DNA of 35,292 bases from a virus. The stretch's first letter is position 1; each line of letters opens with the position of its first letter. Made by a program: the position numbers and the translations under genes. The notes under the pieces were generated by a model. That model was not told the DNA's origin, did not search any database, and saw only the letters and a list, made by a program, of their open reading frames with translations. Of the stretch, positions 1-35,292 are shown piece after piece. Location: the IMG/VR virus record IMGVR_UViG_3300032282_003481, positions 1 to 35,292 of that record. The stretch is one strand, 5' to 3'.

Positions 1-2
1 AG

Positions 3-146
3 GGGTACTACGGGGCGTACGGCGTACGGCGTACGGCGTACAGCCAGGAACCGTACGCCTACAGCCATTTCCTGTACGCCCTGGATTACTGGCAGTACGG
101 CGCATGGCTGTACGGCCCAAAATCACCCCTCTCAAACCCCTTGTAA
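3..146 (+). CDS. Possible C-terminal fragment of an upstream Tyr/Gly-rich protein
   Basis: Frame 3 is open from the window edge to a TAA at 144-146. It encodes about 47 residues rich in Tyr, Gly and Ala, with most GTAC words giving an in-frame TAC (Tyr) codon. No start is visible because the window begins inside it. The tandem heptamers would shift register inside this frame, so the reading may be accidental. I recognise no family and treat it as an uncertain partial gene. Confidence 0.25.
   Translation, partial: GYYGAYGVRRTAYSQEPYAYSHFLYALDYWQYGAWLYGPKSPLSNPL
14..41. repeat. Four tandem GGCGTAC heptamers in a GTAC-rich patch
   Basis: Four perfect copies of GGCGTAC run head to tail (14-20, 21-27, 28-34, 35-41). 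The palindrome GTAC also occurs at 5, 53, 74, 95 and 110, so there are nine in the first 113 bases. The 7-base period is not a multiple of three, which argues against a simple coding repeat. It could be a protein-binding array, an origin element or an expansion within a gene end. Nothing in the window decides between these. Confidence 0.7.
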
Positions 147-168
147 TTTCTTGCATTGCTGATATTTA
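141..168 (+). promoter_or_regulatory. AT-rich promoter-like stretch upstream of the first gene
   Basis: Positions 129-175 are markedly AT-rich in an otherwise very GC-rich sequence, directly upstream of the first + strand gene. TTGTAA at 141-146 and TATTTA at 163-168 are 16 bases apart and resemble weak sigma70 -35 and -10 boxes. This is inferred from composition and position only. Confidence 0.3.
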
Positions 169-221
169 CAAGGTCCCCGTGGGACTGGCTCACGGGCTGA
201 AACAGACCTGAAAGGCTTCCG

Positions 222-560
222 ATGTTCGCCTCCTCTTCGCTCTCGACCGCCGCCCGCGCCCCCTTCGCCAACACCCCCTGGGGCGCCCCGCAGACCGTCG
301 AACAAATCGCCCCCGGCATCTGGGTTGTCACCACCGCTTCGCACGGCGGTTTCTACCTCGAAGCGGACGCGCTCTCCCGCATCCCCGCCGCACACCAACG
401 CTACGCCGCCGAATGGTCGCACGGCTTCGGCGCCGCGTGGTTCGAGGAGGACTGCGCCGCCTACTGCGTCATCGCCGCCTACCCCGAGCACTTCAGCCCG
501 GAAGCGGTCGAAGCGGCGCACCGCGCCGTCGCCCACTGGATCGACGCCAAGGCCGTGTAA
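222..560 (+). CDS. DUF7007-like small protein
   Basis: A 112-residue protein of unknown function. The middle has a V-T-T-x-S-H-G-G segment (about residues 35-42) followed by a W-F-E-E-D-C stretch (about residues 73-78). That order resembles the small DUF7007 domain seen in phage and plasmid proteins, where W-Y-E-E-D follows an S-H-G-G motif. AAAGG at 211-215, six bases before the ATG, is a reasonable ribosome binding site. The stop codon lies inside one of the window's recurrent GTGTAAAC words. The protein has no signal peptide or membrane segment. The family match is from memory of motifs and is tentative; the gene itself is well supported by start, codon use and spacing. Confidence 0.6.
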   Translation: MFASSSLSTAARAPFANTPWGAPQTVEQIAPGIWVVTTASHGGFYLEADALSRIPAAHQRYAAEWSHGFGAAWFEEDCAAYCVIAAYPEHFSPEAVEAAHRAVAHWIDAKAV

Positions 561-562
561 AC
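555..562 (+). repeat. GTGTAAAC word, copy 1
   Basis: Part of the decamer CGTGTAAACG. It supplies the GTG-TAA end of the 222-560 gene. Confidence 0.7.
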
Positions 563-671
563 GCCACCACTCTGCGGACAACCCGCCGCCCTGGCCCGCG
601 CCGTCTCCTGACGGTGGCGGGCCTAAGGCGTCAGAGGGGGCCGCTGGGGCCGCCCTCGCACAGACTGACTA

Positions 672-681
672 GGAGACCTGA
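672..681 (+). promoter_or_regulatory. Extended RBS motif GGAGACCTGA, copy 1
   Basis: This decamer contains the Shine-Dalgarno GGAG plus a conserved ACCTGA tail and ends one base before the helicase ATG at 683. It fixes that ATG as the start, rather than codons upstream in the same open frame. Confidence 0.75.
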
Positions 682-682
682 C

Positions 683-2215
683 ATGACCCGCACCTTCACC
701 CCTTCGCCCGCCCAAGCCGCGTACTTCAACTGGCTGGCCCATGACACCGGATCGGCCGTGCTCGAAGCCGTCGCCGGCGCCGGGAAGAGCACCACCATCA
801 TTCACGGCCTGCCCTACATGACCGGCTCTGTCCTGTTCCTGGCCTACAACGCGTCGGCCGCCGCCGACCTGTACGCCCGCCTGCCGACTGACCGGAAAGG
901 GGCCTTCGCCAAGACGTTCCACAGCGTCGGGTCGAACGCGCTGCGCTATGCCTATGGCAAGTCCCACGCGCTGACCGTGGACGCGAGCAAGGTCCAGAAG
1001 ATCGCCAAGGCGCTCCTGCTCGAACGCTCGCAAGGCGAGGCCCTGGACCTAGCGGGGGCCGTCGCGGCGTTCGTCTCCATGGCCAAACAGCGCGGGATCG
1101 GCGCCCTGACGCCCCTGACCGATGACAACGCGTGGCTGGCCATGGTGGACCACTTCGCCCTGGACGACACTCTGCCTGACGGCTTCGAGGGCCGCGTGCT
1201 GGACACGATCCGGCTGGCCCAGGAGACCCTGCGTCGGTCCAACGCCGACCTTGAGACCATCGACTTCGACGACATGGTCTATCTGCCGCTGCAACGCCGC
1301 CTGCGACTGCTCCAGAACGACTGGGTTGTCATCGACGAGGCCCAGGACACCAACCCCACGCGCCGGGCGCTGGCGGCGGCCCTGCTGCGTCCTGGCGGGC
1401 GTCTGGTGGCCGTGGGCGACCGCGCCCAGGCGATCTACGGCTTCACCGGGACCGACAACGACAGCCTGGAGCAACTGGAGGACGCCTTCGCGTGTAAACG
1501 CCTTCCCCTGACCGTCTCCTACCGCTGTCCCAAGGCCGTGGTGGCCGAGGCTCGGAAGTACGCGCCCCATATCCAGGCGGCCGACACGGCTATCGACGGC
1601 TCCGTCGAGCGTTACGACTTCCGCGACATCGTGGGGGCCGTGGAGGTTGGCGACGCGGTCCTCTGCCGCTTCAACAAGCATCTGGTCTCCCTGGCCTTCA
1701 AGCTGATCCGCAGCGGCATTCCCGCCAAGATCGAGGGCCGGGAGGTTGGCGGCGGCCTGATCAAGCTGGCGACCCGGTGGAAGCGCGTGAAGACCCTGGC
1801 GGCCCTGGAGAACCGCCTGGAGGAGTGGCTGGACGCTGAGCGCGTCAAGGCCAAGGCGAAGGACGACGCGCGCCGCGCCCAGGACGCCGAGGACCGCGTT
1901 GAAACGCTGCGCGTGCTGATCGAGCGGACCCGCGAGCAGGGGGGCGACACCGTGGACGCCCTGTGCGCCGTCATAGGCTCCCTGTTCGAGGACAAGGCGG
2001 GCGAGGTGACGCCCTGTGTGGTCCTGTGCAGTGGCCATAAGAGCAAGGGGCGGGAGTGGGACCGGGTCCACCTCCTGGGCCTGGAGGAGCTACAACCGGC
2101 CCGCACCTCGCGCGACTGGCAAGCCAAGCAGGAGCTTAATCTGATGTACGTCATGGTCACCCGCGCCAAGGCGGAACTCTTCATCGTCGGCGGGGTCAAG
2201 GAGCCCTCTAAATAG
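683..2215 (+). CDS. UvrD/Rep-type superfamily 1 DNA helicase
   Basis: A 510-residue ATP-dependent DNA helicase of superfamily 1. The N-terminus has the Walker A loop A-G-A-G-K-S-T with Lys at about residue 35. The Walker B is V-V-I-D-E-A-Q-D (Asp at about residue 218), the DEAQD form typical of UvrD/Rep/PcrA. A motif III-like G-D-R-A-Q-A-I-Y-G-F follows near residue 250. Near the C-terminus, H-K-S-K-G-R-E-W-D (motif V region) and L-M-Y-V-M-V-T-R-A-K (motif VI, with the R finger) complete the set. The protein is shorter than cellular UvrD (about 720), as usual for phage versions, and probably lacks large 1B/2B insertions. It is likely used in phage replication or recombination. The start is ATG 683, after the GGAGACCTGA motif; the open frame runs upstream, but there it overlaps the 222 gene. 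A terminator-like hairpin follows. Confidence 0.9.
   Translation: MTRTFTPSPAQAAYFNWLAHDTGSAVLEAVAGAGKSTTIIHGLPYMTGSVLFLAYNASAAADLYARLPTDRKGAFAKTFHSVGSNALRYAYGKSHALTVDASKVQKIAKALLLERSQGEALDLAGAVAAFVSMAKQRGIGALTPLTDDNAWLAMVDHFALDDTLPDGFEGRVLDTIRLAQETLRRSNADLETIDFDDMVYLPLQRRLRLLQNDWVVIDEAQDTNPTRRALAAALLRPGGRLVAVGDRAQAIYGFTGTDNDSLEQLEDAFACKRLPLTVSYRCPKAVVAEARKYAPHIQAADTAIDGSVERYDFRDIVGAVEVGDAVLCRFNKHLVSLAFKLIRSGIPAKIEGREVGGGLIKLATRWKRVKTLAALENRLEEWLDAERVKAKAKDDARRAQDAEDRVETLRVLIERTREQGGDTVDALCAVIGSLFEDKAGEVTPCVVLCSGHKSKGREWDRVHLLGLEELQPARTSRDWQAKQELNLMYVMVTRAKAELFIVGGVKEPSK
1492..1499 (+). repeat. GTGTAAAC word, copy 2
   Basis: Lies inside the helicase gene, where it is read as TGT-AAA (Cys-Lys), unusually AT-rich codons for this gene. 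It is part of CGTGTAAACG. Confidence 0.7.
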
Positions 2216-2255
2216 GGGCTTGCAAGCGCCCGGCTGCACATGCAACTAATCACTT

Positions 2256-2280
2256 GCCCCCGGCGCAGTCCGCCGGGGGC
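2256..2280 (+). terminator. Strong GC hairpin after the helicase gene
   Basis: A perfect 10-bp stem (2256-2265 with 2271-2280) closes a 5-base loop, 40 bases after the helicase stop. No U-tract follows, so intrinsic termination may be weak. It could also be an RNA-processing or attenuation structure. A similar CCCCCGG stem occurs before the DNA polymerase at 11523. Confidence 0.5.
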
Positions 2281-2311
2281 GACCTGACCTGACCTGACCA
2301 AGGAGACCTGA
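2281..2311 (+). promoter_or_regulatory. Tandem GACCT repeats running into extended RBS motif, copy 2
   Basis: GACCT-GACCT-GACCT-GACC is a short tandem duplication (2281-2299) directly ahead of GGAGACCTGA at 2302-2311, which sets the ATG at 2314. The repeats look like amplified copies of the ACCTGA tail of the RBS element. Confidence 0.6.
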
Positions 2312-2313
2312 CC

Positions 2314-2664
2314 ATGCACCCGAAAGACCTTAACGACATCGCCGACCCTGGCACCCGCGCCCGTATCGTGATCGAGCGCAAGATCGTCACGGCCCTGATC
2401 GACCACGCCCTGGCCGAGGGCTACGAGCTAAGCGTGGACGACGGCGGCGAGACCTTCCCCTGGACGACCGACCGGGCCGAGGTCCTCGACCAGCTGATGA
2501 ACACGGACGAGGACCGGCTGTATCTCCGCAAGGATGGCCGCACCGCCTGGGTCTTCCTCGTCTACGGCAACGAGGGCTGGACCGTCATCTCCGACTACAA
2601 CACCAGCCTGGAGAGCCTGCTGGAGCCCATCAACGCGCTGGCCCTGAGCCTGGAGGACATCTGA
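2314..2664 (+). CDS. Hypothetical acidic protein
   Basis: A 116-residue soluble, acidic protein (many Asp and Glu) of no family I recognise. The centre has a W-V-F-L-V-Y-G-N-E-G-W-T-V-I-S-D-Y segment, which looks like consecutive beta strands. No Cys pairs, membrane segment or nucleotide-binding loop is visible. The start ATG follows a copy of the GGAGACCTGA element. The stop TGA shares its last base with the ATG of the next gene (TGATG), so the two are probably translationally coupled. It begins the run of small early genes, a position often held by host-takeover proteins; that role is only an inference from place. Confidence 0.7.
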   Translation: MHPKDLNDIADPGTRARIVIERKIVTALIDHALAEGYELSVDDGGETFPWTTDRAEVLDQLMNTDEDRLYLRKDGRTAWVFLVYGNEGWTVISDYNTSLESLLEPINALALSLEDI

Positions 2665-2825
2665 TGATCGAGATCAAGCACAAAACGACGGGCGCGGTCC
2701 TGCGCACTGTCGAGGCGGACCTGCGCGGGGCGTACCTGACCGGGGCGGACCTGCGCGGGGCGGACCTGCGCGGGGCGGTCTTCGCGCCCGGCTGGGTGCT
2801 GGCCCGTGCGGAGGGCGCAGCGTGA
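2664..2825 (+). CDS. 53-residue pentapeptide-repeat mini-protein
   Basis: The ATG at 2664 overlaps the previous stop. The protein has an N-terminal strand-like segment and then consecutive A(D/Y)L-x-G pentapeptides: ADLRG, AYLTG, ADLRG, ADLRG and AVF. This is the pentapeptide-repeat signature that forms a right-handed quadrilateral beta helix. Four tandem 15-base units (2715-2774) encode it, two of them identical, so it grew by recent duplication. Larger family members such as MfpA/Qnr mimic DNA and bind gyrase. This one has only about one helical turn, so a gyrase role cannot be claimed. It may be a fragment of a longer ancestor. Confidence 0.65.
   Translation: MIEIKHKTTGAVLRTVEADLRGAYLTGADLRGADLRGAVFAPGWVLARAEGAA
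2715..2774 (+). repeat. Four 15-base tandem units encoding pentapeptides
   Basis: The unit GCGGACCTGCGCGGG is at 2715-2729, 2745-2759 and 2760-2774, with a diverged copy at 2730-2744. The 15-base period matches one pentapeptide per unit. Confidence 0.85.
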
Positions 2826-2914
2826 CCCGCATCCTAAGAGCCAGCCTAGAGGCCGCAGTTCTGATCGCTTGCGGCTACCTCGCCCTGACCCTGTTCGCTT
2901 TGTGGAGCGTGTAA
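2822..2914 (+). CDS. 30-residue single-span membrane micro-protein
   Basis: The GTG at 2822 overlaps the previous stop (GTGA). After a short basic start (T-R-I-L-R), residues 8-28 form one hydrophobic segment (A-A-V-L-I-A-C-G-Y-L-A-L-T-L-F-A), consistent with a single membrane helix. The stop TAA sits inside a GTGTAAAC word. Its function is unknown. The coupled start, the positive-inside charge pattern and a string of similar neighbours support it, but at 30 codons it could still be chance. Confidence 0.4.
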   Translation: MTRILRASLEAAVLIACGYLALTLFALWSV

Positions 2915-2916
2915 AC
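2909..2916 (+). repeat. GTGTAAAC word, copy 3
   Basis: Part of CGTGTAAACG. It provides the stop of the 2822-2914 micro-gene and abuts the possible GTG start at 2917. Confidence 0.7.
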
Positions 2917-2976
2917 GTGCCGCTTCTTGAACTGCTGCTACTTGCCCTAGTCGCCGCCTTGGTGCGGCAATCCTGA
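2917..2976 (+). CDS. Possible 19-residue hydrophobic peptide
   Basis: GTG at 2917 begins a 19-codon frame of almost only Leu, Ala and Val, ending in R-Q-S. It would form a short membrane helix. There is no convincing Shine-Dalgarno sequence, and the only support is position two bases after the previous stop and before the next strong RBS. It may be non-functional. Confidence 0.2.
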   Translation: MPLLELLLLALVAALVRQS

Positions 2977-2982
2977 CAACGA

Positions 2983-2992
2983 GGAGACCTGA
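2983..2992 (+). promoter_or_regulatory. Extended RBS motif GGAGACCTGA, copy 3
   Basis: Ends one base before the ATG at 2994 and sets that start. Confidence 0.75.
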
Positions 2993-2993
2993 C

Positions 2994-3239
2994 ATGAACA
3001 CCATCGACCTCGACTTCGCCCAAGAGACGTTCAAGGCCGCCGTGCTGCGCGCCCTGGACAAGGCCGCCACGGACGTGTTCGGCGAGGACGCCTACACCGT
3101 CCTGGGCTGGACCGACGACGACCTGAGCGCCATCCTGCCCCTCGTCACCCGCCAGATCGAGCGGGTCGCGGAGCGCGAGGCCGTCCACCTGCACGACTGG
3201 CGGACGGGCGTACTGCCCGAGCCGTTTACACGGCGCTAG
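2994..3239 (+). CDS. Hypothetical 81-residue protein
   Basis: A small acidic protein of no recognised family. It is largely helical by composition, with W-T-D-D-D-L-S-A-I-L-P-L in the middle and a basic, aromatic end. No membrane segment or metal-binding cluster is visible. The start follows a GGAGACCTGA element. A GTTTACAC word overlaps its last codons (Phe-Thr-Arg-Arg). The next gene starts 11 bases downstream. Confidence 0.65.
   Translation: MNTIDLDFAQETFKAAVLRALDKAATDVFGEDAYTVLGWTDDDLSAILPLVTRQIERVAEREAVHLHDWRTGVLPEPFTRR
3224..3231 (-). repeat. GTGTAAAC word (GTTTACAC on +), copy 4
   Basis: Within CGTTTACACG. It is read as TTT-ACA (Phe-Thr) at the end of the 2994-3239 gene. Confidence 0.7.
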
Positions 3240-3250
3240 GGAGACGGCAC

Positions 3251-3730
3251 ATGCGCGCTAGTCTCAGAGATTGGGCCAAGCAGGCCCTCGATCACAACAG
3301 CGACAAACCTGACTTGGCGGCGGCGTGGCTGGCCGGGCAAGCGGATGAGGGACTGCGCGACGAGCTACGGAGTTTGGGAGCACGGCAGATCGTGCGTAAC
3401 TTCTTCTCGGAGCAGCGCACGTCCGCCATGAGCATGGCGACAGGGCGCGTCATGGCGACGATGGGCGATCCCGAGGTAGCGGGCCGCGTATCCGCCCGCA
3501 TGGCTCGCCTAGTGTTCTGGGACGCCTACACCCTGTTCGGCATGACGCCGATCCGAGAGGCCACCAAGGACCAACTGGAGGACAGTGCGGCGGCGCGTGA
3601 GAGCCAAGCAAAGGGAGAGCTGCGCCTCGCTGCGTTCGAGCGCACCGTCGCCCGCCGTCTGGCTCCCGGACAGCGGGTCTGTGATGCCTTCACATCAGAG
3701 GCCATAGAAGCGATGGCGAGGTCGTCATGA
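3251..3730 (+). CDS. Hypothetical 159-residue helical protein
   Basis: An Ala- and Arg-rich soluble protein without a recognised family. It reads as a chain of amphipathic helices, with M-S-M-A-T-G-R-V-M-A-T-M near residues 58-69 and a charged, coil-like C-terminal half. GGGAGA at 3239-3244 lies seven bases before the ATG and is the RBS. The stop overlaps the next ATG (ATGA at 3727), pointing to coupled translation with the coiled-coil protein that follows. The function is unknown. Confidence 0.65.
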   Translation: MRASLRDWAKQALDHNSDKPDLAAAWLAGQADEGLRDELRSLGARQIVRNFFSEQRTSAMSMATGRVMATMGDPEVAGRVSARMARLVFWDAYTLFGMTPIREATKDQLEDSAAARESQAKGELRLAAFERTVARRLAPGQRVCDAFTSEAIEAMARSS

Positions 3731-4026
3731 GCAAGACGTTCGAGCGGTCAACCGCTGGTCTTCGCGACGCCCTCATGAGTGAGATGGAGGACATACGCGC
3801 GGGCATCGCCACCCCGGCGGAAGCCACCGCCTTCGCCCTGTTGGCCAAGACCGTTGTCTCCAGCCTGGAGGCAGAGATCACTGAGAAGTTGCGCCTCGAC
3901 GCGAAAGAAGAGCGGGAGGCTCGCCGTAAAGAGCGCGAGTACGACCGACAGATGGCCGAGCGTGAGGTCTTGGCGTTGGAATATAAGCGCAGCCTTGATG
4001 GGGAGGATGGTGATGTCCTCCAATAG
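3727..4026 (+). CDS. Charged coiled-coil protein, unknown function
   Basis: A 99-residue protein. Residues about 45-85 form an Arg/Glu/Lys-rich segment (L-R-L-D-A-K-E-E-R-E-A-R-R-K-E-R-E-Y-D-R) with heptad-like spacing, so a coiled coil is likely. It overlaps the preceding gene by four bases and the following gene by 14, placing it firmly in an operon. No catalytic motif is seen. It might act as a partner of its neighbours; the sequence does not show which. Confidence 0.6.
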   Translation: MSKTFERSTAGLRDALMSEMEDIRAGIATPAEATAFALLAKTVVSSLEAEITEKLRLDAKEEREARRKEREYDRQMAEREVLALEYKRSLDGEDGDVLQ

Positions 4027-4597
4027 CTTCGAGCAAGACGGTCTGTGGTGGTACGAGGGCGAGCACTGCTCACTGATCCGCGACTGGTCTTATAACACCA
4101 AGTACACCCACCACCCTATCGTGGCGGCCCAGGACTTGGGGGCGGACCCTTCACTGCGTCACTTGTCTCCAGCCGAGCTTTGGTCGGCGGTGTTAGCTTA
4201 CGGAGCCGTACGCCAAAGCGCCGCCTACGACCATCTTGCTCGCGTGGCGGTCGCCGTACCCGAAACGCGGAAGAACATCGTCCTTCGACACGGGGCGAGA
4301 TGCCTGTGTTGCGATCAATGGGCTTGGGAACCGCAGGCGGTAAACGAATACGGTTGGGTATCGCCGAACGCTCTCGGCGCCTTTGAGGCTCTCGTCAGCG
4401 ATCAATTCGACTACATTAAAATCTTCGACGGGTACGGTCTATTCAATACCGTCCCCGCCCTCTGTTCCGACTGTACGCTTGTGGCCCGCACGACGAAACA
4501 ACCGTGGCGTGGCTACTCCTGGCGATACGACGACACGAACGCTCTACGTGGCGTAATCGCCCTCGTTGAACACTTAGCACAAGGCTTGACCCCATGA
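4013..4597 (+). CDS. Hypothetical Cys-containing protein (possible zinc site)
   Basis: A 194-residue protein. I chose ATG 4013 because GGGAGG at 4001-4006 lies six bases upstream; the same frame is open earlier but runs inside the 3727 gene. The middle contains C-L-C-C and, about 55 residues later, C-S-D-C. This spacing could bind one zinc ion, as in a split zinc ribbon. The protein is rich in Trp and Tyr. No HNH or other nuclease motif is convincing. Local base composition is somewhat lower in GC than in the helicase and primase genes, so recent transfer is possible. The family is not recognised. Confidence 0.6.
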   Translation: MSSNSFEQDGLWWYEGEHCSLIRDWSYNTKYTHHPIVAAQDLGADPSLRHLSPAELWSAVLAYGAVRQSAAYDHLARVAVAVPETRKNIVLRHGARCLCCDQWAWEPQAVNEYGWVSPNALGAFEALVSDQFDYIKIFDGYGLFNTVPALCSDCTLVARTTKQPWRGYSWRYDDTNALRGVIALVEHLAQGLTP

Positions 4598-4665
4598 CCG
4601 GAGACATACGAACCCTCGTTCAGATTTGCCTCGGCGTCGCCGCTTGCATCGTGAGCTTCCTGTGA
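4594..4665 (+). CDS. 23-residue membrane micro-protein
   Basis: The ATG at 4594 overlaps the preceding stop (CCATGA). Residues 7-23 (L-V-Q-I-C-L-G-V-A-A-C-I-V-S-F-L) are hydrophobic enough for one membrane helix. The stop overlaps the GTG of the next small gene. It is very short, and only position and coupling support it. Confidence 0.35.
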   Translation: MTGDIRTLVQICLGVAACIVSFL

Positions 4666-4766
4666 ACCCCTACCAGAGCGCCATGGAGTACCTCCTGGGC
4701 GGCGCGTGCAAACGCTGCATGGGCCTGGGTGAGCTGTTCAACCGCGAGAGCCGCCATGGTCACTGA
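4662..4766 (+). CDS. 34-residue protein with a CxxCxGxG knuckle
   Basis: GTG at 4662 overlaps the previous stop. The protein contains C-K-R-C-M-G-L-G-E, the half-site pattern (CxxCxGxG) of DnaJ-type zinc ribbons, in a 34-residue frame. A single knuckle can bind zinc only as a dimer or with other ligands; the C-terminal R-H-G-H could contribute. Such tiny CxxCxGxG proteins are frequent in phage early regions. No function can be assigned. Confidence 0.45.
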   Translation: MNPYQSAMEYLLGGACKRCMGLGELFNRESRHGH

Positions 4767-4782
4767 ATAAGGAGACTTACCA

Positions 4783-4992
4783 ATGAAAGAGCGACTAAAC
4801 GACACGCTTGTCGTCCTGACCGGCGCCGCCCTGTCTGGCGGCTCGCTCATGATGGCGTTCTATGCCGGGATGCAAACGGACCCGGCTGGACGCGGCCCGC
4901 TGATCCTGTCGGCGGTCATGCTGACGGTCGGCTACGCCTTCTGCTGGAGCGGGGTGACCGCGCTCCTGGCGGCTCGCAAAGAGGCGGCTTGA
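4783..4992 (+). CDS. Two-span membrane protein, unknown
   Basis: A 69-residue protein. Hydrophobic segments at about residues 9-29 and 41-62 are separated by a short loop (G-M-Q-T-D-P-A-G-R-G). The basic end A-A-R-K-E-A-A would be cytoplasmic. AAGGAGA at 4770-4776 precedes ATG 4783. The start signal is a variant of the common GGAGACCTGA element. The size and topology would fit a holin-like or superinfection-exclusion protein, but it lies in the early region, far from the lysis genes, so exclusion is as likely as anything else. Confidence 0.6.
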   Translation: MKERLNDTLVVLTGAALSGGSLMMAFYAGMQTDPAGRGPLILSAVMLTVGYAFCWSGVTALLAARKEAA

Positions 4993-5017
4993 CCGCAACC
5001 CACTGTCTGCACTAGCG
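4989..5017 (+). promoter_or_regulatory. Weak sigma70-like promoter before the HTH gene
   Basis: TTGACC at 4989-4994, a 17-base spacer, then CTAGCG at 5012-5017. The -35 is good and the -10 poor. The sequence TTGACCGCAACC resembles TTGACGCAACC at 15473 upstream of another operon start, which is why I list it. Confidence 0.3.
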
Positions 5018-5040
5018 TCGCGTGTTGGAGGACTGACCTG

Positions 5041-5268
5041 ATGACTGACACCAAGAATACGGCCCTGGACCGGGCCGCCGAAGCTGCGGGTAATTGGTTC
5101 GCCCTGGCGAGGAAACTGGATGTCAGCCATCAGGTCGTCTACGCCTGGAAAAAGCAGGGCTACGTGCCTCCGAGCCGCGCGTTGGAGATCGAAATCCACT
5201 ACGGCATTCCGGCGCGCGAACTGGTTAAGCCTTCGCTGCTGGAAATCGCCACCCTCATTGCGCCCTGA
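5041..5268 (+). CDS. Cro/YdaS-like helix-turn-helix regulator
   Basis: A 75-residue DNA-binding protein. A helix-turn-helix fills residues about 17-40: F-A-L-A-R-K-L-D-V-S-H-Q-V-V-Y-A-W-K-K. It is followed by G-Y-V-P-P-S-R-A-L-E-I-E, the hallmark of YdaS/Cro-type repressors, where the segment after the recognition helix packs on the core. It probably represses an early promoter. No matching CI-type partner is in the window. It sits alone just before the primase-helicase gene, with a promoter-like sequence upstream, so autoregulation is plausible. GGAGGACTGACCTG just ahead of ATG 5041 is its ribosome binding region. Confidence 0.8.
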   Translation: MTDTKNTALDRAAEAAGNWFALARKLDVSHQVVYAWKKQGYVPPSRALEIEIHYGIPARELVKPSLLEIATLIAP

Positions 5269-5279
5269 ACGCACCAGCG

Positions 5280-7361
5280 ATGACAGCAGTGGCGCCTATC
5301 AACCCCTCCCTGCGCCGCCTTGAAGCCCCCTCCGAACTGCGGGGCCTGCAAGGCTGGCTGATCTGGCGGTACGAGGCCGAGCCCGGCACCGGCAAGATGC
5401 TGAAGGTCCCGTACTGGGCCGGCGGCAGCAAGCGGTTCGGCAAGCAGGGTTCGCCCGAGGACCGCGCCAAGCTGGTGACGTTCCCGGCGGCCCGAGACGC
5501 GGCGTCCAAGCGCGGCTTCGACGGCGTGGGCCTCGCCCTGCTGCCCGAGTTCGGCGTGACCGCCCTCGACTTCGACCACTGTGTCGGAGACGACAGCCGC
5601 CTGCCGCCCGAGGTGCAGGCCATCGTCAGCGACACCTACGCCGAGTACAGCCCGAGCGGCAAAGGCGTGCGCGCCTTCGTCAAGGGCGTGCTGGGCAACA
5701 ACAAGAGCCACCGTGGCAAGAACCATGACTGGGGTTTCGAGACCTTCAGCACGAAGGGCTTCGTCACCTTCACCGGCCATCCGCTCCCGTTCACCGAGGC
5801 GCTGGGCCTGGACGACTACATCGCGCCCGTCAACGAACAGGTGCTGGCCCTTTGCCGGCGCCGCTTCGAGGGGACGCAGACCCAAGAGAGCGGCGAGATC
5901 GACCCCTTCGAGGCGGCCATGCTGCTGCGGCCCCTCGGCTACACCCTCGAAGACGCCACCACCCTGCTCTACGACGTGGACCCGAGCGAGCCGCGCGACG
6001 TGTGGATACAGACAGGCATGGCCCTGCACCACGAATTCGAGGGCGGCGAAGAGGGCTTCGACCTGTGGGACACGTGGTCGAGCGGCGGGGCGCAGTACCC
6101 TGGGACCGAGGCCCTGCGCACCCAGTGGCAGAGCTTCGACCGCCACGACCTGAGCCGGCGCCCCATCACCATGGCGACGCTGCGGAAGATGTCCAACGAG
6201 CGGCGGGCGCAGTCGGGACAGCCGCCAAGGTCTTTTGACCTGATCAGCCGCGCCGCTGAAGAAGCGCGGAGCAACGCAGCGGAGACCAACCCCGACCGCT
6301 ACGCCACACCCGAGGACTGGACCGGAAAGTACCGCGTCTATTCCGGCGGAGAATTTGCCTCAAGGCCCGCGCCTAAGTGGATAATCAAGGGCGTACTGCC
6401 CGAGGCCGACCTCGGCGTGATCTATGGCCAGAGCGGCAGCGGCAAGAGCTTCGCCATCCTCGACCTCGCCATGGCCATCTGCCGGGGCGGCGAGTGGCGG
6501 GGCCAGAAGGTCAAACAGGGCCGCGTCCTGTACGTGGCGGCCGAAGGCGGCGGGGGCGTCTCGCAGCGGCTTAAGGCTTACGAGCAGCACCACAACATCA
6601 GCATCGCGTCGCTGCCCCTGGGCATCATCCACGACGCTCCGAACCTGCTGGCCGAAGAGGACGTGACCGCGCTGGTCAAGGCGATCATCGGCGCTGGGTC
6701 GGGCGACATGATCATCCTCGACACCCTGGCGCAGGTCATGCCGGGCGCCAACGAGAACAGCGGCGAGGACATGGGCTTGGCCCTGCGCCACTGCCGCGCC
6801 ATCCGAGAGGCGACCGGCTCCATGGTCATGCTGGTCCACCACAGCGGCAAAGACCAGAGCAAGGGCGCGCGGGGCTGGAGCGGCCTGCGCGGGGCGTCCG
6901 ACGTGGAGTTTGAGGTCACCTACGAGAAGGGCGACCCGGCGCGGGTGCTGCGCGTGTCCAAACAGAAGGACGGGCGCGACGACCTAGCCTGGGCGTTTAA
7001 ACTGACCGAAGTGCCGCTGGGCATGGACGACGACGGCGACGTGATTAGCTCCATGGTCGTCGAGGAAACCGAGATGCCGGCCGCGCCGCCGCCTGAAGAG
7101 CGGCCCGTCCCCGGCAAGCGCAAGCTCGACACCTGGGAACTGGTCGTGATGGAGGCGATCACCCTGATCGACCCGAAGATCACCAGCGTCACCGTCGAGC
7201 AGCTTATCACCCTGGCCGTGAACACCGTCGCCGGGCCGAACGAAGACCAGCGCGACTTCCGCGAGGCCAACGTGCGTCACGCCATCACCCGCCTGAGCAC
7301 AGGCAAGGGGGCCATGCTGGCGGTCGCCCACGGCAAAGTCGAGTTTCTAGCGGGTCTGTAA
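5280..7361 (+). CDS. PrimPol-RepA-type primase-helicase
   Basis: A 693-residue bifunctional replication protein. Residues about 20-190 look like an archaeo-eukaryotic primase/PrimPol domain: L-D-F-D-H (Asp97 and Asp99, likely metal ligands) and Y-A-E-Y-S-P-S-G-K-G-V-R. Residues about 215-300 (W-I-Q-T-G-M-A-L-H-H-E-F, then F-D-L-W-D-T-W-S) resemble the PriCT-type region that links primase to helicase. Residues about 370-570 are a RecA-like helicase of the RepA/AAA_25 group: Walker A G-Q-S-G-S-G-K-S (Lys389), Walker B I-I-L-D-T-L (Asp481), and V-H-H-S-G-K with G-A-R-G-W-S-G-L-R. It would synthesise primers and unwind the fork for the family A polymerase downstream. No strong RBS precedes ATG 5280, which is 11 bases after the HTH stop, so coupled translation is likely. 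Confidence 0.85.
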   Translation: MTAVAPINPSLRRLEAPSELRGLQGWLIWRYEAEPGTGKMLKVPYWAGGSKRFGKQGSPEDRAKLVTFPAARDAASKRGFDGVGLALLPEFGVTALDFDHCVGDDSRLPPEVQAIVSDTYAEYSPSGKGVRAFVKGVLGNNKSHRGKNHDWGFETFSTKGFVTFTGHPLPFTEALGLDDYIAPVNEQVLALCRRRFEGTQTQESGEIDPFEAAMLLRPLGYTLEDATTLLYDVDPSEPRDVWIQTGMALHHEFEGGEEGFDLWDTWSSGGAQYPGTEALRTQWQSFDRHDLSRRPITMATLRKMSNERRAQSGQPPRSFDLISRAAEEARSNAAETNPDRYATPEDWTGKYRVYSGGEFASRPAPKWIIKGVLPEADLGVIYGQSGSGKSFAILDLAMAICRGGEWRGQKVKQGRVLYVAAEGGGGVSQRLKAYEQHHNISIASLPLGIIHDAPNLLAEEDVTALVKAIIGAGSGDMIILDTLAQVMPGANENSGEDMGLALRHCRAIREATGSMVMLVHHSGKDQSKGARGWSGLRGASDVEFEVTYEKGDPARVLRVSKQKDGRDDLAWAFKLTEVPLGMDDDGDVISSMVVEETEMPAAPPPEERPVPGKRKLDTWELVVMEAITLIDPKITSVTVEQLITLAVNTVAGPNEDQRDFREANVRHAITRLSTGKGAMLAVAHGKVEFLAGL

Positions 7362-7380
7362 TTTTTTGCCTGAACAGGTA

Positions 7381-7409
7381 TTGACCGCGCAATCGCTAGG
7401 TTGCAAAGT
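7381..7409 (+). promoter_or_regulatory. Promoter-like sequence in the 7362-7438 gap
   Basis: TTGACC at 7381-7386, a 17-base spacer and CAAAGT at 7404-7409. GCTAGGTT at 7395 resembles the GCTA -10 core reported for Caulobacter housekeeping promoters. It lies in a 77-base gap, long for this packed arm. Weak support. Confidence 0.3.
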
Positions 7410-7427
7410 CCGACCTACGCATAGGAA

Positions 7428-7437
7428 GGAGACCTGA
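7428..7437 (+). promoter_or_regulatory. Extended RBS motif GGAGACCTGA, copy 4
   Basis: Ends one base before the GTG at 7439 and is the reason that GTG is taken as the start. Confidence 0.7.
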
Positions 7438-7438
7438 G

Positions 7439-7636
7439 GTGCGCAGTCGCCAATACTACGAGTGCCTGTCCGACCAGCAGTTGGTGGGCGAGGCGCAGTT
7501 CGAGGCCAAGAGCGGCCGACCCCAGCCTGAACTTCTGGCCGTCCTGGCCGAGCGCTTCGACGAGACGCTGGACGAGGTGCGCCGGCTGGAAGACGAGCTT
7601 GAGGCCCTGGCCGCCGATCCAGGCGGCGCTTTCTGA
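7439..7636 (+). CDS. Hypothetical acidic helical protein
   Basis: A 65-residue acidic protein. The second half (E-R-F-D-E-T-L-D-E-V-R-R-L-E-D-E-L-E-A-L) is a likely amphipathic or coiled-coil helix. It begins with GTG after the GGAGACCTGA element. No family is recognised. It is the first of a group of small helical proteins between the primase-helicase and the nuclease gene. Confidence 0.6.
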   Translation: MRSRQYYECLSDQQLVGEAQFEAKSGRPQPELLAVLAERFDETLDEVRRLEDELEALAADPGGAF

Positions 7637-7641
7637 TCACT

Positions 7642-7649
7642 GTTTACAC
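7642..7649 (-). repeat. GTGTAAAC word (GTTTACAC on +), copy 5
   Basis: Intergenic, 17 bases before ATG 7666. Its flanks are TGTTTACACA, so it lacks the usual outer C/G. Confidence 0.7.
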
Positions 7650-7665
7650 AAGGAAGACCTGAACC

Positions 7666-8223
7666 ATGTCCATCGAAATCACCTTCGTCGCCCCCAACGC
7701 CAAGGCGCTGCGGGAACAGATTTTCGACTACTTGACCATCTGGCCCTCGACCGACACCGTGGCGGAAGACCGTCCGCTGCGGACCAGCGTCGAGCAGCCG
7801 GCCCCCGGCGCCGTTCTGGGCGCGTACACCGGCGGCGCTGGTCCTGCGCCCGGCGCCAAGCTGGCCCGGCCGCCGAAGCAGGCGCCCGAGCCCATCGAGG
7901 AGCCCAAGGCCGAGGAGCCCAAGGCCGAGGAGCCCAAAACCGACCCCCAGCCGGAAGCGTCGCCTATTGCGACTGCGGAGCCCCAGCCTTCTACCTCGGA
8001 AGCTGGATCGGCCGTGAACGACGCTGGTACTGCGACGACTGCTGAGCGCACCATCTCTTACGCGGACGTTAAGAACGCCGTGCTGCAACTGTCCGTCGCG
8101 CGCGGCCGGGAGACGGTGTTCGCCCTGCTGAACAAGTACGGCGCCAACAAGTCGGCCCAGGAGATCGACCCGGCCCACTACGCCGACGTGATGGAAACCA
8201 TTGCCGCTCTGATGGAGGGCTGA
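7666..8223 (+). CDS. Low-complexity linker protein with a C-terminal helical domain
   Basis: A 185-residue protein in three parts. The N-terminal 35 residues look folded (I-E-I-T-F-V-A-P-N-A-K-A-L-R-E-Q). A Pro/Glu/Ala/Lys-rich linker (about 40-120) contains three tandem E-E-P-K-A units. The C-terminal 55 residues (Y-A-D-V-K-N-A-V-L-Q-L-S-V-A-R-G-R-E, then A-L-L-N-K-Y-G-A) form a compact helical domain that I have seen at the ends of phage replication-associated proteins. It carries no catalytic motif. It may tether partners at the replication fork, but that is a guess. AAGGAAGACCTGAACC precedes ATG 7666, a variant of the common start element. Confidence 0.65.
   Translation: MSIEITFVAPNAKALREQIFDYLTIWPSTDTVAEDRPLRTSVEQPAPGAVLGAYTGGAGPAPGAKLARPPKQAPEPIEEPKAEEPKAEEPKTDPQPEASPIATAEPQPSTSEAGSAVNDAGTATTAERTISYADVKNAVLQLSVARGRETVFALLNKYGANKSAQEIDPAHYADVMETIAALMEG
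7897..7941 (+). repeat. Three 15-base tandem units in the linker protein
   Basis: GAGGAGCCCAAGGCC at 7897-7911 and 7912-7926 and an imperfect third copy at 7927-7941 encode E-E-P-K-A. Replication slippage is a likely origin. Confidence 0.8.
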
Positions 8224-8227
8224 CGCC

Positions 8228-8719
8228 ATGTGGTCCCCGCAAACCAAATCTCAAGTCGCCCCCCTGAAGGTCGTGTTGCTGAGCGAGCACACCGAGACCT
8301 TTAAGGCCCTGGAGCGCAAGCTCGATGCCATGTCGTCCAAGATCGACGTGCTGACCGGCCTCATGCTGGCCATGTCTCGGACCGTTCCGCCCCTAGTGAC
8401 GGAGGCCGGCGTGCCTCCTGTTGAGGACGCCGCCGAAAAGCTTGAAGAGGAACTGCCCTTTATCGAAACCGCGCCGGAGCAAAAGACGCGAAACTCGGTG
8501 GGCCGCTTCGCCATACAGGATAAGCTGCTCAACCGCCTGCGCAGCAAGAAAACCGGCGACTTCGTTTTCATCCCGGCCGGCATCGTCACGTCCAAGAAAG
8601 CCTTGGTGTCGCGGGCGTGGCGGTTGTTTGAGGGTGGCGGCCTTGTGACGGTGGTTGAGATGCCTGACGGCTACAAAGTCATCAAGCGGGCGCCGCTGCC
8701 TCGGGGGCCGATGCCGTGA
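8228..8719 (+). CDS. Hypothetical 163-residue protein
   Basis: The N-terminal third includes a probable helix pair (F-K-A-L-E-R-K-L-D-A-M-S-S-K-I-D-V-L) compatible with a short coiled coil. The C-terminal half has F-V-F-I-P-A-G-I-V-T-S-K-K-A-L-V-S-R-A-W, then V-T-V-V-E-M-P-D-G-Y-K-V-I-K-R. That is a small alpha/beta or winged-helix-like module with a basic face, so nucleic-acid binding is possible. Its last codons overlap the GTG of the next gene. I do not recognise the family. Confidence 0.6.
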   Translation: MWSPQTKSQVAPLKVVLLSEHTETFKALERKLDAMSSKIDVLTGLMLAMSRTVPPLVTEAGVPPVEDAAEKLEEELPFIETAPEQKTRNSVGRFAIQDKLLNRLRSKKTGDFVFIPAGIVTSKKALVSRAWRLFEGGGLVTVVEMPDGYKVIKRAPLPRGPMP

Positions 8720-9036
8720 ACATCTGGCCCTGGAGCAAGCTGCGCGAGCAGGATCAGTCCCTGACCCGACTGACGCGCGACAACGCCCTGCTTACACGCC
8801 GCCTGGACTGGCACGTCGTCGAGTACAAGCGGCTGATGTCCGAGACGGCGCGCAAGGAGCAGGACCATGCGGACGCGCTAGAGGCGGCTAACGCCAAGAA
8901 CGCGGACTTGCATGCGTACTTCGCCAAGGAACTGCGTAAGTATCAGCTTACGATCAAGGAGCTTCACGTAGACCGCAGTGAGTTGGTGCGTAGGATTGGC
9001 GTGTTGGAACAGAAACGCGAACCCAAGGAGACCTGA
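8716..9036 (+). CDS. Coiled-coil protein with N-terminal NIWPW
   Basis: A 106-residue protein starting with GTG at 8716 (GTGA overlap). After the short aromatic N-terminus (N-I-W-P-W) almost the whole chain is a charged helix with heptad spacing. The next gene encodes a similar protein that also opens with W-P-F and then a long coil. The two may be diverged duplicates or partners in one coiled-coil complex. No other motif is seen. The stop overlaps the GGAGACCTGA element of the next gene. Confidence 0.6.
   Translation: MNIWPWSKLREQDQSLTRLTRDNALLTRRLDWHVVEYKRLMSETARKEQDHADALEAANAKNADLHAYFAKELRKYQLTIKELHVDRSELVRRIGVLEQKREPKET
9027..9036 (+). promoter_or_regulatory. Extended RBS motif GGAGACCTGA, copy 5
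   Basis: Its final TGA is the stop codon of the 8716-9036 gene, and the element drives the GTG at 9039. It is both a stop and a start signal. Confidence 0.7.
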
Positions 9037-9038
9037 CC

Positions 9039-9326
9039 GTGTGGCCGTTCACTACGATTTCTATGCTCCGCCGCGAACTGGACGAGACCAAGCACAACTT
9101 GGCCGAACTGGAGCGGCTGGCTGACCAGAACCTGATCCTGCTGCACGACCGCAAGCGCATCATCAAGCAGCAGGACGCCGACATCGCGCGCCTGCGCGAC
9201 GAAATCGTGTCCTATCAGAAGGAACTGGACACGGTTCGGGCGGCCCTGGATCAGGCGCAAAAGAACGACAGCCCTCGCGACGCTAAGACGGGCAAGTTCA
9301 CCAAGCGCGCGTCCGATGTCGTCTGA
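9039..9326 (+). CDS. Coiled-coil protein with N-terminal WPF
   Basis: A 95-residue protein. Residues about 10-75 form a near-continuous charged helix (L-R-R-E-L-D-E-T-K-H-N-L-A-E-L-E-R-L). The end A-K-T-G-K-F-T-K-R-A is basic and probably disordered. Its layout matches the preceding gene. The GTG start is fixed by the GGAGACCTGA element two bases upstream. It overlaps the next small gene by 11 bases. Function unknown. Confidence 0.6.
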   Translation: MWPFTTISMLRRELDETKHNLAELERLADQNLILLHDRKRIIKQQDADIARLRDEIVSYQKELDTVRAALDQAQKNDSPRDAKTGKFTKRASDVV

Positions 9327-9477
9327 CCAAGAGGCCAAGGTGCGTGCTGTGCTGGCGTGGCTTGACGGCCAAGCCGCGCACAGCCGCACGGTCGGCTACT
9401 ACGCCGACGCCTACGAGATCGCGGCCGAGCGTCTGCGCGAGGCCCTGGAACTTAACGACGACAGTACGGAGACCTGA
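9316..9477 (+). CDS. Hypothetical 53-residue protein
   Basis: The ATG at 9316 lies within the end of the previous gene. The product ([12 protein letters not shown], then [17 protein letters not shown]) reads as two amphipathic helices. Its stop is the TGA of the GGAGACCTGA element that starts the nuclease gene. This tight packing supports it as real and coupled. No family is known to me. Confidence 0.5.
9468..9477 (+). promoter_or_regulatory. Extended RBS motif GGAGACCTGA, copy 6
   Basis: Again the final TGA closes the upstream gene, while the GGAG serves the ATG at 9480. Confidence 0.7.
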
Positions 9478-9479
9478 AC

Positions 9480-10655
9480 ATGGCTGAACACGCACGGCTG
9501 AGCCCGTCCGGCGCCCACCGATGGATGCGCTGCCCCGGCTCGCTGCGCCTTGAAGAGCCGATCCCCGACACCGGCTCTCGCTACGCCGACGAGGGCACGG
9601 CGGCCCACGAACTGGCGTCGTGGATGCTGCAAGAGGACCGCACCCAGGAGCATGCCGAGGCCCTGATCGGCCTCGCCGGCATCGAGGTCGCGGGCGAGGT
9701 CTGGCCGGTCACCCAGGAGATGGTGGATCACTGTTGGGACTACGCCAAGCTGGTGCGCGAGTACGCCGGCGCCTCGCCCCTGCTGATCGAGCAGCGGCTG
9801 AGCTTCAGCCACGTCGTCGGCGTGCCCGACCAGTTCGGCACGTCAGACGCCGTGATCCTGGGCGACGACACCCTGTACGTCGTGGACCTGAAGTACGGCA
9901 TGGGCGTCAAGGTGGACGCCGCCGACAACGAGCAGCTTCAAATCTACGCCCTGGGGGCGCTGAACGAGAACGAGTTTCTGGGCGACTTCAAGTACGTGCA
10001 GTTGGTCATCCACCAGCCGCGCCAGAACCACGTCTCCGAATTCGTCATGCCTGTCGAGGCGCTGCACGCCTTCGGCCAGACCGTGAAGGAGGCCGCCACG
10101 CTGGCGCTGTCGGACAGCGCGCCGCTGGCCCCCGGCGAGAAGCAATGCCGCTGGTGCAAGGCCAAGGCGTCGTGTCCGGCGCTGAAGGATGAGGTGCTGC
10201 AACTCGTGGCGGCCGACGTGTCCGAGTTCGATGACCTGACGCCGGCCAACGTCGTCTCGGAAGGCGACCCCAACTGGCTGGCGTCGGCCATGGACAAGGT
10301 CGGGCTGGTCGAGGACTGGTGCAAAGCCGTCCGCGCCGAGGTCGAGCGACTGCTGATGGCTGGCGACGAGGTGCCCGGCTACAAGCTGGTCGAGGGGCGC
10401 CAAGGCCCCCGCAAGTGGGCCGACGCCGCCAGCGTCGAGGAGACCCTGAAGTCCTGGCGCCTGCGCAAGGACGAGATGTACGATTTCAGCTTGATTTCTC
10501 CGACGACGGCGGAGAAGGTGCTGACCCCGGCGAGGTGGGAGAAGCTGCAAAAGCAGATCGTCCGCACGCCTGGGAAACCGTCTGTGGCCCCGGCCACCGA
10601 TAAGCGTCCTGCCATCGCTGGTGGCGCCGCTACTGCCGATGAATTTGACGTTTGA
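9480..10655 (+). CDS. DUF2800 RecB/Cas4-like PD-(D/E)XK nuclease
   Basis: A 391-residue predicted exonuclease or recombination nuclease of the DUF2800 family. The family opening [15 protein letters not shown] is at residues 7-21, followed by [10 protein letters not shown] (motif with His/Glu). The catalytic core is G-T-S-D-A-V-I then V-V-D-L-K-Y-G-M-G (Asp and Lys of PD-x-D/E-x-K) and Q-L-Q-I-Y-A-L-G-A. Late in the protein [10 protein letters not shown] plus the early Cys recalls the Fe-S cluster of Cas4/AddB nucleases. It lies next to the DUF2815 ssDNA-binding protein, the usual partnership in phage replication/recombination modules. Activity itself is inferred from family. Confidence 0.85.
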
Positions 10656-10680
10656 CCTTTGTGAAACTGGAGAACTGACT

Positions 10681-11244
10681 ATGCCTAAGCTGCTGATCAA
10701 GAACGTGCGTATGGCTTTCCCGGCGCTCTTCGAGCCGGAAGCGTTTGGTGATGGCGACCCCGCCTACGGCGGTAAGTTCATCATCCCGCCGAACCATCCC
10801 CAAGTGGACGAAATCCGCAAGGCCATGGAAACGGCCGCTAAGGAGCGCTGGGCCGAGAAGGCTCCCGGCATCCTGAAGCTCCTCAAGGACGACAAGAAGG
10901 TCGCCTTCGTCGAAGGTCCGTACCGGAACAAGAACGGCGAGACCTACGACGGTTTCGAGGGCATGTTCACCCTGTCCACCCGCAACGGCGGCAAGAGCCC
11001 GGTGCGGCCCTCGGCCTTCGACGCCCAGAACCGCCCCGTGACGGCCGCTGACGGCGTCCTGTACGGCGGCTGCTACGTGGACGCCTCGGTCGAAATCTAC
11101 CCGCAGGACAACGGCTACGGCCGCCGCATCAACTGCTCCCTGCGCGGCGTCCGCAAGGTCTCGGACGGCGAGAGCTTCGGCGGCGGCACGCCGGCTTCGG
11201 CCGACGAGTTTGGCGCTCCGGCCGAGGTGGAGGACTTCGTCTGA
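10681..11244 (+). CDS. Enc34-type ssDNA-binding protein (DUF2815)
   Basis: A 187-residue single-stranded DNA-binding protein with an OB-fold of the DUF2815/Enc34 family. Family features seen: the opening L-L-I-K-N-V-R-M-A-F-P-A-L-F-E-P, then Y-G-G-K-F-I-I-P, K-N-G-E-T-Y-D-G-F-E-G-M-F, and G-V-L-Y-G-G-C-Y-V-D-A-S-V-E-I-Y-P-Q. The acidic C-terminal tail (E-V-E-D-F-V) is like SSB tails that recruit replication partners. I chose ATG 10681 because GGAGAACTGACT lies just before it, a variant of the common start element; the earlier frame overlaps the nuclease gene. It ends in an ATGA-type overlap with the GapR-like gene. Confidence 0.85.
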   Translation: MPKLLIKNVRMAFPALFEPEAFGDGDPAYGGKFIIPPNHPQVDEIRKAMETAAKERWAEKAPGILKLLKDDKKVAFVEGPYRNKNGETYDGFEGMFTLSTRNGGKSPVRPSAFDAQNRPVTAADGVLYGGCYVDASVEIYPQDNGYGRRINCSLRGVRKVSDGESFGGGTPASADEFGAPAEVEDFV

Positions 11245-11513
11245 TGTCCGACGAAGCGCCTATGGGCCACAACAGCGTTGCCGGTGACCGGCTTCGCACC
11301 ATCCTCGAACGCATCGAGCGTCTGGAGGAGGACAAGGCTTCCGTGACCACCGACATCAAAGAGGTGTACGCGGAAGCTAAAGGCGACGGCTTCGACGCCA
11401 AGGCCATCCGCAAGATCGTCGCCCTGCGCAAGCAGGACCGCACGAAACTGGCGGAAGACAAGGCCATGCTGGAGTTGTATGCTGCCGCCCTTGGCTGCCT
11501 GGACCTAGTCTAG
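11244..11513 (+). CDS. GapR-like DNA-binding protein (DUF2312)
   Basis: An 89-residue protein of the DUF2312/GapR family. The signature is visible: R-I-E-R-L-E-E-D-K, then I-K-E-V-Y-A-E-A-K-G-D-G-F-D-A-K-A-I-R-K and I-V-A-L-R-K. In alphaproteobacteria GapR is a nucleoid protein that clamps around overtwisted DNA ahead of forks and RNA polymerase and stimulates topoisomerases. A phage copy inside the replication module could manage supercoiling at its own fork or interfere with the host protein. It also starts with a phage-typical M-G-H-N-S extension. The ATG overlaps the SSB stop. This is one of two reasons for inferring an alphaproteobacterial host. Confidence 0.85.
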   Translation: MSDEAPMGHNSVAGDRLRTILERIERLEEDKASVTTDIKEVYAEAKGDGFDAKAIRKIVALRKQDRTKLAEDKAMLELYAAALGCLDLV

Positions 11514-11522
11514 CGCGCCTCC

Positions 11523-11572
11523 GCGCCCCCGGCTGGTTTCAGGTCCCGCCGGGGGCGCCCCTCTCTTCCTTA
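11523..11572 (+). terminator. Rho-independent-like terminator before the DNA polymerase
   Basis: A perfect 11-bp GC-rich stem pairs 11523-11533 with 11548-11558 across a 14-base loop, followed by a pyrimidine run (CCCTCTCTTCCTT). It lies in the 106-base gap between the GapR-like gene and the polymerase start and may set their expression ratio. Confidence 0.6.
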
Positions 11573-11619
11573 AGATTAACTTGTGGCTCGCGCTTTGCGC
11601 GGGACGTTGGAGGCTGCGC

Positions 11620-14600
11620 GTGACCACCCTCTGGCTTGACACCGAGACGTTCAGCGAGACGCCCATCACACACGGCACGCACGCCTACGCCGAGAAGGCC
11701 GAGGTGCTGCTGGTCTCCTACGCCTTCGATGACGAGCCGGCGCAGGTGCTCGACCTGACGGACGGCGCCACCCTGGGCAACGTGCAGATGCTGATCGACA
11801 GCGCCGACGAGGTGGTGCTGCACAACAGCGCCTTTGACCGCACGGTCCTGCGCCACGTCGGCGTTCACCTGCCGGTCGAGAAGGTCCGCGACACCATGGT
11901 GCAGGCCCTGTCGCACGGCCTGCCGGGCTCCCTGGGCCAGTTGTGCGACATCCTCGGCGTGCCCACCGACAAGGCCAAGGACAGGGACGGCAAGCGCCTG
12001 ATCCAACTGTTCACCAAGCCGCTGGGCAAGAACCGGAAGCTGCGCCGCGCGACGCGCGAGACGCACCCGGAGGACTGGGCCAAGTTCATCGCCTACGCCG
12101 CCAGCGACATCGAGGCCATGCGCGCGGTGCGGGCTCTCATGCCGACGTGGAACCTGTCGCCGTTCGAGAGCGCCTTGTGGACGCTCGACCAGATCATCAA
12201 CGACCGAGGGGTCGCGGTGGACCGGGAACTGGCTACGGCGGCCCTGCGCGCCGCCCAGAGGGCCGGCAAGGCCCTGGCCGAGGACATCAGCCGGGTCACG
12301 GACGGCGCCGTCGCCAACACCACCCAGCGCGACAAGACCTTGGCCTACCTGCGGGACCTGGGCCTCGTGACCGACGACCTGAAGAAAGGCACGGTCAACA
12401 AGCTGCTCGAAGGCTCCGCCATCGACCCTGAGGTGCGGAAGATTTTGGAGATCAGGCTCCAGGCGGCGGCGACCAGCCCGGCCAAGTACCGGACCCTGCT
12501 CCAGGCCACGTCGGCTGACGGGCGCCTGCGCGGCACGCTCCAGTTCTGCGGAGCGGCGCGCACCGGGCGCTGGGGCGGCCGGCTGTTCCAGCCCCAGAAC
12601 CTGCCTCGGCCGACGATGAAGCAGGCGGAGATCGACCTGGGCATCGCGGCCATGAAGGCCGACGTGGAAGACGCCCTGTTCACCAACGTCATGGAGCTTT
12701 GCACCAGCGCCGTGCGCGGCTGCATCGTGGCCCCCGAGGGTCGCAAGCTGGTGGTGGCCGACCTGTCCAACATCGAAGGGCGCATGCTGGCTTTCCTGGC
12801 CGGCGAGGAGTGGAAGCTCCAGGCGTTCCGCGACTTCGACAAGGGCATCGGCCACGACCTGTATAAAGTCGCGTATGCACGCGCGTTTGGGTTGGACCCT
12901 ACAAACGTCACCAAGGACCAGCGCCAGCTAGGCAAGGTGATGGAGTTGGCGTGTTTTGGCCATGATACCCTTGTTTTGACAGATAAAGGGCCTGTGGCTA
13001 TTAAGGACGTAACCACGGACCACAAAGTTTGGGATGGGCACGAATGGGTAAGGCACGCGGGCGTTATCGACCGAGGGCGCCGGAAGGTCATGTGCCTCGA
13101 CGGGATCGAGGTAACGCCGGAGCATCGGGTGTTGGCCGGAAGCACTTGGCTACCGGCGAAAGCGGTCGCTTCCTCCCCGAGCATCCTAGACCTGTCGTTG
13201 GCGACAGGTTTGGCGAGCTTGAAGTCGTCGGGCTGGACCTTGGTCCGAGAGGGGGGCTTTTGTACGTGCGGGTGCGGTGCTCCTGTGGAGGGGGTCCGCA
13301 CCGAGTTCACATATCCAACTTGCGAAGGGGGGCCTCTACGCGCTGCAACGCCTGTGCAAAACAGTCGGCAAACCTTTGGCGAAAAAATTGGTTCAAGTAC
13401 GAGGCGGTCTGCCCAGACCCCAATCATCGGAGGCGTCTCTGCAACCGCATATCGGCTTGCTACAACCGGTGCCACAATCCGAACGACGCCGGGTACAGAA
13501 ACTACGGCGCACGAGGCATACAGGTGTACGGACCTTGGCGCACAGACCGAGCCGCCTTCCTCGGGCATATCGTGTCGCTTGAAGGGTGGGACCAGCCAGA
13601 CCTCGAACTCGACCGCATTGACAACGAGAAAGGGTACGAGCCGGGAAACTTGCGTTTCGTCTCCAAGCGAGAGAACCGAAACAACGTTCGCAAAGTGCAA
13701 GCCCTACAACAGCGCGTCTTCGAACTGGAGGAGCGTCTACGACGTTGCTCTTGCGGGGTCGCGAAACCGGTTCACGATCCTGACTGATAGCGGCGCGCTG
13801 GTCGTCCATAACTGCGGCTACCAAGGCGGCCTGGGCGCGTTCTCCTCCATGGCCGCGATCTACGGCATGGAGCTACCGGAAAGCACCATCAACGATCTGG
13901 TGGCGGCGTGGCGCAAGGCGCACCCTCGCACCAAGGCGTTCTGGTACGACTGCGAGCGGGCGGCCAAGGACGCCATCCGCACGCCGAACAAGACCTTCGT
14001 CGCCGGTAAGCTCAAGTTCCGGTTCGGCGGCTCCTGGCTGCGCATGATGCTGCCTTCCGGCCGCTTCCTCTGCTACCCGAACGCGGGCATCAGCGAGGCC
14101 GGCAGCCTCTATTACGAGGGGGTCAACCAGTACACCCGCAAGTGGGAGCGCCTGGACACCTACGGCGGCAAGCTGTGTATCGCGGCGGGAACGCCCGTAC
14201 TCACCGATGCGGGCTGGTTGCCCATCGAGGAGGTGTCGCGGAGGCACCGGGTGTGGGATGGCGTCGAATGGGTGGCGCATGACGGTCTTGCCGACAACGG
14301 GGTTAAGGGGGTAATCAAAGCGCATGGCGTGTGGATGACACCCGACCACGAAGTTCTGACCACGAAAGGGTGGGTGCGTGCATCACAGAGCGAGCGATAT
14401 AACCGGGCTGCGTGTGGGCTACCTGACGGCGCTACGGTACAGCCGCAGCGACGGTCGGCGGTCGCTTTGGGCCGCGCGTTGCGACTGCGGGCGGGAAGTG
14501 GAGCTTTCGGCCTCGGAGTTAAAGAAGCAGGCGCAACGCGGCGTTCAGGCTTCGTGCGGTTGCCAGCGCAAAGCAACCATAGGTCTCAGAAAAACTCGAC

Positions 14601-15198
14601 ACGGCATGTCGAAACATCCGGCCTTTGCGGTTTGGCGCTCAATGCTGGACCGATGCCGCTTGCCCACGCATCAAGCATGGCACAACTATGGCGGGCGCGG
14701 GATTTCTGTATGCGCGCGTTGGGCAACCTTCGAGACTTTTTGGGAGGACATGGGGCCTACCTACGTAAGGGGGCTATCCATAGAGAGGATAGACAACAAC
14801 GGCAGCTACGAGCCGTCAAACTGCCGTTGGGCCACCCGAAAAGAGCAAACCAACAATCGCAGACCGCGCAGTCAATGGTCTTCGACCTCGTCAACTGTGG
14901 GCCGCGCCGCCGCTTCGTCGTTGCCGACGAAAGAGGGGAACCCCTGATCGTCCACAACTGCGAGAACGCGACCCAGGCCGCTGCGCGCGATGTCCTGGCC
15001 TACGGCATGCGGAAGGCCGAGGAAGCGGGCTACTTCATCGTCCTGCACGTCCACGACGAACTGATCACTGAGACCCCGGACGACCCGGCGTTTACACACG
15101 AAGGGTTGGCGGCGATCATGGCGCACGGCCCGCAGTGGTCGGTAGGACTGCCTCTGGCTGCGGCCGGGTATGAGACCGCCCGGTACAGAAAGGACTAG
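11620..15198 (+). CDS. Family A DNA polymerase precursor with two inteins
   Basis: A 1192-residue precursor; removing the two inteins (287 and 261 residues) leaves a 644-residue polymerase, normal for phage family A enzymes without a 5' nuclease. The N-terminus is a 3'-5' exonuclease (D-T-E-T with Asp7 and Glu9). The polymerase has motif A D-L-S-N-I-E-G-R (Asp381), motif [11 protein letters not shown] then C-G-Y-Q-G-G, and motif C H-V-H-D-E (Asp1146). Intein 1 interrupts motif B; intein 2 lies just before the [12 protein letters not shown] helix between motifs B and C. The enzyme cannot be active until both splice out. I chose GTG 11620 because GGAGG at 11609-11613 is six bases upstream; a TTG at 11581 in the same frame has no RBS. 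Confidence 0.92.
12952..13812 (+). mobile_element. Intein 1 (polymerase motif B) with out-of-frame nested nuclease
   Basis: 287 residues in the polymerase frame. Cys1 begins block A ([13 protein letters not shown]); block B is [12 protein letters not shown] with the T-x-x-H needed for the N-S shift. The C-terminal splicing segment starts at 13735: block [16 protein letters not shown] and block G L-V-V-H-N, with penultimate His, last Asn (13810-13812) and +1 Cys. The splicing parts total about 100 residues, mini-intein size. The roughly 190 residues between them show no endonuclease motif in this frame because the nuclease is read in another one (13146-13787). The host frame has no stop anywhere in the insert. 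Confidence 0.9.
13146..13787 (+). CDS. Nested homing-endonuclease-like protein 1 (zinc ribbon + HNH-like), out of frame in intein 1
   Basis: Read in the frame one base back (-1) from the polymerase. From TTG 13146 it is 213 residues. An N-terminal module ([21 protein letters not shown]) matches the phage zinc-ribbon that begins many HNH-like proteins. Then come [24 protein letters not shown], and the core [16 protein letters not shown] with R-E-N-R-N-N. This has the D-x-I-D...P-x-N layout of HNH nucleases, with Arg in place of the first His. The start is uncertain: TTG 13146 (GGAAG just upstream) sits where the other two nested genes start, but ATG 13044 is possible. It ends inside block F. 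Activity is inferred. Confidence 0.75.
   Translation: MATGESGRFLPEHPRPVVGDRFGELEVVGLDLGPRGGLLYVRVRCSCGGGPHRVHISNLRRGASTRCNACAKQSANLWRKNWFKYEAVCPDPNHRRRLCNRISACYNRCHNPNDAGYRNYGARGIQVYGPWRTDRAAFLGHIVSLEGWDQPDLELDRIDNEKGYEPGNLRFVSKRENRNNVRKVQALQQRVFELEERLRRCSCGVAKPVHDPD
14176..14958 (+). mobile_element. Intein 2 (polymerase, between motifs B and C) with out-of-frame nested nuclease
   Basis: 261 residues in frame. Block A is [15 protein letters not shown]; block B is [12 protein letters not shown]. The C-terminal segment begins at 14878 with [15 protein letters not shown] and ends L-I-V-H-N (Asn 14956-14958), +1 Cys. It shares the V-W-D-G-x-E-W-V-x-H stretch with intein 1 and a C-terminal D-C-G-P-R/N-C-G-P-R segment with intein 3, so the three are related. 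The centre (about 14398-14877) carries no in-frame nuclease motif; the nuclease is in the +1 frame. Confidence 0.9.
14378..14947 (+). CDS. Nested homing-endonuclease-like protein 2 (zinc ribbon + HNH-like), out of frame in intein 2
   Basis: A 189-residue protein in the +1 frame relative to the polymerase. GTG 14378 is preceded by AAAGGG (14365-14370) at seven bases, a usable ribosome binding site embedded in codons of intein block B. The N-terminal module is [18 protein letters not shown] and C-G-C-Q-R-K (zinc ribbon). The C-terminal module is [23 protein letters not shown], and [19 protein letters not shown] with E-Q-T-N-N-R-R. This is a complete member of the same family as the other two nested proteins. 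GC content falls to about 55% in part of it, below the flanking polymerase. Confidence 0.82.
15090..15097 (-). repeat. GTGTAAAC word (GTTTACAC on +), copy 6
   Basis: In the last part of the polymerase coding region, read GCG-TTT-ACA-CAC (Ala-Phe-Thr-His), a low-GC codon choice. Confidence 0.7.
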
Positions 15199-15202
15199 CC
15201 CG

Positions 15203-15502
15203 ATGACCCCCGAGGGCGAAATTCAGGCTTACCTGAAAAAGCGCGTGCTTCAGACGCACGGCGAGTTCCGCAAGGTGGCCTGGGAAGGGCGCCGAGGGGC
15301 GCCGGACACGATGATCTGGTGGCCCGGCCCCAGCTTCGCCTTCGTCGAGGTCAAGGCCGCCAACGGCAGGCTAAGCACCTTGCAGGAGCGCGAGATCGCC
15401 CGGCTGCGCAGCGCCGGGTTTCAGGTGGCGGTGGTTTACAGCAAGGAAGATGTGGACGAGGTCGTTTTGGCATTGACGCAACCATTTGGGTGCATACAGT
15501 AG
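15203..15502 (+). CDS. VRR-NUC domain nuclease
   Basis: A 99-residue single-domain nuclease of the VRR-NUC branch of the PD-(D/E)XK fold. The sequence has G-E-F-R-K-V-A-W-E-G-R-R-G-A-P-D (Asp of motif II), F-A-F-V-E-V-K-A (E-x-K) and a conserved T-L-Q-E-R-E-I-A-R-L helix. Stand-alone phage VRR-NUC proteins are thought to cut branched or flap DNA during replication. It directly follows the polymerase and sits a few genes before the SNF2-type helicase, a gene order common in phages with this replication module. I took ATG 15203, three bases after the polymerase stop region, as the start; an upstream GTG-type start would overlap the polymerase end. Confidence 0.85.
   Translation: MTPEGEIQAYLKKRVLQTHGEFRKVAWEGRRGAPDTMIWWPGPSFAFVEVKAANGRLSTLQEREIARLRSAGFQVAVVYSKEDVDEVVLALTQPFGCIQ
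15473..15500 (+). promoter_or_regulatory. Sigma70-like promoter inside the end of the VRR-NUC gene
   Basis: TTGACG at 15473-15478, a 16-base spacer and TACAGT at 15495-15500, about 40 bases before the next ATG. The -35 matches the consensus at five positions and the -10 at four. It would give independent expression of the 15540-20890 operon. Confidence 0.45.
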
Positions 15503-15539
15503 CTGCGCCTTAGAGCACATCCAAAGGGACCTGAAACCC

Positions 15540-15764
15540 ATGAACGCCTACCACACCGTAACGCCAGAAGTCCGCGACCTGATTTTACGCGCTGAGAGCG
15601 CGGTGCGGCAGTTGGCCAAGGCCAACAGCGGCTCGTTCGCCACCACCCACGCCCTGGAGCAGGCGCACGTCGCCGCCAAGGAACTGCATGCCGTGTCGGA
15701 GGCCCTGACGGCCGCCCTGACGCCGCCCAAGGTGGTGCCCCTGAAGCGGAGAACTGCCCGGTGA
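15540..15764 (+). CDS. Hypothetical 74-residue helical protein
   Basis: A small Ala-rich protein, mostly helical, with a long amphipathic stretch (A-L-E-Q-A-H-V-A-A-K-E-L-H-A-V-S-E-A-L) and a basic tail (K-R-R-T-A-R) that may contact nucleic acid. AAAGGGACCTGAAACCC precedes ATG 15540, again carrying the ACCTGA element. I prefer this to the earlier in-frame ATG at 15486, which falls within the VRR-NUC end. The stop overlaps the GTG of the next gene. No family is recognised. Confidence 0.6.
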   Translation: MNAYHTVTPEVRDLILRAESAVRQLAKANSGSFATTHALEQAHVAAKELHAVSEALTAALTPPKVVPLKRRTAR

Positions 15765-16348
15765 GCCGTCACGTACCTGACGAGCGCCTGGGCGCCATCC
15801 AAGAACACCTGATCCGCGCTGTCCGCAACCACCGGGACCAGCAATGGGTTTCGGTCAACGAGGTGGTCCTGTGCCGCGCCGAAGACCTTAGCTCCCTGCT
15901 CGACGAACTGCGTCGGCGCCGGCAGTCGAACGGCCAGAAGGGCTCTTTCAAGCTGGGGCCTACCGCCAAGCTGCTGATCAACATGAAGGTCGGTGAGACG
16001 GTCGAAATCCCGCCCGTCACGGAGGGCGCCCTGACGACGGCCCGCAAGACGGCGCGTAGGGTCATGAACAACCCCGAGGCTGTCTGGCACAGCTACGCGC
16101 AGCCGAACGGCCTCCAGCGCGTCACACGCGCCCCGGACGGGTCGCCTGCTTACCAGCGGAACCACAACCCGGCCGTCGCACAGATGGCGGCCATGCGCGT
16201 CGGCCAGACGATCACGCTGACGACGGTCAAGGGCAGGATGTACACCGGCCTGAAGGCCCTGGCGCGCCGGAAGCTGGACAAGGCCGACGCCCAGTGGGCT
16301 TGCATCAACCTCGCCAATGGCGACATCCGCTGCACGAGAACTTCCTGA
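15761..16348 (+). CDS. Protein with two related ~54-residue domains, unknown function
   Basis: A 195-residue protein starting with GTG 15761 (GTGA overlap). The first 60 residues are helical and charged. The rest consists of two similar units: L-L-I-N-M-K-V-G-E-T-V-E-I (about residue 70) and M-A-A-M-R-V-G-Q-T-I-T-L (about residue 144). Each is followed by a basic helix (T-A-R-K-T-A-R-R-V; G-L-K-A-L-A-R-R-K-L) and a W-x-x strand ending near V-T-R/R-C-T-R. An internal duplication is likely. The pattern of strand, basic helix and strand would suit DNA or RNA binding. It lies directly before the GcrA-like regulator (TGATG overlap). Confidence 0.6.
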   Translation: MSRHVPDERLGAIQEHLIRAVRNHRDQQWVSVNEVVLCRAEDLSSLLDELRRRRQSNGQKGSFKLGPTAKLLINMKVGETVEIPPVTEGALTTARKTARRVMNNPEAVWHSYAQPNGLQRVTRAPDGSPAYQRNHNPAVAQMAAMRVGQTITLTTVKGRMYTGLKALARRKLDKADAQWACINLANGDIRCTRTS

Positions 16349-16818
16349 TGTCTGACAAACGACGTTGGGTGGAGACGGTGCGCTGGACGACTGATGAGGA
16401 GTTGATGGCGCGGTGGATGTGGCTGAACAATCATACGGGCACCGAGATCGGCAAGGCGATTGGGCGCACCCGAAGCTCGGTCCTTGGCTTCCTAAATCGC
16501 AACAACCTGAACACGGCAGCGAGGGCGCTGCACAAAAAGCAACAGGCCGAGAAGCAGCCCGAACGGGTTCGGCTGCCGGTGGCCGAAGGGGCGCCTACCA
16601 TGGGAGAGGTGTTGTCGCTGCCGCCGCCTGATCGCGGCCCTTACACAGGCCCTCGGGTCTGGACCACGCGCCTGCTGTTCGAGTGCCAGTTCCCGGTGTC
16701 CGGCGACGGCGCCGACACGTTCTCCTGCTGCGAGCCGATCAAGACGGCCTTCGGCTACTGCCCGGCGCATCGCAAGCGGATGTACTCGCCGTCCACCTAC
16801 GAAACCAAAGGGTTCTAA
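16348..16818 (+). CDS. GcrA-like cell-cycle regulator
   Basis: A 156-residue protein resembling GcrA, the alphaproteobacterial factor that binds sigma70 and GANTC sites methylated by CcrM. The N-terminus W-T-T-D-E-E-L-M-A-R-W then G-T-E-I-G-K-A-I-G-R-T-R-S-S-V-L-G-F-L-N-R matches the GcrA helix-turn-helix, which usually reads T-R-N-A-V-I-G-K-V-H-R. The C-terminus C-Q-F-P-V...F-S-C-C-E and Y-C-P-A-H-R-K-R-M-Y matches the sigma-binding C-terminal domain (C-x-W-P, F-C-G, Y-C-x-x-H). A phage version may redirect host RNA polymerase or mimic cell-cycle control. I chose ATG 16348, overlapping the preceding stop; the track of open frame upstream is inside that gene. Confidence 0.75.
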   Translation: MSDKRRWVETVRWTTDEELMARWMWLNNHTGTEIGKAIGRTRSSVLGFLNRNNLNTAARALHKKQQAEKQPERVRLPVAEGAPTMGEVLSLPPPDRGPYTGPRVWTTRLLFECQFPVSGDGADTFSCCEPIKTAFGYCPAHRKRMYSPSTYETKGF

Positions 16819-16821
16819 CCT

Positions 16822-17484
16822 GTGGCCTCTGTCCTAGACCTGTTCTGCTGCGCCGGTGGCGCCGGCGAGGGCTACTATCGCGCCGGCTTCGATGTCGTCG
16901 GCGTCGATATGAACCCGCAGCCTCGCTACCCGCACACGTTCATCCAGGCCGACGTGCTGACCCTGGACCCGGCCTGGATGGCGACCTTCGACCTGATCCA
17001 CGCCAGCCCGCCCTGCCAGGGCTACAGCGCCATGCGCCACGCGCCTGGGGTCAAGGGCGCCCCGCGCCTGATTGCCGAGGTGCGAGGCATGCTCCAGGCG
17101 GTCGGCAAGCCCTACATAATCGAGAACGTCGAGGAAGCTCGCGGCGCGATGATCAGCCCGATCCTGCTCTGCGGCACCATGTTCGACCTCGGCGCTCAGG
17201 GCCACGAACTGCGCCGACACCGGCTGTTTGAGAGCAACATGCCTTTCATCCCACCGATGTGCGAGCACACCGACAAGCCGGTCATCGGCGTGTACGGCGG
17301 CCACGCGCGCTGCCGGTCGGCCAAGCACGGCGGCCGAGGCACGCGCGACAGGTGGGAGGGCGGCCACAAGGCCGCCGCGTCGGAGGCCATGGGCATCGAC
17401 TGGATGACGCTAGGCGAACTGTCGGAGGCCATCCCGCCCGCCTACACCAAGTTCCTCGGTGAGCAGGCGCGGAGGTTTATGTGA
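16822..17484 (+). CDS. C5 cytosine DNA methyltransferase (short form)
   Basis: A 220-residue DNA (cytosine-5) methyltransferase. Motif I is D-L-F-C-C-A-G-G-A-G-E-G-Y (AdoMet binding), motif IV A-S-P-P-C-Q-G-Y-S with catalytic Cys65, motif VI I-I-E-N-V-E-E-A and motif VIII R-R-H-R-L-F-E-S. It is shorter than bacterial enzymes (about 320 or more) and the space after motif VIII is small, so its target-recognition region is minimal. Near the end V-Y-G-G-H-A-R and A-M-G-I-D-W-M-T form motifs IX-X. It may protect phage DNA from host restriction or act on host regulation, and works alongside the Mom-like protein nearby. It starts with GTG and overlaps the helicase GTG by four bases. Confidence 0.85.
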   Translation: MASVLDLFCCAGGAGEGYYRAGFDVVGVDMNPQPRYPHTFIQADVLTLDPAWMATFDLIHASPPCQGYSAMRHAPGVKGAPRLIAEVRGMLQAVGKPYIIENVEEARGAMISPILLCGTMFDLGAQGHELRRHRLFESNMPFIPPMCEHTDKPVIGVYGGHARCRSAKHGGRGTRDRWEGGHKAAASEAMGIDWMTLGELSEAIPPAYTKFLGEQARRFM

Positions 17485-19760
17485 CCCGGACCTTCGTGCC
17501 GCACGCCTACCAGCTTGACGCCATCGAGCACATCCACAAGCAGCCTCGCTGCGCCCTGTGGATGCCCATGGGCGGCGGAAAGACGATCTCGACGCTGACG
17601 GCCCTGGAGCACCTGTCCTGCGTCGAGGACGTGTATCCGGTGCTGGTGCTGGCCCCCCTGCGCGTGGCTAAGACGACGTGGCCGGACGAGGTGGCGAAGT
17701 GGGACCACACCAAGCACCTTCGGATCGTGCCGGTGACGGGCAATGTCAAACAGCGTTTGACATCCCTGATGACGCCCGCCGACGTTTACACGACCAACTA
17801 CGAGCAGTTGCCCTGGCTGGTCGAGCACTACGGCGACCGCTGGCCGTTCAAGACGGTCATTGCTGACGAACAGACGCGCCTGAAGTCCTACCGCACCCGG
17901 CAGGGTTCCAAGCGCGCCAAGGCCCTGGCTCAGGTCGCCCACACCAAGGTGAACCGCTTCATCGGCCTGACCGGGACGCCGTCGCCCAACGGGCTGGCCG
18001 ACCTGTGGGGTCAGACGTGGTTCGTGGACCGGGGCGAGCGCCTGGGGCGCACCTACAGCGCCTTCGAGGCCCGCTGGTTTAAGAAAGGCTGGGACGGCTT
18101 CAGCGTTGAACCGCTGCCCATCGCTCAGAAGGAGATCGAGGGGCGCCTGCGCGACGTGTGCCTGACCGTGACCGGCCTCCCGGTGGACGAGCCCATCGTC
18201 AACAACATCTACATCGACCTGCCGTCCTCGGCGCGCACCCTCTACAACGAGATGGAGCGCGAGATGTTCATGGAGATCGAGGAACACGGCATTGAGGCGC
18301 TTAACGCCGCCGCCAAGACCATGAAGCTGCTACAGGTTGCGAACGGCGCCGCCTACATCGACGACCAGAAAAACTGGAAGGAAGTCCACCATGAGAAAAT
18401 TGAAGCCCTCGGAAGCATCGTGGAGGAGGCCGCCGGGGCGCCCGTCTTGGTGGCCTACCATTTCCAAAGTGATCACGCCCGCCTCCGCGCAGCTTTTCCT
18501 AAAGCAAGGACGTTGGACGCTGACCCTGCAACGATCCATCAGTGGAACGCCGGGCGGATACCGATCCTACTCGCTCACCCTGCGTGCCTGCACCCAGAAA
18601 CAGAAGTGTTGACTGAAAGTAGAGGTTGGGTGAGGATCATCGACGTGCGGCGAGACGAGCGCGTCTTCGACGGCGTCGAGTTCGTGGCCCACGGCGGATG
18701 TTCTTTCTCTGGGGTGCGCCCCGTCATTGAACGGTTCGGGATCACGCTGACCCCGAACCACAAGCTGTTGATCGGGCGCCGGTGGGTGGAGGCGAAGGAT
18801 GTACGAGATCATCCAGACACTGCCGAAAAGGCGCGCTACTCGTACAGCGGCGCTGACCCTTATCTTGGCGCGATGTTGCCGATGCGGCGTCGAGCGGGAG
18901 ATGCTGTTGCAGAACGCCGTGCGCGCCAACAAGGAGCGGCGCGAGTTCTGCCCGGCGTGCCTGGAGGACAGCTTTCACCGGATGACCGGAACGCGGTTTT
19001 GGTCGATCTGGAAGGGGATGCTCTACCGGGCGACGGACCCGAAAAGCCCGGACTGGGAGCACTATGGGGCCGTCGGTCGGGGTGTGGACGAAGCGTGGCT
19101 GTCGTTCAAGAATTTCTACAACGACATGTTCGAGGGCTACAGCGACGATCTGACCCTGGATCGGGCGGACAACTCGAAGGGCTACAGCAAGGCCAATTGC
19201 CGGTGGGTGTCGAACCTTCAACAACAGGCGAACAAAAACAACAATCGGGTGATCCGCTACCGGGACCGCGACATACATTTGGCGGAGTTTTGTCGCGTAG
19301 CCGGAGTGTCGAGGGGGGCGATAGTGCCTCGTTTAAATGCCGGGATGAGCGCCGAGGAGGCGCTGAAAGACTATGCCAACTCCCGGTACAAGAAGAACCG
19401 CAGGCCTCGGTTTCCCCCGTCTACGACATAGTGGACTGCGGGCCTCGGCATCGGTTTCTGGTGCGGAACGCAAAGGGCGACGTGTTTGTGTCCCACAACT
19501 CCGCTGGGCACGGGCTAGACCTCCAGTACGGCGGCAACATCCTGGCGTTTTTCAGCCTGAACTGGTCGCTGGAAAACTACATGCAGATCATCGAGCGGAT
19601 CGGCCCCATGCGCCAGAAGCAGGCCGGCTTCGACCGGCCTGTCTTCGTCCACCACATCATGGCCGCCAAGACGGTGGACGACATGGTGCTGGAGCGGCTG
19701 GCCTCGAAGCGCACCGTGCAGGAAATCCTGCTCGACGCCATGAAGCGGAGGAAACAGTGA
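17481..19760 (+). CDS. SNF2-type superfamily 2 DNA helicase precursor with one intein
   Basis: A 759-residue precursor that would give a 454-residue helicase after removal of a 305-residue intein, the normal size for phage SNF2-type helicases. Motif I is M-P-M-G-G-G-K-T (Lys34), motif II I-A-D-E-Q-T-R-L-K (Asp129, Glu130), motif III G-L-T-G-T-P-S-P-N-G-L-A. Motif V is L-L-A-H-P-A then S-A-G-H-G-L-D-L-Q, split exactly by the intein. Motif VI is Q-I-I-E-R-I-G-P-M-R-Q-K-Q-A-G. It probably remodels or unwinds DNA during replication, next to the polymerase and VRR-NUC nuclease. The start is GTG 17481, overlapping the methyltransferase stop; translation is likely coupled. Confidence 0.9.
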   Translation: MTRTFVPHAYQLDAIEHIHKQPRCALWMPMGGGKTISTLTALEHLSCVEDVYPVLVLAPLRVAKTTWPDEVAKWDHTKHLRIVPVTGNVKQRLTSLMTPADVYTTNYEQLPWLVEHYGDRWPFKTVIADEQTRLKSYRTRQGSKRAKALAQVAHTKVNRFIGLTGTPSPNGLADLWGQTWFVDRGERLGRTYSAFEARWFKKGWDGFSVEPLPIAQKEIEGRLRDVCLTVTGLPVDEPIVNNIYIDLPSSARTLYNEMEREMFMEIEEHGIEALNAAAKTMKLLQVANGAAYIDDQKNWKEVHHEKIEALGSIVEEAAGAPVLVAYHFQSDHARLRAAFPKARTLDADPATIHQWNAGRIPILLAHPACLHPETEVLTESRGWVRIIDVRRDERVFDGVEFVAHGGCSFSGVRPVIERFGITLTPNHKLLIGRRWVEAKDVRDHPDTAEKARYSYSGADPYLGAMLPMRRRAGDAVAERRARQQGAARVLPGVPGGQLSPDDRNAVLVDLEGDALPGDGPEKPGLGALWGRRSGCGRSVAVVQEFLQRHVRGLQRRSDPGSGGQLEGLQQGQLPVGVEPSTTGEQKQQSGDPLPGPRHTFGGVLSRSRSVEGGDSASFKCRDERRGGAERLCQLPVQEEPQASVSPVYDIVDCGPRHRFLVRNAKGDVFVSHNSAGHGLDLQYGGNILAFFSLNWSLENYMQIIERIGPMRQKQAGFDRPVFVHHIMAAKTVDDMVLERLASKRTVQEILLDAMKRRKQ
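17784..17791 (-). repeat. GTGTAAAC word (GTTTACAC on +), copy 7
   Basis: Within CGTTTACACG in the helicase gene, read GTT-TAC-ACG (Val-Tyr-Thr). Confidence 0.7.
18788..18792 (+). promoter_or_regulatory. Internal Shine-Dalgarno GGAGG for nested nuclease 3
   Basis: GGAGG lies six bases before the out-of-frame ATG 18799, inside intein codons for Val-Glu-Ala. It is the clearest evidence that a nested nuclease is translated on its own. Confidence 0.7.
18799..19431 (+). CDS. Nested homing-endonuclease-like protein 3 (zinc ribbon + HNH-like + HTH), out of frame in intein 3
   Basis: A 210-residue protein in the +1 frame relative to the helicase. It begins with ATG after a consensus GGAGG. The N-terminal part has C-C-R-C-G and C-P-A-C (zinc ribbon). 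Then F-W-S-I-W-K-G-M-L-Y-R-A, W-E-H-Y-G-A, V-D-E-A-W-L-S-F-K-N-F-Y and T-L-D-R-A-D-N-S-K-G-Y-S-K-A-N-C-R-W-V-S align with nested proteins 1 and 2. A C-terminal addition, L-A-E-F-C-R-V-A-G-V-S-R-G-A-I-V-P-R-L-N-A-G then A-E-E-A-L, is a small helix-turn-helix module of the kind attached to HNH homing enzymes. The gene ends 13 bases into the C-terminal splicing segment. Confidence 0.82.
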   Translation: MYEIIQTLPKRRATRTAALTLILARCCRCGVEREMLLQNAVRANKERREFCPACLEDSFHRMTGTRFWSIWKGMLYRATDPKSPDWEHYGAVGRGVDEAWLSFKNFYNDMFEGYSDDLTLDRADNSKGYSKANCRWVSNLQQQANKNNNRVIRYRDRDIHLAEFCRVAGVSRGAIVPRLNAGMSAEEALKDYANSRYKKNRRPRFPPSTT

Positions 19761-19990
19761 CCGACATGGTGAACCAGCCCCCGCACTACACCGATGGCGG
19801 GATCGAGACGATTGATTATCTGCAAGCCAAGCTGACGGCGGAGGAGTTTGCGGGGTTCTGTAAGGGCAACGCGCTGAAGTACCTGTCCCGCGCCGGCAAG
19901 AAAGGCGGCGGGGCGGAGGACATCGCCAAGGCCGCTTGGTACGCGAACCGTCTGCTCACCGCCATGGAACGGCGAAAGGAGGGGGCGTGA
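19757..19990 (+). CDS. DUF3310 (SaV-like / T7 gp1.1-like) protein
   Basis: A 77-residue member of the DUF3310 family, once annotated as nucleotide kinase-like. The signature is clear: V-N-Q-P-P-H-Y-T-D-G-G-I-E-T-I-D-Y, then F-C-K-G-N-A-L-K-Y-L-S-R-A-G-K-K-G and D-I-A-K-A-A-W-Y-A-N-R-L. The H-Y-x-x-G-G-I-E and K-Y-x-x-R motifs are nearly universal in it. The biochemical role is unsettled. GTG 19757 overlaps the helicase stop (GTGA); ATG 19766 is an alternative start. It is coupled to the Mom-like gene by another GTGA. Confidence 0.88.
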   Translation: MTDMVNQPPHYTDGGIETIDYLQAKLTAEEFAGFCKGNALKYLSRAGKKGGGAEDIAKAAWYANRLLTAMERRKEGA

Positions 19991-20604
19991 CCGACGACCT
20001 TTGTGTGCGCGCTATCAAAAGCGCCGAAGCCGCGCAGGTAGTGATCGAGCATCATTATCTTCACAGACGACCCCCTACGTCATACGCTTTTGGACTGTTC
20101 AAAGGCGACACGATCAAAGGCGTCCTAACGTTTGGCGTTCCTGCCAGCCGGCACCTTATGCTGTCTGCCAGTCCCGAAAACCCAAACGATGTTATCGAGC
20201 TTAACCGTCTTTGGATAAGCGATGACATGCCCAAAAACACAGCGTCTGCTTTTGTGGCTAAAGTCCTTAAGATGCTTCCAGAACGTATAGTAGTTTCCTA
20301 CGCAGACACCTCTGTAGGTCACGCCGGGTATGTGTATCGAGCCAGCAACTTTAATTATTCTGGCTGGACTGACATGGAAAGAAAGACACCGAGGTACGAC
20401 TATGTCGTCCCCGGAAAACACTCTCGCGACGCTTTTAGGAGTGGTAACTTTACGCGAGTTCGACGTAAGCCTAAAGTTAAATACTGGATCGTAAGCGGAA
20501 CCGACAAACGCGAGCGTCGCCGCCTAGATAAAAGGTGTGGCTGGCCTAAGCTGTGTTGGAAAGCTCATCCTCCCCCCGTCGCAGCACAAGGCGATAACCA
20601 ATGA
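19987..20604 (+). CDS. Mom-like DNA adenine-modification protein (GNAT-related)
   Basis: A 205-residue protein resembling phage Mu Mom and its relatives, which convert adenine in phage DNA to a carbamoylmethyl derivative and so block restriction. Matching features are I-E-H-H-Y-L-H-R-R-P, F-G-L-F-K-G-D-T-I-K-G-V-L, then I-E-L-N-R-L-W-I-S-D-D-M-P-K-N, and V-S-Y-A-D-T-S-V-G-H-A-G-Y-V-Y-R-A-S-N-F with Y-S-G-W. The acceptor fold is related to GNAT acyltransferases. Sampled GC is about 48%, against about 65-70% nearby, so it was probably acquired recently. In Mu, com and Dam methylation regulate mom; no com-like gene is evident here. GTG 19987 overlaps the DUF3310 stop. Confidence 0.78.
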   Translation: MTDDLCVRAIKSAEAAQVVIEHHYLHRRPPTSYAFGLFKGDTIKGVLTFGVPASRHLMLSASPENPNDVIELNRLWISDDMPKNTASAFVAKVLKMLPERIVVSYADTSVGHAGYVYRASNFNYSGWTDMERKTPRYDYVVPGKHSRDAFRSGNFTRVRRKPKVKYWIVSGTDKRERRRLDKRCGWPKLCWKAHPPPVAAQGDNQ

Positions 20605-20774
20605 ACGATATGGTCGAGGAAGTGGCCAGGGTCTTGGACCCCGGCGTCATGGGCCTGCCTGATACCCACGCCAAGGCGGTGGCCCTGAAGCGGCAGGTGC
20701 GCGAGCGCGCCCGCGAGGTCATCGAGGTCGTGCAGCGGCACCAGAGCGCGCTGTGGAACGGGGACGCCCGATGA
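20601..20774 (+). CDS. Hypothetical 57-residue protein
   Basis: The ATG at 20601 lies in the last codons of the Mom-like gene. The product has a basic amphipathic helix in its C-terminal half (L-K-R-Q-V-R-E-R-A-R-E-V-I-E-V-V-Q-R-H). High GC and codon use are back to the phage norm, unlike the preceding gene. The stop overlaps the ATG of the next small gene. No family is recognised. Confidence 0.5.
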   Translation: MNDMVEEVARVLDPGVMGLPDTHAKAVALKRQVRERAREVIEVVQRHQSALWNGDAR

Positions 20775-20890
20775 TCGTGGCTTTCGCCCCCCTGATCCTG
20801 CTGGGCTTGATCTTCGCCCCTTGGAAGCTGTCGGCCGCCGCCGTGATGTTCGCCATCACGGCGGGGCTTTGGCGGCTTAGTCGGCCTTGA
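20771..20890 (+). CDS. 39-residue hydrophobic protein at the convergence point
   Basis: The ATG at 20771 overlaps the previous stop (ATGA). Residues 2-16 and 20-34 (M-I-V-A-F-A-P-L-I-L-L-G-L-I-F; A-A-A-V-M-F-A-I-T-A-G-L) could form two short membrane helices, with a basic end W-R-L-S-R-P. Its last 14 bases overlap the end of the opposite-strand virion gene, and the convergent hairpin lies inside it. It could be real or a product of the hairpin's codons. Confidence 0.4.
   Translation: MIVAFAPLILLGLIFAPWKLSAAAVMFAITAGLWRLSRP
20838..20864. terminator. Hairpin between convergent transcription units
   Basis: A perfect 11-bp stem pairs 20838-20848 with 20854-20864 over the stable loop TTCGC, followed on the + strand by GGCTTT. 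It is placed where the + strand early/middle arm meets the - strand late arm, so a bidirectional terminator is likely. Confidence 0.6.
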
Positions 20891-23486
20891 AAAACTCGGT
20901 CTGGCCGATCTTCAGGCCGTTCTTGGCCCACGACGGGCGCTTGTAGTTCTTCTGCTGCATGAGCTTGGGCGCCAGGAAGTGCGTGGCGCCGCCCGTAGGG
21001 TCTTCGTCACCGGCGTCAATGGCGCGCACGATGTCGAGAGCCCGTTTAAACCTGTCGGAGCCCAGCAGATCGCGCAGCTTGTCCGGGCCGGTCTTGAAGG
21101 CGTCAAACTCGCCGTTGGTCAGCATCGAGTACACGCTGTTGCCAAAGCGACCGGGCTTGGCCTGCCGGTTCGCCAGGACGTGGCCGACAGCGCGCATCTC
21201 CTCCTCGTCCGGGCTGGCTTCACCGACGATGGCCAGGGCCTTCGCCTCGTCGGGCGACAGGTCGTAGACCAGCTTGGCGGTGTCCTCGGGAACGCCCGTC
21301 TTAGGCGCCGGCGGCGTAAACTCGGCAGGCGTCTCCTCTTCAGGAGCGCCCTGTTCCGGAGCCTTGGTTTCGTAGGAGGGAACGCCCTCCACAGGGAGCC
21401 CCGGCTCTTCGCGCCCAGCGCCGACCTTTCCGGCCGCCACCGCCGCCATATCGCGGACTTTCCCGCGCGCCACATCACGCGCAGCGACCCGCTCAGTCGC
21501 GCCAGTCAGATCGACGACGGCCTTGGCTACCTCGTCCGGGTCGCCACGCTTAAGAACGTCGGTCAGCGCGGACAGCACCTCAGGCGGATAGTTTTTGCCT
21601 TGCAGCACTTTCAGCGCCAGCCCGGCGAAATAGCCCGGCCGGCGGCTACGCAGCGCCGCCGAAATGAGATCGACGTTGCCGGCGTCGAGCGCAGTAGCAA
21701 AATCCTCTCGCGCAGCCTCTTTGACCGCCGCCGACACGCCGGTAAGCGCTTTGCCACGCTGGGCGAACAGTTCGCTTTCCTTTTTCAGGGCGGTCTCTAG
21801 CACGTCCAGTTCGGCCGGGTTTTCTGCCAGCGCCCGAAGCCGGCCCATGCGGTTAACGTCGCCCACGAAGGCCGCCGGGTTGGTGGCGGTCGTCAGCTTT
21901 TTCAGAAGCAAGTTGCCGTAGCCCGAGAACGCGGCAGCGCGCTCAGCGTCCGTAGCTTGCTCAGCCCACTTGGCGACTTCAGCAGGCCGCATGCTCTCGA
22001 AAGCGCGCTCGCCGCGCGGGAGGTTTTCCGCCATGCCTCGGTCAAAGGCGTCGCGCACTTCGGCGTCGCCCTTGAACGCCGCGCGGGCCTGCCGATACTC
22101 AGGCACCAGAACGTCAAGACGCCCCGTCAGTTCGTCACGGATGCCTCGGAAATCCTTAGCCGCTTTGGCGCCCATGCCGCCCGTGCGGTAGCCTCGGTCG
22201 ATGGCCTCGTCCATGCCGCGCTTCAGCCAGTCCAGCACTTCGACGGTCGGGATTTTGGTGCCATCGGGCTCGTACTCGATGATCTCCATCGGCTTGCCAT
22301 CGCTGCCGAGAATTGACGACTTCCGGCCTGTCGGCTTCAGATAGTCGCGCAGCGGGTTGACCGGGGGATTACCCGTCCGGGCCGCTTCCACCGACGCGTC
22401 ACGCTCCGCCGCAGCCATAGCGTCGCTCCAGAAGGGGCGCATCGCCGGCAGGTCGATGATGTTTTTGATCTTCGGGTCGTCGATCTCGCCGTGGGCGTAG
22501 GCCTTGGCGTAGTTCGGTTTGGCGCTGGCCCGCATGCGCTCGACCACGGCTTCGCGCGACGCATCGTAGTCGGCGCCTTTGGTGACCAGCTTAGTGACCT
22601 GCTCCCCGACGCGAGTGCCCGTTTCGGCGCGGCTGGCAGCCGCCTGCGCGGCAAGCTCAGCCCCTTGAGGGGTGCGCATGACCTCGGCGGTGACGCCCGG
22701 CGCGCCCACTTCCCCGAGGGTCGCCGGGACGCCCTGCGCGCGGAGGCGCGCCAGTTCGGCTTCGATCTCGGCCGGCGTCTTGCCTGCACGGCGCATGGCA
22801 GAAGCCGCGATCTCCAAAGCCTTTTGCGTACCAGCGCCTTCCGGAACGTGTCCGGTGAGCTTACGCAGCGTGCCTACGCCGCTGCGAACGACGGCAGGAA
22901 TGCCGACCGCAAAAGGCGCCAGCAGCGCCCCTGCGCCAGCACCTTTGGCCGCCTCAAGCGCGCCTTCCTCGGAAAACTTGTCCTCGGCGCCGCCGAAGCC
23001 GGCGATACCGCCTTCCGTAGCGCCGATGCCGGCCGCCCGCGCGATGCGGGCCAGAGGGCCGGCCACACGCGCCGCCGCAACGCCTTCACCCGCGCCGGGG
23101 ATCAGGAGCGCAGGCGCTGCGGTCAACAGCGCACCACCCACGCCCGCGACACCAGACGAGATGGGGTGTTGAGCCTCGAACGCTTTTTGCTCGCCGCGCA
23201 CGCGATCTCGAATGGCCCGGTATTCCGGACCCGAGATGCGCCCCGACCGCAGCATGGCTTCGAGTTCGTCCTCGAAGTTAAACAGCATGCCGCCCAGGGC
23301 CGACCGACCGAAACCTTTAACCTTCTGTCCCAGGCTTTCCTTCGGCGCGGACGGAACGCCGAAATCTTTCTGCGCCACCACCTCGACAGGGGCGACCTCG
23401 GTCTGCTGCTCACCGGCAAACGGATCGACGATGCCGCCGGCCGGAGCAGGAGCTTCCGTCTTAAACGGATCGACGATGTCCACCAT
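20877..23486 (-). CDS. Internal virion protein with C-terminal SleB-type cell-wall hydrolase
   Basis: An 869-residue protein, the last gene of the late arm. The N-terminus carries repeated I-V-D-P-F motifs (V-D-I-V-D-P-F-K; G-I-V-D-P-F-A-G). Residues about 90-170 include Gly/Ala-rich hydrophobic helices. The middle is long, helical and charged, like T7-type ejection proteins. Residues about 735-869 form a SleB/Hydrolase_2 domain: I-V-G-E-A-S-P-D-E-E-E-M-R-A-V-G-H-V-L-A-N-R (with the likely catalytic Glu), then N-S-V-Y-S-M-L and A-T-H-F-L-A-P. I infer it is ejected into the host and opens the peptidoglycan for DNA entry, as T7 gp16 does, but with a different enzyme and at the opposite end. It shares one base with the upstream stop (TAATG). 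Confidence 0.75.
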   Translation of the reverse strand: MVDIVDPFKTEAPAPAGGIVDPFAGEQQTEVAPVEVVAQKDFGVPSAPKESLGQKVKGFGRSALGGMLFNFEDELEAMLRSGRISGPEYRAIRDRVRGEQKAFEAQHPISSGVAGVGGALLTAAPALLIPGAGEGVAAARVAGPLARIARAAGIGATEGGIAGFGGAEDKFSEEGALEAAKGAGAGALLAPFAVGIPAVVRSGVGTLRKLTGHVPEGAGTQKALEIAASAMRRAGKTPAEIEAELARLRAQGVPATLGEVGAPGVTAEVMRTPQGAELAAQAAASRAETGTRVGEQVTKLVTKGADYDASREAVVERMRASAKPNYAKAYAHGEIDDPKIKNIIDLPAMRPFWSDAMAAAERDASVEAARTGNPPVNPLRDYLKPTGRKSSILGSDGKPMEIIEYEPDGTKIPTVEVLDWLKRGMDEAIDRGYRTGGMGAKAAKDFRGIRDELTGRLDVLVPEYRQARAAFKGDAEVRDAFDRGMAENLPRGERAFESMRPAEVAKWAEQATDAERAAAFSGYGNLLLKKLTTATNPAAFVGDVNRMGRLRALAENPAELDVLETALKKESELFAQRGKALTGVSAAVKEAAREDFATALDAGNVDLISAALRSRRPGYFAGLALKVLQGKNYPPEVLSALTDVLKRGDPDEVAKAVVDLTGATERVAARDVARGKVRDMAAVAAGKVGAGREEPGLPVEGVPSYETKAPEQGAPEEETPAEFTPPAPKTGVPEDTAKLVYDLSPDEAKALAIVGEASPDEEEMRAVGHVLANRQAKPGRFGNSVYSMLTNGEFDAFKTGPDKLRDLLGSDRFKRALDIVRAIDAGDEDPTGGATHFLAPKLMQQKNYKRPSWAKNGLKIGQTEFFKAD

Positions 23487-25252
23487 TACCGGCCACCATA
23501 GGTCTTGTCGTAGTACGCCGTCAGATCAGCATCCGAGACGCCGGGATTGGCCTTCCGAGCAGCCGCCAGGAACGCTTCCCTGGTCGGCGCAGCGGTCGGC
23601 GCAGCGGTCGGCGCAGCGGCCTTAGCCGGCGCAGGCGCGGCTGCTTTGGACCCCTTGTAGTAGGTGTCACGCACCCAGTCCTGCCAAGGCGCCCGCTTCG
23701 GGTTAGGAAGTCCGGCCGAGAACTTTTCCGGATCGGACGTATCGTAGATCGGGTTGGCCTTTTTATAGCGCGCCCACGCCTCGGCCATGCCGAACAGGGA
23801 ACCTCGGTTGGCCTGCGCCCAAGCGGTGGCGAACGCCTGCTGCTCTTGCTGAAGCTGGTTGTAGGCCGCCGCACGGCGCGCCAGCAAAGTGTTGGTCTCC
23901 ACGTCAGCCAACTTGTTCGGAACAGCCTTGGCGAGGCCGGCGTCTTCGTAGTTCGAGATGGCGCCGGGGGTGCGCGGCGACACCACCTTCATCGACTGCG
24001 TAAGGCTATCCATGGCCTGGATGTCCTTGGGCGGCACCACGCTGGACACTCGACCGACAACGGGGCCGGTCGCCGTGCGCTTATTTAGCGCCACAAACTG
24101 CGCCGCGTTGGTCGCCAGCTTGGCGCTGTCCGACACGTCCTGCTTAAGGACATCCAGTTCCTTTTGCGCGTCGGCAATGTACTTGTTGTACGCCTGCCCG
24201 CGCTGCGCGGGGGTGAGGCTCGGGCTGATCGGCGGCGGAACGTAAGGCACGCTCAGGCGGCGGGCCTCTTTGCGAGCCGCCGCATCAAGCTCTTCGGGGG
24301 ACTGCCCCGGAGCGTAATTCCACTTTTTGGTATCCGGGTTCAGCCGCTGCTCGCCGCCAAGACCTGTCGGGTCCATGCGCGTCGATTGCGCTGCGCCGGT
24401 GCCTTGCACTACGACGGGACCTTCGCCCGTTACCCGGAAGCTCTGCCCGGCGGCGTCGCCCGTAAAGCCCAGGGTTTTGCCAGGGACCACTTGGCCGACG
24501 TACCGCTTCCACAGCGCGCCTTCCGGCGCAGCCTCCTCCGTCGCGATGGTCGGCGGCGTCGTCATGGCCGGCGCCGCCATAGCCGCCAAAGGAGACGCGA
24601 GAGCACTTGCCGGTCGCGCAGCGCCGACCAGAGGGGCGGTGCCTGTCTGCGAAGGCTCGGCGCCCGGTCCACCAACGTTCGGCGTGCGCGAAATGGTCGG
24701 CGGCAACTCCGGATGATCGACGCTTTGCGTGATCGTGACGCCGCCCGGATACATGGCCGACTGCATGCGGCCCTTATCCTTGTGGTCCCAGTAGTTGACG
24801 GTGCCTTGGATCGGCGCGCCGTACTTGTTTTGCAGCGCGGCCATCTTGGCCGTGTAAACGTCCTGCGCCTTCTGCTCGTCCGACAGGATGTCGTAAAGCT
24901 TCACGTCGAGGCCGAGCATGTCGGCCAGCCGCTGGCGCTCGTCCGCGCGCTGCTGCGTCTTGTACGAGCCCATGGCCTCCGCGACGTTGGCGGCGGCCTC
25001 GCCCAGCGTACCCGTGCGAGTGGGCTTGCCGACGGCCGCCGCGAAGGCCAGCCACTTGGCCGACTTGTCGGGGCGGTAGTCCATTAGCCTTTGCTTGGTG
25101 CTCAGGATGCTCTGGGCGATGTCGGCTTGCGAGAGCGGCAGGCCAAGCGCTTTCGGCTTCACGGCCGGCGCGACCGCGAAGGTGTCTTCCTCGTCGTCCG
25201 GCACCGTGGTGGGATCGACGGCGAAGCTGTCGGTTTGCGAGAGCGTAGCCAT
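23486..25252 (-). CDS. Virion internal protein, unrecognised family
   Basis: A 588-residue protein between two other presumed internal virion proteins. The first 60 residues are acidic and disordered, with two (D/E)-x-F-A-V boxes. Residues 60-150 look helical (A-E-A-M-G-S-Y-K-T-Q-Q-R-A-D-E-R-Q-R-L-A). The middle is Pro/Thr/Gly-rich and the C-terminal third helical again, with an A-A-P-T repeat before the last 35 residues. No enzyme motif is visible. Gene order suggests an ejection protein of the T7 gp14-16 kind, though sequence similarity is not evident to me. ATG 25252 overlaps the upstream stop by one base. Confidence 0.6.
   Translation of the reverse strand: MATLSQTDSFAVDPTTVPDDEEDTFAVAPAVKPKALGLPLSQADIAQSILSTKQRLMDYRPDKSAKWLAFAAAVGKPTRTGTLGEAAANVAEAMGSYKTQQRADERQRLADMLGLDVKLYDILSDEQKAQDVYTAKMAALQNKYGAPIQGTVNYWDHKDKGRMQSAMYPGGVTITQSVDHPELPPTISRTPNVGGPGAEPSQTGTAPLVGAARPASALASPLAAMAAPAMTTPPTIATEEAAPEGALWKRYVGQVVPGKTLGFTGDAAGQSFRVTGEGPVVVQGTGAAQSTRMDPTGLGGEQRLNPDTKKWNYAPGQSPEELDAAARKEARRLSVPYVPPPISPSLTPAQRGQAYNKYIADAQKELDVLKQDVSDSAKLATNAAQFVALNKRTATGPVVGRVSSVVPPKDIQAMDSLTQSMKVVSPRTPGAISNYEDAGLAKAVPNKLADVETNTLLARRAAAYNQLQQEQQAFATAWAQANRGSLFGMAEAWARYKKANPIYDTSDPEKFSAGLPNPKRAPWQDWVRDTYYKGSKAAAPAPAKAAAPTAAPTAAPTREAFLAAARKANPGVSDADLTAYYDKTYGGR
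23582..23617 (-). repeat. Three perfect 12-base tandem units (A-A-P-T repeat)
   Basis: GGTCGGCGCAGC at 23582, 23594 and 23606 encodes three A-A-P-T units on the - strand. Perfect identity implies recent expansion. Confidence 0.85.
24852..24859 (+). repeat. GTGTAAAC word, copy 8
   Basis: Within CGTGTAAACG in a - strand virion gene, where it is read GTT-TAC-ACG (Val-Tyr-Thr). Confidence 0.7.
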
Positions 25253-26223
25253 TAGGAGAGCCCCTTAACCGCGCCGACGATGGACGCGATCTGTTGCAGC
25301 GTGGACGGCTGGTAGGCGCCGGGCACCTCGGTGCCGGTGCTGAGCGCCGCCTTGGGCACAGCCGCACCGACGCCTTGCAGCGCGGTAATAAGGCCCTGCT
25401 GCTGTTGCTGCGGGTACGCCTGCTGGCGCAGGAAGTCTTGGTACGCCGTGTCGAGGTTCTGCTGGTTCAGACCCTGCTGCTGAGCGCCGACCGCGCCAAG
25501 CGCACCGGCGCCGGTCAGACCAAGCTGCTGCGCTCGCTGCGCCAGCTCGGCCAACGTGCCGGCCTGCTGAAGCCCAGCGGCCGAGGCATAGGTGCCCAGT
25601 TGCCCGGCCGTGCCGGCGAGGGCAGCTTGCCGCGCCAGATCAGTCTGGGCGGCGCCCAGCGCGCCTTGGTAGCCCTGCGCCAGGGCCTGCGCCTGATTAG
25701 CGCTGATGCCCTCCATGGTGTCACGCACGCCACGACCGAACAGTTCGGCGTTGCGCGAGCCGCCATAGGTGCCGCCGCCGATGAACTTGTCGCGGATGCC
25801 CGGCAGGATTTGCTCTTGCAGGGTGCGGTTGCCCACCTCCCCGATGCGCCGCACGACGGCGTCGAGGTACGGGTTCATGTACTGGCCGACCTGCGTCGCG
25901 GACGACTGTCCGGCCTGCTGGAGGTACGGAGACGCCATGCCAATGCCCATGTACGGGCTGGCCTGCTGAGCCGCTTGCGCCGCCTGTTGAAGGCCGGGCT
26001 GGTACGCGGTGGCCGCCTGCGCCGTCTGCTCGAAAGCCTGCTGCTGCGGGGCAGTGAAGCCCGCGACGCGAGGACCCTCGTAGGTCTGGTACGGCTGCGC
26101 GGCGATGGCCTGCTGATTGGACAGCAGGTCCATGGCGTAGTTGGTGTACCAATCCGGAAGAACGACCTCCTCGGACTTGTAGGTCGGGACCGCAGCAACC
26201 GGATCGGCTGTCAAAAAGCCCAT
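25252..26223 (-). CDS. Gln/Ala-rich internal virion protein
   Basis: A 323-residue protein, very rich in Gln, Ala and Gly (Q-A-A-Q-A-A-Q-Q-A; G-L-Q-Q-A-G-T-L-A-E-L-A-Q-R-A-Q). It contains G-G-G-T-Y-G-G-S-R-N-A-E-L-F-G-R, a pattern I know from structural proteins of many podo- and siphoviruses that lie next to tail genes. It begins with Pro-rich, aromatic residues and then becomes almost all amphipathic helix. An internal core or ejection role fits the composition. No catalytic residues are evident. One-base overlaps with both neighbours show operon packing. Confidence 0.65.
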   Translation of the reverse strand: MGFLTADPVAAVPTYKSEEVVLPDWYTNYAMDLLSNQQAIAAQPYQTYEGPRVAGFTAPQQQAFEQTAQAATAYQPGLQQAAQAAQQASPYMGIGMASPYLQQAGQSSATQVGQYMNPYLDAVVRRIGEVGNRTLQEQILPGIRDKFIGGGTYGGSRNAELFGRGVRDTMEGISANQAQALAQGYQGALGAAQTDLARQAALAGTAGQLGTYASAAGLQQAGTLAELAQRAQQLGLTGAGALGAVGAQQQGLNQQNLDTAYQDFLRQQAYPQQQQQGLITALQGVGAAVPKAALSTGTEVPGAYQPSTLQQIASIVGAVKGLS

Positions 26224-27035
26224 TACGCACGTCCTCCAGACAGGTAGTCTTCGGGCTCCTTAGCATTAACGCTAAAGCGGCCGGCGGCCAAGTTTCGACC
26301 TTTGTGCTTGCGCACGTTTACACGCATCTTATCCAGCTTTTTGGCGCCGGCTTTGGACGAGCCGTCGCCCAGCAGGGCCACCGTCTCGGCGTCGATGACG
26401 TACTCGCCGTCGCTCAGCCGGGCAGGGATGTCGTCGCTGCGGCCGGTGCCCGGACCCTCGACGGCGAACTTGCGGATGTGGCCGCCTTCAGCCGCCTCGA
26501 CCGGAACCATGAGCGGGTTGACCGCGTAGTCGAAGAACGCCTCTTCGCCGCCACGCGGCGAGACGCCACGAGGGTTGATGGCGTAGCGGAGCCAGTCTTC
26601 GAGCGGCATGTTGACCGGACGACGGCCGAGCCGCATCCGCGACGCCGGCAGCTTGGCTCGGAACTTGGGCGAAAGCTGAGCGCGCAGGTCCGCAAGGCTG
26701 AGAGCGCCACCGCCACCACCGCCCGTGGGCGTGTTGCCGATCCCCGGAATGCCGGGCGTCGGAACAGGATACTCTGGGGGCGGCGTAGTCGTAGTAGGCG
26801 GAGGCGGAGGCGTGGTCTGCGGAGGCGTGGTCGAAGTCGTCGTAACGGTCGGAGTAGACGGCAGCGACGGCACTCCCGGCTGCGGGCGAGGAGCCTCCGA
26901 AGTCACACCGGAAAGGTCCGTGATGCCGGGCTGCGGGCGCGGAACCTCCGAAGTCACACCGGAAAGATCGGTCACGCCGGGCTGTTGGCGGGGGACCTCC
27001 GAAGTCACACCGGAGAGGTCCGTAATGCCGGGCAC
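26223..27035 (-). CDS. C-terminal part of a split virion protein (in-frame after a TGA)
   Basis: 270 codons in the same frame as the 628-codon gene upstream, separated from it only by TGA (27042-27044) and two sense codons. It opens with three 17-residue repeats (D-L-S-G-V-T-S-E-V-P-R-x-Q-P-G-x-T); the upstream gene ends in a diverged copy. A Pro/Thr linker follows. The C-terminal 110 residues include G-P-G-T-G-R-S-D-D-I-P-A-R-L-S-D-G-E-Y-V-I-D-A and L-D-K-M-R-V-N-V-R-K-H-K-G, a domain common at the ends of phage structural proteins. GTG 27035 has no Shine-Dalgarno, so translation would need reinitiation or TGA readthrough. It may be a gene split by a nonsense mutation or a programmed extension. 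Confidence 0.65.
   Translation of the reverse strand: MPGITDLSGVTSEVPRQQPGVTDLSGVTSEVPRPQPGITDLSGVTSEAPRPQPGVPSLPSTPTVTTTSTTPPQTTPPPPPTTTTPPPEYPVPTPGIPGIGNTPTGGGGGGALSLADLRAQLSPKFRAKLPASRMRLGRRPVNMPLEDWLRYAINPRGVSPRGGEEAFFDYAVNPLMVPVEAAEGGHIRKFAVEGPGTGRSDDIPARLSDGEYVIDAETVALLGDGSSKAGAKKLDKMRVNVRKHKGRNLAAGRFSVNAKEPEDYLSGGRA
26316..26323 (-). repeat. GTGTAAAC word (GTTTACAC on +), copy 9
   Basis: Read CGT-GTA-AAC-GTG (Arg-Val-Asn-Val) on the - strand, a different reading register from copies 7, 8 and 10. Confidence 0.7.
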
Positions 27036-27083
27036 GGGAGTTCAGGGCCGAGGAGCTTCAGCCGTGACCCCTTCAAGGGTCGA
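26868..27083 (-). repeat. 51-base tandem repeat array crossing a stop codon
   Basis: Three 51-base units at 26868-26918, 26919-26969 and 26970-27020 encode D-L-S-G-V-T-S-E-(V/A)-P-R-x-Q-P-G-x-x. A fourth, diverged unit (27021-27083, T-L-E-G-V-T-A-E-A-P-R-P) contains the TGA at 27042-27044. The array therefore spans the boundary of two annotated genes. Confidence 0.85.
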
Positions 27084-28928
27084 AACCGGACCCTGCCCCG
27101 CCCCCGTAACCGGGCTTAGCGATTGACCGCCGAAAAGGTTGATCGACGGCACGGACGGGAGAAGCGGTCGCGAAGCAAAAACATACGCCGGATCGACCGA
27201 GCCGGCGGGCGCACCGCCAAAAATGGCTCCTTTGACGCCGCCGAGGAGTTCTCCGCGAAGGCCTCCGACCGCGCGCCCGGCATCACCGATAGCGTTGACG
27301 ATAGGCCGGTTGATGCTTCCGAGAGTATCTATGCCCGTGTTCAGGCCAGAGTTTATGAAGTTCAACCCCTCGCTCATGCCCGGAACGAAGTCTGTCACCG
27401 CGTTGACGCCTTGCGCCACGTATTTGCCCGGCGCGTTCGCAACCTGTCGAATAACGTTGTTGGCGGGCAGCCTATCGAGAAGGTTGCCTGTAACCGCGCT
27501 GAGCACGCCTTGCTTAATGCCGCCACCAAGGGCTTCTCCGAACTTCTCGCCCGAAGCCAAACCGACCCCGGTGTTAGCCAGCGCCTGAAGACCAAACCGG
27601 CCGACAGCAGTGCCTAGCTGACCGCCAATGCCGAGGGCTGAACCGAGCCCGGCCAGCGGCGGAAACAGCGCACCGAGAACCAGCGGCGCCGCGAACTCGG
27701 CAATCGCCTTCATGATCGGGCTGCTGTAGTCGTGCTGATCGTTGGCTTGGGCCTGCCACTGCCCGGTAGACGGGTCTTCGGTCTCGATGGTCCAGGCAGC
27801 CTTCGTGCCCTTGTTTTGCGAGATGGCCGACGCTTGCTCAGCGGCCTTGGCCGCCGCTTCCGGTCCCGTGCCGCTGAACACGACTTTGCCCGTGGTGCTG
27901 TCCACGAGACGCACGTTCTGGCCCGGCGTGGCGGTCACAAAACGCGGGTCGCCGCCGTTGGTGAACGCCGTCGTCGTGACGGCAAAGCGGTTGGACAGCG
28001 GCGTGCCGCTGGCCGCCATGCGCTCGATGTCTTGCGCCGTAACACCAGCACGGAACGGGTTGTAGGCGTCGAGCGGCGCGGCGTTGGTGTTGGCGCCGCT
28101 CTGGGACGCCATGAAGCCCGTCATGTCGTTGACGTACTTCTGCGCCGCAGGAGACAGGCCGCTGGTGTCGATCAGGTTGCGGCCTTCCTTCGCACCGAAG
28201 TGCTCGTAGTGCCACTTGTAAAAGTCCTCCGGCGTCTGGAACCGGGGGTCCTTACCAACGAGCTTAGCGGCCTCGGCCTGGATGCCGGGGTCGTTGGCGG
28301 CGTATTGGCTCCAAATGTCGTTTGCAACAGCAAAGGTCGAAGGCACGCCGCCAGTCGGCGCGGCGCCGGCAGGCGGATTAACCGCAAAGGTGTTTGCCAG
28401 CGCGCCGCTGTCATACTTCTGATCGGCGCCCACCAGAGCGTTGTACGTCTCCGGTGAAACAACCTGACCGTTGAAGTACCGCTGCCCATCGGCGCCGATG
28501 CCGTAGGTCACGTTGGGGTTGGCGCCCCAGACCGAGAAGCCCGGTTGCGGAGCTTTATCCGGCAACTGAACGGACGCGGCCATCGGGGTCTGCGCCGCAG
28601 GCTCTTGCGCGGCGAGCATCTGTCCCGGCAGCGCGCGGCCCTCGCCGGCGCCGTACTGAGCGTAGTGCTGCTGCCCGAACACGCCGAAGTCCTGGCCCGA
28701 GCGCGCAGCGGCGTCGGCCAGATCGGGGTAGGCGTTGGTGTAGGCCGCCCAGTCCACGTTCTGAGGCGCCGGAGCCTGCTGCACGGCGAAGCTCTGCGCG
28801 GCCTCCGGGGCCTGCGGCTGCTGGACGGCGAAGTCCATGGTCGGCGCAGCAGCGGCCTGTTGCGCGGCGTAATCCGGCTGGCCGTCGTCGTACCAAGTGT
28901 CCGAATTGCCGTCGTATTGCATCACCAT
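27042..28928 (-). CDS. Virion protein with Y-P-D-L / H-Y-x-x-Y-G-x-x-E-G-R modules, N-terminal part
   Basis: A 628-residue protein. After a Gln/Ala/Pro-rich N-terminus it has two related modules: W-A-A-Y-T-N-A-Y-P-D-L with H-Y-A-Q-Y-G-A-G-E-G-R (about residues 59-105), and a later one with F-Y-K-W-H-Y-E-H-F-G-A-K-E-G-R-N-L (about residue 235). Such modules recur in phage and secreted bacterial proteins. Residues about 410-520 are Gly/Ala-rich and hydrophobic (F-A-A-P-L-V-L-G-A-L-F-P-P-L-A-G-L-G-S-A-L), suggesting membrane-active helices as in ejection proteins. It ends at a TGA inside a repeat array that continues in frame (see 26223-27035). ATGA overlap with the upstream gene. Confidence 0.65.
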   Translation of the reverse strand: MVMQYDGNSDTWYDDGQPDYAAQQAAAAPTMDFAVQQPQAPEAAQSFAVQQAPAPQNVDWAAYTNAYPDLADAAARSGQDFGVFGQQHYAQYGAGEGRALPGQMLAAQEPAAQTPMAASVQLPDKAPQPGFSVWGANPNVTYGIGADGQRYFNGQVVSPETYNALVGADQKYDSGALANTFAVNPPAGAAPTGGVPSTFAVANDIWSQYAANDPGIQAEAAKLVGKDPRFQTPEDFYKWHYEHFGAKEGRNLIDTSGLSPAAQKYVNDMTGFMASQSGANTNAAPLDAYNPFRAGVTAQDIERMAASGTPLSNRFAVTTTAFTNGGDPRFVTATPGQNVRLVDSTTGKVVFSGTGPEAAAKAAEQASAISQNKGTKAAWTIETEDPSTGQWQAQANDQHDYSSPIMKAIAEFAAPLVLGALFPPLAGLGSALGIGGQLGTAVGRFGLQALANTGVGLASGEKFGEALGGGIKQGVLSAVTGNLLDRLPANNVIRQVANAPGKYVAQGVNAVTDFVPGMSEGLNFINSGLNTGIDTLGSINRPIVNAIGDAGRAVGGLRGELLGGVKGAIFGGAPAGSVDPAYVFASRPLLPSVPSINLFGGQSLSPVTGAGQGPVSTLEGVTAEAPRP

Positions 28929-29161
28929 CAGACGGTCGCCTCAAGCATGGGGTAGGCGCGCATGGCCCACTCCCGCCAATCTTGGAACTGGTAAGGGTTC
29001 GGAATGTTGCGCTGGCTGTAGCCGTTGGCGACGCAGAACGCCTTGGCCCACTCCTGCCAGTTCGCCTCGTCCTCCAGCTTGCCGAACGACCACGCGTCGG
29101 TGACCGACAGGATGACGCTGTCGGCCCAGTCTCGGAGGCTCATGTTCCGGGGGTTGATCAT
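28928..29161 (-). CDS. Small Trp-rich virion-operon protein
   Basis: A 77-residue protein with eight or so Trp/Tyr residues in helical context (L-R-D-W-A-D-S-V-I-L; N-W-Q-E-W-A-K-A-F; F-Q-D-W-R-E-W-A-M). No known domain. It is locked between two virion genes by four-base overlaps at both ends, so it is probably a minor structural or assembly protein. Confidence 0.6.
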   Translation of the reverse strand: MINPRNMSLRDWADSVILSVTDAWSFGKLEDEANWQEWAKAFCVANGYSQRNIPNPYQFQDWREWAMRAYPMLEATV

Positions 29162-30930
29162 CCGATGACGGTCCCATCGCCGGGCTGAAGGTGCGCCAGA
29201 CAGACACCCATCTGGTAGTCACCTCCGATAACGTTGCTCTCGAACCGGAACCGTAGCTCGCGCCGCTGCTCCTTGAAGTATACGACTTGTTGCTGCGGGA
29301 TAGAAGGCGTCTGGACGATGGTCTTGATCTCGCCGTTCACCTCCGGCGAGCGGGCGTTGGCCCTGCCCCGGACCTGCACCGTCAGATCGCCGGACTGCAC
29401 GAAGTCGGGCTCCAGCATCAGCACCTGAAGCGCCTTGTTCGTCTGCGACATGGTCGGCAGCGACAGGTCGGCGGTCTCGAAGAACGACATGATCGGCTGG
29501 ATGTTCTGGCCGTCCACCTCGTCGGTCCCAACCTCGTGGACCCACAGTTTGTAGGGGTTGACGAAGGTGATGTCGAAGAGGGCGTCCGCGCCACCGCCAC
29601 CCGTCACGGACACCGGGTTGGTGGGCTCGGAGCTATAAGAGCCGGCGTTGGAGATTTCGACCGACGTGACCTCGCCCGTCAGGGTGTCGGTGCCGGTGAC
29701 GGTCAGTTGGACCGGAACGCCGTAGGCGCCGCCCTCGACGGTCAGCACGTCATTGACCGCGTAGCCGGTCCCGCCGTTGTCGATGGCGACATCGAAGGCC
29801 GCAGCCGGCTGAGGCTCGACGCCCGTCATCAGCGGCTTGCTAAAGACGGACGGGAAGATGCCGGCCGAGCGGCCCCCGTTCGGCAGTTCGAGGTCGTACC
29901 ACGTATTTTCGCGGACGTTGTAGATGATGGCGTTGGTGCATTCGGTGGCCTGCCCACGGGGGTAGCACCACCAGATTTCCCCGTAGCGGGGCACCTTCAC
30001 CGCGAACACCTTCTGCCGGTAGGCGAAGTTCAGCCCGTCGAAAAAGTAGTTAATATTCAGGTTGTTCTCGACCTCGCGCACGACGCCGTTGAACATCAGG
30101 AAGCGGTCCACGCCCAGCCAATAGAACACGCCGTCGTACTCGATGGGGCTGTTGGACGACAGGATGGACGACTGGGTGCTGAGCGTGTCGGCCTGGAAAA
30201 TCTGGTCGCCGCCGACGAAGGTCATGCGGATCAGGCTGTCGGCGCTCCAGAACAGGCCGGAGGGCGAGTTGCCGGGGCCGCCGCGCAGCGGCAGGCCGCG
30301 CACGATCTTCTGCGACGTGACGTAGGCGTCGCCCGAGCCGGCGCCGGTGAAGTCGGTCGGGTCGCCAGGAACCGACCACGCCACGTAGCCGTTGCTGCCG
30401 TAGATGAACGTGTACGGGTGCAGCGCCACGACGCCGCCCGTCGCGTTGCCGCCCATCGGGATGGCGATAGGCGTCAGCGGCGTGGTGTCGAACAGGTCGC
30501 CGTAGAAGACCTCGCCGCCCTCGCTGTTGCAGATGCAGCCGAGGTTGGGCGCCACCTGAGCGATGATCTGGTTGGCCGAGCCCAGCCCATCGTAGGTGAA
30601 CTGCCACATGTTCTGGTCGTTGGGCGTGAAGCCGCTGGCCGGCGTGCGGTCGCTGATCGGGCTCGTGTTGTAGGAGCCGTCGATATAGAAGCGCTCGACG
30701 TAGTTGGGCGACCCGCTGTGGATGTAGGTCAGGCTGTCCTGGGTGAACTCGCTAAGCTGCGTGCTCTGCTCCCGCAGGTACTTGTTGATCGAGCGGTAGC
30801 CGCCGATCTTGCGCGGCAGGCCGCGCTGGAACCGCACCCACTGCCCATCCACATAGTTGTCGCCCTCGAAGCGCGTGCCATCGCGCTTGATGCCGGGGAG
30901 CGACTTAATCTGGAGGATGTTTTCCGGCAT
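29158..30930 (-). CDS. Tail nozzle / packaged-DNA stabilisation-type protein
   Basis: A 590-residue virion protein. The opening L-P-G-I-K-R-D-G-T-R-F-E-G-D-N-Y-V-D-G-Q then R-G-L-P-R-K-I-G-G-Y-R-S-I is typical of the P22 gp10-like stabilisation and T7 gp12-like nozzle proteins, which begin with a G-x-x-R-D-x-T...N-x-x-x-x-G...K-x-x-G-Y pattern. The rest is beta-rich (many short V/T/Y strands), as in the beta-propeller of a nozzle. A Gly-rich segment at about residues 385-460 (D-N-G-G-T-G-Y-A-V-N-D-V-L-T-V) looks like an inserted beta domain. It would close the tail after DNA packaging. Gene order adaptor, fibre, nozzle supports this. Confidence 0.7.
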   Translation of the reverse strand: MPENILQIKSLPGIKRDGTRFEGDNYVDGQWVRFQRGLPRKIGGYRSINKYLREQSTQLSEFTQDSLTYIHSGSPNYVERFYIDGSYNTSPISDRTPASGFTPNDQNMWQFTYDGLGSANQIIAQVAPNLGCICNSEGGEVFYGDLFDTTPLTPIAIPMGGNATGGVVALHPYTFIYGSNGYVAWSVPGDPTDFTGAGSGDAYVTSQKIVRGLPLRGGPGNSPSGLFWSADSLIRMTFVGGDQIFQADTLSTQSSILSSNSPIEYDGVFYWLGVDRFLMFNGVVREVENNLNINYFFDGLNFAYRQKVFAVKVPRYGEIWWCYPRGQATECTNAIIYNVRENTWYDLELPNGGRSAGIFPSVFSKPLMTGVEPQPAAAFDVAIDNGGTGYAVNDVLTVEGGAYGVPVQLTVTGTDTLTGEVTSVEISNAGSYSSEPTNPVSVTGGGGADALFDITFVNPYKLWVHEVGTDEVDGQNIQPIMSFFETADLSLPTMSQTNKALQVLMLEPDFVQSGDLTVQVRGRANARSPEVNGEIKTIVQTPSIPQQQVVYFKEQRRELRFRFESNVIGGDYQMGVCLAHLQPGDGTVIG

Positions 30931-32975
30931 TAGACAAACGCCGTCAGAGACGCCAGGACCGTGAACGCGGCCGAGCCCGTTTTAACGATGGTGTACGTGT
31001 AAACGTTGATGCTGCTCGCGGTGCCCGCCGTTGGCGCCGAACTCTGCCATTTGGTGGTGACGCCCGAGGTCGTCCCATCGACCTGAACCACGTTGTTGTA
31101 GTACGGCGTCGCGCCCTGCGTGACGAGGAAGGCGACGGTGACGCTCTCGCCGGTCGCGAGGGCCGTGTCGAGCGACGTGCCGGACGAGGCGCGCAGATTG
31201 ACGGTCCAGTTAGCCGCCGCGTCGCTCGTATAGTAGAGCACGCTCTGGGTCGTCACATCATAATTGATGGTGCCGGTCGCCGCCGTCGCGCTGACGGTCA
31301 CCTTTTCAACCGCGTTTGTCAGCTTGGCAGCCAACACGCTGGTCGATCCGGTAAAGGTCTGTTTTCCCGTCCACGTATTGGCGTTGGTCACGTCCAACGA
31401 GATCGTGCCGGAGCCGGTAATCGTGCCGCCCGACAGGCCGGTGCCTGCTGTGACGCTGGTCACCGTGCCACCAGAACTCGAGGCCGCGATGGTGATCGAG
31501 CCGGGGCCGTTGGTAATCGACACGCCGCTGCCGGCCGTCAGCGTGCTCTTGGTGAGGGTGTTTCCGCTGCTATTGCCGATCAGCAGTTGACCGTCCGTGA
31601 AGGAGGTCTGCCCGGTGCCGCCTTGATTGACCGAAACCGTGCCTGTTACATCAGAGAAGGGCACGGTTGCCGAGGCAGTCAGCGCCGACGTGCCGCTACC
31701 TTTGACGTAGCCGGTCAGCGTATTCGCACCCGTTCCGCCCTGCGCAACCGACAGCGGGGTCGTAAGCCCGGAAAGCGACGTGATGTCGCTGTTCGCACCA
31801 GACGCGGCGCCGCCAATAGCCAGCCGCGCCGCCGCCTGCGAGGCGGCAGTGAACACATCGATGCCGACCGACGTGCCGCCGAGGTTGATCAGCGCGCCGC
31901 CAGCCGTCGTAGCGCCCGTGCCGCCATCAGGGATGGTGATTGGCAGTGCCGTCGAGGCGGTGTCGGCCTTCACGACGTTGACGCCGTCGCAGTAGTAGAT
32001 GCCCCGGCTGCCGCGCGGCACGTCGATGGGCGCGACCTGATCCTCGGTGCCGATGGACAGGGTGTAGGAGCCGCCCGTGGTGTTGTTGGCGACCCAATAC
32101 TGCTGGGTGGTCGGCGGCAGGATGACGGCCACGTCGCCCGCAAGAGCGCCCACGAACGAGTAGGCGATGCGGTTCAGTTCGGAGCCGCTGAGCACGTAGT
32201 CGCCGCTCTCCCCGGCAAGGTTGATCGACGTGTAGTCGAAGGCGAAGATCGCCTGCTGCCCGTAGCCGATGGTGAAGAAGTTGATGCCATCGGTCAGGAT
32301 GGTGGCGCTGTCCTCGGGTCGCAGCACCAAGTCGGCCTGATTGTTAATTAGGTCGCTGCCCTGCGGCAGGATGGTCAGGTTGCCTTCACCGTTGTTGCGG
32401 ACGGAGACGAACCAGTTGTTGCCGGCGCTGGCCGCCGTGGGCAGGGTCAGCGCTCCGAGGCCGCCTTCCCAGACGAAGGCCGAGGCGCGGTTACCCTGCC
32501 CGAGGGTGAAGTCGCTGTTGAAGATCGTCACGTCCTGCGACTGGGACAGGACGCTGCCCTGAGCAATCAGGCCGTAGCCGGCCAGCGCCGAGGCTTGGGC
32601 TTGCGCGGTCGAGGCTCCGGCCTGGAAACTGTCCCAGGTCCCCGCAGCGGTGGTGTTGTCGGTCAGGTACAGGGTGAACGTCAGGCCGGCGGCGATGGAC
32701 AGCAGCGTGCCGCCCGCGTCGTCCTTGACCGTGATGGTCGAGGGGCCGAGGTTCTTGAACTGGGTGACCTGCCCGACGCCGGTCTGGTCGGCCGGCGGCA
32801 TGAAGATCGAGTACGCGCCGCTCGGCGTAACGTCGATGATCCGGGCCACCAGATTAGACCCGGTCGCCGTCTCCAGGGGCCATTGCAGGGCGGTGTCGGC
32901 GTCCAGCGCAAGCGCCAGATACGACACGTCCGAGGGGTAGATGGTGTTGCCACCGAAGACCTGGGTGTAGCTCAC
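30930..32975 (-). CDS. Tail fibre/spike protein
   Basis: A 681-residue protein with tail-fibre features. The N-terminal 340 residues are beta-rich (likely virion-attachment and baseplate-type folds). From about residue 345 onwards come the G-G-T-G repeats typical of phage fibres: I-P-D-G-G-T-G-A-T-T-A-G-G-A, V-A-Q-G-G-T-G-A-N-T, V-N-Q-G-G-T-G-Q-T-S. A Ser/Thr/Gly-rich shaft and a beta C-terminal tip follow. It likely binds the host surface. No chaperone or peptidase tail domain is recognised. The start is GTG 32975; GGAGG from the end of the adaptor gene (AAGGAGGCGTAA) is its RBS. Confidence 0.78.
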   Translation of the reverse strand: MSYTQVFGGNTIYPSDVSYLALALDADTALQWPLETATGSNLVARIIDVTPSGAYSIFMPPADQTGVGQVTQFKNLGPSTITVKDDAGGTLLSIAAGLTFTLYLTDNTTAAGTWDSFQAGASTAQAQASALAGYGLIAQGSVLSQSQDVTIFNSDFTLGQGNRASAFVWEGGLGALTLPTAASAGNNWFVSVRNNGEGNLTILPQGSDLINNQADLVLRPEDSATILTDGINFFTIGYGQQAIFAFDYTSINLAGESGDYVLSGSELNRIAYSFVGALAGDVAVILPPTTQQYWVANNTTGGSYTLSIGTEDQVAPIDVPRGSRGIYYCDGVNVVKADTASTALPITIPDGGTGATTAGGALINLGGTSVGIDVFTAASQAAARLAIGGAASGANSDITSLSGLTTPLSVAQGGTGANTLTGYVKGSGTSALTASATVPFSDVTGTVSVNQGGTGQTSFTDGQLLIGNSSGNTLTKSTLTAGSGVSITNGPGSITIAASSSGGTVTSVTAGTGLSGGTITGSGTISLDVTNANTWTGKQTFTGSTSVLAAKLTNAVEKVTVSATAATGTINYDVTTQSVLYYTSDAAANWTVNLRASSGTSLDTALATGESVTVAFLVTQGATPYYNNVVQVDGTTSGVTTKWQSSAPTAGTASSINVYTYTIVKTGSAAFTVLASLTAFV
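30997..31004 (+). repeat. GTGTAAAC word, copy 10
   Basis: Within CGTGTAAACG near the 3' end of the fibre gene, read GTT-TAC-ACG (Val-Tyr-Thr). Confidence 0.7.
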
Positions 32976-32978
32976 GGC

Positions 32979-33632
32979 TTACGCCTCCTTCCGCACGGCG
33001 GAACGATCAAGAATTTTGGCGAGGTCTTCGCCGTTCAGCATGGCCGCCGCGCGGTCGTACATCTGCTGCCAGACCGGGATGCGCTCATCATTCTTGAGGA
33101 ACGGCGTCGCCTCCAGCAGGGAGGCGTAGAGCAGCAGTTGCGGGGCGTAGTCGGTCAGCCAGTTCGTCTGGTTTTGGTCGTCGAGCAGGACCGGAAGCTC
33201 GTAATACAGCACCTCGAAGGGGTACGCAGCGTCCGGCGTCGGAGCGATCAGCCAGTTGGTGTAGTTGTAGTCGGCGTAAAAGACCGGCTCAGCGGTCTGG
33301 CTCTCGTCGGGCCAGTAGGACCGCAGGTACTCGTAAGAGCGTGTAAACACCGTCTTGCGGTTGCTCATCGTCGGGCCGACGCCGATGTTGATCGAGACGG
33401 TGTCCCGCCAGCGGTCGGGCTTCTGATAGACCGACTGGCCGGGGGTCAGGGTGTCGGTGACGACGTTGATGAACCCTTGGACCTTCAGTTCACGAGCGAT
33501 CCGGCGTTCGGCCAGATTGATCAGGCGCGGGATTTGCTCGTAGACGACGGCGTCCGACGCGAGAGTGGCGCCGCGCTCAAGATAACGACGCACGTCCTGC
33601 TGGAGCGTCGTGAAGGTCATCGTGGTCGCCAT
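32979..33632 (-). CDS. T7 gp11-like tail adaptor protein
   Basis: A 217-residue protein that fits the phage adaptor (tail tubular protein A) family: an N-terminal helix bundle with L-Q-Q-D-V-R-R-Y-L-E-R-G, then I-P-R-L-I-N-L-A-E-R-R-I-A-R-E-L-K-V-Q-G-F and a beta-rich body with Y-Q-K-P-D-R-W-R-D-T. In T7 and P22 relatives this protein docks on the portal and bridges to the nozzle. I chose ATG 33632 (M-A-T-T-M-T-F) because an AGGTG lies a few bases upstream and the earlier residues in the open frame (R-R-P-S-P-T-S-R) are promoter DNA. It is the first gene after the late promoter at 33697-33725. Confidence 0.8.
   Translation of the reverse strand: MATTMTFTTLQQDVRRYLERGATLASDAVVYEQIPRLINLAERRIARELKVQGFINVVTDTLTPGQSVYQKPDRWRDTVSINIGVGPTMSNRKTVFTRSYEYLRSYWPDESQTAEPVFYADYNYTNWLIAPTPDAAYPFEVLYYELPVLLDDQNQTNWLTDYAPQLLLYASLLEATPFLKNDERIPVWQQMYDRAAAMLNGEDLAKILDRSAVRKEA
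33341..33348 (+). repeat. GTGTAAAC word, copy 11
   Basis: Read GTG-TTT-ACA-CGC (Val-Phe-Thr-Arg) on the - strand in the adaptor gene. The surrounding GTGTAAACAC has partial dyad symmetry. Confidence 0.7.
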
Positions 33633-33696
33633 ACAGCACCTACTGGTGGGTGATGGACGCCGCAACCTTACACGAGGCTTCGACCGTCAAGCGGTT

Positions 33697-33725
33697 TTTA
33701 TACCGTACCGGGGGCGGCCTGTCAC
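33697..33725 (-). promoter_or_regulatory. Sigma70-like late promoter for the tail genes
   Basis: On the - strand GTGACA (33720-33725) and TATAAA (33697-33702) are 17 bases apart; each hexamer matches the sigma70 consensus at five of six positions. It lies in the only notable gap of the late arm (33633-33744), directly upstream of the adaptor gene. This is the best promoter in the window. Confidence 0.65.
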
Positions 33726-33744
33726 GGCTGCCCCTGCGGTGGCC

Positions 33745-33906
33745 TTAGCGCATACCGCTCCGCAAAGCCGCGCCCAGAAGCGCGGTAGCAACCAGTTGCG
33801 CCGCTTGGATAGCAGTAGCGTCGCCGGTGACGTAGCCCGCGCCCGCGCCGAGGATCGACAGAGCGGCGACGACGTAGGTCTTCTTACCCCGTAGAATACC
33901 AAACAT
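33745..33906 (-). CDS. 53-residue small membrane protein
   Basis: ATG 33906 is preceded by AAGGAGACACCC, a strong Shine-Dalgarno. The product has a basic start (L-R-G-K-K-T) and one clear hydrophobic helix (Y-V-V-A-A-L-S-I-L-G-A-G-A-G-Y-V), a second weaker one (A-T-A-L-L-G-A-A-L) and a basic end (R-S-G-M-R). Size, charge and place between the lysis genes and tail genes would suit a pinholin-like or virion-associated membrane protein. No specific family is recognised. Confidence 0.7.
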   Translation of the reverse strand: MFGILRGKKTYVVAALSILGAGAGYVTGDATAIQAAQLVATALLGAALRSGMR

Positions 33907-33916
33907 GGGTGTCTCC

Positions 33917-34480
33917 TTATTGAGGGATCGGGCCGCTGACCGGATAGGTAGCGCCCACGGGTGCCTGCGTAACCACTAGCGTACCCGGCGGAACAGGCGC
34001 ACCGGCCACGTCTTCGTCTGCGGGGCCATAGCATTTGGCCAGCTTAACGCTGCCCGCTCGCTTGGGTTCCAGGGTGCAGGCGAAACTGAACATATTCGAG
34101 ATGCCGTTGCCGACGCTCGTCGTGAAGGTCTGGATCGTGGCCTTGTCGCTGCGCAACCAGTTGGGGGCCTGCGGGAACTTGTCCCGGTACTGGTACAGCG
34201 ACCAGACCTGATTGGGGCCGGGCTGATCGCACGAGCCCTTCATGTTGCCGCCGGTCACGTCGGCAATCGACGGGCCGTTCAACACAGGGCAGACGGCGAC
34301 CATCTCAGGATACTGGGCTGTGCCGCCCCCCTGGACGTTGACCGTGATCATCTTGCCGGTCGGCGTGCTGGACGAGGCGGCGCAGAGCGCGAACTGCTGG
34401 TGGCAGATTTGATAGCTGTGAGCGTAAGCCGGAGCAGAGAGGGCCGTTAGCCCAGCGGCGAGGATGGCGATCTGCTTCAT
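33917..34480 (-). CDS. Secreted protein with signal peptide, unknown
   Basis: A 187-residue protein with a typical signal peptide: K at position 2, a hydrophobic core (I-A-I-L-A-A-G-L-T-A-L-S) and A-Y-A cleavage site after about residue 20. The mature part has five Cys, probably in disulfides, and is beta-rich with a Pro/Val-rich tail. I took ATG 34480, overlapping the endolysin stop (ATGA), because the signal peptide starts there; the frame is open further but without sense. A periplasmic product in the lysis cassette might be a spanin-like or inhibitor protein, but it shows no lipobox and no coiled coil. Confidence 0.65.
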   Translation of the reverse strand: MKQIAILAAGLTALSAPAYAHSYQICHQQFALCAASSSTPTGKMITVNVQGGGTAQYPEMVAVCPVLNGPSIADVTGGNMKGSCDQPGPNQVWSLYQYRDKFPQAPNWLRSDKATIQTFTTSVGNGISNMFSFACTLEPKRAGSVKLAKCYGPADEDVAGAPVPPGTLVVTQAPVGATYPVSGPIPQ

Positions 34481-34944
34481 GGATGGATACCCTTGGCGTA
34501 GGTCATCTTGCCGTTGACCATTGACGCTGTGAGAACTTCCTTGCGGTTTCCACCGCCAGCCTTGTAGCTGCAATGCACCCACCCAGAGGTGGGGACGCCC
34601 GGCTTATAGCACTCAAGGATAAGTTGGTCGAACTCAAGGTTATCCCGCACCCAGATGGCGAGGTCTCCGTTGGGCACGCCGGGTATTTCCATATCGACCG
34701 CTTGGCCCTTGCAGTGCTGACTGCTGGATGCGCCGCCCACGGCCTTGTTTAGCGCGGGGCCTCGATAGCCGCTGTTGATGTGGATGGGCTTACCGAAGTG
34801 CGCGCGGGCCTTTTCTACGATATGCTCACAGACGGCTTTCAGCGCCTCGAGCTCGGCTTCAGGCGGAGTGTTGTCGAGGCCAAGCCGCTCGCCGGTCTGG
34901 CTTTTGGTCAGCTCTTCAAGAGTGACGTGCTCACTTAGTTTCAT
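34477..34944 (-). CDS. Endolysin, M15-type D-Ala-D-Ala carboxypeptidase
   Basis: A 155-residue peptidase M15A endolysin that would cut peptidoglycan crosslinks. Key features are the substrate motif I-N-S-G-Y-R-G-P-A-L-N, the zinc site S-S-Q-H-C-K-G-Q-A-V-D-M (His and Asp ligands) and the second metal His in S-G-W-V-H-C-S-Y. No signal peptide is present, so it needs the holin upstream. The N-terminus (V-T-L-E-E-L-T-K-S-Q-T-G-E-R-L-G) is the small helical cap typical of phage M15 enzymes. Its start overlaps the holin-like gene's end by 14 bases, with AAGTGAG nearby. Confidence 0.88.
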   Translation of the reverse strand: MKLSEHVTLEELTKSQTGERLGLDNTPPEAELEALKAVCEHIVEKARAHFGKPIHINSGYRGPALNKAVGGASSSQHCKGQAVDMEIPGVPNGDLAIWVRDNLEFDQLILECYKPGVPTSGWVHCSYKAGGGNRKEVLTASMVNGKMTYAKGIHP

Positions 34945-35149
34945 TTTGTTTCATCGCTCTGCCGCCAAGGACGCCGACGAAAGCGCCCACAATGGTCTGG
35001 AACGCCGGTCCCAGGATTTTGAAAATCTCGGTGTTATCGACAACATTGTGGAACAGACCGGCCAGCAACACGAAAATCACAGCGGTCATGGTCAGCGACA
35101 GGGTGCCGATGACGACCAGTAGGATGATGGTGTTAAGTTTGTCGCTCAT
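34931..35149 (-). CDS. Holin-like two-span membrane protein
   Basis: A 72-residue protein. Two hydrophobic segments lie at about residues 8-31 (I-I-L-L-V-V-I-G-T-L-S-L-T-M-T-A-V-I-F-V-L-L) and 47-61 (I-L-G-P-A-F-Q-T-I-V-G-A-F-V-G), with a charged C-terminal tail (R-A-M-K-Q-N-E-T-K). Size, topology and its place directly before the endolysin fit a class II holin. No sequence family is certain. Its start overlaps the stop of the upstream partial gene (ATGA). Confidence 0.68.
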   Translation of the reverse strand: MSDKLNTIILLVVIGTLSLTMTAVIFVLLAGLFHNVVDNTEIFKILGPAFQTIVGAFVGVLGGRAMKQNETK

Positions 35150-35292
35150 CGGCTAACAGCCACGGTCCATGCGATTGTGGCCAACCCCAGGATCAATGCC
35201 CCGGCAGTTGAGAACATGACCATCTCAATCCGCTTAAGCGGGTCGGTGATGGCAGCATAACGCTCCACGCATACGGCCTCGTGGATGCTAAT
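35146..35292 (-). CDS. Partial membrane protein at the window edge
   Basis: The frame runs from the right edge to a TGA at 35146-35148, giving 48 residues. The C-terminal half has one hydrophobic helix (V-M-F-S-T-A-G-A-L-I-L-G-L-A-T-I-A-W-T-V) after a charged, helical segment (E-R-Y-A-A-I-T-D-P-L-K-R-I-E). The start is outside the window. Its place before the holin-like gene suggests a second lysis-cassette membrane protein (holin, antiholin or spanin part), which cannot be told from this fragment. Confidence 0.55.
   Translation of the reverse strand: MSIHEAVCVERYAAITDPLKRIEMVMFSTAGALILGLATIAWTVAVSR

Follow-up and report, generated by a model that had tools for sequence, protein, structure and literature searches.

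Phage inteins with an HNH nuclease gene nested in another reading frame

Three inserts in the polymerase and helicase genes of a phage

We analyzed the DNA of virus record IMGVR_UViG_3300032282_003481, positions 1 to 35,292; this whole stretch of 35,292 bases is referred to below as the window. A family A DNA polymerase gene carries two inserts and an SNF2-type helicase gene a third; each insert overlaps a further gene read in a different frame. The relevant features are as follows.

11581..15198, plus strand: family A DNA polymerase gene with inteins 1 and 2 (DNA_pol_A, 8.5e-13; phrog_17, 2.8e-104)
12952-13812, plus strand: predicted intein 1, 287 aa, at polymerase motif-B site ELA↓CGY; C1, blocks A/B, V-Y-D, H-N and +1 Cys (phrog_93, 3.4e-9)
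13146..13787, plus strand: nested HNH gene 1, frame -1 (f+2), start uncertain (phrog_374, 3.3e-29)
14176-14958, plus strand: predicted intein 2, 261 aa, at polymerase site GGKL↓CEN; splicing blocks and +1 Cys, with AlphaFold2 and Foldseek support
14378..14947, plus strand: nested HNH gene 2, frame +1, GTG start, SD-like pairing of -7.4 kcal/mol (phrog_374, 1.5e-57)
17481..19760, plus strand: SNF2-type helicase gene with intein 3 (SNF2-rel_dom, 1.2e-14; phrog_62, 1.7e-141)
18585-19499, plus strand: predicted intein 3, 305 aa, at helicase site HPA↓SAGHG, +1 Ser; ends LAHPA↓CLHPET...SHN↓SAGHG
18799..19431, plus strand: nested HNH gene 3, frame +1, ATG start with GGAGG 6 nt upstream (phrog_3377, 1.6e-39)

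The polymerase and helicase ORFs run uninterrupted across the inserts, with no separate ORFs for N and C halves of the kind that mark a fractured gene; for the polymerase, an alternative downstream start at 11620 is possible. All three inserts sit at conserved motifs of the two enzymes. In the host frame, all three inserts have C1, block A, block B with T-P-x-H, block F with V-(Y/F)-D, and a terminal H-N followed by C or S, the C-terminal junctions of inteins 1, 2 and 3 being VVHN↓C, IVHN↓C and VSHN↓S. The original prediction placed these splicing blocks in the host frame, and they proved correct at the base level. Residues C1, T6, V8, L9, T10, T55, P56 and H58 are invariant across the three, and inteins 2 and 3 are 28–29% identical to intein 1, mostly in the end blocks. 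The host frame had also been said to hold no endonuclease motif. This was borne out in the window, where searches of Pfam, NCBIfam and PHROGs gave no HNH or LAGLIDADG match of the sort that would indicate a bifunctional intein. The intein models of NCBIfam and Pfam scored below their cut-offs on the host frame, with TIGR01445 (intein_Nterm) reaching only 0.023 on intein 3.

Structure prediction was applied to intein 2, using AlphaFold2 and an alignment of its relatives. Confidence was high at both ends (pLDDT about 97 for residues 1–80 and about 96 for 230–260) and below 50 for most of residues 90–225. The best Foldseek matches of this model were the Mtu RecA mini-intein (2.3e-4) and the DnaX mini-intein (7.7e-4), and the host-frame family profile matches the solved inteins Neq (Nanoarchaeum) pol (2.7e-6) and Mtu RecA (5e-6). 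The two halves of intein 2 are thus predicted to form a Hint fold interrupted by a disordered central stretch. We infer that the inserts are inteins in the host frame, for which protein splicing is predicted.

The nested genes read in frame -1 within intein 1 and in frame +1 within inteins 2 and 3, start near the block-B Trp codon and stop inside the C-terminal block, all as originally described. Their products are homologous to one another. PHROGs were needed to identify them, Pfam and NCBIfam being insufficient: Pfam left nested proteins 1 and 2 unmatched and gave only weak, unrelated matches for nested protein 3, and NCBIfam gave one weak unrelated match. For nested gene 1, the candidate starts are TTG at 13146 and ATG at 13044; the frame is open back to 13005, and the ORF is listed at up to 13029-13787. 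All three ORFs are uninterrupted and keep an intact zinc-ribbon and D-R..N..Y...N core, and the Cys4 of the zinc-ribbon is conserved at 98–100% in the family. The profile of the nested nucleases aligns with I-HmuI (E 0.009). At the position of the I-HmuI His, the canonical catalytic residue of HNH enzymes, 99% of the family has Arg, so catalysis would be non-canonical. A model of nested protein 3 (pLDDT 87) gave the HNH enzyme PacI as its top VIA-align match (Z 6.2 over 73 residues) and a Z of only 2.0 with I-HmuI; Foldseek found no match below E 0.001 for the nuclease model. Because these structural matches are limited, we regard the fold assignment as modest, with sequence profiles as its main basis.

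Several further features were also seen. Contig IMGVR_UViG_3300034198_010819 (L004, L020, L100) carries all three inteins in a form identical to that of the window and is a second record of the layout. The VRR-NUC gene that follows the polymerase (15170-15502) belongs to phrog_93, whose profile also holds intein blocks at positions 3-72 and 254-309; VRR-NUC genes of other phages therefore probably contain inteins of this family. The helicase gene is flanked by a DNA methyltransferase gene and a Mom-like DNA modification gene (16822-17484, 19936-20604), which suggests that the phage DNA is modified.

Recurrence of the layout and frame of the nuclease

Protein searches of phage records identified the same inteins in APSE phages, Caulobacter phage RW, Shewanella phage SFCi1, Sodalis phage SO-1, Salmonella phage SE2, Pseudomonas phage MR14, Vibrio phage 97.13, and Gardnerella and Streptococcus phages. 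The nuclease is out of frame in all of these named relatives except Streptococcus phage Javan422, in which it has been deleted. Relatives from IMG/VR were taken from two scans ranked by full-length match (80 of 207 and 80 of 251 retained), a ranking of the main locus sample that favors open host frames. Among the matches listed, 183 inteins had both ends within one open frame and made up the tally; the N-block profile matches every one of them (183/183). Of the 183, 180 carry the HNH gene out of frame (95 f+1 and 85 f+2, among the matches listed and with the Javan422 remnant counted) and the other 3 lack it. A search of phage genomes for intein blocks enclosing an HNH gene in another frame had been proposed at the outset, and it turned up more than 100 further phages with this layout. 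Homologues with the same nuclease in frame would have spoken against the prediction; none was found in the tally (0/180 among the matches listed).

Because the main sample had been ranked by full-length matches, a second, independent sample of 80 loci was drawn by nuclease profile alone. Eleven of these loci fell in inteins, and in all 11 the nuclease was out of frame and the host frame open. The remaining 69 lay outside inteins, none nested in a longer reading frame, which makes it plausible that HNH genes, formerly free-standing, invaded mini-inteins. A scan of bacterial genomes gave only four relatives: one decayed, one with the nuclease core deleted, and two with the nuclease out of frame. 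The decayed copy, in an Arsenophonus endosymbiont chromosome (L180, 2501-3475), is damaged in both the nuclease and the intein end. With the layout present in well over a hundred additional phages, the out-of-frame-nuclease intein is genuine and widespread, a kind of mobile intein that has largely gone unnoticed.

Selection, expression and alternative explanations

We asked how strongly the host frame is held open across the nested gene. In the window alone, the chance that it would stay open under recoding is 0.29, 0.12 and 0.03 for nested regions 1–3; in a GC-rich genome such values are only suggestive, and a family-wide test was therefore used. The nuclease protein of 142 non-redundant copies was recoded with synonymous codons, and stops were counted. 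Across these copies the host frame contains 0 stops, compared with 731 (own codon usage) to 906 (host-gene usage) expected. The unused third frame contains 1621, compared with 1213–1517 expected. This test is decisive, and it supports the claim of the original prediction that selection keeps the host frame open through the nested gene. The proposed comparison of dN/dS in both frames was also carried out, on 19 pairs of close relatives because deep pairs were saturated. Values were 0.18 and 0.11 for the N and C splicing halves and 0.11 (95% interval 0.09–0.14) for the nuclease frame. For the host frame overlapping the nuclease, two estimators gave 0.65 (0.50–0.84) and 0.96 (0.59–1.72). Hence, the splicing halves and the nuclease frame are under purifying selection, and both products look functional. 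The overlapped host-frame peptide, with dN/dS of 0.65–0.96 and zero stops, appears to be near-neutral filler that need only stay open.

How the nuclease is made bears on two further readings. The best SD-like site is at or below -6 kcal/mol for the nested frame in 46% of loci, for the host frame in 23%, and for the third frame in 4%. Within the window, nested gene 3 has GGAGG six bases before its ATG, nested gene 2 a moderate site, and nested gene 1 no good one. This start-site evidence suggests that the nuclease may be produced apart from splicing. Ribosomal frameshifting out of the intein N half, without internal initiation, would instead make it as a minority N-intein–HNH fusion. Such a route would suit intein 1, whose nested frame extends without a stop back to offset 53, far inside block A/B, and which has no convincing SD; by the SD measure, a strong site is missing in more than half of the family. 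But the enrichment of SD-like sites in the nested over the third frame and the GGAGG of gene 3 speak against it, and in f+1 members stops usually precede the nuclease in the nested frame, so that any shift would be confined to a very short stretch. We therefore consider frameshifting improbable. It is also possible, if on balance doubtful, that the nested genes of the window are decaying passengers, with splicing kept and at least one of the three nucleases already inactive. Alignment with its relatives shows that nested gene 2 is missing their C-terminal helix-turn-helix; this, together with the lack of a good SD for gene 1, means that some copies in the window may be inactive. Nested gene 3 deviates at two columns conserved in 97–99% of the family, and derivatives with nuclease loss are known at other loci. 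Yet the deviations of gene 3 are shared by its L005 homologue, the three ORFs are unbroken and retain the zinc-ribbon and core motif, and purifying selection is strong across the nuclease family.

Two other explanations were weighed. Phage group I introns commonly hold HNH genes, and the GenBank record of Sodalis phage SO-1 labels gp39 a 'type I self-splicing intron'; the inserts might likewise be group I introns, removed at the RNA level together with their HNH gene. However, Rfam yielded no match to an intron RNA core in 12500-20000, even at E up to 1, and the intron reading was rejected on this basis. An RNA intron has no need of a host frame that is open in 142/142 copies, nor of ends that encode conserved intein blocks under purifying selection, making this reading very unlikely. 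Lower still do we place the idea that ordinary in-frame nuclease inteins were broken by sequencing or assembly frameshifts, a possibility raised with the original prediction. Metagenome contigs carry a general risk of such errors, and nothing beyond that was found in its favor. Against it, the layout is present in the isolates APSE-1, SO-1, SE2, Caulobacter RW and Shewanella SFCi1, each of the 142 non-redundant loci would need a matched pair of shifts, and the in-frame count is zero. As independently sequenced isolates and contigs share the layout, an artefact of this kind is excluded for practical purposes.

Movement, known relatives and meaning of the composite element

In the APSE-like contig L027, intein 1 is an exact 858-nt insert, and the corresponding site of APSE-1 is empty. 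Polymerase insertion points in other loci (L009, L011-L015 and others) shift by a few residues inside one motif (ELA↓CGY, KV↓CEL, KA↓CEL; GGKL↓CEN, GGRLAEN↓CTQ), a pattern that might reflect drift or repeated invasion of the target site. On the nuclease tree, and likewise on the intein tree, the frame label changes just two times, so the data can be explained by a small number of founding events. Four relatives (Javan422, L079, L179 and L181) have lost the nuclease with the host frame kept open; in L079 the nuclease core is missing, and the zinc-ribbon start and helix-turn-helix are still readable. Eight others, in phage polymerases, are split (L053 136-1157; L142 1248-2266; L122 1305-2266; L162; L078; L082; L047; L072 2537-3502). 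In these, the N half stops near the nuclease start, the nuclease lies in +1, and the C half begins from its own ATG, preceded in several cases by an SD-like sequence. The N half, nuclease and C half occupy three frames, except in L072, where the two halves share the same phase. Two changes on the nuclease tree are required to account for the split forms, which probably derive from nested ones.

Known systems share parts of this design. Classical bifunctional inteins (LAGLIDADG or in-frame HNH) carry the endonuclease as a domain of their own protein chain. The splicing halves described here likewise sit on either side of an endonuclease-coding segment, placed at the equivalent position of the Hint fold, but the nuclease is never in frame with them (0/180 among the matches listed). 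In fractured genes, reportedly the subject of work by Dassa et al. in 2009, a homing endonuclease gene lies between the halves of a split intein. There, as here, the endonuclease is unfused to the splicing domain, and our eight split relatives share the split arrangement. The window and 180 relatives differ in having a continuous intein with an overlapping out-of-frame zinc-ribbon HNH gene, whereas the nuclease family in the fractured genes was reportedly Vsr-like. GenBank already holds inteins of this family, located in the corresponding polymerase and with the HNH annotated inside that gene in another frame, in Hamiltonella phage APSE-1 (P45/P46) and Sodalis phage SO-1 (gp38/gp39). These records give overlapping CDSs only, with that of SO-1 labelled as a self-splicing intron, and no architecture, selection or family analysis of either was found in searchable papers. 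By sequence, the SO-1 'type I self-splicing intron' (L007, 3078-3836) is an intein with an out-of-frame HNH gene.

Literature searches yielded no paper that describes out-of-frame nucleases in continuous inteins. There may be overlap with a 2025 preprint on "non-canonical" actinobacteriophage inteins, whose title suggests related unusual arrangements, possibly out-of-frame endonucleases. A published cousin is the ShiLan domain (Arsenault, Gosselin and Gogarten 2025, PMC11855218), an insert in a phage gene that leaves the host frame open and contains an out-of-frame zinc-finger HNH gene. It has a patchy, homing-like distribution and is without intein splicing blocks or known splicing (PMC11855218). 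The out-of-frame HNH gene and open host frame are thus common to both, whereas the conserved splicing halves present here are missing in ShiLan. The statement that no established class has such a design stands insofar as no describing paper was found, but not insofar as the APSE-1 and SO-1 records already display the layout and a cousin has been published. With these GenBank layouts, the ShiLan domain and fractured genes as precedents, and possible overlap with the 2025 preprint, the out-of-frame-nuclease intein is not categorically new, though it is widespread.

The explanation we favor, with a probability of roughly 0.85 for the whole, is a composite mobile element: an intein with a nested homing nuclease, entailing internal initiation, homing, and derivatives arising by loss or splitting. 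An N (about 80 aa) and a C (about 35 aa) splicing half would be joined by disordered filler, which would be the out-of-frame reading of the nested zinc-ribbon HNH homing endonuclease gene. The polymerase or helicase would be translated straight through, and the halves would fold into one Hint domain, excise and rejoin the exteins, leaving the host enzyme unharmed. The nuclease would be made from the same mRNA via internal initiation near the end of block B. It would cut intein-free alleles of co-infecting phages, and because of this cut the whole intein would be copied across by repair. Selection would act on the splicing halves and the nuclease frame, and on the host frame merely against stops. 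Loss of the nuclease by frame-preserving deletion would yield a mini-intein, and stops plus a new start would yield a split intein flanking the nuclease gene; both patterns are seen among the relatives, and the direction of change would be as given here.

We see about an even chance that these elements are a large, distinct class of phage inteins, with the endonuclease always out of frame, that feeds mini-inteins by deletion and split inteins by fracture and supplies a missing intermediate for split-intein origin. With the composite element, the textbook picture of a mobile intein shifts from a fused domain to an overlapping gene, in which one DNA stretch is under two selections, for sequence in one frame and for mere openness in the other. 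Many phage 'mini-inteins' of 260–305 residues with a nonsense-like middle would be explained, the middle being a nuclease read out of frame; as a rule of annotation, inteins with a disordered middle call for inspection of the other frames. There is also a testable path from continuous to split intein, with the start and stop codons already there. Out-of-frame-nuclease inteins may also be a source of split inteins.
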